Shown: in pieces, positions 1 through 64,000 of the stretch | Numbering within the stretch: position 1 is the first letter of the stretch | How the letters are laid out: every line of letters begins with the position of its first letter | Source: Isoetes taiwanensis | Lineage: Eukaryota; Streptophyta; Lycopodiopsida; Isoetales; Isoetaceae | Assembly: GCA_021234155.1 (NCBI GenBank) | Contig: JAJEKV010000072.1 | Span: 184,001-248,000, forward strand | DNA length: 64,000 bases | Direction: 5' to 3' | Translations under genes and position numbers: made by a program | The notes under the pieces: generated by a model | Told to the model about the DNA's origin: nothing | The model's database searches: none | The model's input: only the letters and a program-made list of their open reading frames with translations

Positions 1-609
1 CCTGCAAAACATACAGAAATGCCTCCAAAACTATTTTACTCAAATTGTAGCAATCGCTGACATCATGACATTTAGTTTTTCACACATTGACAGAAGCTTG
101 CAAGTGCATCTATAACCAAAGCCTATTTCAAGAGATGGGCATCTCCAACCAGTAGTTTTTAGCTCAAATGCGTGAATGAGCACAGTAGGCTGCATGGTGA
201 ACAAATAAACTAATCTATTTCTGCATAACAAAATGTGTTGACAAATCACATGACAATTCATTTGGTAAGACGTTTATATTTGAACAAAGTTTAGCGAAAA
301 CCATGCAAAATAAACTGTACAGAAACAAAAGAACGTAGTTTCTATGACATGCTGTGTTGTTAAAATAAGCACAAACTCCCAGTAGTAGACACTCAATGGT
401 AATAAATAGGAAAGGTTCTATAGGAAAGGTTCACCAACATGTGATAATATGTTAAAAACTCTGGGATCATTGATGCTCATTGCCCAAAGAAGGACCTGCT
501 GCATTTACCTGTACATAATTCCGAGGCGCCAAATCGTAGAGAGCAGTGAGAAACTTTTGAGGCGCCAAAAATCGTAGAGCGAGCAGGGAGAATCGGAATT
601 GTTGGAGAT

Positions 610-745
610 GGAGAGCTCAGCCAGTTCAAACTTGCATTGAATGCTGGCAACCTGCATCCCGCCAGAGGAGCCGCAAAGGGAAGGGAATGCCGCATGTGCC
701 TGCACAGCGGCATTCCATTTCTCAGTCCCCTTGTTCCCATTTTGC
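610..745 (-). repeat. Direct duplicate, copy 1 (partner at 1,862-2,000)
   Basis: Copies 1 and 2 share blocks such as GAATGCTGGCAACC, GCCGCATG and GGCATTCCAT or GGCGTTCCAT in the same order, and both are preceded by a GGCGCCAAAT block (526 and 1,791). On the minus strand both can be read as the start of a short Ala/Pro/Leu-rich ORF with a shared LPAFN stretch, but the reading frames diverge. This looks like an old segmental duplication, perhaps of a 5' gene end. I cannot name a gene. Confidence 0.45.
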
Positions 746-1194
746 TTGTGAAACATCTAATGTTTGAGCTTTGAATTGGTTAAATTACAACAATGCATTA
801 GTAATTGTAATCTGTCACAGTATACCAGCCATGTGGGAATCAAAAGAAAGATATGGCATGTAAATCTATTAGAAAATAGGGCAGTCAGAACTGGCATTTT
901 TTAAAGTCTCCTATGATAAGGCTATCATTACAAATTTAATAAGGCAATGCAGCTTCTTATTCATACTACTTATTTTTTGTCATTCTCAGTGGCCAATCTT
1001 TTGCATGCATTGAAATCTGCCAAAGCATAACTTGGGCAAAGGAAGTCCTATTATCATTTGTAGAAATGGAGAAAAACACAAACTATTCAATCGTTCTAAA
1101 TCCGTCAACAAAAGTGTCTTCAGAGCAGGTTCTTACCTTTTGGTTGCAACAAACTTTGGGTGACACGGCAACAAATCCCTTTCCGCATCAACAA

Positions 1195-1290
1195 AGGCTC
1201 TGCTCCTTAGCTCCTGATTTCATATTCAGCACAAATTAAACTTCATATTCAGCACAGATTAAACTTCATAGTCAGATTAAACATCTCAAT
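1195..1290. repeat. Short tandem repeat, about three units
   Basis: The phrase TTCATATTCAGCACA followed by a TTAAAC block recurs three times with slight variation. No coding signal. Confidence 0.6.
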
Positions 1291-1861
1291 TTCATTTGAA
1301 TTTTATACAGCTTTTATAATAGAAAAAGAAACGTTTTGTAATAATCGTTGCTGTTAGTATACAACAGCATGGAGTTGTGATGGAGTTTTTGAATAAGGAT
1401 TCTGTACATGGTTAACACAAACAAAAAGCAGGAGTAGTGCAACGTACCTCGCAAAAACTCACCAGTGCACAACCTGCGTTACTTGGTGACAGTAAAAGAT
1501 CCTGAAGAATAAAACTTAATGAGAACTCCAGAAAATTACCTTCCATAATTTCTACTTTCCGGAATTTCTACCTTGAGAACTCCAGAAGCCATAGAGCCAG
1601 AGATTTGTTTTCTAGGAGTTTGAATCCTGTGTCCTGAAATATAACAGCATTACAATTAGTTTTGATAACAAAAGTTTCAGATTCTTGCTGTGTTGCTTTG
1701 TTTCCCTCTTCGATATGCTGACCTGTGACGATGCCATGCCACCCAGTTCAAGAGCTCCAGTGAGGATCCGGCCCAGCGCAAGAGCCAAAGGCGCCAAATA
1801 ACTGAGATTCGTAGTGAAAGAAAGTGGAAGAAAGCTCGTAAAAAATTCGTCGTGATTGAAT

Positions 1862-2000
1862 GGGGTCGGCTCGGGCAACCTCAAAGGTTTGAATTAAATG
1901 CTGGCAACCAGGATGCCGGAAGGGGGAATGCAGGCAGGAAGGGAACGCCGCATGCGTCTGCACTGTGGCGTTCCATGCACAAAGTCCAAAGCCTTACCAT
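1862..2000 (-). repeat. Direct duplicate, copy 2 (partner at 610-745)
   Basis: Second copy of the duplicated segment about 1.25 kb downstream of the first. It differs by substitutions and small indels throughout, so the duplication is not recent. Confidence 0.45.
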
Positions 2001-3922
2001 TTTAAAAAGAAGATTTTGAAGGGTTTTTAAGTGATGGATTCAAAATCGAGAAGTTGTATCATTATAGCATTTAAAAAGCCCTCAGTCCCTCATTTATCAA
2101 CTAATGAAGCATACTCAAGAAACATGGATGACAATCATGCACTAAACAAGATAAGATTTAGATTTTTGCTGATGCTACTGTGCACAATGCCCTTGCGAAT
2201 ATTTTTTTTTTAACAAAACTATTGAGCTTGTTATCAAATGTTATGGTATGACAAAACAAGATCCAGAGTCAGGAATGGAGTCCTAGTTTATAAATATATT
2301 TTACAAATTTTTCAGAATTGTTTTACAGATTTGTTGATTTCTGAAGTTGCTAGAATTATGGAATGATATCTATTGTTTAAATTTGAATTTTCTGGTCTGG
2401 AGAAAAACTTTTAAGGTTTTGGGGATTTTTCCCACCTGAAAAAAAAAAATCCGATTTCCAAAAATCGCAATTATTTTTGGCATTATTTGAAGCTTTTTAA
2501 CGCTCTGTTCGAGGCTCATACAGAGGTTTTGTAATGGCCAGGCATTCTTAGACTCTAGTTTGAGTAGATCTGTATTATGGTTGGTTAGCTGCATGCTTAT
2601 CTGCTGCATTCCCGTTTGATGCCCATGGCAAGGCCATGAATAATCTACAACAAAGGTACGTTTGTTCCACCATTCCAAATCGTTTATTACTTAAGCCCTA
2701 AATTATTATAGGAGATCTTTGCTATTATTACAGGATTGTTTGCTGTTAGTTGTGTAGCGAATTGGCTAGGGATGAAGCCAAACTGGGCAGCTAAGTGGCC
2801 TCCACACTGCATGATCTGATCATTGATTTTGCTGTTGGATTATCGCGTCTCCCTTTTTGTTCTATTTATGGTTTCGCTTTGCAATCTGCGCATTCAAGGT
2901 TTGGTTTAAAAATTCCTTTTACAGAATATGTATCTTATTTGTATGCTCGAAGATATTCAACTACAATAGTCATAATTTCAAAATGGAATTGGAAGTGTGT
3001 GATATTAGATCAGAGATTATTGAGATACCTTTTTATCGCCTTTTGGCATGTAGCTCCTGTCTACCTTTTTATATGACTCCCATCTTCAAAAGAGTTTCAT
3101 ATGTTTGCATTAGCCGACCTAAAGACTATCTGCTTTAGAATCCTTTAGGTAAGACCGTGGCCCTTTGTTTTTTAAGTTTATAGCAGACCTTTTTTGAGCT
3201 GTTGAAGACGGGAATTCCAGTTTGTGTGCTTTGTTTAGGTGCTTCTATTAGTTAAGTCGAAAGCATAGTTCAAGAAGAACTAGAAGGTGTTCTATTCAGG
3301 TATGATTTTTCCTTGGTTTTTAACTGTTAATGTTCATAAGCTACACAAATCCAGCTTGAATTTTGTAGAAACTAAGCAAAGGAGACCATGATCTGCCTCT
3401 GTTGAACTGTAGCCTAATACAGAGGCCCCTAGGAGCCTCTTCATCTTTTGCAACTAGGGTAGATTGAGGATTTGATTTCTTTTCAAGCCATTGTTTATGT
3501 GGCATCATAGCACGTTTTCTTGAGCCTCAGGCGTCTTGGAAACTTACATTCTTTTTATACTAAATTCTATACTAGAGTTCTATCTCTATCTGTATGCATC
3601 TACAGGTCATGCCTATGCCATATTTTCAACCCAAAAATGGGCTCAAGATTTCTTAGGATGCAATTATCTTGAAGGATGAAAAAGTTTGTGACATCTCTGT
3701 TTAAACTCCCATTGCCTTACTTCTCAGCCTTTTCAATTTTTGCAATGTTTGTGCTTTTAAACACCGCTCCAAAGAAGATAGATGTGCGCTAACAAAAAGA
3801 TTGAAAATTGTGTTTTCTAACGAGCATAACTTCTGATGGAGTTAACAAGAATAAATCTATACATTTCTTGAAAATCATTTCTCTGTTTCTCTTATTCTTT
3901 CCCTTAAATCTCCATGATTAAG

Positions 3923-6900
3923 GATGATGCTATTGTAATATATTATGCAGCTTTGAAGAATGTTAAAGGTGAGCTTGAACAACAAGTTTGAGGCACCCAT
4001 TCTGGATGCATGAGGCTTGGAATTACTGATATGGTTTGCCATTTTTTATTTGCCAGGTATTGTGTTGTTCTTTACCATATGCACAAATCCGATAGTAATC
4101 CTTTAAAGTAGACATATCTTTACTCTTCTTTTTGTGCCCAAAACTGAGAAATATTCTTTAACATTTTCTAGAGAACGGAAAGCATCACAACCCCCAGCTT
4201 GAACTAACATGTTGTAGGTATTTATCACATTTTGGCATATAGAAAGCATTTTAGCATGTTTGCAACACTCTAGCAAGAGAGTTCCAGGTTGCCATGTGCT
4301 TCCAACGTGATGCTTTCAAGGTATGACCCATGAAATATGTCCGTTGTCCAATTGTCAGTTTTATTTTGTGCAGAGATCCATGGAACAAAAAGAAACCTTA
4401 TTCATTGTTTTCGTCGGTGGTCTGGCATCTATGATGTAGGTGCCATTGGCTTTGTTGCAATGATGGCAGGCATATCCCCAAAGCAATTTCCACAAGGTGT
4501 CACAAGGTACTCAGCCACCACCACGTGTCTTAGATTTTTGTGCCAATTTTGGACTGGCTTATTTAGGCTTGGTCAAGGTTGAATCTTCTTATATTCTTTG
4601 TCAAGTTTTGTATCTCCATACTCAATTACCTGCGGGCTGATCTATTGCACTGTACATAAATAAGATCATTTTCTTTCGTTGCAAAGACGCCTCCCGGCCT
4701 GTCTGCCTATGCATACCATGCTCTGCCTACTTGTGTGTAGAGGGACTTCAATCAGTTAATACAAAGGAAGCTTTAGCAGATCATGTTTTATTTATGCACC
4801 AGTTCATACGCTTCTTCATTCTTGAAGGGTTTAGGCTTCTGAAGTGCGAAGGACACAGTTTTAAAAAATCATATAGGATATGTTTGGCTAGCTGTATCAT
4901 TTGCTGCATATTGCAAACTACATCTTAGTTTTACTGGTACATCATTGTTCACTTATTATTTCATGGGTCTACTAGCTAGACAATTAAAATACAATTTTTT
5001 TTGTTGCATTTCTACACAGGAATGGAGTGTAGCTATACTATCTAGGCAGCTTATAGTTATTCATTTGCATTTACGTGGGCCAAAGTATCTATTCTTTCAC
5101 TTCCATTGGGAGGATATAGTAAGACATATATACAGTGCAATGGAGATTTTGAATTTAGTTTGGTAATTACCTGAATGCTGATATTGGTTGGCAGGAAGCA
5201 CAAAATGAACCAGCGAAATAAAATGCCCAGAGTAAATTTCATGTTGAGCTTGCAGAACTTCCGAACACGTCCTCAAGGAGAGCTATACTTGGGACAAGTT
5301 CTGCATTTAGCAGGTGAGGCAGATACCCTATTCACTATCTCTGTACTTGCTCCAAATGAATACAAGTCACATGGGCACAATACGCTACGCATGATCTCAT
5401 GGATTCTCCATTTTTTTCAGATATGATGTAGACATACTTTGTGATGCATAATTCCCATTGCATGTCATAATTTGTAGTTGTAGGAGGCTCAGACATATGG
5501 TAGCATTTGCAAAGCTAAATGGATTTGTTTCCTGCAGCATATATTCATCATTAAATTGTAAGTTCAATTCTTTAACTGCAATTATGATGTGGTCTTTACC
5601 AACAGTAACCTATGGTATCATTCACAGGAGACTTTTGCTGGAATGAGACTTCTGAAGAAGCAATGCAGTTCATGTTTGAAACTAATTCAATTCTCCGAAA
5701 GGTGAGGATCATGAATGTTTTCATAACTTGCCTTTATATACAGACATCCATTCATAGTGTCGTTTGATCAACTGAATGTATTGCATGCAGACATCCGTCC
5801 ATAGTGTCGTTTGCTCAGGTGAATGTATTGCATGCAGAAACTTCAAGTCAGATAGATCGAACTGTTATTGTTGGTAATGGTTCTAGATTCTCTTTAGATT
5901 TGTTCTGGTATATTCTTTGACTACCATTTAGTGTATTTGTTCTGGTATATTCTTTGACTACCATTTAGTGTATTTGTTCAAACATTTACTCCGATATAAG
6001 CTCCTGTTGCCAAATTCGTCCCTATATTTGCATTCTACCAAAGCTATTTACCTACTTCTATAACTCCTTTTTGTTGCTTGACACCGATTTGCCACTACGA
6101 GCTGGTATCTATGCAATTTCCATATGAAAATTTTATTTTCCTATGACCTATTGGTCTCCATGACCTATTGGTCTCCGTGGACGTTAAAAAAACTATTCTA
6201 TTCTATTCTAAGCTTTCTATCATATCATATCTGTTGGGCAATAGCAGCAAGTATAAGGCGCGTGCTTGAAATAAAAGCTTTCAAGTTACATCCTGCTCTT
6301 ATTGGATTGAGTTCCATCTGATGTCGCTTTTGCATGCTGCAAGTAAGCTTTCATATTAGTCTCAAAGCATATTATTGTAGGCCCTTTGAACTTTTGCAGA
6401 GAGTATAGCCTGCTTAGAATATGCAGTTTGTTGTAAGAGGCAACATGTACATTCCCTATTTCATTTGTGCTTCCATTTTAAATTGCTTTTAGGTTTATAT
6501 AATTGTGACATGGTCTTATTGGGCACTGCTATTTACCCCAAGGATGGCTTTGCCATCTACAACCATTAGTGAGTTGCATTTGTGAGTCTTGATGTTCTAG
6601 TTCCATTGTATAGTTTGCAGCATAGATTGTGGTGGAATAAAGTCATGGATGTTTTGGAACATATATCTAGCCAGCCAGTCCGTTTGAAACTTCAACACTT
6701 GCCAGCCAGTCCGTTTTTCATTCATTTCCTAAAAGCAGCACAGTTGCAACGAGATCAGCTTCTCTCTATATCCTGTAGTGTTGATCCAACGAAGATCTCA
6801 GGTATTCCATCCATTTATCTTACTAAAGCAGTTGGAACTGGAAAAGGCTATGTTTAGCCATTTATTTTCTGCAAGCTATTGCATGTTCTAAAGCTTAGTC

Positions 6901-7128
6901 GTCTTTGTTACCTATGAACCTTAGCAATCTGATCATTAGAAGCATTTATGCAATATGTGAAAACATGTATTCATGAGTTATTTAAGGCCTTATCGTGATA
7001 AAAAATTTGTTTGATATTGTCAAATAATTTATGCGGGGCAAGCCTGTCATATCACTATCTCATGCACTACAATTATTGCAGGATGTTGCAGGATTATTGA
7101 AGATGGATGCCAACATTTGAGTCTGTGA
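3923..7128 (+). CDS. Split gene of unknown identity, at least seven phase-compatible exons
   Basis: Seen: candidate exons 3,923-3,968, 4,374-4,496, 4,741-4,828, 5,195-5,313, 5,628-5,701, 5,819-5,873, 6,621-6,801 and one starting at 7,082. Each is bounded by AG before and GT after. The first six joins keep one reading frame open although the exon lengths are not all multiples of three (phases 1, 1, 2, 1, 0 and so on). The peptides read like real protein, for example YYAALKNVK, MAGISPKQFPQ, LADHVLFMHQFIRFF, MQFMFETNSILRK and FIHFLKAAQLQRDQLLSI, and suggest an alpha-helical protein. The link from 5,873 to 6,621 needs one more exon; 6,248 onward (SIRRVLEIKAFK) is a candidate. With the 7,082 acceptor the frame stops at 7,126-7,128. 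The start is not found. I do not recognise the family. It may be a functional gene or an old pseudogene; no frame break is seen inside the listed exons. Confidence 0.5.
5748..5838 (+). repeat. Tandem duplication spanning a splice acceptor
   Basis: A unit of about 47 bp (CATAGTGTCGTTTG then GAATGTATTGCATGCAG) occurs twice. The second copy carries CTCAG just before GTGAATG, the acceptor used for the exon at 5,819. In the first copy the same place reads TCAACTGAATG, without the acceptor AG. Confidence 0.6.
5899..5974. repeat. Two-copy tandem repeat of 37 bp
   Basis: TTTGTTCTGGTATATTCTTT and the following 17 bases are present twice in direct succession inside an intron of the split gene. The near-identity implies a recent duplication. 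Confidence 0.7.
6141..6213 (+). mobile_element. Short 3' tail copy of the ATTCT-tailed LINE/SINE family
   Basis: It reads CCTATTGGTCTCC (twice), GTGGACGTTAAAAAAA, then ATTCT repeats. This is the 3' terminal block found in at least seven places in the window. Here only the last 70 bases are present, inside an intron of the split gene, as expected for a strongly 5'-truncated retrocopy. Confidence 0.65.
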
Positions 7129-7784
7129 GAAGAGCCCTGCATCATGATTAAAAGCATTGGAATTGTCATCTTATGTCAGGGTAAATAACTTCATGTAGGT
7201 ACTTAAAAAAAATGCAGCAGTGCGTGAACAGTTCCTTTTATCTATCCCATTTTCCTACCTGCATTGTGGACTCCACCATAGTTCAAGCCCAGGAGGAAGC
7301 TTATTAGTGCTTATCATTCAGTTCTGAGTTCAGTACATATCCAATTCAATATTAGCATGAAACTAATCATTCACTATTTGTAGAACACCTGCTGAACAAT
7401 TATGCTATTTGTAGGAACATGCTCAATGGTCAATCTCTGCTTAATTGAATAGCTTAATGGTTTGTTGGTGTTGCAGTAGCTATAATTTAGAAACAAGTGC
7501 ATTGACTGCCTTTCTCGATTTTCTTCACAGGCTTTCTAGCTCTGCAATAAGACTTTCAACAACTCATCTTGGTATGTACATTATTTATAAATGTTATGTA
7601 TTTGTTTTTTGTGATGAGATTCTTTTTCAATAAATCCATGGGGTTTTGCATGTCTTATATTAAGGAATAGGTTAGAGGCACCAACTCAATGATTGCATGA
7701 GTTCTTAACCAATACTTAGCTGCAAACGTATTGCACACATTATTCAATTAAAGGTTGAGCATTGACGAATCAGTTTTGTTGTGG

Positions 7785-7960
7785 TCTACTTGATGTAGAA
7801 ACACAAAGTTATTATGCAGACAACTTTGTATCTCATTTGATGTGGTCTATTTGATGTAGGAGCATAAAAAGTTGTAATGCACTTGACTCTTTGTATCTCA
7901 TTTGTATGTGGTCTATTTGACGTCGGAGCATGAAAAGTCATAATCCACATGACTTAGCTT
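7785..7960. repeat. Imperfect tandem repeat, about three units of 60 bp
   Basis: The block GTGGTCTATTTGATGTAGGAGCATAAAAAGT with TTTGTATCTCATTTG recurs three times with substitutions. No coding signal. Confidence 0.65.
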
Positions 7961-7994
7961 CACAGCTCCTATTAGGCGAGTTTATTAAAGAAGA

Positions 7995-8170
7995 AACAGA
8001 TCTTCATAACACATGCAAAATGTGAGAAAATTCTAGGCAACTACAAGTACCACCTTCCCCATTTGTGAACTGAAAAAATTGATCATCATAATATATGCAA
8101 AATGTGAGAAAATTCTAGGCAAATAAAATATAGCTACAAGTACCATCTTTCCCATTTGTAAACTATTACA
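7995..8170. repeat. Two-copy tandem repeat
   Basis: The phrase ATGCAAAATGTGAGAAAATT with the following CTAGGCAA and TACAAGTACCA is present twice, the second copy with a 12 bp insertion. Confidence 0.65.
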
Positions 8171-8229
8171 TGCTCTAAGACAAAAAGGCTAGGACTGCCA
8201 TGCATGCAAACTATCTATTTTAATAAATG

Positions 8230-8617
8230 TCATCGATTCGCGTAGCGGATCGACATTCTTGCACCAGACGAGCATGCATGCATTGCATGCGTCGCATGCA
8301 TGCATCGCATACATTTTTAGGTCGTTCATCAGGTTGGGGGATCGCTATTTATTGCAGAGTTCTTCATCGACGTTTCATCAGCGCTTTCTCATCTCTCAGC
8401 AGTATCCATGGCTTCTATTCTTTGATCTCATGCGGAGGAGGGGCTTCTTCTTGCATGAACTACTCTTTCTTGACCATTCATATCCTCTCTAACCTCTTCG
8501 ATCTTTGCCCTTTTGTCCGGCATAGGACAATCTTCAACTTTTCTCCTCGGATCTAGTATTTGAAGTTCTCTGGTATCGGGATGTTGTTGGTTTCATGCGA
8601 GTCGCAGTGCAAGAATA
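8230..8617 (+). repeat. Promoter-like duplicated module with inverted ends, unit 1
   Basis: Order seen: a 24 bp linker (TCATCGAT...GCGGATCGA), the terminal CATTCTTGCAC at 8,254-8,264, a run of CATGCATG-type (RY-like) motifs, CTATTTATT as a possible TATA element at about 8,344, a C/T-rich leader with CTCATCTCTCAGCAG, then an ATG in a CCATGG context at about 8,408. A frame from that ATG stops after a few codons. The unit ends in GTGCAAGAAT, the reverse complement of its start, so it has short terminal inverted repeats. It repeats at 8,618 with a longer spacer. It could be a TIR element, an LTR fragment or a captured promoter; class unknown. Confidence 0.6.
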
Positions 8618-8640
8618 TCATCGATCCGCGTAGCGGATCG
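8618..8640. other. Perfect hairpin linker between module units
   Basis: CGATCCGC GTA GCGGATCG is a perfect 8 bp stem with a 3 base loop, placed exactly between unit 1 and unit 2. The same linker with one mismatch (CGATTCGC) precedes unit 1 at 8,230. Confidence 0.7.
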
Positions 8641-8875
8641 ACATTCTTGCACCAGACGAGCATGCATGCATTGCATGCGTCGCATGCATGCATCGCATGT
8701 CGCATGCATGCATCGCATGCATTTTTAGGCCGTTCATTAGGTTGGGGGATCGCTATTTATTGCAGAGTTCTTCATCGACGTTTCATCGGCGCTTTCTCAT
8801 CTCTCAGCAGTATCCATGGCTCCCACCCTCCCCCCCCTTAAAATTGTTATTTATATGTTCATATTTGTTATAATT

Positions 8876-8982
8876 GTCGCGAGGCACACGTGACCAGCCC
8901 CTCGCTTTTTCGAGGTGTAAATGTTGTTTTTTTTCGCGTGGCACGCGTGAACAACCCCTCGCTTTTCGAGGTTTTTTTGCTA
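8876..8982 (+). promoter_or_regulatory. Tandem block with CACGTG and GCACGCGTG motifs
   Basis: Two units of about 60 bp each contain CGCG(A/T)GGCAC, an ACGTG or ACGCGTG core, and CCCCTCGC followed by TTTTCGAGGT, which can fold as a small hairpin. The G-box-like core could bind bZIP or bHLH factors. That is inference from the motif alone. Confidence 0.3.
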
Positions 8983-9084
8983 TTGGTTTTTCTGTTGGTG
9001 ATGTGCAGGTCCAGGGGTGATGCGCGACTTCGGTATTCTCTGTGGAGCGTGGGTTTTTTTGTGGGAATGTTTAGCAGCCCTGCG

Positions 9085-9185
9085 TTGTCCAAGCCCCTTG
9101 CCGAGATTTTATCGCTAGGGTTTTTCCTCGAAAACCCGAAAGGGCGGGGTTTTTTAATCCGGCGATAAGCTCGCGGCAGGTACAC
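9085..9185 (+). mobile_element. Core of the ATTCT-tailed retroelement 3' region, no tail
   Basis: It contains GGTTTTTCCTCGAAAACCC, GGCGGGG and TTTTTTAATCCGG in the order seen in the copies at 12.5, 27.2, 39.1 and 53.5 kb. The terminal GGTCTC...GGACG block and the ATTCT tail are absent. Confidence 0.45.
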
Positions 9186-9724
9186 TGGCCAACTTCTGTA
9201 GCACACAATTTTATTTGGGGTCCAGGTGTTATAACTGGACATTCCCTATGTTTTTCATTTTTTGGGTAGCTTGCGATGTGCAGCTATCCACCCTATACCA
9301 TTGTAGAAAAAACTGCTGAGATGAATAAAATGCCTATCTATCGGGATGTTGTTGGTTTCATGTGAGTCGCAGTGCAAGAATGACCATATTACTTAGTCCT
9401 ACAACCAAATACAATCTATTAAGTGACGCCATTGCATATCTGTTATGTGCTTGCTGTTTGCAACGATAAATGCTTTCTTTTGCAACAATAGTTGAACAAT
9501 TGTTGTATAAAATCAAATAATACCTTTAGTCAGTTACAATAGACATTCAGGCCTAGCAAGCAATACCACCATTATAAGTACAATATATATATTCTATACA
9601 ACTTTCAAAATTTTCAACATTTGCTTTTAATGCCACTATTGTCAAATCAATTCAACGTCAGCTTTCTTGCATTTCTCTCTTAGTCACCTTCCAAGCTTAG
9701 CAAGGTATTATAGAATGTATTTAT

Positions 9725-9753
9725 GCCCGGCAACGCCGGGCACCTGTTACTAG
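9725..9753 (+). mobile_element. Helitron 3' end (hairpin plus CTAG)
   Basis: GCCCGGC AAC GCCGGGC forms a 7 bp stem at 9,725-9,741. CTAG at 9,750-9,753 follows after 8 bases, and the next base is T. This is the standard Helitron 3' terminus (hairpin, short spacer, CTRR, inserted before T). The same hairpin and loop occur at 54,123 and 61,747 on the other strand. The 5' TC end lies upstream but I cannot place it; the duplicated module at 8.2-9.4 kb may be part of this element. Confidence 0.65.
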
Positions 9754-9856
9754 TATGGAAAAAGTTGGAACAATATAGAATGTGACATTGGAGCTTTGGA
9801 AGTTGACTGTCAGGTTGAGTCTGATAGATGTGGTATTGAAGACAGTCTTCTTCTTC

Positions 9857-10620
9857 TTTTTTTTTTTTGAGAAAAGGAAGATTTCTATTAATCATAAGGA
9901 GTTACATAAAAAACCAAAGAGAACCCATTAGGTTCATAAAATTCCAGAAATTTCCAACTGTTTGTATACACAAAGGAGCTCGTGGTAACCAGAAGAAACA
10001 CAGCCTGCAAAATTGGGACAGGGGTCCACTATATACAATGAGCCGAGGAAGAGAAAGCCCGATCAAAGTTAAAGATCTTGAAGGAGGAAATCTGAGTCTG
10101 ATCCAGTGTCGTCTTCGTCTATGATCACCAAATCTGTAGCCACTGGATCCAATTGCCAGCCAATTTCATTCCACTCGGGGGGAAAGGCAAAGAACCAAAT
10201 AGGGGCCGCGTCTGAGAAAAGGATGAGAGCTTCTCCATGAGCATCATGCAAGGCTTTACGATGGTAGAAAGTGTCTCTGAAATGAAGGAATTGTCTATCA
10301 ATAAGAAGCCTTTCATAACAGAAAAGAAACCTGTCAAGGATATGGCCTGATAGCCATTAAGCAAAAAAGGCTTGAGCTTCTCCAAATCCTGGTCAATGGA
10401 GGGAGGAATGGGCCACAATTGTTCATTGTTGAATATCTCTGTAGCAGCCGCATAATTAGATAGATCAGGAAAAGTGGGCTTACAATTCATCCTCATGGTG
10501 AGAGCAATCAGCAGCTCTGAATATCACAAAATGATCGCCAGTAATAATCATACCATCACACACAAAGATGTTATTAAAGCCTACAAATTTTCCTATAGAC
10601 AGCCAAGCATTATCAGATTT
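9857..10620 (-). mobile_element. LINE A, 3' part with poly(A) tail
   Basis: Minus-strand continuation of the LINE at 15,517-17,180, cut off by the CACTA element. Near the junction the minus strand reads KSDNAWLSIGKFVGFNN, and a 3' region with a stop follows. The element ends in a run of A (T at 9,857-9,868 on the plus strand) after a CTTCCTTTTCTC block, as in plant L1-type LINEs. No clear target duplication was found. Confidence 0.65.
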
Positions 10621-10978
10621 CACTACTAGAGAACGAGCTATTAACGACGTCGGTTTGCGACGTACGGCAAACGTCGACGTCGCAAAATAATCGCGCGTTC
10701 TTAAAACGTCGCTAAGATTTTTTCATGACGTCGCATGTGCGACATGCCACGTCGGATTACAAACGTCCAGGCAGACGTCGCAATGGCCTACGTTGCAACA
10801 GCAACGCACCACGTCGGAATTGCAACGCGCCACGTCGCATGGGCAACCTGTAACGTCGTTTATACAATGCGACGTCGCATATAAAATGTCTGACGTAGTT
10901 CATGCGACGTCGCGTTGCATGTGCGACGTGACACGTTGTATGTTCAACATCTGTCGTAACACATGCGACGTCACGAGT

Positions 10979-11166
10979 TTACCCAGTCATGGAGATGATG
11001 TGAAGAAGATTATTCAGGCAACTGGCCTTGGTTACAAGAGCATTCATGCATGTCCAAATGATTGCATGATCTTCTATCCTCCTGAAACATTTAGCAAAAC
11101 TACGCATTGTATGGTGTGCAATGCCTCTAGGTACAAAAATGATATGCAAGGTAAGAACGCACTGCG
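10979..11166 (+). pseudogene. TNP2-like CACTA transposase, single exon remnant
   Basis: The frame reads GLGYKSIHACPNDCMIFY and then HCMVCNASRYKND. The Y-x-x-I-H-A-C-P-N-D-C signature and the paired C-x-x-C before SRYK are characteristic of the N-terminal zinc-binding part of CACTA TNP2/TNPD transposases. The exon ends at a GTAAG donor near 11,151. About 60 residues survive of a protein that is normally several hundred to about a thousand residues long, and no DDE catalytic part was found downstream. Confidence 0.8.
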
Positions 11167-12454
11167 AGAAGATGGTTAAGCCATTTCCCATTGCTTTCCT
11201 CTGATACTTTTGAACATGCAAGTTTGCCCGAGGAAAAGAAAATTCACACTACTTCTAAAACATATTTTCCACATGGACGACTCGATTTGTAGCTTCTGTA
11301 TTTCCTAGAGGCTGTGCTTTTGATTTTGCTTCCTCTAATTTAACCCTTATTACCAACATGTTTGCATCTATTTTGCTTTTTTGTGCATGTTGCTATATTT
11401 ATTTCTTGAATTAAAGCATAATCTGGTAGTATTCCCTTGCTCTTTTCATTACGCAAGACCAATTACTTTGGCAGTGTCTAATTGCATTGAGACACGACAA
11501 CTGGTAATTGTGGGTTTATTCCTACCTTCTATAACACCCAGCAGCAATGCCACTTCTCTCAATTCTTGTACACATAAACATCTTAACCACTGGCAAAAAA
11601 ATGTGGATCAGTGCACCATCTATGAGGAACAATTCACAATAAAGGGCATGCTTGATCTATAACTATATGTTGCATGAAAGTTGTTTTATGACCACATATT
11701 TTAATTCTTGGTTTGGAGTGGCAATGGAAATTAAATTGAATTGGTTTGGAGTGGCAATAGGGAAGGATGTTCATCATCTCTGCCTTTGCTTGTATCGTGT
11801 CTAAGGCAAAGGCAAAGTGGAGGACACGTATAGGCACAAGCAAAGGCAAAGGCTTGATTTCGTGAATTGGGCGACCCTGTCCGCCCGGCTTGTTGCCTTC
11901 ATTAAGCCTATGGCCGTTTCGACTTAAGAATTGGCTTCGAGTATCGTAAAGTCGGCTTCTAAACTTTTGTAATGTTGCTAAGGCATTGTCTGCCAAAAAA
12001 CCTCAGAACGAAATCAAACTGGATGATCCCCATCTCATCCACATGGCCATACCGACACCTGCACAGAACCAAATTAGAATGGAGCTCCCTGACTCCAGGT
12101 TTCCTCCAGAAACCACCTCCTAACGTAGGTTCCCCTATACTTTACCACAAATAAGCCTATGCAGATGTTGGAGCGAGCGGAATTTTCTGCTAGTGGTTTG
12201 CCTTCCAGCCATGCATTACCTAGTACTTTACCTGCCACAACATGTGCATGGCTTATGGGATAATGTTGGGGTGCAATTAAATTAATTCCCTTAGCTAAGG
12301 AAAAACCCAAAAAATATCCGAGGGCTAAGATTAAGTCGGTGGAGATGGATCGAAGGCCACGGTTGAGAAAGAGATGGAGGGAAAAAATTAGGGCGGAAGA
12401 AAGGAGGCGGCCAGTTCGCACAGATCGCTTAACCTTGCAGATGCCACTGGTTGA

Positions 12455-12612
12455 GAATAGAATAGAATAGAATAGTTTTTTTATCGTCCACTGAGACCAA
12501 TCGGCCTATGGGACCCAGAAGGAGCGCAGCAAACTTATTACTGTCCGGGTTAAAAAACCCCCGCCCCGAAGGGTTTTCGAGGGAAAAACCGTGGCAGTAA
12601 TAAGAATGCTGT
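12455..12612 (-). mobile_element. ATTCT-tailed retroelement copy inside the CACTA element
   Basis: On the minus strand: TTATTACTGCCACGG, TTTTTCCCTCGAAAACCC, GGGGCGGGGG, TTTTTTAACCCGG, GGGTCCCATAGGCCGATTGG, TCTC...GGACGATAAAAA and four ATTCT units. This is the best short copy of the family in the window. No ORF and no evident tRNA-type promoter boxes, so it is either a SINE or a truncated LINE 3' region. Confidence 0.7.
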
Positions 12613-15516
12613 CAAACTGTACAAGTATACATCATCATGAAATAAATGTGTATGTACATGTCAAGTGAGTGCCCGAGGACATAGCTGATCTCGCATGTCC
12701 ATGACCTCCTGAAGGTATGATCCTAGCATCCGAAGATGATTTTCCGAAGATGAAGATGATTTTTCGAAGATGAAGATGAGGCGAGCATTCGCGGTCCTTC
12801 TTTCTGGTTTATTTTCTTTTCCCAGTTATTGAACGGAATTTCTCCACTTTATTTTCTTCAACGGCAGTTACAGCTTGCTAAGGTTCAGCGGATTTAGGGC
12901 TTCATTTCTTCTGTAGGTCCGCTGAATGGAGATGGCAACGGCTTGAAGGCATACAAAAATAGCAAAGGCAGATTCTGTTCAGGTTTTTAAGTGACATTTT
13001 AAGGTAACAAAACACAAGGATTTTGCACAGTAGATTCAAAGTAGTAGATTATGTTCAACGCATTCTTTCTCATAATAAGGCATGCTGCTTGAATCATTGT
13101 TCTAAATGTCAAATGTGCTATAATCTTACAGAAGGATGCAATGAGCATATAAAGATCGAGATGCATGATTCTTCTGATTTTTGAAAAGGTTATATTTTCT
13201 ATTGTTTGATTCTCTTTTCCATATGAGACTTCATGGTAATTAGTGTTCATGACACGTAACCATTTTCCAACGCTTTTACCTCTTTAGTTGTGGCGGTTGT
13301 AGGAAGATAATGCAAATAGCCCTGTTCTAAGCCCATTTAGATTCACAATACCGACAATCTATACATTCGACTCTCGGTATCCACATCATCCAAGACGTGG
13401 TAAGACCCTTGCTTGTTCTATACATTGTATCTGAAATTTTTATTCCAAAGATTTACATGAATATTTCACTTGTAACTTAGCCTTCTACTTTTACGCTTTG
13501 GATGTCTTGGATGAGCGAAATTCTGGTTGGCCGAGGTCAGTTTTAAGTTTGGAGTGCTATCTAACTTCTTATTGTCCACATAGTAACGAAGAAAAAGGGG
13601 ATTTTTCCTTCTTCGCTCCAAGGGATTGTAGCCAAGGTTATCCTGGCCAAAAGAGCAGAAATGAGCTCCCTTTTCTGGTAGCTATTAATTTGCAGTCCTT
13701 TAGAAAAGAGAACTGCCCAATCCTACTTAATAACATTATAGAAGCGATTCTTACTTAAATGCACTAGAATGCGAATATATGGATCTAGAATGCAAAGAAT
13801 ATATGGGTCTATATGTGATTAGAAACCTGACAATTGTTATAGCTGTGTAGTCTGCAAGAACCAGGGCATTGTATGGCTAATTTAATTCAGGTTGCTTTAT
13901 TTATTAAATTAACAAAGTCAATATTGTGGCAGGGAAAGTGTTGCTGCACCTCCAAAGGTATGTTCAACCAAGATGGCATTTTGCATTTGTCAGTGTTGTT
14001 GTAATGTAAGTGGAACTTTTCTTTCTGATTTAATGACTGCTAAACTTCATGGATAAGCGGCTTAGATTAACGATTAACTTGCTTGTAGCTTAGGATGCTT
14101 GTTTGTAGCTTAGGATGTAGTTGGAGATTTATGGCCGTTGATGTGCACTTGATGTTCCCTTGCAGTTTAAAACCCTTAAGCCCCTTGGTGATAGGGTTTT
14201 AGTGAAAAGACAAATAGTTGAGGAAAAGACTTCTGGAGGAACCTTGTTACCAACCACACACTCAAAAGCGAAGTAGTTGCTTGGTGATGGAAAAACAATT
14301 GGTGACAAAAAAAGCTTGAGCACCGCTTTAAAGGTGATTGTTCTTTTACATGGTCGTTGATAATTTAAAACGCCGCCTTGCAAAGATTTTTTCGTTGTTA
14401 AAAATGGTTCTAGCCCCGACTTCCATTGTTGTCTATAGGTTGGGGATTTGATTGTCTACTCAAAATATGCACGGTCCAAGTTCGGTTCAATGACAACGAC
14501 CATCTTCTACTTAAGGAAGATGACATTGTTGGGCTCCTTGCCACGGATGATATCAAGGATCTTCAGCCTTTAAATGACAGAGCTTAAGTCTTTCTTCGAT
14601 TGTCAAGTCGCCATGCAAAGATGAGAATGAAATATTCGTTGCATTATTGAGACAGATTTTGAGACAGATTGAGTGTCTTTATTTAGGTTTTTTTCCTTGT
14701 TGTACTAAATGAGTAACTTTTATATGTTTGCGACTTCAACTCTCATTGTATAAGCTTAACCTGCAAAGATCCTAAAATTGACTTCGCTTAAATGTCCAGG
14801 TCAAACACATCAAGCTTCTATTCTAGATGCCCAGAATTATTCCATTTATAGGGAAGCATAAATCCTGTTCTTCATGATATCCTAGAATAACTGGGGTTCA
14901 AATCCATGTTCTTGAGTTCTTGGAATTATTGGGGTTCAAATCCCGTCTCGGTTCCTGACCGATCTGAAGAGAAGGCTTGACAATCAGACAGAACCATTGA
15001 TATTTGCAAGGGTTATTTTAAAAATGAAATCATTGCCATTGATGTGGACGTTTCATTTGCGACGTGCAAGCAACGAGATAACAACGTTGGAACGACGTAT
15101 GAAGGACGTTATACCGACGCCTTGTACGTTGCAGACACGTTGCCAAATATGTCGTAAACAACGTCTACTCTTCGACGTGTAAGCAACGAGATAAGAACGT
15201 GTGGAGGACGTTACACCGACGTCCTGGACGTTGCAAACATGTTGCATGCACGTCGAAAACAACGTTTCATGGGTGACGTAAAGATAACGAGATTAGAACG
15301 TCGTAGCGACATATTAACAACGTTACAGCGACGCCGAGGATGTCGCAAAACCACGTTTCACCTGCGACGTGACGTCGCCCTGCGACGAATCCTAGGCGAC
15401 GTCATTTGCAACGTCCGTGCAACATTTGCAAGACGTCTTCATGCGACGTCTGACGTCTCTAATACGTCGATGTGACGTCACTAACGACGTCGCTAATAGC
15501 TCGTTCTGTAGTAGTG

Positions 15517-17180
15517 CTTGTTTGCCATTCTTATGAGCCATTGCAATTCTAGAGATCTCTATTTGAAAAGCTACCTTCATCCAGGCAATATCCATCTTAT
15601 GATTTGAATAATTGACCGTGTTCCTGTGTTTCCAAATAATCCAGAGGGCAGTCTATTTAATAGTGTTGAGAAATCTATTGGACCCTTTTAAAAGGTCCAT
15701 CAGATTGGTCCAGTTGCCTAAATTATGGCCTTTTGTCTTCAAATAGTTATCTAGCCATCTCTAGAAGCCTCTAATTTTGGGGCAGTCGAAGATATGATTG
15801 ATAGTTTCAGAGCTATGTCCACAGAGTTTACATTTAGAATTGATCTGAAGATCCTTACATCTTCTGGACATACTATGATTAGTTGGGAGTGCGTGATGCA
15901 GGCACCTCCAAATAAACATTTGTACTTTGGGCAAACTTCCAATTATTTCTCAGGATGTTCAGGAAGTGTTTATTGGGAACAAGCCATTTATCAGAGTGCG
16001 TCAAAGATTTGGAAGGGGCTAGAACTTTGTACTCCAAAGCAACTTTGTACTGGTCTGAGTTCTTTAGGTGCCAGTCAGGATTTCTGGGGCTTTGGCACTC
16101 ATTATGAGAACCAGCAACATTCATGATAGCATCATAGATGACCTTGTCAATCCTTTTACCTTTTATAAGCTGCTTAATATACTCTCAATTGTGCCATTTG
16201 TCCCCATCCCAGAGATGTTGTAGCTGGGTAACACCTGCCTGTTTCCATTTTTTTCAGATTTGGGGGTGTTTAAGGGCCCAGCAGACATCATTTTCCGTAG
16301 CAAAAACAGGTGACCAGAAAAGAGAGAAATTGGCACTATCATAGTTAATATCTTTATGCTTAAAACCTTCAGCCACCAGATTCCAGGCCTCAAAAATTTT
16401 CCTCATAAGAGGGGAGGTATTAGGGGCGCTCTTGAATTGGTAATAAACAGATGCAGGGAGGTGGTGAGCATATTTTTTCATACCAAAAGGTCTACTAATC
16501 TACAGCTAGTACCTTATGAATTCCATGGCAGGGGACTTCCATCCATTTATTGCTTTCCACACGTATTTGGCACCTAGGGCTTGACTATGTTTCTGTAGCA
16601 CTTTAAAACCAAGACCTCCCTCTTTTTTTTACTATGGGTAATTTCATCCCAATTTACAAAATGCATACCTTTTCAGACATAATCTCTGAGACATCTTTCA
16701 ATATCATTATATGTCTCCTTGTTAGCAATAAGAACAGAGGAGAAGTAAACATGGGTACTTGCAAGCACCACATTAGCTGTTAAAGCTCGGCCAGCAAAGG
16801 ATAGATTGGGAGAAAGTGATAGAAGCTTCTTTCTGATTCTGTTTACTATAGCCTCCAAAGCTCTTTATTAGGCATGTTTATAGCCAAGGGGAGCCCGAGA
16901 AGAGTCATGGCTTGGTTAGGAGGGTTGACTTTGATCCCTTTGGTGTCCATTGAGTCTAGGGGGTCCTCCCAAAGAATACTGCATTTGTTTAAATTGAGTT
17001 GCACTCTTGAGACAGAGGCAAAATTCTGAATGCTATCCAGCAAATGATTGAAACTTGCCTGCTGAGCTTTTAAAAGAATAAAGGTGTCATCTGCATACTG
17101 CTACCCCTTTTCTCCTTTCTTTAATCTCAAAGCAATGAAAGCATATCCTTTTTAAGACTTGTACCATCTCATGAAGCAGG
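15517..17180 (-). mobile_element. LINE A, reverse-transcriptase part (degenerate)
   Basis: Minus-strand frames show the RT catalytic motif YADDT at 17,083-17,097. Downstream come LNLNKCSILWEDPL, the GLPLAI block and KKLLSLSPNLSFAGRALTAN, which match the fingers-to-thumb order of L1-type ORF2. Stops and frame changes are frequent. The 5' half is missing; upstream of 17,180 the sequence changes to an unrelated repeat. Its 3' part resumes at 10,620 beyond the CACTA insertion. Confidence 0.75.
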
Positions 17181-17289
17181 AATGGATGGTATACAGTATA
17201 GCAAATTTTGTACTTGCATACCCCACAAACGAGGAACTTTACGTACGGTATAGATTAAGGAATAAGGGGTGAATATGCCTATCCAACAG

Positions 17290-18530
17290 CTCTCGTTGCC
17301 CCTCGTCACCCCCTGTGAATATGCACCCAAACCAAAGGGGTTTAAAGGGGATTTTAATTTAAATGTGTTGGATCCAATGGTTATGTTAATTAATGTCAAT
17401 GGTAGTTATGTGTTGGTTGTTAATGTCAATGGTTGTTATGTGTTGGGGATTTAATTTTTATATGTTGGATGTTAATGGTTTGTGTTGCAAAATTTTTTTT
17501 TTTTTCCTTCGGGCCTTAGGGGTAAAAGTTACCATAAAGATAGAGCAGATTGATCCCATTATTCTCAAAGTCATAAAGTTTACAACACAAAGAAAACCCT
17601 CTGTTATTATGCTACATATTGTTACTTCGCTACAACTATTTCTCTTTCACAATGACACCATTGTTTATCAATCCATATGATTTTGGATGCTCCATCTCTA
17701 GCTTAAAGGTAATGCATGATTCACCTTACGGTTCGATTAAAGTTCCAAACCTACAATATAAATGTATTCTTGTGGCCACTTGTTTGACCGATCTGCGTGA
17801 CATGGAAAAGGGGAATAATCCGCTTTGTTGTGTGCATAAGAATCCGTTTGTTGATTGAAGCTAAAAGGTCGGCTTGCTATGAACAATCCGGAAGCCGAAA
17901 TATCCAAGAGTTGAAAGCAAACGAGGGCCTAAACTTGAATCTGCAAGAAATCATAGGAAGGAAACAAAAGGGGGTTTTGCAGCACTACATTGTAGAATCA
18001 GGAAACCAATACCTTGTAAAAAAACATTATGCTAACTGAAGAAACATTAAAAAACAAATACCTTTGTAAGTGTGAGCAAAAACTCCATCTCGTGGTAGTA
18101 AAATCCACTCCGGCAATAAGAATCCAAGAGGACATGCACACACATGCACACACATGCACACATGCACATGCACTTGCACTTGCACTTGCACTTGCACTTG
18201 CACTTGCACTTGCACTTGCACAATACACATGCACATGCATATGAACATGCACATGCACACACATGCACATGCACACACTTGCACAGTGTTCATGCACAAA
18301 CACATGCAGAGAAAGACAACAACCCTCGGATTGTTCCAACCAACGAAAATCAACGGCCCATAAAGGGTGCACTCTAGAAATACTATTTAGTACACCTCAA
18401 CGAATACAACAACGAAATCATAGAAAAACCATATGAAAAAGTGTATAAAAATCTAAAAGTAACCCCCTGTTATTATGCTACATATTGCAGTACCATCAAA
18501 GCTTCTTTGATCTTTGAAACAAGTACCGTC
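17290..18530. repeat. Unclassified dispersed repeat R1, copy 1 (partner at 28,985-30,870)
   Basis: Both copies start with ACCCCC(T/C)GTGAATATGCACC, then CAAACCAAA and GGGGATTTTAATTTAAA. Both end with a block containing CTCTAGAAATACTATTT, AACGAATAC and CCCCTGTTATTATGCTA. The middle differs and is 1.1 kb here against 1.8 kb in the partner. No transposase motif, inverted end or target duplication is recognised. Confidence 0.5.
18133..18305. repeat. Compound microsatellite, (TGCACT)n core with CACATG flanks
   Basis: About nine uninterrupted units of the hexamer TGCACT at 18,169-18,222, flanked by (CACATG)-type repeats on both sides. Open frames across it in several phases are a by-product of a 6 bp period without stops. 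Confidence 0.9.
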
Positions 18531-18919
18531 AGCTGAACAAATTGCACATCTATCACCATGTTTAAACTCTTCCAAGGAAGGACTGTAGAGGTCCTTTGGT
18601 CGCTCGACCTCTAGTATAGACTGCCTGACCTGAAAAATGGACTGCATTAAGATGTCTCAACATGTTGCATCGAACAACCATATTTCTGACCCACTGCATC
18701 CCACCGCATCCCACCCGTAAGCAGAGGGCCCAGCATCAGATTCGAGCAAAAGCATCAGATTCGAGCCAGAACACAAGAAACTGCCAGTTTACAGGTAATA
18801 ATGGGTTTGGAGCAGTCACCAGCATATCCTAGGTATATTCTAGCATATACTTAGGATATGCCATAAACCCATTTAAACGATGGTTTGCCCCCCCAGGGGC
18901 AACCCAATAAAAGAGAAGC

Positions 18920-19806
18920 TAGATGAGCTGCGGTATAAGTTATTGCTCAATGTGGTATAAGAATGGTCAGTTAAATGGATGGGTTGAGTTCAAAAATGAA
19001 TTTAGGCTACAACAAGCTAATAGAGCAATGTGGGAATGTATGACAACAACATTGCTAGACCACATAAATAGTACAGGAACCAAGCCTTGGGTCCCTCATC
19101 TTTCGCTTCAGAGAGGGCCGTTCGTTAAGTCAGCTTACAAATGTTTGAAAACATCTGGCATCATCTCCTTACATCCCGAGTGAAATATGCAACTTATAAT
19201 AATAGAAACAAAGAATGTGTGGAAGGGGATTTGGTTAAAATTTATCCCCTCAAGGGTATGCTCTCTTATCTGGCAAATAGTGCATAGAGCCCTCCAAATG
19301 AATACAAAAGTTACAAAATACAAAGAAGAGGTGTGCCCATCATGCTCCACGTGCAAAATGAGCGATGAAACCCTAGAGTACTGTTTGAGTGTGGCATTGG
19401 TGCGAGGAAAGGTTTGGCAATACACTAGGGAGCAATCATATCCTTTTGGGCATTTATCCAGTGGAATGGGTAATCCCTAAATGCATCACCTTTCAAATAA
19501 TCAGGGCATGGACACTATGGATCATATGAAAAAGAAGACGAACAATTGTCTTCTGTGAAGAATACACCTTCGGCACTCAATTGGTATATGCTTTGGAGAG
19601 GTACTTACAAAAGTACAAATGCATATATGATTGCGAGGCTATCTTGAAAGAGGTAGTTTGGGGGACTTATATCAAACTCTAACTGCTAGAGATCTTTAAA
19701 ATCATATAAAAAGTTGAAGGTCAACTCTGTAGCTAACCCCTCTTCAATCATTCCATGTTTTCCTTTTATAAAATTACATGCAATTGTCTATCTTTGAAAA
19801 AAAAAA
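18920..19806 (+). mobile_element. LINE C, 3' end with zf-RVT-like region
   Basis: The plus strand encodes PFVKSAYKCLKTSG, then VWKGIWLKFIPSRVCSLIWQ, CPSCSTCKMSDETLEYC and VRGKVW. This order (SAY..L, VW..IW, C-x-x-C...E..C, VW) is the C-terminal zinc-binding segment of plant L1-type ORF2 proteins. The frame is broken near 19,180. An A-rich run at 19,797-19,807 is the likely tail. The RT domain is absent, so this is a 5'-truncated copy. Confidence 0.75.
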
Positions 19807-22200
19807 TCTGAGATGAAGGTTTTGGTACTAGATGGAAAGCTAAAGATCAAAGCATGGAGAAGGTAGTTATGTGTGATATTGATAAGGTAAAGCCTTCATT
19901 ATTGATTCTATCCTTCCGACTACACAGATTTAAAAGGCTTTCACTATAAGACAATGATATATCATAGTCCAGTTCATGATTTTGCTTCATCTTTCCTTTT
20001 TTTTTTTTGTTTGTAGAAAGTCACAACTCCTGTAGAGCTCATCTTAGTGCCAACAAAGAAGCATTTAGCAATGCTCATTTGGAGCTTTTGATCAATGGTG
20101 CAAGGCATGGGTTTTTGAGAAATCAACTCATGATGCAGAGTTTTAGAGCTAGCTTTGGAATGAATTGTGCTGGATAGGGTGGCCAATGATGTAGCCTCAT
20201 AAGTCTAGATTTCCCACTTAGATAAGATAATCATGTCTGTGCAAAATATAAAGTAGTGATGCAGCCTCAGAAGTTCAGATATCTGCAATTCTGTCAATGC
20301 TCGTGAACAAACTTAAAATACATCTGTCTAATCTTTATAATTTTGCTACTTGTTTGTTTTACTTGTTTTTCTTTAGAATTCTCTTCATCAAAATGTCTCT
20401 GTAAAATCATTTTTTTTCAAGAATAGAATAAAATAGAATAGAGTTTTTAACGTCCACGGAGACCAATAGGCTAGAACATACAATGAACTAGAACAACCCA
20501 GAACATCATTAAACATAATGAAAAGGTTACAAAGCTTGGGTAAAAGCCCAGATGAAACTATTACTTGGTCCTTGGGCCAAACAACCAATTCAGACTTTAG
20601 ATTCTATGTAATAATAATTTATGGTTCATGTTATCTAAACATAGCCAAACCAATGATTGGATGGCCAGTGGTCTAGAATCATTGGTGTAGCTCTATGATA
20701 AACTGCACACTTCTTTTGAATTCGTGCCTCTCTCATTTTGCATAACTCCTCCCTATGCTTTCAAAGCTGAAGCGGAGAGAGGTCTTCTTGGTCGTGCTGA
20801 AGAATATGGAGTCGGCTAGTGCATCTTAAAATCGTACCAGAAGATGGCGAATGCGATCAGGTCTGACTGCTCCTACCTGACAAGTAGAAACTACTCCATC
20901 AACATGTATATGCATGACATTATTCAAGAAATGCAAAGCCTCATCCAAATCGAAGTGAATGCCGGTTGCCATCTCTGCAAGCTCTATGATACGCAGGTTT
21001 AGGGATCTAATACCCAATCCATGATCTTGCTCATCCCTCAAATGTGCATGTTCCTATTCCACAATACCTTTTCGTTGAGCTCCCATCTCAATTCCCACCT
21101 CAATTTATACCGCTAACGTTTGCACTGAGACATCCATTGTCTGTATGGAGTTCTGACCATTATAGTCATTAACTGAGGAAATAACTAATTGTAAGAGCTG
21201 TTTCCAAGTCGAATAGACATTGTTAGAGATTTGTCTATCAAGCATCCCTCAAAATGAATACTCTGAATTGATCTCATAATGTTGAAGGCAAATGTTGGGC
21301 CTGAACATCTAAAATATGAATAAGATCATTATGATGTTGTGTATATCCTGAGGAAGATATCTTTAACAATGAATGTTGAGAACTAAATATTCTCGCAATA
21401 CTGGGTCTATTGTCCTCGTCCAACAGTGGCCTCTGAGACCAAATAGTTCAGAAGGCAGAACACCTACCACTGTATGAGTGCTAGGCTGAGGCCAGGTTCT
21501 AGAAATTTTTTTTTATGAGGCCAGAATTATCTTTCGTACGAAAACCTCTACAATGCATAAAGTCTTTTTCTCGATCATTTTAAAGATCATGGTCACGATG
21601 TACCTTATTGTTTGCTTCTTCTTGTAATTGTCGTGATAAAACACAAGCTATGTGAACTCGCTAATAGAGTCAATAAAATAAACCAATCTGATCTAGGATA
21701 AGATTTGATCCAAATCAGTCTGGAGAGATAAAATAAATCCAAGAAACCAAGAGTGCAGATCCCATAAGAACTCTTTAAAATATTACTAATGCCAACCGAA
21801 AAAATGTTGTTCGGACTTAAAATTTTATAAAGGCCTTGGAGAGGGCTTCCAACTCAATAAAAATCATCCAAAACAGAGTCCAAGGTCAAGAATTATGCTA
21901 GAAAACATATTACTACAAATCTGTATGACGTGCATTTTGCAAAAAGGTATCCGAATTTAAAAGTACAAAACACAAGTAACTATCATGATTGACCTGGATC
22001 AAATTATATACCAATAAAGCATGATTTCATTAATTGGATAAAATAACGTAATTTTGAGAATTTTAAGCACACCTTATTTGCTCAAACACGAATATACTTT
22101 CACCTAGTTCTCGAGCCCCAACAAACATGAGGGTAATTAACATACACATATACATACAAATTATGTGTTATACTTTTGTGCGTGTACATGATACTTGTAG
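19807..22200. other. No recognised gene; one retroelement tail inside
   Basis: Besides the tail copy at 20,419 I see a minus-strand open stretch near 20,826-21,041 (IIELAEMATGIHFDLDEAL) that reads like protein but has no motif I can place and is not continued. The rest is AT-rich with no clear coding signal. Confidence 0.4.
20419..20595 (-). mobile_element. ATTCT-tailed retroelement copy
   Basis: Read on the minus strand it ends with CCTATTGGTCTCCGTGGACG, TTAAAAA and a TTCTA/TTTTATTCT tail. The upstream part is diverged from the other copies. Confidence 0.6.
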
Positions 22201-22259
22201 AAGCCCAATAATGGCCCTACATTCTACACCAATAATTCACATCAATAATTTCACTTCAC

Positions 22260-22266
22260 TATAAAA
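22260..22266 (+). promoter_or_regulatory. TATA box of the duplicated small gene, copy 1
   Basis: TATAAAA lies 37 bases before the ATG at 22,303, within a block (CAATAATTCAC ... TCACTTC) that is also present upstream of copy 2 at about 22,825. The second copy has lost the TATA element. Confidence 0.45.
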
Positions 22267-22302
22267 GCAGCTCAACTCGGGGGTAGAGATCTTTCATCTT
22301 CC

Positions 22303-22465
22303 ATGGCTTCCTCGATGCCTCGTCCAGAGCACATCCGATCTTTCAAGTGCTACTTGAGCTACAACGATCTGAATGAATGCCGTTAAAGTCCACATTTACT
22401 GGCTTCCTGATCAGGAGATCTATGAGCTGAATAGCATCATGAGCTTTGATGTTGATGATGAGTGA
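22303..22465 (+). pseudogene. Small duplicated gene, copy 1 (deleted)
   Basis: It starts MASSMPRPEHIRSFKCYL, comparable to the N-terminus of the 80-residue ORF at 22,868. A stop follows after about 26 codons. A second frame then gives IYWLPDQEIYELN and ends DVDDE before a stop, matching WLPERMSYEIS and DPEDE of the other copy. The central third of the protein is missing. The better promoter, with a TATA box, stands in front of this broken copy. Confidence 0.55.
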
Positions 22466-22867
22466 ATCAATGTTATCAGTGATGTATGAGTACCTATAAA
22501 GTATGTATTACAATCAATGTTATCAGTGATGACTACTGTATTCGTTTATGATATAATAATCTTATGAGCACCTATAAACTATGTAAGGATGTAATACCAC
22601 AATGAATATTGTTTGATGTATCATACCTGAATGTAGTGTAAGGGTGTGGTCTTCGACTTCCAGTATATCTGCAAGCAGTTCCTAATTTCAACCACACCTG
22701 AATTACTCAAGCACACGTTTTAAAAGCATACATATATCCATACGAAAGATGTATTATACTCGTATTTATACAACAGTCTTATACACGAGCAATAATGGCG
22801 CTGAAGTCTACCCCAATAATTCACCTCACTAGCTTCTCACTTCGGGGCTAAAGTTCATTCTTCTCCC

Positions 22868-23110
22868 ATGGATTTTTCGCCCTCATCAGTTCACCATATC
22901 AAGGCGATCAAGTGCTCAATGAGCCACTCTGATCTTGTTGGTTGCCTAGACATGCATCTTCTTCTTGATCCCTACCTGCGAAGAAAAGCTTTGGGCGCTG
23001 AGATTCGTTGCCCTGCGTCAATTCGTGTTATGATCCATCTGATTTGGCTTCCTGAGCGAATGAGCTATGAGATATCAGGGATCACTACTACAGATCCTGA
23101 AGATGAATGA
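22868..23110 (+). CDS. Hypothetical 80-residue protein, duplicated small gene copy 2
   Basis: An open frame of 80 codons starts in a CCCATGG context. The protein is mixed in charge, ends in the acidic tail TTTDPEDE, and has no signal peptide or membrane segment. I do not recognise a family. Support for coding comes from the paralogous segment 560 bp upstream, where the N-terminal and C-terminal peptides and the upstream region are conserved while the DNA has diverged. Expression is uncertain because the TATA box is not kept. Confidence 0.5.
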   Translation: MDFSPSSVHHIKAIKCSMSHSDLVGCLDMHLLLDPYLRRKALGAEIRCPASIRVMIHLIWLPERMSYEISGITTTDPEDE

Positions 23111-23269
23111 ATCACCTGTTTAGCATTGTATAATGTAAGAGCTCTTGTGTTGAGATGAAAAACGCAGAGCGTAATGAATAATAACTAGTCTATTGTAACT
23201 TGCATGTTATGTATGATATAGTAATTATGTAAAAGAGCATTGCATACCTCAAGAGTTCTCATCATCGTC

Positions 23270-24185
23270 GTTAGCTTCTTTAGCCATTAATTCTTGTAAC
23301 TGAGCCCCCACACTACTGGGGATCACCACTGACAACGGCCTGGTCTCTACGGCCCAACCATAGTCTATTGTTTTCAAATGTTAGTAGCGTGGCGGGTCAT
23401 TAGGATTGGGTCTCCAATTCTTGCTCCAAAGAATCCCTATCTTCGCATTGCATATGAGGTTCCCTTTCGCAACAGCTCAAACCAAGAGACAAACACCTCT
23501 TAAGTAATATGGGAGATTAGGGTCCTCTATTGGGTCCTCTTCGCAAAAAGCCATCCACGTCGCGGTTATCATGTGGTCCGATTAGCAAGAGCATTCCTTT
23601 CTTGACATCTTGGTAGGGGTCGAATATTTCAACTGGGTTCTTGGGTCTACCCGAGAAAGGCCCAACGTAATGAGATGCTTCTATGTGCTCATCCACATAC
23701 ACTTTTTCGGTTCTTCCAATGCACTTTGCCCGGTGTTGGGCGAAAATCTGAATGACAGCTCTACTGGTTGCACGACCCCCAAGCACTCGCGCAGAAGGTG
23801 GACCGGTAGTCAATAACTTCATTCATATATGTGTTGGACCATGAGTTATCGCCCGACTCTAGAAATAGCCGCCCAAAGGCATCATGTACTTGGCAATAGA
23901 AGCTCTCAATGCACCTATATCTTTCAAGCTCACATATGGTCACATCGACCTTAGGTGACCCTCTCTAATCATAGGTATCCCTCTCTAATCATAGGTAAAC
24001 CTTGGGCATCCTCCTTCCACATTCCCCGATTCCCTTTTGGGGAGCCACTCCCTATGCCCCCGCCTCATCTTGTAGAACATTAGTGGCCATCCATCCTTCA
24101 TGCAAAACTTGAAGAGTAGAGGTTCCAAGTGACCACATAAACGGTCCTTCTTATCAGGGATAAAACTTTCACGAATTCCTTCCAA
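23270..24185 (-). pseudogene. Degenerate ORF of unknown, probably mobile-element, origin
   Basis: Three overlapping minus-strand frames read in one order: FIPDKKDRLCGHLEPLLFKF, then CELERYRCIESFYCQVHDAF, then ASHYVGPFSGRPKNPVEIF and LIGPHDNRDVDGFL, then LICNAKIGILWSKNWRPN. The joins need frameshifts. The composition is protein-like throughout, and such lengthy degenerate ORFs in this setting usually come from transposons, but no catalytic motif is recognised and I give no family. Confidence 0.45.
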
Positions 24186-24886
24186 TTAGGAACCTCTTAC
24201 ACAAGGATGGCATCCCTACTTCCTCCCAAGTGTCGAGAATGCGACATTGATATTTATTGACATCCGAGGGATCAACAAGGTATGGGATTGCAAGAAATAC
24301 CACGTAACCTATTTACAAGGATAGCTACCATGACGACCGCCAAAGTTTATCACTTAGTTATTATCATAAACTCGTGAATTTGCCCAATTGCTTGTACAAT
24401 CGGGAAGCAAATTCGAGGCGTGGCCACTTATCTTTAGGTTCTTATGAAGAAAAATGGGATGGGAGAGCAAATGAAGGGTGAAAGAACATCGATTACTATA
24501 TTAGTCATATGTGCATTAACAGGGTGATGTTCGTGGTAGCACCAGTGCAACCGTGAGCTGGAGCCGCCTTATCTCCACATAACCAAGGCTCCTAAGTCAA
24601 CACCATTGCCTCCAATGCCGCTAACATGTAATGAGGATGCCGAATGAGAAGATAAAAAAGAAATTTCGGACTCTTTTACGGGCAAACCAAGATTCAAATG
24701 GGCGCAATGGAAGGAGATCTTGTATTGAAATGCCGGTGAAAACCTTGTATGCCTACCATATTGTTGAGCGACTGGTGCCCACCGACGGCGATAAGTTTCG
24801 ATTTCTTTTTTTTCGGACCGGGACACCTTTTGTGTCGCCTCTTATGCAAGGCAAAAGAGCTGGCCTTCGAAAAGTTCGGATAAAGT

Positions 24887-25425
24887 GTGGCGTTTCGAGG
24901 GCGCTTGGAAACGCTTGAGAAAATGGCCAGTCAAAGTACGGGGGGGTCTGAAGAAGAGGAGAAAGCAGAGAATGCAGAGCCTGATCCTGCGCTGCCCAAC
25001 ATCAGTATCACCCAAAACACAGATATATCAAGGTTGGATACCATTTTGGAAAACCTCGATGCTAAGTCCTACGAGGAGAGAATGCAAGAAACAAAGCGCT
25101 TGCTTGAAGCGACGGAAAAAGGTATAGAAGCCCTCGAGCCCACTTTTCAAAAATTAAGTGCACTTAATGAGAAGCTTGATGGGTACATGCCATTTTTGAC
25201 AGGCGAACATAAGTTTGAATACTTGGGGGTAGAGCACATGGAAGTAGACAAAGAGCACAATGAAACAGACCAACAGCACATGGAAACAGACCAAGATGAG
25301 GCTGTTGGGACACAAGAGCATCAGGTACACAGCAAGAAGCAGAAGCTCTTTCATCCACAGCAGATTGCTACTCAATCGGAGAAGGAACTTATAGGCGGAA
25401 CAAAGTCGCGGGGAGAGTGAAAAAT
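24887..25425 (+). CDS. Hypothetical acidic coiled-coil ORF
   Basis: The 177-codon frame from an ATG at 24,887 encodes an acidic N-terminal region (EEEEKAENAEPD), a heptad-like helical stretch (about residues 45-95, including RLDTILENLDAKSYEERMQE) and a Glu/Gln/His-rich tail. A second peptide, VCVDANAMGVEIPRSAVLFV and on to SVSETQSQE, continues in another frame up to about 25,608, so a frameshift or intron may separate two parts of one protein. It lies head-to-head with the degenerate minus ORF at 23.3-24.2 kb, and both may belong to one element. Family unknown. Confidence 0.4.
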
Positions 25426-26289
25426 GGGAGCCCGATTCACGTGTGCGTTGACGCAAACGCCATGGGTGTTGAGATTCCGAGGTCCGCCGTGTTATTCGTA
25501 GATGGACACAACACAAGCTATGGAATTGGGTAGAGAGCATGTCATCCGCATGGCCAATGAAATGGGTGTGATACCTGATAGCGTATCTGAAACACAATCA
25601 CAAGAATGAATATTGTATATTACTTCCTTCAATGGAAATTTTGGTTTCAGGAATATGTATTACCATATCTTTTTGTCTTTACTACTACTGCATGTTTAAT
25701 GCTAAAATAATCGCTAATCGATCCCTCCAGTAACAAATACATGGCTTTAAATACTGAAATTTTTGTGATATGCTTGCTCCACTGTACCTTCTTTTAACGC
25801 AATGCTCTCATATGGTTTTAATAAAAGGCTCATTAATTTGTCTCCTTTCAGCTGTGAAAGGTCGCGTTCGCGATTCTTGTGATAAGATTGAGCATTCCCT
25901 CCTACTACAGTCTACTCGATGGACCTTTGCATGAGCTGTAAAAATTAGATTTCCGAACAACACTGAATCATTTGCAGAATTTGTGCAAAAAAACGCCAAC
26001 TTTTACTCAGTTGGTAGTAGTTTCTGCACTATATGGCTAACCAATAACCTATTTCATGCTAAACGAGAATTCCAAATTTCTCTAATTAATTAATTCATGC
26101 TTAATAGAAAGCTCTCTTTCTAAAGAGCTCAAGATCATCTGATTCTGACCTCTTTAACTCAAGTTACGAGCTGAAGGAAAAATTACATCCTCTCTAATGT
26201 ACCCATTTGTTGAAAAAGTTGCATCTCAAGAAAAGTTGCACTATATGCAAAATAATAGTCATAGAGCAGAGTTGTATGATTGGGCCCAT

Positions 26290-27013
26290 CAGTCACACCT
26301 GTTCAAGGTCTTAGTGGAACGGGGTTGAAATATGGGGCCCAGTAGTATCCCTTGCTACTTGGAATGACTTGGAACAGGTGCAGAAAGCCTTCTTGGTTCG
26401 AGCACTAGGGGTGAAGTCCACAGTCCCATATCAAATTCTACTGCAGCAGACGGGACTCTTGCCTCTTCAGAGGGCGGCCCTTGATCGCCACATTGTCTAA
26501 TTTTAGAAGGTGGTCAATATGGACGATGCTCCTCTCCCTAACCTAGCTTATATCATGGCAATGGGGCCGCAGCGGCTCAAGGCCTGCTGGAGGGAAAAGA
26601 TAGCTCAACGTTTGGCTAGATGGAATGTGCAGGAGCACAGGTGCATACATGTGCAAATAGAGGCAGATCGCCATAGCTTGAGGCAATATCTTGACGCTTG
26701 CTTCCTGAGCAAGCTTTGGGATGCCAGTGCCCTTGAACAGGTCAAGACAACACACTACCAGCGTCACATAAATCTCACATTAGAACGAGGCCCGCAATGC
26801 TACATGCGTATCCACTTGTCAATGAAAAGACGCAGACTCATTGTCTCCATTCGCACAGGAGCACACCATCTTCGAATTGAGACGAGCAGATGGGTTGGTG
26901 AGCTAAGCCAAGACAGGCTCTGTCAATGCTGCCAATTGGGAATCATTGAGGATGAATCTCATACCCTTCAAAAGTTGCCCAAAGATATGATCAAACCGCA
27001 TGACAGTCTTTGA
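26290..27013 (+). mobile_element. LINE D, jockey/RTE-like ORF end (degenerate)
   Basis: A frame of 167 codons from 26,510 reads PLNLAYIMAMG-like sequence, then LRQYLDACFLSKLWDASALE, HLRIETSRWVGEL and CQCCQLGIIEDESHTL. The final C-x-x-C...E-D-E-S-H pattern is the C-terminal zinc-binding end typical of jockey-like mobile-element reverse transcriptases. Upstream (26,300-26,500) the same protein continues in other frames (KAFLVRALGVKSTVPYQILL, GLLPLQRAALDRHI). RT and endonuclease domains are missing. The sequence continues 3' into the tail block at 27,160. Confidence 0.7.
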
Positions 27014-27159
27014 GATCATACCTTCGAGGTTATGGACATGCGAGATCGCCTATGTCCTAGGGCACACACTTGACATCTATATATACATTTATTTCATGAT
27101 GATGTATACTTGTACAGTTTGACAACATTCTTATGCTGGCTAGTGCTACGACGTAAAAA

Positions 27160-27322
27160 TACACCTTCCTTATTACTGCCATGGTTTTTCCCTCGAAACC
27201 CCTTCGAGGCGTGGGGTTTTTAACCCGAACAAGCATAAGGTTGTCGCGCCTCTTTCGGGTCCCATAGGCTGATTGGTCTCGGGGACGATAAAAAATCATT
27301 CTTTTCTTTCTTTCTTTTATTT
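27160..27322 (+). mobile_element. 3' terminal block of LINE D with (TTCT)n tail
   Basis: It carries TTATTACTGCCATGG, TTTTTCCCTCGAAACCCC, TTTTTAACCCG, GGGTCCCATAGGCTGATTGG, TCTC and GGACGATAAAAAATC, then a CTTTCTTTCTTT tail. It lies 150 bp behind the stop of the jockey/RTE-like ORF in the same orientation, so this block may be the true 3' end of that LINE and the short copies elsewhere truncated offspring, or a SINE sharing the tail. Confidence 0.65.
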
Positions 27323-27559
27323 TATCTTGTAATTTGTGGATTTTTTCCTAAATGCACCAAATCCTCACTTTCGCGTGCTCAAACGGACCCAAAAATTTTC
27401 CTCTTTAGAATAACATTTTCCCCGTTGAAATTTGTAGATATAAATTCCATGTAATTCCATATTCTTTGTACTGATAATTAGACAAATGCCAACGCCGGGT
27501 TATATTTTCTGACAACCTCTCCAACCTTGGCCAACCCTACCGGGTTGGCAAGATTGGAA

Positions 27560-28700
27560 GGTTGGCCCAACACCGCTCAATGATTGCGTAACTTGATATG
27601 ATACTATTAACCTAATTCGATGGTTGGTATCTTGCCATCCTAATTGCCATACTCATCCTAATCGCCTTTTCAAAAACATTAAAAACAAAACCACCATTGA
27701 TTCCCCAACTATTGAAATGCACAAAAATGTGGGCGTGCGATGGCAACATATGCTTCAGCCCGTGGCAAAGATGCCCCTCGCTCTAAACCGGACAAAGAAA
27801 GAGAAGAGAAGATTAGTCAAAACACAAATTTCATAAGAATGGACAAGACCTTAAAGAATATGATGCATAGAAACAGAGAGAAACAAAGAGAACTAAGCAA
27901 AGAAGGTTATGCGCTCTTTGAAAATATGAGATAAGAAGTATAGAAACACAAGAAAATATAGAATGGGGCTTCACCGCAAAACCGACGCCTCAAACCGACC
28001 AGTTAGTGCCACATCCGAGAAATCAGACGACCCATCCTAATCTGGATACTTTGGATTTCTAATATTACGGGCTCCAACAATCAATCCGGTGATTCTCGAG
28101 TCCGCGATTTTGAAAACCGATTCTTCAACCCCCCAATGCCCAAACCACCGCCGGAACCCATATTAACTCCACACCCTCTTTTCATGAAATCGCGAATCGA
28201 ATCTGTTCACCCAATCTCATCGCATCCAATCTGATCCGACCATGCCTATTACGGTAGAAGCTTCTTTGCACCAAGCAAACTAAAGACAACGGTTGGCTCT
28301 CCTTGAGCCCGATCCACACCGCACCCAACCACGCCGCACTGCCGTAGGGCCTCCAACAAATTCCACAAATCCGCGCAAAGATCACGCCCAACACCATGTT
28401 TTTCATAAAACTTCCACTTCGCCCACAAGAAACCGATCATTCGATATGAAGCCCAAGGCAAAAAGAAGCCCTAACGGACGGCAAGTAATTTTAACCCAAA
28501 AGATGCAACAAATTGGCCACAAATTCTTACATCTTTTGTAGCCCACTTACATTGCTTACTACCATCAAGCATCGACATTATTTGGGCATTCCGCTTTTGA
28601 CTCCACGCGTGCTCACGATCATCTTTCTTCGACAAAACCCAACCATTACCATTATTTACACCTAATTTTTTAACACCATGTTGTAAATGGTCGACTTCTT
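27560..28700 (-). other. Protein-like minus-strand stretches, family unknown
   Basis: The minus strand reads KLGVNNGNGWVLSKKDDREH and AWSQKRNAQIMSMLDGSKQC, then KDVRICGQFVASFGLKLL, a stop, and WAKWKFYEKHGVGRDLCADL. Codon patterns look coding but frames are broken. A basic, helical plus-strand ORF (27,740-27,934) overlaps the region. This may be a decayed transposon related to the R1 repeat that follows at 28,985. I cannot assign it. Confidence 0.3.
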
Positions 28701-28984
28701 TTATAAAAATCAGTACCTATTTTTGTGCTAAAAACTTTTGGGGAGATTCGCAGCAACCACTTAGTGGTTGACGCTGGTGCACATGCTAGGTGTCGAGTGG
28801 TGGCAAACTACACTTGGCATGTTTAGGCTTTAGATAAGTTAATGGCTTAGATTTAGCTAGATGTAGGGTCCGGTTGGAGTCTACACTATATTAGACAAGA
28901 GCCCCTTCCGGATGTATTCAAGTTTGATCTCAAATTTGAAGAGCCTCATTTGGCATACATTCCCCATATTCTTTGTGCCCTACG

Positions 28985-30870
28985 CACCCCCCGTGTGAAT
29001 ATGCACCCAAACCAAAAGGGGTTTCAGGGGGATTTTAATTTAAAAGCATTAGATGTAATGGTTTGTGTTAATTTAAACAAATCTTGGCCCATTCGGGGCC
29101 TTGCCTAAGACAATATAAGCGTGAAGACCACTTAAATCCTCATCCTTTTGCAATGGCACCTATGTTGTCGCTTATTTAAAAAGTGCCATCTTGGATGTTG
29201 TGGGGAATAATCAAACATCTCCACAAGTGGATCGAGTTAAGATTTGCTAAACGTAAGATCATCATATATCCACAACAACCAATATTTGCCTTGCATGGCG
29301 TGTCATAGAATCGCAAGGCAACTTAAATGGTTGGGCATAAACACCGGAATGAACGTAAATACTTGGGCACTTCACTTCAGAATAAGCACAACTTTTACCA
29401 GAACCACCAAGAAAAAGACATGGGAGTACTCTCGTCCAAAATTTAAATTGTTAACACTATCTTCAAACATAAACCAAATTGGAAAAATATCCCCAATCAT
29501 ATGAACACTGCAACCTATTCCATTACAGTACAACGTGCCATTCTAGGCACAACATAGTTGTCGCATTATGGATGCCAATTTAGATGTCAATTTTCTGTGC
29601 GTCAAGCAGCCAAACTATAGAGTTCATCTTTGATTATTTCCAATTTGTACTTGATAGGTCCTACATACAAGGGATGACAAAATCCATAGAAGCTAATATG
29701 TTATGTCACCTATTAATGTTTGTAGGCAATGTAAAAGGCCTACATACAAAAATGCTATCTACACAATTAGAGACAAAGAAAATATACCAACTTGGAAACA
29801 AACATATTAACATGTCAGATTCTTCATGCTCATCTCATGCTCATGTGCCAGATAAGGATATAAAGATAATAGCACACAATACAAATGAAAATTGAGAAAT
29901 AGTATATAACCTAACAAATGAATTACTTGAAGTATGCCTCATGTTGCTGCATACCTTGTGTTGCATCACGTACTACCTTTGCATTCAAAGAAGCGTAACC
30001 TGGATATGGATCGACATCCCATGACATCTTCATATTGTAGGAGGCTGATGCACGTGTGAAAGCATTGAGGGCCAAATTGTATTGGCCATATTAAGAATAT
30101 CCTGTAATGATTTTTTTCCCAGGTTACGCCTTGCTTCCTTGAAATGTATTGCTTCGCCTGTAAGATCCACCATGCAAGTAACATGGAAAAGTGGTTTATG
30201 CCATCAATTTCTCTCATTATCCCCGAGATACCGCATGTCGCAATAAAATGGTCACGCCATATCTTTCGGCCAGAATAATACTTAACAAGTGGCAAAATAG
30301 GGCAGAGCTGTGGAAACGTATGATCTTCATTTCTTTAAAACAGATGAACTGTTGAAACCAGATCATAGCTATGAAGACTTACCATCTTGATTTCCTTAAA
30401 ACTGGTGAACCGTTGGAACCATATCAGAGCGTTATGTAAAATAGTATGCAAATGGAATTCTAGACAGTCCGATATACCGATGGATAACTAGGCGTCTGCT
30501 AGATGTAGCCGTGACATACCATATTCTGATGCAAATGTTGCATCCCCAACACCCCAAATAAAACTATATGAACTGAAATCAATTTTTCTATGGGCCTCGA
30601 ATCCCTAAGCTGAATGGCCTCTACATGTTCACAAAAATGAAAAAAAAAATAATTCCATTGACAAAAGCAGGAGGAAAGATATAAAGATACAAACGACCAC
30701 ACGATCTGTCCTTCTTTTTAAAATCAACAGCAAAAAAAAGGTGCATTCTAGAGATACTATTTGGTACAGTCGAACGAATACATCAATCAAATCATAGCAA
30801 AACCATATTGAAAAGCATACAAAAAACACAAAACACAAAGGAAACCCCCTGTTATTATGCTAGATATTGA
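28985..30870. repeat. Unclassified dispersed repeat R1, copy 2
   Basis: Partner of 17,290-18,530: shared start (GTGAATATGCACCCAAACC and GGGGATTTTAATTTAAAA) and shared end (ATTCTAGAGATACTATTTGG, CCCCCTGTTATTATGCTAGA). The interior is longer and unlike copy 1. Both copies lie immediately beside a microsatellite or tetranucleotide run. Confidence 0.5.
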
Positions 30871-30980
30871 CGAGTAAATATTGGCAAACTCAATGAGGGT
30901 GCCAATGCGAGCTCTACCATACCAAGGTGGACACTCAGCAAGCATGCCGAGTGCTATCAGCAAAAGTTGAGAAGAAGCAA

Positions 30981-31089
30981 AAAAGAAAAGAAAAGAAAAG
31001 AAAAGGGAGGTCTTTTTTTGTTTGTTTGTTTGTTTGTTTGTTTGTTTGTTTGTTTGTTTGTTTGTTTGTTTGTTTGTTTGTTTGTTTGT
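30981..31089. repeat. Adjacent (AAAAG)n and (TTTG)n microsatellites
   Basis: About five AAAAG units at 30,984-31,006, then about 18 uninterrupted TTTG units at 31,017-31,089. The Lys/Gln/Thr/Asn and Phe/Val/Cys/Leu repeat ORFs over it are artefacts of the 4 bp period. Confidence 0.9.
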
Positions 31090-31298
31090 GGGGAGGGAAG
31101 AGGGCAAAGAAAAGAATGAATAGCTTGATATCAGGAAGATGCAAGTATTTTGCTAATAATATTTAAGGATAAAGCAGCTTCTTATTCATAAATAGAACTC
31201 CTATGGCATCCACTCGATTCATATATTTGTACATACATCTGTAGTACAACATGAATTTCGGTCGAACTCGAAATATGACTCTAGAAAGCGCTATATAG

Positions 31299-32745
31299 TT
31301 AGGGCAGAATGTCCCCAGATTTCACTATTTTCATATGATTTTTTCCATTTAATGGCTGCTTCCTATATGCCATCCGAAATTCTTTTACTGTGATGCAAGT
31401 GAACATTGATGGCCGAGTAGATGTAGTAAGACTTTTAATTGGTGCCATAACAAAATCATCAGGAGGACAATGAAAAGTTGCAACAGAAAACCGTTGTCTG
31501 CTTTTATGAACAGTAGCTCGATGCTCCACACTTCGATACTCTCCATTCGTTAAGATCTAGAAGAAATTAAATTATTTAAGGGAACATTCCAAGCTTAGAA
31601 ATGGGTCAAGCTTAAAAAAAAAAAAGAGAGAGTTATTAGTGTACCTCTAGATGGTCCCCAATGTTCACTACCAAGGCATGAGGCAGGAAATTTACTAAAT
31701 GCCAGGTGCCATCCTTCATCACTTCTAATCCATCAACCTTGTTTTGAAGGAGGACAGTAAGGCCTGTGCCATCTGAATGTGGCCTTAGTCCAAATACTGA
31801 GTTTGAGTGTGAACAAGGTGGATAATCATTCAAACGCATTCCTTGAAAGTCACTTAACTTGCTAATATCTTGAAGAAATTGAGGTTCCAGTCCCAAAGCT
31901 AATGACATTCCATATAGTAATTTGTTTACCAATTTCTTCACTTCATTGGCGTACGTAGAAAATATGGTTCTTTCAAAGACAAGGTAAAAATCAGTAATAT
32001 GATCAAATAGGAAAAAAAAAGGAAGCACATTGTCAACACACATATTTGTGGCGCTTCATGGCTAAGAAATAATTTTTAACTAAATGTTAAGGAAATAATA
32101 GCATGAAGAATTTCACATAATTAGTACAATCTTCATTAGCCAATATGTATCATCTTTAGTTAGGCCAAAACTTCACCTTCATCTTTTTTTCTCATTTAAC
32201 TTCAAACAATTCAATTTATCTCTCCTTCAATTCAAAGTTTCCAACTCTTGATGTGGGTTAACCATGGCAACTATTTTACGAGAGGGACCACTTAGCACAC
32301 CCATTATAAAACAATAGCACCATTTTATTTTAAGAAATGTATATGCTATAATGGTATACCTGTAGGTTGTAGGCAAGAGCGGCCAATGAGTGGAGGGTGA
32401 TGGTGGAATAAAGAAGAACATTGCTTGGCCCCAGTCAAGGACTGAGACCCAGATGGATTAAAAAGGTCCCAAAACCTTCCAGACCCATGCTACTCTTCTC
32501 ATATATTGTGGTATTTTGGCTGAAGAACTCCTCAGTCACCCTTTGTACATCATCGAGTAATGACTCAGAAATTCCATGATTAACAACCTATGAAACACAG
32601 TTGTGTTAGTAGATAAACCAACATTGGATATAGACAGAGTTTAGAAACAGACTTGAAAGGCTCCCCAGTTTCTGCATGCAAGGTCTAGTTGATTCAATCC
32701 AGACTGGCTCTCAAGTTCATGAAGGTCGAGCACAGGGACAGCCAT
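31299..32745 (-). pseudogene. 2-oxoglutarate/Fe(II)-dependent dioxygenase, four exons, one frameshift
   Basis: Plant 2OG dioxygenase of the soluble SRG1/flavonoid/hormone-metabolism class; the substrate cannot be told. Exons 32,745-32,653, 32,587-32,360, 31,969-31,645 and 31,556-31,299 have GT-AG borders and matching phases. Motifs seen: PVLDL and NWGAFQ|VVNHG at the N-terminus, LDWGQAMFF in exon 2, Y-P-P-C, the iron ligands in LRPHSDGTGLTVLLQ (H-x-D) and VEHRATVH, and the 2OG-binding R-x-S in RQRFSVATF. All catalytic residues are kept. Exon 2 is 228 nt but the flanking phases need 227, and the frame breaks between GLEGFGTF and LDWGQ (about 32,425-32,465), giving a TGA. The start at 32,745 is the first usable ATG; with it the product is about 300 residues, shorter than the usual 330-370, so an N-terminal exon may be missing. 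Young pseudogene or sequence error. Confidence 0.85.
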
Positions 32746-32799
32746 TGCAGCTCGGCCTACATGGACATTGAGGAGTGGGCGAGCCTTTTAAATGAAATA

Positions 32800-34130
32800 T
32801 TGAAGTTTCCTAAGGGTTTCACAAAAGGGCCCATCTGCATCCAATTTTGTCACCCTTAGCCACGTTGTCCTTTAAAGTCTCTAATAAGTGGGTTAAATTG
32901 ATGACAGAAGTCAAAAAAAATGAATGGGTGGCTTTGTTTGCAAGAATCTTAGTGACGCAAGCAGATGTGTGCTCAGCATTGGAGAAGCAGCATCCTGTCA
33001 AAAATCTTGTATTTCGTACCCATTTTTGACACTTTTTGCTCTCCTGCACAGCATCTGAATGTTTATCCACCTGCCCTCTAAGGCAGCTGTTTTTTGCAGC
33101 AGTGGCCATGTCCTCTTGCACTTTAAATTCTTAAGATTCATACCCACAGGCGAGTTGTAGTGTCTAACAAGTGGCCCTGCCCAGCAGCATATTGCAAGTT
33201 GTAGTATCTTCCAAGGGTTTTTGTCTGCATTCAATTATTGGTCTTAAATGATAAAAAATGACATCTCGGTATGGTAAGCTGCAACATGTTCTCAATGCTC
33301 CTCTGTCACAGATCCTCTGCTTTGCATCAGGAATCTGCTTACAGTATGAGAAAAATGCACAAATAATGAAGAAGGAATCAGAGGGCTAAAGGCGATTTGT
33401 ATTTATAATAGCCACCAGTACCTTTTAAGGTATTCTAATCTCATGCTTTCTTTTCTTTACAATTTCTAAGGAAATCACATTGCTTTCTGTTATGACTTAT
33501 AAAAAACAAGCATAAATAGCCAAGCTATAGTTCTTTTATTTAACCTGCACCAACCGCTATGCAATACTTCTCCCAAGTGCATGCTACTCTTTCTGCTATT
33601 GCGCCTCATCAGATGCATAACACTCTACTTAGAATAGCCTGCTCTCCAATGGCAATGAAGAAAGTCTTCACCAGAAAATTCATGGCAAAAATAGTCTTTG
33701 GCAACTTAATTCTACAGAACTTAATTGCAACCCAGGCGTTGGCATGTGCCCGTTACCATTGCTCAGAAGCCACATGCCACATGACTACCTAACTATGTCT
33801 GTTTTAGACCTTATAAAAACTTTTAAGGTAATCAACGTATTCATGATAAACATATCATTTCAAATCCGAACTTGTCATGTGCTCAAGCATTTTTGTTTAG
33901 ACCTGTCCATGGTTAATTTATGAGACACGCACAATGGTTATGTAATATGCTTCTGTCTCTTTGGGTGAGATGTACACAGCATGATTATCAAACGCCTCAA
34001 CTTTAAACAGTGAAACAACCTGGCATCAAAACCGTTCACAAAAGTATCTTCTTTTGGGGCCAATAAACCATGTTATTGTAAATTAGGGTCTCAATATAGA
34101 AACCCAACAGTAGCTATCTTTATATCTTTG
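32800..34130. other. No recognised gene
   Basis: Open frames on the minus strand at 32,819-33,234 overlap in two phases and show no motif. A plus-strand ORF at 33,559-33,792 is likewise unplaced. It may be promoter and upstream DNA of the dioxygenase. Confidence 0.35.
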
Positions 34131-34139
34131 AAATGCATC

Positions 34140-34680
34140 TTCTGGAAGAGGTTAACTGCATCTGTGCCTTCCCAGTATCCTGCAAGGTTGCAACTCCATG
34201 AACTCATATCAAACACTTGAGAGGCCTCTTTTATGTTTCCACATTTTGCACACACAAGGCATTACCAACAGCCATATCCATGTTATGTCCTGTGCTAGCA
34301 TGTGAGCATTTCCCAATCCTATAGCTGCTACCATGGTGCAAGCATTCAGAACACTGATGTATGTCATCTTCTCCGGTCTTATATGCCTAGAAAGATTTCT
34401 TGTCTAGGCGCCATTGTCACACTGAGCATAGCCAAAGATCATTGCATTCCATGAAACTACATTTCATATGCGTAGGAAATCAAACCGCTAGCAAGCTTGC
34501 TGTAAAAACACACATCTAGCTTACATGGCATTTCAGGATGAAACAACACTGAACGAAGGTAGCTTTTAAACACCAGACAAGCATCCTCTATGCTTTCACA
34601 TCTGGCATACAGGCCAACAAAAGCACTGTCGATTAAACCATCGCACTTGCACCCAAGACATAATGTGCGCATGGACCTGA
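34140..34680 (-). pseudogene. PPR protein (PLS-type) pseudogene, minus strand
   Basis: Reading the minus strand gives DSAFVGLYARCESIEDA, then SWNAMIFGYAQC, TYISVLNACTMVAAIGLG, and a CAKCGNIKEASQVFD-like segment with one frame change. These are the helix-pair phrases of plant PLS-class pentatricopeptide repeats, which bind organellar RNA and guide editing or processing. Several stops and frameshifts interrupt the frame. Only about four repeats remain, without E or DYW domain. Confidence 0.75.
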
Positions 34681-35724
34681 CACTCAGGAAACCGTTATAT
34701 AGATTCTTGTTGCATAAGGTCCCAATGTCCTCATAAATGCAAGGCTGGGGTTGCTGTTGGCTATTGAAATTGCAGAATAATTCAGCCTTGCCTTGCTATG
34801 AAATTGCTTGAACAAACATTTACACTTTTGAAAATTCTTTCAATATGGAACAGTTTACACTTACAATGCATAAAATATGATCATTCCAAGCAAGCATACT
34901 CATCTATAAAGCAAGTCCCTGATAGAATGTCTGAAGTCTGATGTATAAAATTGGCGAAACAATTAAAGTCCAGGATGCTCCGTGGACAGAAACGATTAGC
35001 ATTTGGATGGCTGTAATTCTTCGATACTCGCTTTATACATAATTATGAGGATGTTAATCCTTCCCTCAAAGTATATTATGGTTTAAGACCATAGATACAA
35101 CGCGATAATTGTAGGATCACATTCATTAACATACTTTTGTCATGGAGCTTTTGCCTCTTGATCAATAATCTCTAAGGTAGTAAAATTTGACATTTGCAAT
35201 AAAGTTCAACCCCTGATAAAAAGCATTAGACCTTCTGCCTCTCCACCTCTTTTGAACAAGTAAGATTGCCTATGTCAGATATGTGGTTTTTGAACTCTAC
35301 ATTTTCTGCTCCGCTCGACTAGATCAACTTGGCTCTCTAAAGAACGACAAAAAAATTCTGGATTGTGTTGTTTCCGCTTAAATTATACATAAGAACGATC
35401 ATGCAAGCAATATACAAGCCCTATGAAAGCAACGGGTTCGATCTACCTTGGATACCCTAAATTGCGTCGTCACTTCGCAAGGCTATTTGAAGGGCGATGT
35501 CTCAATCGGCGAATAATTCACAATGGGCTGGCTCGCAACATATCTTTGGGAAATCTTCTTGACATATGGCAAGTGCAAAGCTCTTCCAGTTGCTCGTTCA
35601 GTGTTTACTGTTTGACATTATAAATTCCCAGAATTATTTTACATGGAACATCATATCATGCTTGCATCTTATTTAGAACAAGGGTAATTCTGCATTGCAC
35701 CCCACTTATGCCTCAAAAGGTGTG

Positions 35725-36330
35725 GTTTCCACTACTTCCATGGTTGCAGTTTCCACTACTTCCATGGTTGCAGCTTATGCTAAACATGCGAACAAGTTTT
35801 AAGATCTTTAAGGAAATGCATTTGCTAAGGAGGGGAAGCTTGAGGAAGCCCTTCAACTTTTCATATACATGCCTCAAAGAGATCTCGTGTCATGGTCAGT
35901 AGTATTTTCTGCATAATGCCTAGCATGGCTTTGAAAAAAATGCATTTTATTCTTTTCCAATAAATGTGATGCCTAATGAGCTTACGTACTCTAGTGACCT
36001 TTTCGCATGTCGTGATGTGCTCCTTGATGAGGGTTGTCATTGTTTTCTTTGAATGGTTGAAATTTTTGTCATGTTGTGCCAATGTTAGAATATTATAATT
36101 GCATAATTGACCTCGTTGATTGTGTAGAATTGCTAGACAGTTCAGCAGCTTTGGTCCATAATATGCCACTACAACCTAATGATGCATCATGGAAATGTTT
36201 GCTAACCAATTGCAGACTAGACGATTCAAGGATGGTATACCATATGGTTATATTAGTATTGAATAGTCCTTTGGCACGCAAATTGTACAAACATACACAT
36301 CTTTTACTATTGCCGTATTCATCTTGCAAG
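35725..36330 (+). pseudogene. PPR protein (PLS-E type) pseudogene, plus strand
   Basis: The plus strand reads EEALQLFIYMPQRDLVSWS near 35,840-35,895, then EYYNCIIDLVD and MPLQPNDASWKCLL at 36,080-36,210. The last phrase is the L2/S2-to-E junction typical of editing-type PPR proteins. Stops and a gap separate the parts. It lies in opposite orientation to the PPR remnant 1 kb upstream, so the two are either separate copies or the result of an inversion. A direct duplication of TTTCCACTACTTCCATGG occurs at 35,728-35,772. Confidence 0.75.
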
Positions 36331-36449
36331 GATTCATACACTTGTGAAATTGATAGGCAAGAAATCTTTGATGATTCTTTCCTACTCAAGCCTGTGTTCA
36401 TATGTTGTCTTTTGACAAATTTTAAGGACTTATGATAAAGATACAATAG

Positions 36450-37430
36450 AGTTGGAGTTGAAGGTCTGACATATTTATTTCAATGCTTCGCCTTTTCTCA
36501 AGGGTATGCTTAAGGTATGGAGAGTTGTACATCCATTGGTACAAATGGATATGGAGCATTGTTTTAGACATCTTCTCCACTTCCTTGGGTTCCTTTTGGA
36601 TCATTTGATCCTATTGTTTCTGATATGCATTCTTCTACTCAGAAGCAATGTCTACGTGCAAGAGTTCATACTTTTGAAGCTTGGTATCTTGATAGACAAC
36701 TTGGCCAATGGCAATGATTTTGAGATAAGTATAAGTTGGCGCCCCTCGGAATATAAGAATTTGAGCTAGAGTTGGAAATCCCTTTCCTTTCTTCGACCTC
36801 ATCTCATGGATGAAAAAATTGTGTAGACTTGTTATCGACTATTATTTCGGGCATAGTCTCTATCTCCTTCTTTTGAACGGCAGCTTCAAGTGCCTCAATG
36901 TGAATATGGTGTGATTTGAATACGTGGTTGAAGTATGTTCTTCCAAAGGTGAATGTCCTTCTGTAGCAAGTGGTACATGCAAGGCTCCTGTTAATATTTG
37001 TGTACATAATGCCAAAACAAAAGTTAGCTGGTTGTAATCTATGTGTGGTTTACGACAATGAACAATGGAGCATTGTTTTGTGCACAATTGGCGCCAGTTT
37101 GGACTAGGGTTCGGCATTTGTTTTCTAAAAATATTTACAGTCAAAAGGATTTTTGGGGGTTGTTACCTCATTCTTTGAAAAAGTTTACATTCTTATTTGT
37201 CGAGTTATATGGACAGTTTGAAGCAAAGTCGACATGATATTTTAGAGCTCTTACTTGTTCATCTTTCCCTTATTACTTGAGATCAAGCAACAATTGTGTA
37301 ACTCCTTCTTACTCACTATGATGAGTCTTAAGATAAGAACATTGTATGGAGGGATGTCCTTGTTACGATGGATGATGCGGCTCTTTCACTATCCTAATTT
37401 GTACTTTATGACCTTATAAAATAAAGTGGT
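36450..37430. other. No recognised gene
   Basis: Short open frames on both strands, none with a motif. The region lies between the PPR remnant and the old copia. Confidence 0.4.
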
Positions 37431-37433
37431 AAC

Positions 37434-39435
37434 ATGTTCTTTAAGAAAAAAATCTATGAGACTGTCAAGGATCTAGAAGAAGATGTAAAACACAATTCAA
37501 TTCTTTCTAGTTATGTTTCAAAACCTAAAGCTGATCATGATGTGAATGTCTTAGTAATTGATAATGGAGGAGAAAGGACCATAGTAGGATCTCGGGCAGA
37601 CATTCTCAAAGACATTAAAGATAGTTCAACCACTCGTGTTCAATTGGAAAATGGCGACTTGCAAAAGTAGAAGGAAATATTAGGCTACAATTATTTAATC
37701 ATGGAAAATTAGTAAACATAAAGAATGTGCTTTGTATTTTTACATTAGCTAAAACCTCGATTTCAAAGTGACTTATGAATCTTGGATTCAAGCTTGTATT
37801 TGAAAAAATCGGATATAACATGTTGTTTGGAAATACAATCAAGTTTTTTGCTAAAAGAGTGGACAAAGTTCATGAATGTGTGCTCAAGTGCAAATAATAT
37901 AAATGTAGTTTTATTAAATTGTTATAAGCAGGGATGTCAAAAGTAATGAGCTTACATTGTTTAAACATAAGCTTGAGAAAGAAGACGCAAATTTTAAAAC
38001 AAAACATGTACATTATAGTATCATAGAAATAGATGAGTCAGATGAGGAAGATAACAACAAGAAATTGACGTAGATGATGTGCAAGAGAGTACAGAGGATA
38101 TCATAGAATCACAGGCAGATGAGCATGAGCAATAACCAATTGCATCACAACCAACTCGTGAGCCACAACCAATTGCAAGAAATGGTCAAGCATGATCCTC
38201 AAACGTACGGTAGAGAGTTGTCAGGGAAAAGCAAGAGAAATAAAAGGGTTTCATCAATTATGACCATATGAGAACCAAACGTACCATCTAACTTTGAATA
38301 ATGACGAACTACTGTCATTTAAAGATATAGGCACCTTTGAAGTTGTAAAAAGGCCAAGAGATAAAAATATAATAGGAAATAAGTGGATATTCAAAATAAA
38401 GCAGGAGGTAGATGGCTCTAAAAGATCCAAGGCAAGGTTAATAGCCAAGGGTCATTCTCAGAAAAAGGGCAAAGACTATGAAGAGACATTCTCACCATAG
38501 GTTAAATTCGCAAGTATTAGAATACTCTTGGCAATGCCTTGGATCTTGAAATCCACCACAAGGACGTTAAAATAGCATTTTTAAATGATGATCTTGAAGA
38601 GAACATCTATATGTCTCATGCTCCAAGTTTCTATAATAATAAAGTCAAGTATAGAAGCTAAAGCATGTTATATATGGGTTAAGACAAATATCATCAAGGC
38701 AAGTGCTTCCTTTTTGAAGCAATTTCTCAAAGGATAGGTTTTACAAAATTAAACTATGATGAGATATTATATATGCTATGGCAAAGAATATTGTAATCCG
38801 CTTTCTCGCATGTAGATAATCAGATCTTAGTAGCAAAAACAGTGGTAAAATTCTAGAAGTGTGCAAGGAGGTCCTCAAAAACAATGATTTAAAATGATAG
38901 ATTTAGGGTCTTTGAAGTATTTCCTTAGAAGGGAGGTTTTAAGAGATAGGAAAAACAAAATATTAAAACTAACATAAAGCAGAAACATTGATTTCAGTAG
39001 ATTTAATATGGAGAATTCAAACAGTGTGAGTACTCCACCGGTTCTAGGACAAAAGCTATTAATAGATTTGAATTCAATTGAATTGATTTTTATCGTCCTA
39101 AAGGTCAAATGGCCTATGGAACACAAAAGGATATATCAAGGTAATACTACTAGGATTAAAAAACCCCCACGCCAAAGTGTTTTTGAGGGAGTTGGCAATG
39201 TTCTATTATAGAAGCAGAGAAGTTAGAAATGGAAAAAATGCCTTATAAGAAGCTAATTGGGTGTCTGTTGTAAGGTCTGATATTGTATTTTTGCAACAAT
39301 CCAAGCAAAGCATTTTGGTCACCTGGATAATGTATTCTGAGATCTTAAGAATGACTCAAGAATAGGATTAATAAATTTGAGGATTCTGATGAATTGAAAT
39401 TGCATGCATATGTAGATGCAGATTTTTAGTGCAAC
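37434..39435 (+). mobile_element. Old Ty1/copia element, 5' internal part (degenerate)
   Basis: Order seen: protease-like VLVIDNGGERTIVGSRAD with a changed active site (D-N-G), then NVLCIFTLAKTSIS and LMNLGFKLVF (the linker before integrase), then the RT start FEVVKRPRDKNIIGNKWIF and HSQKKGKDYEETFSP, then HHKDVKIAFLNDDLEENIYM, and HVDNQILVA where Y-V-D-D is expected. Integrase is missing. There are many stops. The RNase H part breaks off at about 39,430 (YVDADF) and resumes at 47,370. Confidence 0.8.
39075..39205 (-). mobile_element. ATTCT-family retroelement copy in the old copia
   Basis: On the minus strand: TTGCCAACTCCCTCAAAAAC, GGGGGTTTTTTAATCC, CCATAGGCCATTTGACCTTT and GGACGATAAAAATC. 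The tail is diverged (AATTCAATTGAATTC). The flanking copia RT/RNase H frames continue on both sides. Confidence 0.6.
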
Positions 39436-41490
39436 AGCCCAACCCTGGATGCCAAGTTATCTGAAAGACTAGGCTATCCACATGGCTTAGAGATTGACGT
39501 GGACCTATCCTAAGCCTTTAGATCTTGATCTATGGAAATGTAGGGCTGGGAAAATTAGATTTCTCGTTGCATCGAACCGTCGCCTCACCAGTAACACTTT
39601 TTCTATTCCGGCGAAGTCCATATAGGCTTCAATCATTTTGCGCCCGATTTCTTCATATTGGAATGCTATTTTGCACAGCTTGGGCCTCTACACAAGGGCC
39701 GGATTTGGATTGGGTTTTTGGCCTGAATGAATAGGCGTAAGAAGTAGCACAGTGTTGATAAGTCTAAACACCAGAAGTTTAACTGCAACTTCTAGTGTCA
39801 CAACCTTATTTAGCAGTTTTGCAGTTGCATTCATACCCTATTTGGCTCATATACCATTTTCATTTTGCACTTTAATTAAATCTTATTTGAGGTTTATGAG
39901 CAAACGTCAGGTACGTTTGGAGTTGCATGATATAATGGAGCACCTATAATGGCTTCATTCTCTTCTCAAGGCCCAAACACTCTGATTGGAGATATCTTAA
40001 AGGTAATTTAGTGCAAAATACTACAGCTTTAGGAACAGTGCTTTTTGAATTATCAAACATTTACAACCAGATATTATGGGATCTAGAGTTGATGTATTAT
40101 GGCAAAGATATACGTAACCTTCAAGCCCCGCTCGGTCTTGAGTTAGATCATCGAGTTGTCAAATTCAACATTGTTTCATGATCATCAATGTCATGTCCAC
40201 GTCTCGCATGAATTTCTGCCCTTGTGACAGCTCTCCATCCTGAGAGCTCTCCCGCAGAAGAGAAATGAGCATATATCAAATGGCATGTTTTGCCATGATA
40301 TCACTTAGTTGATCTTCTAGTTATGGACAATTGCTTAGCTGTGACCAAAGGAGTTGACCATGTTTTTAACTTGGTTGTTGATATGGCTGGGATGGGATTT
40401 ATTCAGTCCAATCACTCAATGATCATGTACAACAATACAATGATCAGTTTTAATATGTTTGAGGCTTCAAGAATCAATGCAGTGCAAAAATAATATTTTT
40501 TTCTTAGATTATTTCTAGGGTCCCAGATAATTTTCACTTCTGGATCGAGGAACAGATCGAGCAAGAGAAAGCAAAGGGAGTGAAGTTTGTGCTTATGCTT
40601 CTTCAAAGGTTGTTGGAACACGAGCTTCTGTTCAGCTTGTCCCTCTTGGAGCGGCTGGTGGCAAGGAAAATCTTTAAGATTTCTGTTGTACTAGGCTCAT
40701 CCATTTTTTTACCTTTTGAGGGGTACAAATCTTCTCGTTAAATGAAAGAGGGCTTGGTTTTGTTCAGTTCTCATTCAAGGTGAAGCTCAATTTCAGATGC
40801 GTAGTGCCTTATTGTGTGACAAACATAGTTAACATTATAGTTTTCAAAGATTGGATGCAAAGTCTGGACTAATTGATCTATGAAATACATACAACACCAG
40901 CACCGGTGTTGAAAGAGAAATGTTCATGGTACCGGTATTCATATCCAAGTTTTGACACAAGGATCCCCATCAACCACATTTCAACCAGTAGGTACCTACA
41001 GAGAAGTTTAAACTTAACTAAATGCACAACTCCATAATCATCTAGAACCATGTTGCACATGAAGATCCAATGCATATTTATATGCTTTGCAGCAAAAACT
41101 TCCAAGTCAAAATTCAGGCCTCAAATTTAGGTTTATTATTTAGCCCGGAACTCAATGAATTCAAACAGAGTAGAAAAAATGACAAATTTCTATGGGATAA
41201 TGCTCTACAACTTGCAACTGCAATTTTCACTGTTTACCTTAGTATTTTGCAGTTTGGCAATTCCACTAATGTCCTTGCTATGTGCAGGCCCATATTATTA
41301 TTTTTTTAATTGAAGGTTTTGTAGTATCTATTTGTATGTCAAAAGGTACATATAAACATATGTATATAATTACATATGAGTACACAAGTAAAACTATTTT
41401 TTGAAAGGCAGGCCCTAAAAAAGTTAGGCAACAAAAGTAAAGGTCTGTCCGACCTAAAAGAGAAAATTGAAAATTAAGGCATAAGAAGCC
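39435..41490. other. Unassigned part of the insertion in the old copia
   Basis: This 2 kb lies between the copia break and the tail of LINE B. Short ORFs occur but I find no domain, inverted end or long repeat. It may be a second nested element or host DNA brought in by rearrangement. Confidence 0.3.
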
Positions 41491-41566
41491 TAGAGTTTTT
41501 TTTTTTCCCAAAACACTTGAACCACTGTAAGTGAACAGTTTGATACTGACGATCAAAAATTTTGCT

Positions 41567-44500
41567 TTAACCAATGGATCTCCTCTTTTTGTTCTCCTGC
41601 AATAGGTGATCCTTTCTCCCCATTCCTTTGTTGATGATGATGAATAGACAGAAGGGACATTCGCATAAGTGGGCCTTCTCCTGGTTGAACCGATTCTTTA
41701 GGTCCTTTGCATTGCACAGAAGCTGCTTTTTTATGTCATAATTTGTTGTGCATGCACAGTCACAGTGACATCCATCCGCATGCTCTATCGGTATTTCAAC
41801 TCCAAATTGAGTAAGCCATAAGGCATTGGAATGAAGTTGCATCTTCTTCCATTTCAGCTTCTTGAACAAAATCAGAGTATTACCTGAAAATAAACCACCA
41901 AAGAGATTAGTTACTGCCCCTATCATACGTGATTTCCACATATTTCATAAATCCACTCTATGTCATAATTTGTCTGCCTGGTGATGGTATAAGGCCAAAT
42001 TATTTCCTCCTTAAAAATAAGCGTGTTTCTCCCTTTCCATATTCTCCATAGGAGGATATATCTTCTCCAATCCGAGGGATTCTCAGGGAGGAAGAATTCT
42101 GTGGCCTGTATATCAGTCAGGTTAGGCATATTGAGGTTGGTTTTAGCAAGCTCAAGGATCCACTCTGCCCAAAGATAAGTTTTGAATAGATGATCATGTT
42201 CCTGTAGACAGTGCATACAACTATCAGAATTGGACATGCCAACCCAAGCCTCCATCTCTTCCTATTTGTTGCCAGGGCTTTATGCTACAGCTGCCAGATG
42301 AAGGCCTTAATCTTAGGTCGGACAGGGCAATTCCAAAGAAAATTGAGATTCCTAGCAGCCCGTTGAGTATCAATCTTCCACTTTATAACCACAAAAGCCA
42401 TTTATATGCCATAAATCCTAAGAATTGTGCCAATTGCCCACAGCCAGTCTCTGGGAGATACTATTGAAGAGCTGCTCAGAGTTATCCCCCAGGTCTTTGA
42501 GATCAGAGTTGGTCATACATAAGATTCCTGATGTAAATAATTCCCCTATTAGACCACTACTTGATAAGATAGGGAAAGTTGGTGGCCAGACACAAGTTTG
42601 GATCATCTAGGATAAGGATGGGCTCCAAAAAATGGGTTGATTCTGGGAGAGCCCCTCCTTCCAAGAATACATCCCTCTAACTTTATTCCATGCTCTAATC
42701 CACTTCTTGATGATCGAAGGGGATAGTGAAGGAAATGGAAAAATTGAAATAGATACTGTAGAGGAGGTGCATCTTCAGATTCCTCCATCCAAAGGGGTGA
42801 CATTTTCCAATATAGTGCTTGATGAGAGAGCTCACTGGGTGATCAATCTGATTGTTGCAGGCCCTGTAAAAATATTTTGCTACTAAAGTAGTAGCTTGCT
42901 TCTCTATATTAATATTACTCACAGCCCTCCCATGCTCTTCTTCTTACAACATTTCCCCATGGAAATGGGCACCCAACATCTTCTATTAGATCCACCTGCA
43001 ATGAATCTGCCAATGATGCTTTGCATTTTATTATAAACTTTCTTGAGAGCAATAGTTATGGACTATTGGTAGACCTGAGAAGATGAGATTACAGAGTTTG
43101 CAAGAATGGCCCTATGATTTTTGGAGAGGTATTTAGAGTTGAGAGAATCAATCTTTCTGTAGAACTTGTCCATCAGGTCATCCCATAGATCACTTGCATT
43201 AACTCTAATAGCAAAAGGGATACCCAAAATTTTAGTTTTAGCGTTAGGAGAGAGATATATACACTCCAAAGAGAGAGTTACCTGCTCCCCTTCTACCTGG
43301 TTCTTTGAAATGAGCTTGGTCTTGTTCGGGTTGATCTTGAATTCCGAGCATCTCCCAAAGTTGTCCGAGATCTCTTGGGTAGTTTGAATTGATTGGTCTT
43401 CCAAATGCACAAATAGGAAAGTATCATCTGCAAAATGCACATTAAGAACTCTTCCTCTCCATCCTGATTTAGGGGGAACTTGAGACCCTTGATTCGAGCA
43501 AAATTCCTAGCTTTCTGATTCAATCCTTCCATAACAATAAGAAATAAAAAAGGGGCCAGAGGGCAATCCTGCTTGACACCTCTCCTTATGTCCAAAAAGG
43601 GGCTTCATTCGCCATTGATGGGGACAACTGATTTCGAATTTTTAAGAATAGATAAGAGGATAGATATCACCTCTTCTGATAAACCCAGCTTCTGGCAGCA
43701 CCTTTTCAAGAACTTCCGACTAATAGTATCAAAAGCCTTGGTGATATCAAGCTTAAGGAGGCCAATGTTCTGATTGGAGTCTTTGACCCAGTTGATGCCT
43801 AAAGCAGCAACAGCCACATTATCTAAGATAAATCTCCCTTTTAAATAAGCACTCTGAGTATTGCTAATAATCACATCCAGAATGGGTTTGATTCTTGCTG
43901 CAATAGATCCTGTAATGAATTTGTACACATTGGTTAGAGAGATAGGCCTATAATCTGAGGAGATAGGAATGTCCATTTTAGGAATGAGAGCTATCAAGCT
44001 AGTATTAATTCTGCTGTCTAAGCTCTTAAGAATAGGAAATTTATTAGCCATAAAAACAATAAAATTGCCTAAACAGCCCCAAACCTTTTTAAAGAATTCA
44101 GTGAGAAGTCCATCTGGGCCAGGAGTTTTACCATTGTCCATGCCCTCCAGAACTTTAAAGATCTCTTCATTGAAAAACGGTCTAGATTCATGGCATTACT
44201 AACTTTTGACTGAGTGTTCAGGAAATTGTCAATATCTTGAAGACTGGTATCTTGAGAGGTTCCCATAATCCTCATGAAGTGCTCTTTGCTGCTGATTATC
44301 TTCCTCTACCATGTTACCTTCCCAAAGAACACTATGGATGTGGTTTCTCTTCATTCTTCCTTTGGCTTTGATGAAAAAGTATTTGGAATTCCTCCTTTCA
44401 TCCTCTTTAAGCTCTCAAATTTTAGCTTTGATCTTCCATCCTCTAGCAATCTTGAGCTCTGCTCTTTCTATCTGAATCTTGATATCCTCTTTGAATTGAT

Positions 44501-45474
44501 CCTGGGCTGTGTCATATTGTTGTCTTAAGTTTTGAAGATTCTTGATTTCCAACTGATGGATTTCCTTGCCCCAAATCTTGAGCCAGTTTTTAATTCTCTT
44601 AAAGACTCTAACCCACCAGTCCATCCAACCAAAGTCCCCTACAGATTTGTCTTCTTGAGAGAGAACTTATTCCAACCTAGTGATGAAGTCATCCTGATCA
44701 AGCAGGTTGGTATTTAGCATAAAGTAAGAGTTCCTCTTCCTCTGACATTGCCATTGTTAATGTTTATAAGCTGAGTGAAATGATCAGAGATGGTGAATTT
44801 AGTTAAGTTAGTGACTCTCGAACTACTACTCCATAACACTTCACTAAGGTAAAACCTATCATGAAGATAGAAAATAGGCTGATCTATGATCATTCCAGCT
44901 ATAAGAATGGGGAACTACTCTGGCTAGGGATAAATTATGGTTCAACGGAAGATTTCACCAATTCACACTTTCATCACCACTTAAAGCTCTAAAATTTGTG
45001 TTCCTCATGTAATTGTGGGTGACCATATTATAGTCCCCATCTATAATGCACTTATCATAAGGAATATTTCCCAAGCTTGTATCAATACTACTCCAAAGTT
45101 GAGCTCTTTCAGCTGGCTGGTGGTAGGCATACACATTAACAAAGACAATTCTACAGTTACCCAAGCTCCCATGAATAATCTGCCATCTCCTATTATTGTC
45201 ATGCATCATCTGGATGTTCTTGAGATCGATTCTCGTTGTGCCAAGCAAAGGTTATACCTGCTGAAGAACTGTTTGCCTCAAGGGACCAGTGCTGAAAATT
45301 AGCAGGCAGAACACTACTGATAATATTGTTAATATTATCATCATGAATTTTATGCTCTTGGAATAAAATGAAATCAAGATTCATAGAGATGAGGCAAACC
45401 TTCAATCTATCTCTCTTTTGATTGGAGTTAAAATCCTGAAGGTTCAAAGTGATTCCCTTAAGATTTATTTCCAT
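41567..45474 (-). pseudogene. LINE B ORF2 (endonuclease, reverse transcriptase)
   Basis: It begins MEINLKGITLNLQDFNSNQK and continues FILFQEHKIHDD, the APE-type endonuclease start with its catalytic Glu in Q-E. IIDGDYNMV at about 45,040 keeps G-D-x-N. The RT part has KTPGPDGLLTEFFKK, SSDYRPISLTNVYK, LKLDITKAFDTI (first catalytic Asp) and HFADDTFLF at about 43,420-43,440 (F-A-D-D). Frames change between GVKQDCPLAPFLF and FADD. The end carries a cysteine-rich zf-RVT-like segment near 42,000-42,250. Target-primed reverse transcription would need all of these in one frame, so it is inactive. Confidence 0.8.
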
Positions 45475-47002
45475 TTTTGAGGGGGTTGGGTCTTCCTTGG
45501 TGACCGCCTAAGCTGGCCGAAGTTATTGTTTTTCATACTTTTTCCTTTTTTCTTCTTGGTACTTACAACGGACCATTCTGAGTCCTCCAAAATGTTAAAA
45601 TCACTATGAATATATGGATCAAAGTTAATATCATCATCTTGTTGATCCTCCTGTTCTTTCAACATCAAAATATTATCGTTAAATTCATTGAAATCCATAG
45701 TGGACGCATCCTTAAATCCACTCAAATCCATAGTGGAAAATACTCATATTTGTAGGGTTAATATTGATAATAACTTTGGAAGAAAATTGGGCGTAGGATA
45801 GTCTTACCCTGGATTGGGGGATCCCGGAGGTGTGATCCCGGAGGATGGGATCCCCAGAGGGCGTGTGATCCCGGAGGGCGGGATCCCCTTACTGCGCAGT
45901 AACTGTGAAAAAAAAAAGCCCCTTATAGCGAAAATCAGCCAAGTTTTCTTATGCTTTTTTCTTGGCCGATCCTCCACGGAATCGGCTGGGGTTTGTGCGA
46001 GGTTGGTCGGAATGGGCTTGAGAAGAGCTGTAGTTTGATGCCAAGGAGGAAGAGAGGGCACCGCCACTGCTATCACCAAGCAAAAATCTGGCCAATTAAT
46101 GGCCCTAAACTGCGCAGTCACCTTTTAAGTGCGCAGTTAATAGTGGGATCCCGCCCTCCGGGATCCCATCCTCCGGGATCACACCTCCGGGATCCCCCAA
46201 TCCAGGGTAAGACTATCCTACGCCAGAAAATTGAAAGACAAAACTTCCCTCAGGAGCATACCTTTGAAGGGAAAGGGAGAAGGCCTCATTGCTACTGCAC
46301 TCACCTGTCTTCATTTGGTGCTGTTTGGGTTGCTGAATTTTTGCTTCACCTATCTCCATTTGGTGCTGCTTGGGTTACTGAGTTTTCGCCCTCCACACCT
46401 GTTTAGTATGTTGATGGTCCTCTTTATTTTCAATGATCTTCTCCTTACCTTTGTTTATAGGAGAATTAGCAACATGGCTTTTAGAATAAGAGACTTGAAG
46501 GTCAATAAACATCTCCTTGCCCAGTGTGCATAACACTTTATCACACCAGGAGGACTGGATTTTTTTCTGAATGCAGACCGAGGGAAAGTTTGTTTGGGGA
46601 ATGGATATCTGGATAACTTCCCCTAGTCTACTAGCAATAGCATTGAGATGAGAAGTGGTCCAGTATCCAGGGGGGAGATTGGCACAAGAGATCCAAGTTG
46701 TAGTGGCCATAGTAGAGAAGTCCCCTGGAACATAGGAAGGATTCCATTTCATAATGTAAGAGGGATGACTGGAAATGGAAAATACTATGAGTAAGGATGA
46801 TGAGGGCTACACTTTTCTCTCCTCTGCAGATGATCTGATAGATCTTTTGGTCAATCTTATGAATGGATAAGATGGGGATAAGCTGTTTTTTAGTAATCCA
46901 GTGCTTAACCTCACTGATGGGAGGACATTTTTGCAAAAAGTGCACAAAGATACCGTGCTTAGAATTTTTAACAGTGGCCGAACTATCCAAAATAGCATTC
47001 AA
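45465..47002 (-). pseudogene. LINE B ORF1 (DUF4283-like RNA-binding protein)
   Basis: The N-terminal part reads KWEIT-type sequence, with ISEVKHWITKKQLIPILSIH; after a frame change come WISCANLPPGYWTTSHLNAI and ASRLGEVIQI. The phrase W-I-S-x-x-x-L-P-x-x-Y-W...L..IAS.LG is the DUF4283 signature found in ORF1 of plant L1 elements. The C-terminal part (NILEDSEWSVVSTKKKKGKS) lies beyond the MITE. ORF1 binds the element RNA in the retrotransposition particle. Confidence 0.7.
45790..46224. mobile_element. MITE with long inverted ends and a 9 bp target duplication (MULE-like)
   Basis: Both ends read inward as GGCGTAGGATAGTCTTACCC and go on identically for about 75 bp. The ends contain repeats of GGGATCCCGGAGG, and the left arm has extra units. 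The flanks are AGAAAATTG at 45,781-45,789 and AGAAAATTG at 46,225-46,233, a perfect 9 bp duplication, which is typical of Mutator-like elements. There is no coding capacity. It sits in ORF1 of LINE B. The internal part holds ACTGCGCAGT and related palindromes. Confidence 0.85.
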
Positions 47003-47355
47003 GTCAATAATCCGTTTTCTCTTCTTTGTGCATCAGAACACAAGGCAATAACATAGGTTCAAATCTCGCCTGTTGCTATACTGACACAAATCTTTAAGCG
47101 AGTCACTACATGAATATGTTTGTTTAGTCACTATGTCAACACAAACTCGCTTCCCCAAATGCAAGCAAGCTAGCTAAGGCCGTCGCGATAAATTTCTTGT
47201 AATATAGATATACATGTTTTCCTCGACAAAATTACCTAATCAGCTGCAAAATTGCATCCAATACCTAAAACTGCCCAAGCCTCCTATTGCGCCTTTTTAC
47301 TAGTTCCCTTTTTTCCTTTTTGCTTTTTTTTTTGGGGAGGGGAGGGGGGGTATAT

Positions 47356-47790
47356 AAAGAGTAGAAAATCAACATCTTTGAACATAGTAATACTTGGCAG
47401 TAATATTATTACTTGGAGAAGTAAAAATCAAAGTTCTTTAGCAATGTCTTCTGCAAAAGCGAAGTGTGCAGCAACATCCCTTGCATAAGAAATTGGATTC
47501 CTTCAAGAAGATTCCATTATATTGTAAACAAATAGTTTAAGTTGTATGGCCATAGCAAAAAACGCATATTTTATGAAAGAACAAAGCGTATAGAGATGAA
47601 TACGCATTTCATTTGACACGTGGTGGAAGATAAAACATTACAGGTAAAAGATGTTCATAGTGCAGAGCAAGTGGTTGGCATATTTACAAAATCTCAACTT
47701 GTCTTAAAGTTCTCATACTTCAAAGCTACTAGTTGAAGATGAAGCATAGAATGCAGACAAAAGAAGAATTTGTCATGAAGGGGGATATAA
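47356..47790 (+). mobile_element. Old copia element, RNase H end and polypurine tract
   Basis: The frame reads KSTSLNIVILGSNIITWRSK and NQSSLAMSSAKAKCAATSLA, the end of copia RNase H (compare the common S-T-S-G-Y ... W-x-S-K-K-Q-x-x-x-A-L-S-S-x-E-A-E). Decayed downstream frames lead to AAGGGGGAT at about 47,778, the expected polypurine tract. It continues the copia that breaks off at 39,435. Confidence 0.75.
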
Positions 47791-47827
47791 AAATTTCAAA
47801 ATCCTGGGTAGAAGTGAAAATGGAAAT

Positions 47828-47930
47828 TTGGTGAGGTATAATCTCAATCGTTGAAAATATGTATCTATGACTGGAGATTTGGTGAGGTATAATCTCAATA
47901 GTTGAAAATATGTATCTATGACTTTTGTGG
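47828..47930. repeat. Two-copy tandem repeat of about 50 bp
   Basis: TTTGGTGAGGTATAATCTCA and the following TTGAAAATATGTATCTATGAC occur twice in a row. It lies just behind the old copia polypurine tract, so it may belong to its 3' LTR. Confidence 0.65.
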
Positions 47931-48124
47931 AGGTGTGCACCGAAAGTGAATAGTGTAACTAATTGTAATTTCCTTTTTTTTTTTTTTTTTTTGCTAAGCT
48001 TGTGAAATTATATGATTTGGAGGTGTCAAGACTAGCAAGTGAACATGAAATAAATTGCTTGAGCTCAAATTCCTAGCAAAACGTTTGTTTTTTGGGAGCG
48101 CATTTTGTCACATGCGCTATCATT

Positions 48125-48310
48125 TTGGTCGAAGGGATTCATAACAATAGCAGCAAATTTAGTTGCAACAATAATGTTGATTGAGATGCAAATTCAATCG
48201 GCAATATTTGTTGGCTGAAGGATTCACATCAATGGCGGCAAATTTGGTTGCAACAATAAGTGTTGGTTGAGATGCTAATTCAATGTTGAAAAAAATCGGC
48301 AATATTTTAC
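48125..48310. repeat. Two-copy tandem repeat of about 100 bp
   Basis: GGATTCATAACAATAGCAGC with AAATTTAGTTGCAACAATAA and TCGGCAATATTT occurs twice with about 10 percent difference. Confidence 0.6.
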
Positions 48311-49271
48311 TTTTGCAAACCCCGTGGATTGTTCATCTACATTCCTTAACGATGGTGTTTAGATAGATAGATGGTTAGGTAGATTTGTGGTAGTATTTAG
48401 ACAGATAGATAAATAAATAGTGCTTTTGTTGTCATACCACATGGCAACATCTTAAAGGGATATATAACAGTCCTCTAAATGTCCCACAAGAGACCTAAAC
48501 ATAAGACCTTATAATTGCTAACCCATAGGACTAGCCATCAAACCACCAGGAGTTGGTTTGGTCTCATTGGAATTCAACTCCATAACCAATAGATCTATTG
48601 CAATTGCTCAGTCACAGATCTTGAAATGGATTTCATTCTTTAGAACTAGATCCTAGATTTTATTTGTCTGCTTCCGTTGGTTTCACCGGGGTTCATCAGC
48701 TTGAAGCTCTCTAGCATCAGGACTCTATGCTCCTCCTTAGATAGTAGGTTTCCCAATGAATGCTTTGACCGTTTGTTGGAAATTATTGGCCTATGGTCAC
48801 ATTTGGACATCCAGATTAGGTTGGTCCTGAAGTAGAAAAGTTGTAGCAGAAACGCATGACATGAAGTGGCCGACGCTAGAAATACAAGCTCCGGACTGGG
48901 AGGAATTGGCAACGCCTGGCAGCAACTTACCAATGATGTTGGGCTCAAGGAGGCTGGAGCCATCCATCCATTTTGTTGTCTGTTTGTTGTTCTGAGGGAG
49001 CGCCATGCTGAGCAGCCAAGGATATGTGGAGGCCAATACGGTTATGTTTCCATGCTAAAGAGAGTTGCTAAGACTGTTAAATCTGGGCAGGGTATGCATA
49101 ATTGTGTCGATGAGAAGGGAAGGCCTTTTCGGAGCTTGTAGAAAGCAAACGCAGCCGCGCAAGAGGGAGGTCGAATTGCTTGCCTTTTACCGGAGCCATG
49201 AATTCTTTGCCTGGTAGTAACCACCTTTCCCTTGATTCCCATCGTATATTCCATCGCAGTAATTATATGGT

Positions 49272-50380
49272 TATATGGAAGTGCCTTCTGAAGAGTTGCA
49301 TCTCTCACCAAAGAGAACTGAATATAATTTGGTTGTTCTTACTGATGCTTGCAATTCTTGTGGTCCAAAGAGGAAGAGAGGCATGCCAAGAAAGGACAAT
49401 GGGATTGTAATTCGAGGGCAGAATGACAGGGATGAGCAAAAGAAGAAGAGGCAGTTCGAGGGGGATGAGAAGAAGAAATTTAAATAGGCAGAGAGAGAGA
49501 GAGAGAAAAAGCAGAGAGAAAGGAAGGAAGAGCGAGAGAGATTGAAGAAAGAGAGAGAAGAGAAGAAATGTCTGGAGAAAAAAGAGGAGGAGATGAGGAA
49601 GAGCATGCAGAGGGAGACGAAAACTAAACGTGCTAAATGTGAGTGTGAAGGTGACTGTCAGTGGCTTTGATATAGTGGAAGATCATTACGTAAGATCGTG
49701 CAGGTTCTTGGACTCAGATTGCTTGGCAGGCATGGTGGCAGTAGAACGGGGTTCAGAACTTGATGACCTGCACCTGCAGTATGTATTTCGAATTTCTGCA
49801 ACCACGCTAGCACCAAGGACGTCCGCTGCATCATTTATGGGTTGTCTGCTGGGGAATAGCCAATAGAGAAAGTGGGCAAAAGGCGGCGCAGGTTTTGGGA
49901 CGATGCTCTGGCATGCGAGGAGCTAGATAAGCGTGATGTAATGCTGGAAGAGGATGAAAAGAACATCGCTAATGACGATGATGCAGTTGACATCGTGGAT
50001 TACCCTGTCGATGAGGAGTATCATGAGGAGACACCTGCTTTTATTCCTCCCATAGATGGCAGCCAGCCTTGCTTCCAAGATTATATTGCTTTAGATATGC
50101 AAGCCGTGGCTTTCATATTGGATAGTATGAATTCTTAAATTGTTGGTTGTTGTTGACGTTTCATCTTGCTAATTGGCTGAATGTTCTGTTGCAAGCCGCA
50201 TGTCGATGGCGCGCCGGCCCAAGGATAGAGGGATGCCACTCATCCACCTCCATTCTCTACCTTTATTTCCTTGGATGTTGAACCTGCAGAGCGCCGCACA
50301 ATTGAAGAGGTGGCTCCTCTATTTGCAGCTCCATTTTTTTATGTTGAGTGGATGAAATCACAGACTTGGCGAATTGCGCA
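49272..50380 (+). pseudogene. Unidentified reading frame split by the tRNA-LTR retrotransposon, 5' part
   Basis: Seen in order: VVLTDACNSCGPKRKRGMPR, a long charged Glu/Lys/Arg helix (49,480-49,630), a stretch with GFDIVEDHYVRSCRFLDSD, the acidic KRRRRFWDDALACEELDKRD segment ending with a stop at 50,136, and EPAERRTIEEVAPLFAAPFF up to QTWRIA at the insertion point. Stops separate the parts. The last frame continues without a break at 60,857 after removal of the retrotransposon and one target copy. The family is unknown; it could be a host pseudogene or another transposon's ORF. Confidence 0.5.
50376..50380 (+). repeat. Target-site duplication, left copy (GCGCA)
   Basis: GCGCA directly precedes the 5' LTR, and GTGCA follows the 3' LTR at 60,852-60,856. 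Four of five bases agree. The duplication fits a 5 bp integrase stagger. Confidence 0.6.
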
Positions 50381-50557
50381 TGTTGGAATGTTGGAGTATG
50401 TGTAATGGGCACACATGAAGAATGACTCAGTGGAGGAGTGCCGAAAGCCCATCAAAGGGCCGGTAGCTCAGTGGTAGAGTACTTAGCTTGCAAGCAAGAG
50501 GTCCTGGGTTCGATCCCCAGCCTGTCCACCCAATCATAGGAGGCTCATTTCTCAACA
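50381..50557 (+). mobile_element. 5' LTR (177 bp) of the tRNA-LTR retrotransposon
   Basis: It starts TGTTGGAATG and ends TTTCTCAACA, with TG...CA ends. It matches the 3' LTR at 60,675-60,851 in length exactly and differs at three positions (50,426, 50,518, 50,524), about 1.7 percent. It contains a tRNA-like sequence at 50,457-50,528 in the sense orientation. There is no TATA box, so transcription could rest on the internal RNA polymerase III promoter. Confidence 0.9.
50457..50528 (+). tRNA. tRNA-Ala(TGC)-like sequence within the 5' LTR
   Basis: 72 bases fold as a tRNA cloverleaf: acceptor GGGCCGG/CCTGTCC with a G3-U70 wobble and one C-U mismatch, D arm GCTC/GAGT, anticodon loop CTTGCAA with anticodon TGC, and T arm CTGGG TTCGATC CCCAG with five pairs. 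The anticodon stem is weak (three of five pairs). The A box TAGCTCAGTGG and B box GGTTCGATCCC match the consensus. G3-U70 is the identity element for alanine. The stem defects suggest a tRNA-derived promoter and not a translating tRNA. Confidence 0.7.
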
Positions 50558-50558
50558 T

Positions 50559-50570
50559 TGGTATCAGAGC
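50559..50570 (+). promoter_or_regulatory. Primer-binding site for initiator Met tRNA
   Basis: TGGTATCAGAGC, complementary to the 3' end of plant initiator-Met tRNA, begins one base after the LTR. It is the usual minus-strand primer site of plant copia elements. The primer is thus a different tRNA from the one encoded in the LTR. Confidence 0.85.
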
Positions 50571-50593
50571 TAACTAGTTCCTGCCCTGTGATA

Positions 50594-51775
50594 ATGACAA
50601 CCAGATTCGGGGCAAATCTATTAAACTCTATTGAAGTCTTTAAAGGAGATGGAGGATTTCAAATCTGGAAGGTGGGTATTAGAGGTGTGCTGGAGTTTGA
50701 AAAGTTGTGGTATTTGTTTGATGGTAGTCCAGTAAGCGGTGCAACTAGCTCAGGTAATTCAACTGCTGCTAGTAGTGGTAATGCTCAATCTGGTGCAGGG
50801 GGAACTTCAGGTGAAGGTGTGTCTACTGCAAGGGCAACTTCTCTGAGTTCTGGAGCAGAAGATGAAGCTAAGATTATGGAGGCCCAGGCCATAATCATGT
50901 GTAAGGTAGGCACTGCTTTAAAACTGAAGCTTCGAGGCATGAAGCCTAAGGAAATGTGGGATTATTTGATAAAGCACTATGAACAAAAAAGTTCTTCACA
51001 AATAGATGTGCTAGAAAAACAGTTAAGGAAGATGAAATTGTTTGAGAAGGATAACCTGACTGACTTTTTGGAGAGATTTGATTCCATTATTGCAGATCTT
51101 GAGGGAGCTGGAAATATCTTGAATGAACAGTATCAAATACTTGCTTTGGCAAGAGCAATATCTCATAATAGTCACTTGGCAACTTTACTCAGAAATGTAG
51201 CCACTTCCAAGGAGCATGCTATCAGAATGATACGCACAGAGTTTGAACAGTCTACTATTACACAGGAGGAAGCTGATCAATCCTCAGAGGTCTTGTATAC
51301 AGGTAAGACTAAAAGAGGTGGTTTTGTAAGAAGGAAAGTAGGACCTTGTTATGCATGCAATCAATTTGGTCACCTAAAGAGTGAATGTCCAAACAATAGT
51401 GAGAAGGAATTTAGATGTTTCAATTGTGAAGGCAAAGGGCATTTTGCTTTTGATTGCCCAAGTCCTAAAAAGGGAAGAGGTCGAGGGGGATTCTCTGAAA
51501 CTTATAGAGGTGGCAGAGGCAGGGGAAAATTCAAAGGAGGCTCAAGTATTAATGTGGTAGAAAAGCAAGATAGTAGTGAAGGTGAACTTGAGAATGATAC
51601 CTTGGAGGTAAGGAAGAATTTAGCTTGTAATGTTTCAGAGTTTCCAAGGAAAAGCAATAAACAATTTGTTGTTATAGATTCAGGAGCAGAAAAAAGTGTG
51701 ATGTGTGACTTGCATATGCTTAAGGATTGGGAAAAGAAGGAAGGACATGTGCAACTTGGTGATGGGGGGGTTTGA
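50594..51775 (+). pseudogene. Copia gag and protease
   Basis: The frame from the ATG at 50,594 (MTTRFGANLLNSIEVFKGDG) holds the gag capsid region of the UBN2/DUF4219 type, a Ser/Gly-rich insert at about residues 45-85, two CCHC zinc knuckles (CYACNQFGHLKSEC at 252 and CFNCEGKGHFAFDC at 275), an Arg/Gly-rich linker and the aspartic protease site IDSGA at 362. It binds and packages element RNA and cleaves the polyprotein. The frame fails in a run of seven G at about 51,765; the continuation (LRDVLCVP) is in another frame, then shifts again at about 51,865 (VRNLISVCRLVDLGYKI). I chose 50,594 because the codons before it fall in the primer-binding site. Confidence 0.85.
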
Positions 51776-52059
51776 AGAAAATAGAAGATCTGGGAGTTTT
51801 AGAGTTGTTTGACTTAAATGGCAAAAAAGTAAAATTGAGAGATGTTTTGTGTGTGCCCAGATCTTGTTAGAAATCTCATATCCGTATGCCGCCTTGTGGA
51901 TTTGGGATATAAAATCTTGTTTGAACAGATCCGTTGTAAAGTATTTCTTAATGGTGAATTAAAATTTATTGGCAAAAGAGTTGGTAATCTCTTTGATTGG
52001 ATATGGAGCATCTTCATGAAATTAACCTTGTGGAATATTCAGGATGTGAAAATATGGCA

Positions 52060-53224
52060 TAACAGATTATGTCATGTAAATCTTTGCAACAATTAAAAGA
52101 CTTGGAGAAAAGGGATTAATATCCGCCAAGGTACAAAATGAAAAGTTCTTATGTGGGGGTCGTCAACTTGGAAAAGCAATCAAGATTGCCATTTAAAAGG
52201 TCACACAAAAGAGCAAAGGGCATTTTGGATTTGGTGCACATGATTTATGTGGTCCTATAAATGTTACTAGTTTGAGTGGGCATAGATATTTCATGAGCTT
52301 TATTGATGATTTCATTGAGAAAAACCAAGTGTTATATTTTGAAAACAAAAGACCAAGCTTGTGATGCTTTGAAGTTATTTCTTCGCTGAAACCGAAGCTA
52401 GAAACCGGAAGGAAGATAAAGTGCATAAGGTCGGAGACAGAGGAGGTGAATATATCTCTCGATGAATTTAAAGCTTTTTTGTGCAAACAGGGGGATCGGG
52501 GAGGCAATTGACATGCGTGAGATACTCACCACAACAAAATGGAGTTGAAAAAGGAAAAATAGAACATTGCTTGATCTTTGTGAGGTCCATGTTGAAGTAC
52601 TCTGGCTTACCAAATTATTTATGGGATGAAGCTGTGAAGACGGCTGTCTACATTCAAAACTTATTACCTTCATCAAGTATTAAAGGTGCAATTCCAGAAA
52701 TGCTTTGGTCTGGTAAGTCACCTTCTTATGATAGATTAAAAGCATATGGGTGTTTATGCTTTGTACATGTGCCTGAAGAACTAAGGAAAAAGTTGGATGA
52801 TAGAGCATACATATCTTATCTAGTAGGGTATGATTCTAACTTGAAAGCATTCAGATTATATGATCCCGCTAGAAAGAAAATTATAGTGAGTAGAGATGTG
52901 GTCTTCAATGAAAATGAATTTTATAAGAAAATTCCCAAGATAAATACTGAAGATCCATGTGAAAGTGAAAGGAAAGATAGTATTGAAGAAGCAAATCAGT
53001 CAATAAGTGAAGAGGAGAAAACTCAAGGATTGAAGCAGGTAGATTTCAGTGACTCTGATAATGAGTCAGAAATGATTCCAAGTAATGTTGTTGAGCCAGA
53101 AGTGGAATCAAGTGCTGAGCAAGAGATTGAACACCAAGAGGCAGAGGGTGATAAAACTGATAGACCAAAAAAAAAAACCTGCATCGAACGAAGCTCAAAT
53201 GTTGGCAGAAGAAGCAAAACATAA
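52060..53224 (+). pseudogene. Copia integrase (degenerate)
   Basis: The zinc-binding start is seen as IWHNRLCHVN at 52,056-52,090. The core is broken by several frameshifts and stops (52,100-52,480). From 52,481 an open frame contains YSPQQNGVEKGKIE (normally the TPQQNGVAERKNR-type block with the catalytic Glu), YLWDEAVKTAVYIQN, RLKAYGCLCFVHVPEE, YLVGYDSNLKAFRLYDP and an acidic linker up to about 53,224. It then continues in the next frame to the RT start. The integrase is not functional. Confidence 0.8.
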
Positions 53225-53430
53225 TTTAGAGTCTCATGGTAGAACTGAACTTGGGAAAAGTAAAAGACTTAGATCTCAGGTAGGAGAAATTAATACTGTA
53301 TTTGACATTTTGATACTTGAAACAGACAAGATTCCACAAAATTATATGGAGGCAGTTCAAGATATGAATGGAAAGAACTGGAAATGTGCTATGGAAGAAG
53401 AAATGAGAGCATTCAAAAGGAAGGAAGGAA

Positions 53431-53612
53431 AAATTTTTAACGTCCACGGAACCCAATCGGGTTATGGGACCAAGTACATAAGGGACCGAAGTCCTGGACC
53501 GAAGTCCAAACAAGAACATGGGCCGAAGCCCTTAAACCAAAGCACAACGTGAGCTAGAACACAACCATCATAACCCGGATTAAAAACCACCTGGGAAAAA
53601 ACCGTTGCCAGG
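53431..53612 (-). mobile_element. ATTCT-family retroelement copy in the copia RT
   Basis: On the minus strand: CCTGGCAACGG, TTTTTTCCC, TTTTTAATCCGGG, TTGGTCCCATAACCCGATTG and CCGTGGACGTTAAAAA. It interrupts the copia between RAFKRKEG and DYTVVDIPSDKN, where a continuous RT N-terminus is expected. The tail repeats are not preserved and no clear target duplication was found. It includes a GGGCTTCGGCCC hairpin absent from other copies. Confidence 0.65.
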
Positions 53613-53614
53613 AT

Positions 53615-54111
53615 GACTATACAGTAGTAGATATTCCTTCTGATAAGAATATAGTTGGAAGTAAGTGGATCTATAGAATAAAACCAGGAGTAGAAAAAAA
53701 TACTAAGAAATTCAAAGCCAGACTTGTTGCACAGGGCTTTACACAGAAAAAAGGGGAAGATTTTGATGAAACATTCTCACCATTGGTAAAGATAAATAGT
53801 TTGAGAATGTTATTAGCTATTGCTAATGCTTGTGACCTTGAAATCCATCATATGGATGTAAGTACAGCATTCTTAAATGCTAAATTAGAGGAGGAAATTT
53901 ATTTAAGACCTGCACCTGGGTTTGAAGAGGACAAAGGAAAAATTTGGAAGTTGAATAGAGCAGTCTATGGTCTTAAACAGTCTCCTAGGGAATGGTATAA
54001 ATGTATGGATGGATATCTTGTAGAACAAGGTTTTGAGAAGCTCAATTATGATGGTAATATCTATAGGTTCAAAATGGGAGATGCCTGGTGCATTATTGCT
54101 TTATATGTTGA
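53615..54111 (+). pseudogene. Copia reverse transcriptase, 5' part to the YVD codon
   Basis: The frame is open from DYTVVDIPSDKNIVGSKW through FTQKKGEDFDETFSPLVK, HHMDVSTAFLNAKLEEEIYL (first catalytic Asp in D-V-S-T-A-F-L), LNRAVYGLKQSPREWY and ALYVD. It ends within the second Asp codon region because a Helitron is inserted after base A of GAT at 54,111. The match to the Ty1/copia RT order is complete up to this point. Confidence 0.9.
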
Positions 54112-54349
54112 CTAGAAAAAGTGCCCAGCGTTGCTGGGCTTTTTGTCGGGCATAAGCTCAAAATTTAATAAAATATGAATAGTTTTTACAAAGTCTATGT
54201 TCTGATGATGTCGGGTAGGAGAGATATGTCATTCACAACATTGAGCTTTAGTTGGGAAGATGTAATTGAACATGGACTACTTAGTGCTGGTGTTTGAAAA
54301 GGATGTTGCAGGTTTTTTGATAGTAATACGCTTGCTGCTCTCTTTGTTT

Positions 54350-54413
54350 GGATCACATAGGCCAATTGGTCTCCGTGGACGATAAAAATACATTTTATTC
54401 TATTCTATTCTTA
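54350..54413 (+). mobile_element. ATTCT-tailed retroelement tail inside the Helitron
   Basis: It reads CACATAGGCCAATTGGTCTC, CGTGGACGATAAAAATAC and then ATTCT-type repeats. Only the last 60 bases of the family are present. Confidence 0.65.
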
Positions 54414-54486
54414 ATAGACTTAGCAATGCATGAGGAAACTTGTAACTTAATGCATTTTTAGTTATATTCGTCATTTCTAGTACTAT

Positions 54487-54517
<31 letters not shown>

Positions 54518-56028
54518 TATTTTAACGTCACACCACTAGGCAGCATCCAACTGGACAACGTAACATATAAATTTGGTACAATATTAATATTCCACAATTC
54601 TTACAATCCTCATAGCTAAGGATTATTGTTATATGGCTAGGGAACTTGCATGAAAAATGAACTAATGTATGAAGTAGTCGTCATATATCCACATGAACAT
54701 AGTCATCTACAACTCCACTAATGGAAAAAGGTTTGCCATTATCATCATCTAGCTATAGATATTTTCTAAATTATTCATGCATATATTGGTCCACACTATA
54801 CTCCTCTTTGTCAAGAAATCTAGGCAACACCTTGGGAGGACCTAAAACTTCATTGTCTTCTCTAATTTCTTGCCTCTCATGTGTCAAGCATCTCCCACTA
54901 TAAGCTAGTCGACATTTGATTGATATAAATTCGTTATTGTATGAACAATGGTTTCAAAGAGCTCATGCCATTTTGTCACTCATGGTAAGGAAAAAAACAC
55001 TCATAGGAGAGAAAAACAAGCATATCGTGCAATTTCACACTCGGTTTGCTTTACAACCTCCAAAAATACTAAGCCAATTATTGAAATTACTGAACATAAT
55101 TAGTAATGTCCAGAATGGGATGATTTCTTACTGTGCTTGAGGTTTATGCTCAAAATCCTTGGATAGGCTCTAAACATGATATGACTATATCTGTATATTA
55201 AGATATCAAAGGCATATATAATATCTTTCGATTAAGCTGTCAACTTCGCATGAGCGAACGCTATATATACAGTTGCATCGAGACCAATCCAATTGGTTTT
55301 GTTACTTTTATTGTGTTTAAGTAAGGAATTTGAAGCATAAACATTCCATGAAAATACATTGGGCCATTCAAGAGTTGGTTTTTATCATATACACATTGGA
55401 AAAAAATAATACAATGATTCTTCATACTTTTAACCTTTCTGCCTTTTCTCCAAAGTAATCCATCTAGATTTGGCATTTTTGGTCTTCCAATAATAAAAAC
55501 AAAAGATATCAAATGATTTTTCCTCTGCTTAAGCAATGAGAATTTGCTTGAACTGTTCTAGCTTAGATGTTATACTTTACACCCTTTCTACATAAGCTTC
55601 AAGATAACAAATTGGAACCCACTTTCACGCAAAACATGGTGAGATTCTACATTGTTTATAATAAAAAGGTTATAGAGACATCTCCATAGCTTACACTTGA
55701 TAGATTTGGCATCCATGTTTCTTGTATAAATGGCCAACTCTTGAAATGTCAGTCCAAACTTCACAAACTCGCTGCCAACCTGTAAAAGTTATTATTAACC
55801 TAAAATTTTGGACTCATCCCCTGAATCAATCTCGGTTAAAAGGGCTTGAAGTAATGATATTTAATTCTATGAAACTCTGCTACAATACTTAAAGACTTCC
55901 AAAAATGTAAATGGGGCTAATCATATGCAAGCAAGAAATCGCTTCTATGCATGTTTCAATAATGAAAAGCTTTTGCACAATACTTCACCTACCATATGGC
56001 ACCAAAGTGAAAAAAAAGAACATATAAA

Positions 56029-56110
56029 CTATGGGTATATTTCCAAGTGTGTTAGTGAAAAATGGAAGAACATATAAACTACTGATATATTTCCAAGTGT
56101 GTTCGAATCC
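56029..56110. repeat. Two-copy tandem repeat in the Helitron
   Basis: GAACATATAAACTA followed by a TATATTTCCAAGTGTGTT block occurs twice with small changes. Confidence 0.6.
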
Positions 56111-58279
56111 ATAGTCACAATAGATGCCATCAGAAATGCACTTATTTTACTGCATTTTGTTGTAGGACTAAGTTTCGCTGCTCGTTCTGTTGGCAGTCCT
56201 AGTGCATTTTCAGCTTCAATGCCATATAAAATATCATTGTGCATATTGCAAGCACAAATGTTGCTAGGTTATGTGTAGTCATAATAAGAAACACTGTCAC
56301 TGGCATAGACAATGGAAGTGTTTGGCAGGTGGAAATTTGCATTGTAAGAAGCAAATGAGGAAGAGTCAAGGGGATTCAACCTAAAACTTTATCTCAAAAA
56401 TAGGTCTCAGCAAACCATGAGACCATTTATGACATAGTAAGGATCGGGATTTTAAAATGGTAAAGGAATTTTGAACTTCCAAAACTGTAATGGAATTATG
56501 AACTTACAGCACAACACTTTGTGGCACCAGTGAACGTTGTAAGACAAGGGATGAGCAAAAATAATGCCAAGTGCATCACTCTCCTTTGTAGTCTTGCACC
56601 TACATTCTGCAAGTCCTCCATCCTCATATTAAATCCTAATATTCAAATCCATATTTGCCACCTTAAAAAATGGTCCACTGCATCAAAAGAACTGCCATTT
56701 AAGAAACGAGCATTTACATTTGTACACAGAAACTTGGACTGAGAAACTAAAAGAGCCACAAAACGCACAGGAAAACCATCTCCATTCCAAAAAAAAACAG
56801 CCTATTAAACATTTTTTATGGAACGACACATAATCAACGGTCTTGGCCTTTTGACCGCAATAGAAGAATATATATTCCGAAGGATTTCTCTCCTTTAAAT
56901 GATTGAACATATGCACATGGCACAAAACCAGCCAATCAGGAAATCAGGTCTGCTGATATAGTATCTAGAAGATAGCCAAAGGTGGAATCAGCTTTCTACA
57001 CAATATAATCAGTATTTTAACATGTGCACAGCTTACATTGATGACATAAAGAATTGCGGAATGTATGCTTTAAATAGTAGTACTTTCTTCTTTATTAAGT
57101 ATCTTCATTTGACCTGTTACCTTCATTTAAGTAGTTTAGCAGACTATACGTTTAGATATTATTACTTCTCTTCTATTTAACTTCGTTACTTACCTCTATT
57201 TGAGCTGCATCTGTGCTTACAATAAAACCATCTGCATCCGAAACTTCCTTGTCCTCCTTTTCGAGATACCCTCAAACCAAATCATATGCTTCAGTCCATC
57301 TAATCCAACAATGCCCAAATGCTTTCCTGCTTCTGTCATGCCAAATGTTTAAGGGGCTATACACAATGATTCCATTCCAACACATAGCAATGGAGATTTC
57401 ATTTCAGCACATAAGCAACCGTGTCTAGAGGCAAAGTCTTTGGGATTTTAATGCAAAATTGTAAAGAAGCAAAACCATGCATTTGACCATGAGATCATAT
57501 GAAGAAGAGAGCACGCTTTTTTCTTGAAGCCAAAGTGAAAAACGAATTTAGTTTTGTGGCTGCCCTAGAAACGATGGATCTGTGAACAATCCACAAATAA
57601 CTCTGCCATAGATGTTCCTCAACAAATGAATCGTTGCCAAATACCTGCTTGCCAACATCGATTCTTATCTTCATCTGTCTGCTGAAGAAGAGAGTTCCAT
57701 GTTATGATTAAAGAAAGGATCATACCACGAGATCGTTTCCTACCGATGGAGTGCTAAGCATATACTTCAATAAATCCAACTGGTGCAAAACATGTTTTCA
57801 AGGGAACACATGCCCTGCTCCTGATTTGGAGCCTTGTCTACTATCTCTGCAAACAATCCGTTTCAAGCTTCAAACTCTGGCAATGGAAAATAAAATGATG
57901 GACATAAAAGAAGGAGATTTGCTGAAGTACTGTTTTATGTTGTCTGACACAATCTACAAGCTGCTTGTAACCATATTCCAGAGCTGCACCTTATAAACAA
58001 ATGCAAAGATAACAAGTCAAAAGCTTCAAAGTGCAATATTGCTAATCATTTGCATGCAATTGATCTAAGATTGCTTGTACCGGACATATCGGGCTAGAAA
58101 TTCAAGCTTTTGGCGGGATCATTACATGTCAATAATCATTAACTAAAGCATTGTTCTGAGTAGCGTAAAACATTACAGAGCTAGATACACTAGGGCACCC
58201 CTTTCGCACAAACATTCCATCCTAATTTTCCCATGCCTGTATGATGTTCTGACCTTGATGGCAGTGGCTTTTTCTGCAA

Positions 58280-58534
58280 CTAAAACCCGCACCATATCCT
58301 TGCTCCATACAGCCTGCTTCTTGAATTCTTAAGCGCGCAACCGAGAACCATCTTTGCAGCGTAATCTAGTGATCCAAACGTTTGATAGAATTCATTCCCC
58401 ATTGTCACTCTAATGACATCTCTTTGCAATGTCTTTTCCTCGGGAGTTCTGCTTCCAGATCCCATTTCCACGTCTCTGCTATAGACATGGTAAAGATCAA
58501 CCGACACAAATAACTCCATGTTCAGAAGACCCAA
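58280..58534 (-). CDS. Hypothetical ORF carried in the Helitron
   Basis: The 84-codon frame (MELFVSVDLYHVYSRDVEMG ... FGSLDYAAKMVLGCALKN) has balanced codon use and no low-complexity stretch, so it may be a captured host exon, as Helitrons often carry. No homology is recognised and it stops without a splice donor in frame. A second protein-like stretch lies at 58,686-58,976 on the same strand. Confidence 0.3.
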   Translation of the reverse strand: MGLLNMELFVSVDLYHVYSRDVEMGSGSRTPEEKTLQRDVIRVTMGNEFYQTFGSLDYAAKMVLGCALKNSRSRLYGARIWCGF

Positions 58535-59041
58535 ATTCAGAAAACTCTAGACTGAAATTCTTAGGCTTTTAAGAACACTCCAGAACAGATCAACTGGCTA
58601 TGGCTATGCAGGTTTGCAGAATGCGTCAGGTTCAAAGATTGTTCCGGTCCCCTAAAACCAGTGCAAAATAAGCAGATATTTTAACCTAGAATAGAAATAG
58701 AGATTTTAGCCTAGAATAGAGACAAAGAAGGATTAGCAGCAGAGAAATTGAAACGGCTCTGAAGTGCCAACCGAAATGCAATTGCACTGCATAGTGAAGG
58801 CCGAACATTCTTACCACAACTATTTTTAGTCGACAAAATCCAGGTTTGAGGATGCATACTTGGTTCATCTGCAATCCGGCCGGAATAGAAATAGTGCAAG
58901 GCGACAACGATTCCTCAATAACCGCAATCAAAACAATTTTAAAGGATTTCAGCCGTAGATTTAATCTAATGGGCAAGATTGCGCACAGACTATCATAAAA
59001 CGCCTTTATTATTATATATATATAGAATATAGATAGATAGA

Positions 59042-60030
59042 TGACAATATTATGATATCAAAGGGAACTCAAGTACTAAATCATTGCAAAGATATCTTAA
59101 AGAAACGATTCCAAATGAGTGATCTTGGAGAATTAAAGAGGTTTCTGGGCATAGATGTTTACAGGGACAGAAATCACAAGATATTAGCTTTGAGTCAACA
59201 AGGGCATATTCAAAACATGTTGAAGAAATTTCATATGGAAGATTGCAATATGGCATATACTCCTATAGTTCCGGGTCCTGCACTTTACAGATATGAGCCC
59301 AAAGACGTAAAGCGTAAAAGCAAACAAATGGAGAAAATACCTTACGTAAATTTGATTGGTTGTTTGTCCTATGTAGCCAATTGTACTAGGCGACATTGCA
59401 TTTTGCGTTAATATTCTCAAGAGGGTACAATGACAAGGCTGGTAAAGGACACGGAATGCAAAAAAAAGGATTCTCAAATACTTGAAAGGTACAATGCATT
59501 TTGGTATAGTATTTAATGGAACCAACTTGCAAATTGTGGGCTTATTGTGATCTTGATTGGGGAGGAGATTTAGATAAACGAAAATCAACTTCAGGGTATG
59601 TTATTTTATTAGGTGGAGCCCCAGTTGCTTGGAAGTGCAAGAAGCAAAGCAGCATTGCTTTATCTAGTCTTGAAGGTTTGAGTACAACTCAAAGAGCCCC
59701 TCGCTGACTAAGGAACTTATTTGGGAAAGAAGGCTTATGGCAGAATTTGGGTTTGCTCAAAGAGGACCAACAATCATTTATTGTGATAATACTAGTTGTA
59801 TTGCTATGACAAAAAACCCAATTCTGCATGAAAGATCAAAACATATTGATATGGAGGTTCATTTTATCAGGGATATGGTAAAGAAGGATCAGGTGCATTT
59901 AACTTATGTTAGTTCACAAGATCAACGAGCAGATATACTTACAAAAGCCTTACCATTGTCCAGATTTGTGGAATTAAGAAGTTTGCTACACTGTGACAAC
60001 AGGGAATATCACATGAAGGGGGAATGTTAA
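59042..60030 (+). pseudogene. Copia RT 3' part and RNase H
   Basis: It continues directly from the YVD codon: DNIMISKGTQVLNHCKDILK, MSDLGELKRFLGIDVYRD (the copia L-G-x-L-x-x-F-L-G-I block), then YVNLIGCLSYVANCTR. After a frame break at 59,410 RNase H follows: AYCDLDWGGDLDKRKSTSGY, WKCKKQSSIALSSLE, and from 59,737 YCDNTSCIAMTKNPILHERS, KHIDMEVHFIRDMV and ADILTKALP. The stop lies at 60,028-60,030, overlapping the polypurine tract, as is usual in copia. Confidence 0.85.
60015..60023 (+). promoter_or_regulatory. First polypurine tract (PPT1)
   Basis: AAGGGGGAA directly before TGTTAAAATT. It overlaps the end of the copia RNase H frame. In a normal element the 3' LTR starts here. Confidence 0.7.
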
Positions 60031-60480
60031 AATTATGTGTCATGTGATATTCGAGCATATAAGGGGATTAGTGACCACATCTTGGCTCCCCTAGGCTAAT
60101 GAGGATTCATACAAGCATTCATGAGAAGCAAAGGGCGGTGAATGCAAGAAAAAACATAGAAGTCGAAAAGTGGTGGGCGTGTACTACCCGCACGTTGCCC
60201 CACGGCCGCTTTAAAACGCGCGGATACCCCTTGCCCGCCACTTAGAGTTTTGATCTGGTCAAGCGGGTCAAAGTCAACGACTTTGGATACCGGAACTTAA
60301 GGAAATAGGGGCATCCTATTATTTTAGTAAGTTGGAAAACTTTCTATAGGAAGGGGCATGCACGATTTGACATGTGGATATATCCAGGTTGATAAGAAAA
60401 TATATATATATGAATGAATGTGATATAGAACATAAGGAGCTGAGTGCAGATAAAGGTGTGTGTATGCAGTTTTAGGAGCG
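60024..60480 (+). mobile_element. Second LTR-like block (LTR B), unrelated to the tRNA LTR
   Basis: It begins TGTTAAAATT after PPT1 and is followed by a primer-binding site at 60,482, so it has the position of an LTR on both sides. It carries a TATATATATA element at 60,400-60,411, about 70 bp before that site, and a GC-rich stretch near 60,180-60,240. The 3' border is unclear: a CA end at 60,468 or the base before the primer site. No second copy lies at the element's 5' end, which instead has the tRNA LTR. Confidence 0.6.
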
Positions 60481-60481
60481 G

Positions 60482-60493
60482 TGGTATCAGAGC
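60482..60493 (+). promoter_or_regulatory. Second primer-binding site (PBS2)
   Basis: TGGTATCAGAGC, identical to the site at 50,559, followed by different sequence (CATGGTCCCAAGTAAAGGG). The 172 bp to PPT2 are non-coding, like the internal region of a TRIM element. Confidence 0.8.
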
Positions 60494-60665
60494 CATGGTC
60501 CCAAGTAAAGGGTGCTTAACTGCACCGAGATAGTCCTCAGTGGTGTAGGGGTGAGAATGAGCAAAGCTTGGCCAGTGGAAAGCCCAACTCCCGCAGTGGT
60601 GGAGTTGCCCGAGGAGGGGAGCTTGTGGATTGTGGTGAAGGCTGGAATGGATTGGTGTGCCCATT

Positions 60666-60674
60666 AAGGGGGAA
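60666..60674 (+). promoter_or_regulatory. Second polypurine tract (PPT2)
   Basis: AAGGGGGAA directly before the 3' tRNA LTR, the same nine bases as PPT1. Confidence 0.75.
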
Positions 60675-60851
60675 TGTTGGAATGTTGGAGTATGTGTAAT
60701 GGGCACACATGAAGAATGAATCAGTGGAGGAGTGCCGAAAGCCCATCAAAGGGCCGGTAGCTCAGTGGTAGAGTACTTAGCTTGCAAGCAAGAGGTCCTG
60801 GGTTCGATCCCTAGCCTATCCACCCAATCATAGGAGGCTCATTTCTCAACA
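60675..60851 (+). mobile_element. 3' LTR (177 bp) of the tRNA-LTR retrotransposon
   Basis: It pairs with 50,381-50,557: equal length, three substitutions, same TG...CA ends. GTGCA follows as the right target copy. Confidence 0.9.
60751..60822 (+). tRNA. tRNA-Ala(TGC)-like sequence within the 3' LTR
   Basis: Same as the 5' copy except for two changes: one gives a G-U pair in the T stem (CCTAG for CCCAG), one adds an acceptor mismatch (CCTATCC for CCTGTCC). The A box is unchanged, and the B-box core GGTTCGATCC is intact. The 5' copy is thus the better folded one. Confidence 0.6.
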
Positions 60852-60960
60852 GTGCACGCTTCATTTATTGCTTTAACCAATGCAGTAGACATCTTAGAGG
60901 AAGCTTTGACTGTAGTGGACGATCCAGGCATTGACGTTTCACTGCGGGATAGAGGTATTT
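60852..60960 (+). pseudogene. Unidentified reading frame split by the retrotransposon, 3' part
   Basis: Beyond the target copy the frame joins the upstream part as RIA|HASFIALTNAVDILEEAL and goes on TVVDDPGIDVSLRDRGI to a stop at 60,960. The uninterrupted frame over the junction confirms the insertion point. Confidence 0.5.
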
Positions 60961-61259
60961 AGAGGAGAGGTGAATCATGTGCGAGCTATGCTTTATCTAA
61001 GCTCCGCCAGCTTCATCGGCTTGCAGCCACTCATCCCAACACTATGCGGGCATGATCTGGCATTGTCCTCTGTGGGCGTGGAGCTCCTTCTTGTATATGG
61101 AGTTTTGTTGTTTCTATTTTATACAGAGCAAGCAAGCTTCCAACTTGTTGCAATCTGGATGGTTTATGTTTCTCTATTATATTACTTTGGGTGACTTTTA
61201 AAACAAGCAACGTTGACGTTGCTTTTGTACATGACAATTTCACTTCTCTCAATACGTTG

Positions 61260-61459
61260 TGATATGGTGTATTTGTTTTAATGTAATCTTCGGATCACTT
61301 GTTTTAGTTTTGATTTTTGTGTTGCAATTGTCGCTCCTCTCTTGTTGTTCTGTATATGTTATGATATGGTGTATTGGTTTTAATGTAATCTTCGGATCAC
61401 TTGTTTTGGTTTGATTTTGTGTTGCAATTGTCACTCCTCTCTTGTTGTTCTGTTTATGC
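61260..61459. repeat. Two-copy tandem repeat of about 100 bp
   Basis: TGATATGGTGTATT(T/G)G, then TAATGTAATCTTCGGATCAC, CTCCTCTCTTGTTGTTCTGT are repeated with a few substitutions and three small deletions in the second copy. Confidence 0.75.
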
Positions 61460-61733
61460 CATGCCACATGTAAGCACCTAGATTTATTTAATTTGCCAAT
61501 GGTTGCAAGGGTTTGAATTTTTTCTTTCTAGAGAGTGTAGATCAATTAGACATAGGTACCACTTAAACATTAAATGACGTAGATCCACAAAAATAATTCG
61601 GATCTTCTCCGTAATATTTCGAGTTACAATCTAGACATGGCTTGGCTCCACAAGGATTCTTTCGTTTTCTATAATATGTTTCAAAAAGAAGTATGAACTA
61701 GACCACCTTTTACAGCTCCATTCCAATAAAAGA

Positions 61734-64000
61734 CTAGTAAACGGGTGCCCGGCGTTGCCGGGCTAATGTTCTGGTATGTGTTTTTGCTCGGCTTTAACGT
61801 CCTCGTAAATGTGTCCCGGGGAAACTTCTGATTGTTGGATCTATCCATCCATGTCCTGCTGGGTTTATCATAGGTAAAGTCTTTAGGTAAACCCTGGAAT
61901 TTACGGAGTTGTGGATTTACCTTTCAAAGCTCAAGTTAACGCCCTCAAATCTGGCTCGCCAAATCCATGTCTTCTAATCAGTTGCGAAAGAGCTTCTAAG
62001 TTCTCTTCTTTCCTCAAGAGTGGCGAGAGATAGTGCTTTTTAATCATTGACTTGCTTTTCAATCATTGACTTGCTTTTTGGGGAAGTGCACGGCTGGTTT
62101 CATGAGGAATTTCCCAACAGAGACCATAATTCTACCTTGCGGTCATTCATCGTGAGAGGTCAAAGACATGAAAGTGTAAGTTATTACTGCTGCTTGCTTT
62201 TGTGGATTTCCCTGCTGCTTTTTGTGGATTTCCACAAAGCCTTCCTGGAAAGGCCTATTTTCTAGACTTACGGAATTAGGACTGTTGCAAGAAGTGGTCT
62301 TGTGAAAATGTATTGGGAAGCTTAAAGTACACGGCGGATGGGATGGTGGGATGGATAAGCAAAGCACAATCGAGGCCCTTTGGCTTATACATCGATAGGT
62401 TGGAAAGCTTTTAGCAGCCTTGGAGATACGGGTCTTGATAATGTGACATTTATGTCCTCCCAGTAAGACCTTCAACATCGGTTATTGGCACTTGAAAGAA
62501 CTTGGGGCGTCCCAACAAAGCTTGACTCTTCAATACTTTAGTCGAACAAAGTCACGGTGGTTTGATGTGGGGAATAGTCATGACATGGGCGCAAATAGAG
62601 AGAGGTATTTCTTGTCCAAAATCATTATGAGCAAAGCATCTATGCCACATCAAATCATCTTTCTTTTAAGCTTTGAATTACATTGTCTTTAAGTGTCATC
62701 ACAACATAATTATTGAGAAGATTGCTTTTTCGGATATATCTTTGCGAAATTATAGTAGTAATCTTTTAAAACCAGAAAGAGGAGAAGACAGTTGTCTCCT
62801 ATATGCACTATCTATTATTGATGTGAAGAGGTTACTGTTTCCAAAGCACTCATCATGTCTTTGAAACACTTGATATTAACAAAGGCGAATATTGTGCTTA
62901 GATTTGGCGGCTTGGAAAAGAATTAAGATATCCCTGTAAATAGCATTTACAGCAATCTATTATACGTGTCCTTGAGTCGGTAAAAGTAGCTAAAGAAGCT
63001 ATTGCAATGTTCCTTCTAAAAAGAAATTTATGCATATGCCCGAAGTTTTGCACTGCAGAGAAAGACACAGGCACAGCTATCTCTCAGGTCATAAGGGAAC
63101 TTGGAAAAGAAATTCCATAAATAAGAGATGCAGCAGGCATGTCATCAAAACCAACCAGATTTTTATTTCAAATTTACTGATAACTAATTAGCTCGTACAG
63201 ACTTCAGGGAAAACAATTACCACTAACAGAATCCAGCTGATTCCAGGCGGCAGCTCCCTTATCAACTTTTGGTGTTGCAGCAAAAGGCTCCCGTCCTGCA
63301 ATCCAAGCTTTTGCCGAAAAATGCTTCGTTCCTTGCAAGAAATAAAGACAGGAGTTACAGACAAAGAGATAAAGGCGAAGTTATGGGCCCGGAGAAAAAA
63401 TGTCGGGATAAGGAAGCGACATATTCATGCATTATTCTCTTGTTTTAGTACTCCGGTGAATCTTGCTTTGTTACCTCTGCTAAGAGATTGTATCAAGGAT
63501 TCCTTGCATAATCAGCACTGCGACCTTTATCCTCTGCTGGCCATGCACATATGTTAGATTCTTTTAGATGCAAACTTCATTGGCGACAGTTATACATAAT
63601 TGAGCTACTGGATTAGCTGGCTTATCACGCTTCACAATCACCATATAGAATTCTTGGCTTCACAACTACATGATCACATTACCTTGCAGAGGAAGAGCAT
63701 GCTCAAAATCAATAGGGAGGCGCTAGGATATGTATTGTACTTACAAAAGCTTTAAAGATTGAAAAATAATAGGTAAGAAAAGATAATGATAAGGCAACAC
63801 AAACATCTCGGATGCTTCCGACCTCCATTGGTGGTTAGTTAGATAGCTGCACCATGAAGTATAGAAGAAAAGAATGGACTCAAAAAGGCCTTAGAAATCG
63901 CTACTATTTCTGTCACAACCCTTCTCGTCAGCGCCATTCAAACAAATTGATTTCCATAAATCAAAGAAGATCCAAAGCAGATGCTTCAAAAACCGCAGCA
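61734..64000 (-). mobile_element. Helitron, 3' end and partial body, running out of the window
   Basis: On the minus strand the hairpin GCCCGGC AAC GCCGGGC (61,747-61,763) is followed by nine bases and CTAG (61,734-61,737). The base before it on the plus strand is A, as required. The 5' end is not seen, so it probably lies beyond 64,000. Between 61,780 and 64,000 I find no Rep/helicase motif; ORFs at 62,047-62,480 and 63,321-63,557 are unplaced. Confidence 0.5.

Follow-up and report, generated by a model that had tools for sequence, protein, structure and literature searches.

Does the element in this window, the whole 64,000-nucleotide stretch of Isoetes taiwanensis DNA that was analysed, represent a coding retrotransposon whose own LTRs carry a tRNA-Ala-like RNA polymerase III (Pol III) promoter, or do the tRNA-bearing LTRs belong to a different element? 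The first-pass annotation favored the former. Based on the interior of the locus and on related loci elsewhere in the genome, the window holds a hybrid between a short, tRNA-bearing TRIM and a Copia element, ordered LTRt-PBS-Copia-LTRcopia-PBS-TRIM interior-LTRt, where LTRt is the TRIM LTR and PBS the primer-binding site (Table 1).

Structure of the element in the window

The outer repeats form a direct repeat of two copies, 181 nt in register with 98% identity, at a spacing of 10,294 bp. The LTR cores (TG...CA) are 177 bp long and differ at three sites (positions 46, 138 and 144), in agreement with the earlier description. ARAGORN identified a tRNA-Ala(tgc) in both outer LTRs and no other tRNA across the window; an Rfam search of the whole window at curated cut-offs likewise returned two tRNA matches only, at 55.1 and 47.3 bits against a tRNA cut-off of 29 bits, and nothing that would qualify as a 5S rRNA of the Cassandra type. 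In the 5' LTR, the sequences TAGCTCAGTGG and GGTTCGATCCC, which correspond to the consensus A box and B box, are intact. The tRNA-like sequence with both boxes that had been proposed for each outer LTR was thus recovered. Its description as cloverleaf-like holds in part: the Rfam covariance model accepts the 72-nt sequence, whereas its unconstrained minimum-energy fold is not a cloverleaf.

The interior did not bear out a coding retrotransposon with tRNA LTRs. The Copia has an LTR of its own inside the element, and this LTR is tRNA-free (an Rfam search of the Copia A LTR at L040 gave no tRNA match at E<=1); the tRNA LTRs are those of the short TRIM. A single coding element with tRNA LTRs was rejected on account of this inner LTR. 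The PBS, TGGTATCAGAGC, is of the initiator-Met tRNA type. The pattern across the 5' TRIM/Copia junction matched exactly at the window only, the position C1089:17071981 having 3 mismatches. All three Copia A junction patterns together gave exact matches only at the window and at C1038, and imperfect matches at C1089 (3 mismatches), C907:45608274 (2) and L002 (3).

The inner Copia LTR, the second PBS, the TRIM interior and the ~4.9-kb insertion had been overlooked in the first-pass annotation. The RNase H region is placed by position and has no Pfam match. As an individual case, the window is limited by one mismatch in its target duplication and by a Copia LTR that lacks ~56 nt.

Table 1. Features of the window element (positions in the window) and hybrids at other loci (contig given as position)
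Feature	Position	Strand	Evidence or remark
5' target-site duplication GCGCA	50376..50380	.	sequence read
5' TRIM LTR (LTRt), TGTTGG...CTCAACA	50381..50557	+	direct repeat; numerous genome copies (40 of 505 rough candidates scored)
CAA immediately upstream of 5' LTRt tRNA part	50453-50455	+	conservation across 107 LTRs
tRNA-Ala(TGC)-like sequence, 5' LTRt	50457..50528	+	ARAGORN; Rfam RF00005, 55.1 bits; conservation across 107 LTRs
A box of 5' LTRt tRNA part	50464-50474	+	intact, TAGCTCAGTGG
B box of 5' LTRt tRNA part	50507-50517	+	intact, GGTTCGATCCC
Primer-binding site TGGTATCAGAGC, TRIM/Copia junction	50559..50570	+	sequence read
Copia A gag (Retrotran_gag_2, zinc knuckles)	50594..51775	+	Pfam; gag-end query matches (40 of 1372 rough candidates scored)
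Copia A protease/integrase/reverse transcriptase first part, broken frames	51776..54115	+	ORFs; Pfam SH3_retrovirus, RVT_2
~4.9-kb insertion splitting Copia A reverse transcriptase (YVD/D); right edge approximate	54116..59045	.	RVT_2 half on each side
Copia A reverse transcriptase remainder, RNase H region, polypurine tract	59046..60024	+	ORFs, Pfam
Copia A polypurine tract	60016-60024	+	
Copia A 3' LTR, tRNA-free, final ~56 nt absent	60025..60481	+	matches LTRs around other Copia A copies; L040
TRIM interior, 193 nt	60482..60674	+	genome matches (40 of 261 rough candidates scored)
Second PBS, start of TRIM interior	60482-60493	+	
TRIM polypurine tract	60666-60674	+	
3' TRIM LTR (LTRt)	60675..60851	+	direct repeat; genome copies
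tRNA-Ala(TGC)-like sequence, 3' LTRt	60751..60822	+	ARAGORN; Rfam 47.3 bits
3' target-site duplication GTGCA	60852..60856	.	matches 5' partner GCGCA at 4/5 letters
Hybrid B	C963		GAATT/GAATT; LTRt pair 0/177 different; inner LTR_B
Hybrid C	C907		CGTTC/CGTTC; 135 nt of TRIM interior remaining; damaged
Hybrid D	C979		GCTAG/GCTAG; damaged
Hybrid E	C1050		CACGG with 2 extra nt; LTRt pair 15/177 different; damaged
Hybrid F	C1070		ACATC/ACATC; damaged
Reciprocal hybrid, LTR_A-PBS-TRIM-LTRt-PBS-Copia A-LTR_A	C1038		GCAAG/GCAAG

The TRIM family and its tRNA part

The tRNA LTRs belong to a non-autonomous, multi-copy TRIM of ~547 bp. Its standard unit is 177+193+177 bp (547 bp in L003), with a PBS and a polypurine tract at the ends of the interior. 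Two full LTRs and the interior were found in 26 of the 79 fetched loci, and 21 of these 26 are flanked by exact 5-bp target duplications; among the others, two have one mismatch, two are cut inside tandem arrays and one is not assessable. L029 and L085 are one insertion seen twice, so exact duplications flank 20 of 25 distinct TRIMs. Many further LTR copies were present in the genome, as the first-pass annotation had suggested looking for, and the tRNA part is retained at most of the fetched loci: ARAGORN called a tRNA in 72 of the 79 (all rows kept), and 99 of its 103 calls were tRNA-Ala(tgc). We also fetched 20 tRNA places from the genome, which ARAGORN assigned to 13 Ile(tat), two Arg, two Lys and three TRIM LTR copies, with no genuine Ala gene among them; the TRIM LTRs would inflate any count of tRNA-Ala(TGC) genes in this genome.

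The tRNA part could be a passenger, left by an old tRNA or SINE insertion in a TRIM that is transcribed by Pol II. We consider this unlikely, and what speaks against it is retention and low divergence. At loci picked by similarity of the interior, the tRNA was called in 35 of 39. LTRs that lack the tRNA part and show a clean empty site, named beforehand as contrary evidence, were sought using the LTR minus the tRNA part as query, and none was found among the 40 scored of 442 rough candidates. The tRNA-less exceptions examined are damaged or chimeric LTRs (a deletion in L012, a chimera in L032) and do not represent empty sites. In 61 LTRs of the interior-chosen loci, 1.4% of cells are changed in the tRNA part vs 3.9% in the rest of the LTR, and CAA at -4 to -2 is almost invariant across 107 LTRs (0-2.8% change). 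For these conservation counts, we dropped L078 (second copy of L074) and L106 (duplicate of L105), with flanks 88-98% and 90-94% alike, respectively; the duplicates L029/L085 and L072/L081 were kept. The signal of selection acting on that part is weak in a shared-versus-private test: for LTRs chosen by their interior, p=0.027, or 0.21 under a looser cut, and for all LTRs, p=0.052 and 0.33. The weakness of this signal would suit a passenger, as would promoter matches that are in silico and a TRIM with no internal terminator.

As to that terminator, TTTT is absent from 22 of 22 full TRIMs, and thus there is no Pol III terminator inside them. TTTT was also absent in 37% of shuffles of one TRIM copy, so its absence is no evidence of design, and we rejected it as such. 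We infer that transcription of the TRIM by Pol III is plausible from its sequence; its RNA would start from the tRNA A and B boxes. L032 has integrated despite LTRs without a B box, and its template may have had one.

Hybrids at other loci and their origin

Besides the window (hybrid A), there are five loci at which LTRt encloses a different Copia family (hybrids B to F); the target duplication is exact at four of them and a near match at the fifth. For hybrid C, a related repeat in L076 represents the site without the element, with the target present once. The gag regions of A, B, C, D and F are 39-74% alike (best translated segment 27-198 aa), and the pol regions of B, D, E and F match each other only partially, at 56-70% over 23-110 aa. 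Copia copies with their own LTRs at both ends exist for A and B.

We considered a nested insertion of Copia into the TRIM, which would require a pair of Copia LTRs as well as an inner duplication, and rejected it. Only one Copia LTR is seen in the window, in B (a single LTR_B at the locus) and in E (from reading the junction).

The hybrids probably arose from a Helenus-type TRIM with a tRNA-derived LTR promoter, by template switching with Copia in shared particles. TRIM RNA would be packaged in particles of Copia elements having its PBS, initiator-Met tRNA would prime its reverse transcription, and the product would integrate and generate 5-bp target duplications. Within shared particles, the cDNA would jump between TRIM and Copia RNA, mainly and most cleanly at the common PBS; the arrangement found in the window would arise in this way and integrate as a single unit, and the window's 4.9-kb insertion would have come later.

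Recombination after insertion could yield a similar outcome. If plain TRIMs were inserted first and one-LTR Copia DNA circles then recombined with them at the 12-nt PBS identity, the same order of parts as in the window, B and E would result, with the same outer duplications, and C1038 would follow equally with the roles exchanged. We nevertheless regard this route as improbable, since it requires several separate events in 12 nt of homology with different Copia families. In D and F, moreover, the Copia meets the TRIM within its LTR or its interior instead of at the PBS. L032 also argues against it, as an identical chimera of LTRt and the end of another Copia LTR (X) forms both of its LTRs (target TATTC/TGTTC); this is the product expected if a strand was transferred between two RNAs prior to integration, whereas later recombination would alter one LTR. 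The PBS is, in addition, where strand transfer normally takes place during reverse transcription. The structures, the target duplications and the recurrence with different Copia families are observed; co-packaging of the RNAs and recombination before integration are what we infer. An autonomous or once-autonomous Copia natively using Pol III LTRs, as first proposed, is very improbable: although the outer repeats do flank gag-pol, the Copia LTR is internal, flanks other copies and has no tRNA match, and exact Copia A junctions are confined to two loci.

LTR swapping between a non-autonomous element and its autonomous helper was reportedly described in soybean by Du et al. in 2010; to our knowledge, the swapped LTRs there contain no tRNA.

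Four one-sided joins (L012, L013, L018 and L090) had no other end within 6 kb and are therefore without a target duplication. At three further loci (L002, L009 and L035), the PBS is immediately preceded by foreign sequence; these stand outside the hybrid count. Likeness between the TRIM LTR and the Copia LTRs was rejected as evidence on shuffle scores: shuffles scored as high in 76/300 (A), 263/300 (B) and 238/300 (E) trials, and in 10/300 for LTR X, which has a 19-nt match.

Comparison with known elements

TRIMs with a tRNA in the LTR may have been described before, as the first-pass annotation had cautioned, and this is so: Helenus is a published type (Kojima 2024, PMC10886601). Judged by the features given in its description, the TRIM is of the Helenus type, being a short, non-coding, non-autonomous LTR element with a tRNA-like sequence, conserved A and B boxes included, in each LTR, a PBS, a polypurine tract and, like the fungal and plant Helenus described there, 5-bp target duplications. 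Copia is the likely helper both of fungal Helenus in that account and of the TRIM here. For Helenus, Pol III transcription is likewise expected, not demonstrated, and its description deems long LTR sharing between such TRIMs and coding partners unlikely (PMC10886601); contrary to that expectation, TRIM LTRs here enclose coding Copia at several loci, via recombination. Cassandra, as characterized in PMC7215508, resembles the TRIM in its Pol III-type promoter in the LTR, the PBS TGGTATCAGAGC and short tandem arrays, for which template switching was already proposed as one origin; however, its LTR has a 5S rRNA with promoter and terminator, whereas the TRIM has a tRNA and no TTTT. In the accounts cited, the helper of Cassandra is given as unknown (PMC7215508, PMC10886601) and that of Helenus as inferred only (PMC10886601).

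The complex LTR retrotransposons of grasses, which Sabot & Schulman (2007, PMC1950507) attributed to template switching among RNAs packaged together, share with the hybrids alike outer LTRs, an inner LTR, two cores and one target duplication. Hybrid B has all of these; the window has them less cleanly, with LTRt different at 3/177 and a duplication alike at 4/5. The TRIM "core" of the hybrids is non-coding. As the grass elements are presented in that paper, their cores come from one family or closely related ones, with template switching proposed to occur between R regions, whereas here different elements are joined at the PBS, and one partner is a tRNA-bearing TRIM. New Onsen insertions can likewise be recombinants of two RNAs packaged together, with the difference that the partners described are of one family and include no TRIM (PMC5668417).

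The TRIM is a new member of a kind already known, and its repeated fusion with Copia is the notable part. The hybrids show a route by which gag-pol can acquire LTRs that contain a tRNA promoter. If their junctions are the traces left by shared particles, genome sequences could reveal which element mobilizes such a TRIM. We are evenly divided on a broader reading, in which many Copia families would have a Pol III-type TRIM as a permanent partner for recombination: strand transfer at the shared PBS would repeatedly enclose whole or partial Copia genomes in tRNA LTRs, handing a Pol III promoter to coding elements, and the junctions would record the mobilizing families.

The only plant Helenus family listed in the published description is from Selaginella, with an LTR of 120 bp and an interior of 85 bp, compared with 177 and 193 bp here (PMC10886601). 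With the Isoetes TRIM, Helenus would now be represented in a second lycophyte.

A short element with tRNA-bearing LTRs

The first-pass annotation described two 177-bp LTRs (LTRt) with three differences and a tRNA-Ala-like sequence in each; these are 98% identical and lie 10,294 bp apart, both contain an A box and a B box, and ARAGORN called tRNA-Ala(tgc) in both (Rfam tRNA: 55.1 and 47.3 bits). The attribution of these LTRs to the coding element between them had to be abandoned, because that element, Copia A (gag and RVT_2, frames broken), has a separate tRNA-free LTR (LTR_A), which matches LTRs paired at other loci with about 4.4-4.9 kb between partners; Rfam found no tRNA in the Copia A LTR, as checked on L040. 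The owner of the 177-bp LTRs is a TRIM with a standard unit of ~547 bp, a primer-binding site (PBS; TGGTATCAGAGC) and a polypurine tract (PPT; AAGGGGGAA). It is of the Helenus kind, the published TRIM type with tRNA-derived sequence in the LTR. PMC10886601 lists Selaginella as the only plant host of Helenus and calls long LTR sharing between such TRIMs and a coding partner unlikely. Among the open-licence papers listed by full-text searches, no other title or abstract opening described elements with tRNA-bearing LTRs.

The genome, which also contains an rbcL-like gene belonging to the green-plant type, was searched for further copies with the LTR as query: of 505 rough candidates 40 were scored, giving 41 matching places. 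Full-length matches reached 97-100%, and the places frequently formed pairs with ~370 bp between partners. We then analyzed 79 fetched loci (L numbers; C numbers are contigs): 39 were picked solely by similarity to the 193-nt TRIM interior, several of them being joins between TRIM and Copia sequence, and 40 came from LTR, tRNA, Rfam and U3 searches. Two full LTRs with an interior occurred in 26 loci: the 5-bp target duplication was exact in 21 and had one mismatch in 2, another 2 elements are cut inside tandem arrays, and 1 was not assessable; as L029 and L085 are the same insertion seen twice, exact duplications number 20 in 25 distinct full TRIMs. Twelve apparent solo LTRs comprised five with exact duplications, five hybrid ends and two truncated copies. 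In one TRIM (L076 and L077, C919), ~6.8 kb of inserted DNA appears to separate the two halves; interior positions 73-77 occur at each edge of the insert, as a 5-bp target duplication would.

Recurring TRIM/Copia hybrids

Joins were present in 11 of the 79 fetched rows, representing 10 loci (L078 is a second copy of L074), and in the window; three loci with antisense Copia nearby (L007, L009, L089) were left out of this count. Besides a reciprocal hybrid, there are five more loci (B to F) in which LTRt encloses another Copia, and four joins are one-sided (L012, L013, L018, L090).

Features of the window and of hybrid loci
Feature	Location	Flanks	Structure
Window hybrid (A)	50381-60851	duplication GCGCA / GTGCA	LTRt-PBS-A-LTR_A-PBS-TRIM interior-LTRt
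5' LTRt	50381-50557
Insertion, ~4.9 kb	54116-59045		lies within the reverse transcriptase of Copia A, separating YVD from D
LTR_A	60025-60481		3' of Copia A PPT; last ~56 nt missing
3' LTRt	60675-60851		preceded by second PBS and TRIM interior
Direct repeat	61247-61422		two 74-nt copies, 102 bp apart; closely 3' of window element
Reciprocal hybrid	C1038	GCAAG both sides	LTR_A-PBS-TRIM-LTRt-PBS-A-LTR_A; Copia A internally deleted; final LTR_A without its start
Hybrid B	C963	GAATT / GAATT	inner LTR_B 269 nt; outer LTRts identical over 177
Hybrid C	C907	CGTTC / CGTTC	remaining: 135 nt of interior, last 13 nt of 3' LTR
Hybrid D	C979	GCTAG / GCTAG
Hybrid E	C1050	CACGG with 2 extra nt	inner LTR; outer LTRs differ at 15/177
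Hybrid F	C1070	ACATC / ACATC	5' LTR internally deleted
Chimeric LTRs (L032)	C1038:6020187-6020858	TATTC / TGTTC	both LTRs: ~130 nt of LTRt, then end of Copia LTR X; B box lost

LTR_B is likewise paired at other loci (e.g., 4.4 and 4.7 kb between partners), and the target of hybrid C without the element is visible in a related repeat within L076. Among A, B, C, D and F, gag similarity is 39-74% over the best translated segments, all of them short at 27-198 aa, and pol of B, D, E and F gave partial matches only, with DNA identity of ≤66% over 245-437 nt where found; we take the Copias inside the hybrids to be different families. L012 and L018 carry the same Copia LTR X upstream (97% over 240 nt), which meets the TRIM interior at the PBS, so these two joins may descend from a single one. 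Over its first 19 nt, LTR X is similar to the beginning of the TRIM LTR. The 4.9-kb insertion in the window begins near AAAAAGTGCCCAGCG, and its right side finishes in TAGA repeats.

Template switching as a possible origin

One round of reverse transcription makes both LTRs of an element, and L032 has the same chimera at each end, which points to strand transfer between Copia X RNA and TRIM RNA before integration. The rival account of the hybrids is recombination with circles after insertion. For template switching between TRIM and Copia, we infer the following course. Second-strand transfer depends on base-pairing at the PBS, and the TRIM and the hybrid-partner Copias have a common PBS. If both RNAs were in one particle, minus-strand cDNA that passed the TRIM PBS could continue on the Copia RNA and traverse the Copia LTR and interior up to the Copia PBS; ordinary transfer would then add the TRIM LTR, giving the order in the window, B and E. 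A switch within the TRIM interior or LTR would yield the structures of D and F. Complex LTR elements attributed to template switching are already known in grasses (PMC1950507).

Tandem TRIM arrays, which the same switching might also generate, or repeated interior segments were seen in L006, L009/L017, L021, L029/L085, L086, L091, L096 and L103. They resemble the tandem arrays of Cassandra, a TRIM with 5S rRNA sequence in its LTR, for which this origin has been proposed (PMC7215508).

The tRNA part and a putative Pol III promoter

Of the 103 tRNA calls that ARAGORN made, spread over 72 of the 79 loci, 99 were Ala(tgc); it found a tRNA in 35 of the 39 interior-chosen loci. Differing cells made up 1.4% of the tRNA part versus 3.9% of other LTR positions in the interior-chosen set (61 LTRs), and 1.75% versus 3.6% across all 107 LTRs. 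In the tRNA part, the ratio of variants common to ≥3 elements to private variants was lower, although this test is weak (61-LTR set: p 0.027, rising to 0.21 under a looser cut-off; all LTRs: p 0.052 or 0.33). A CAA directly upstream of the tRNA part is nearly invariant, and the adjacent next base is variable in 38%. CAA at ≤10 nt upstream is described as a start-site motif of plant tRNA genes, present in about 36-45% of those of flowering plants (PMC11700998). The first-pass annotation named tRNA-free LTR copies with a clean empty site as evidence against its reading; with the LTR minus the tRNA part as query, none was found among 40 scored of 442 candidates. A Pol III promoter in the TRIM LTR is therefore plausible and appears to have been kept. 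TTTT was found inside 0 of 22 full TRIMs, an absence that chance alone would allow.

The own LTRs of Copia A (L040, about 573-628) and E (L110, where the LTR end adjoins TRIM interior) end in a B-box-like GTTCAAAyCCC, a stretch in which Rfam found no tRNA; Copia A also has, ahead of the PBS, an inverted repeat of part of that stretch (AGCTCTGAT). The searches also returned many high-scoring tRNA genes (C1101, C1018:5019630-5047715, C323, C334, C1021), several of them clustered. Among 20 fetched tRNA places, ARAGORN identified 13 as tRNA-Ile(tat), which looks a large number for that tRNA.
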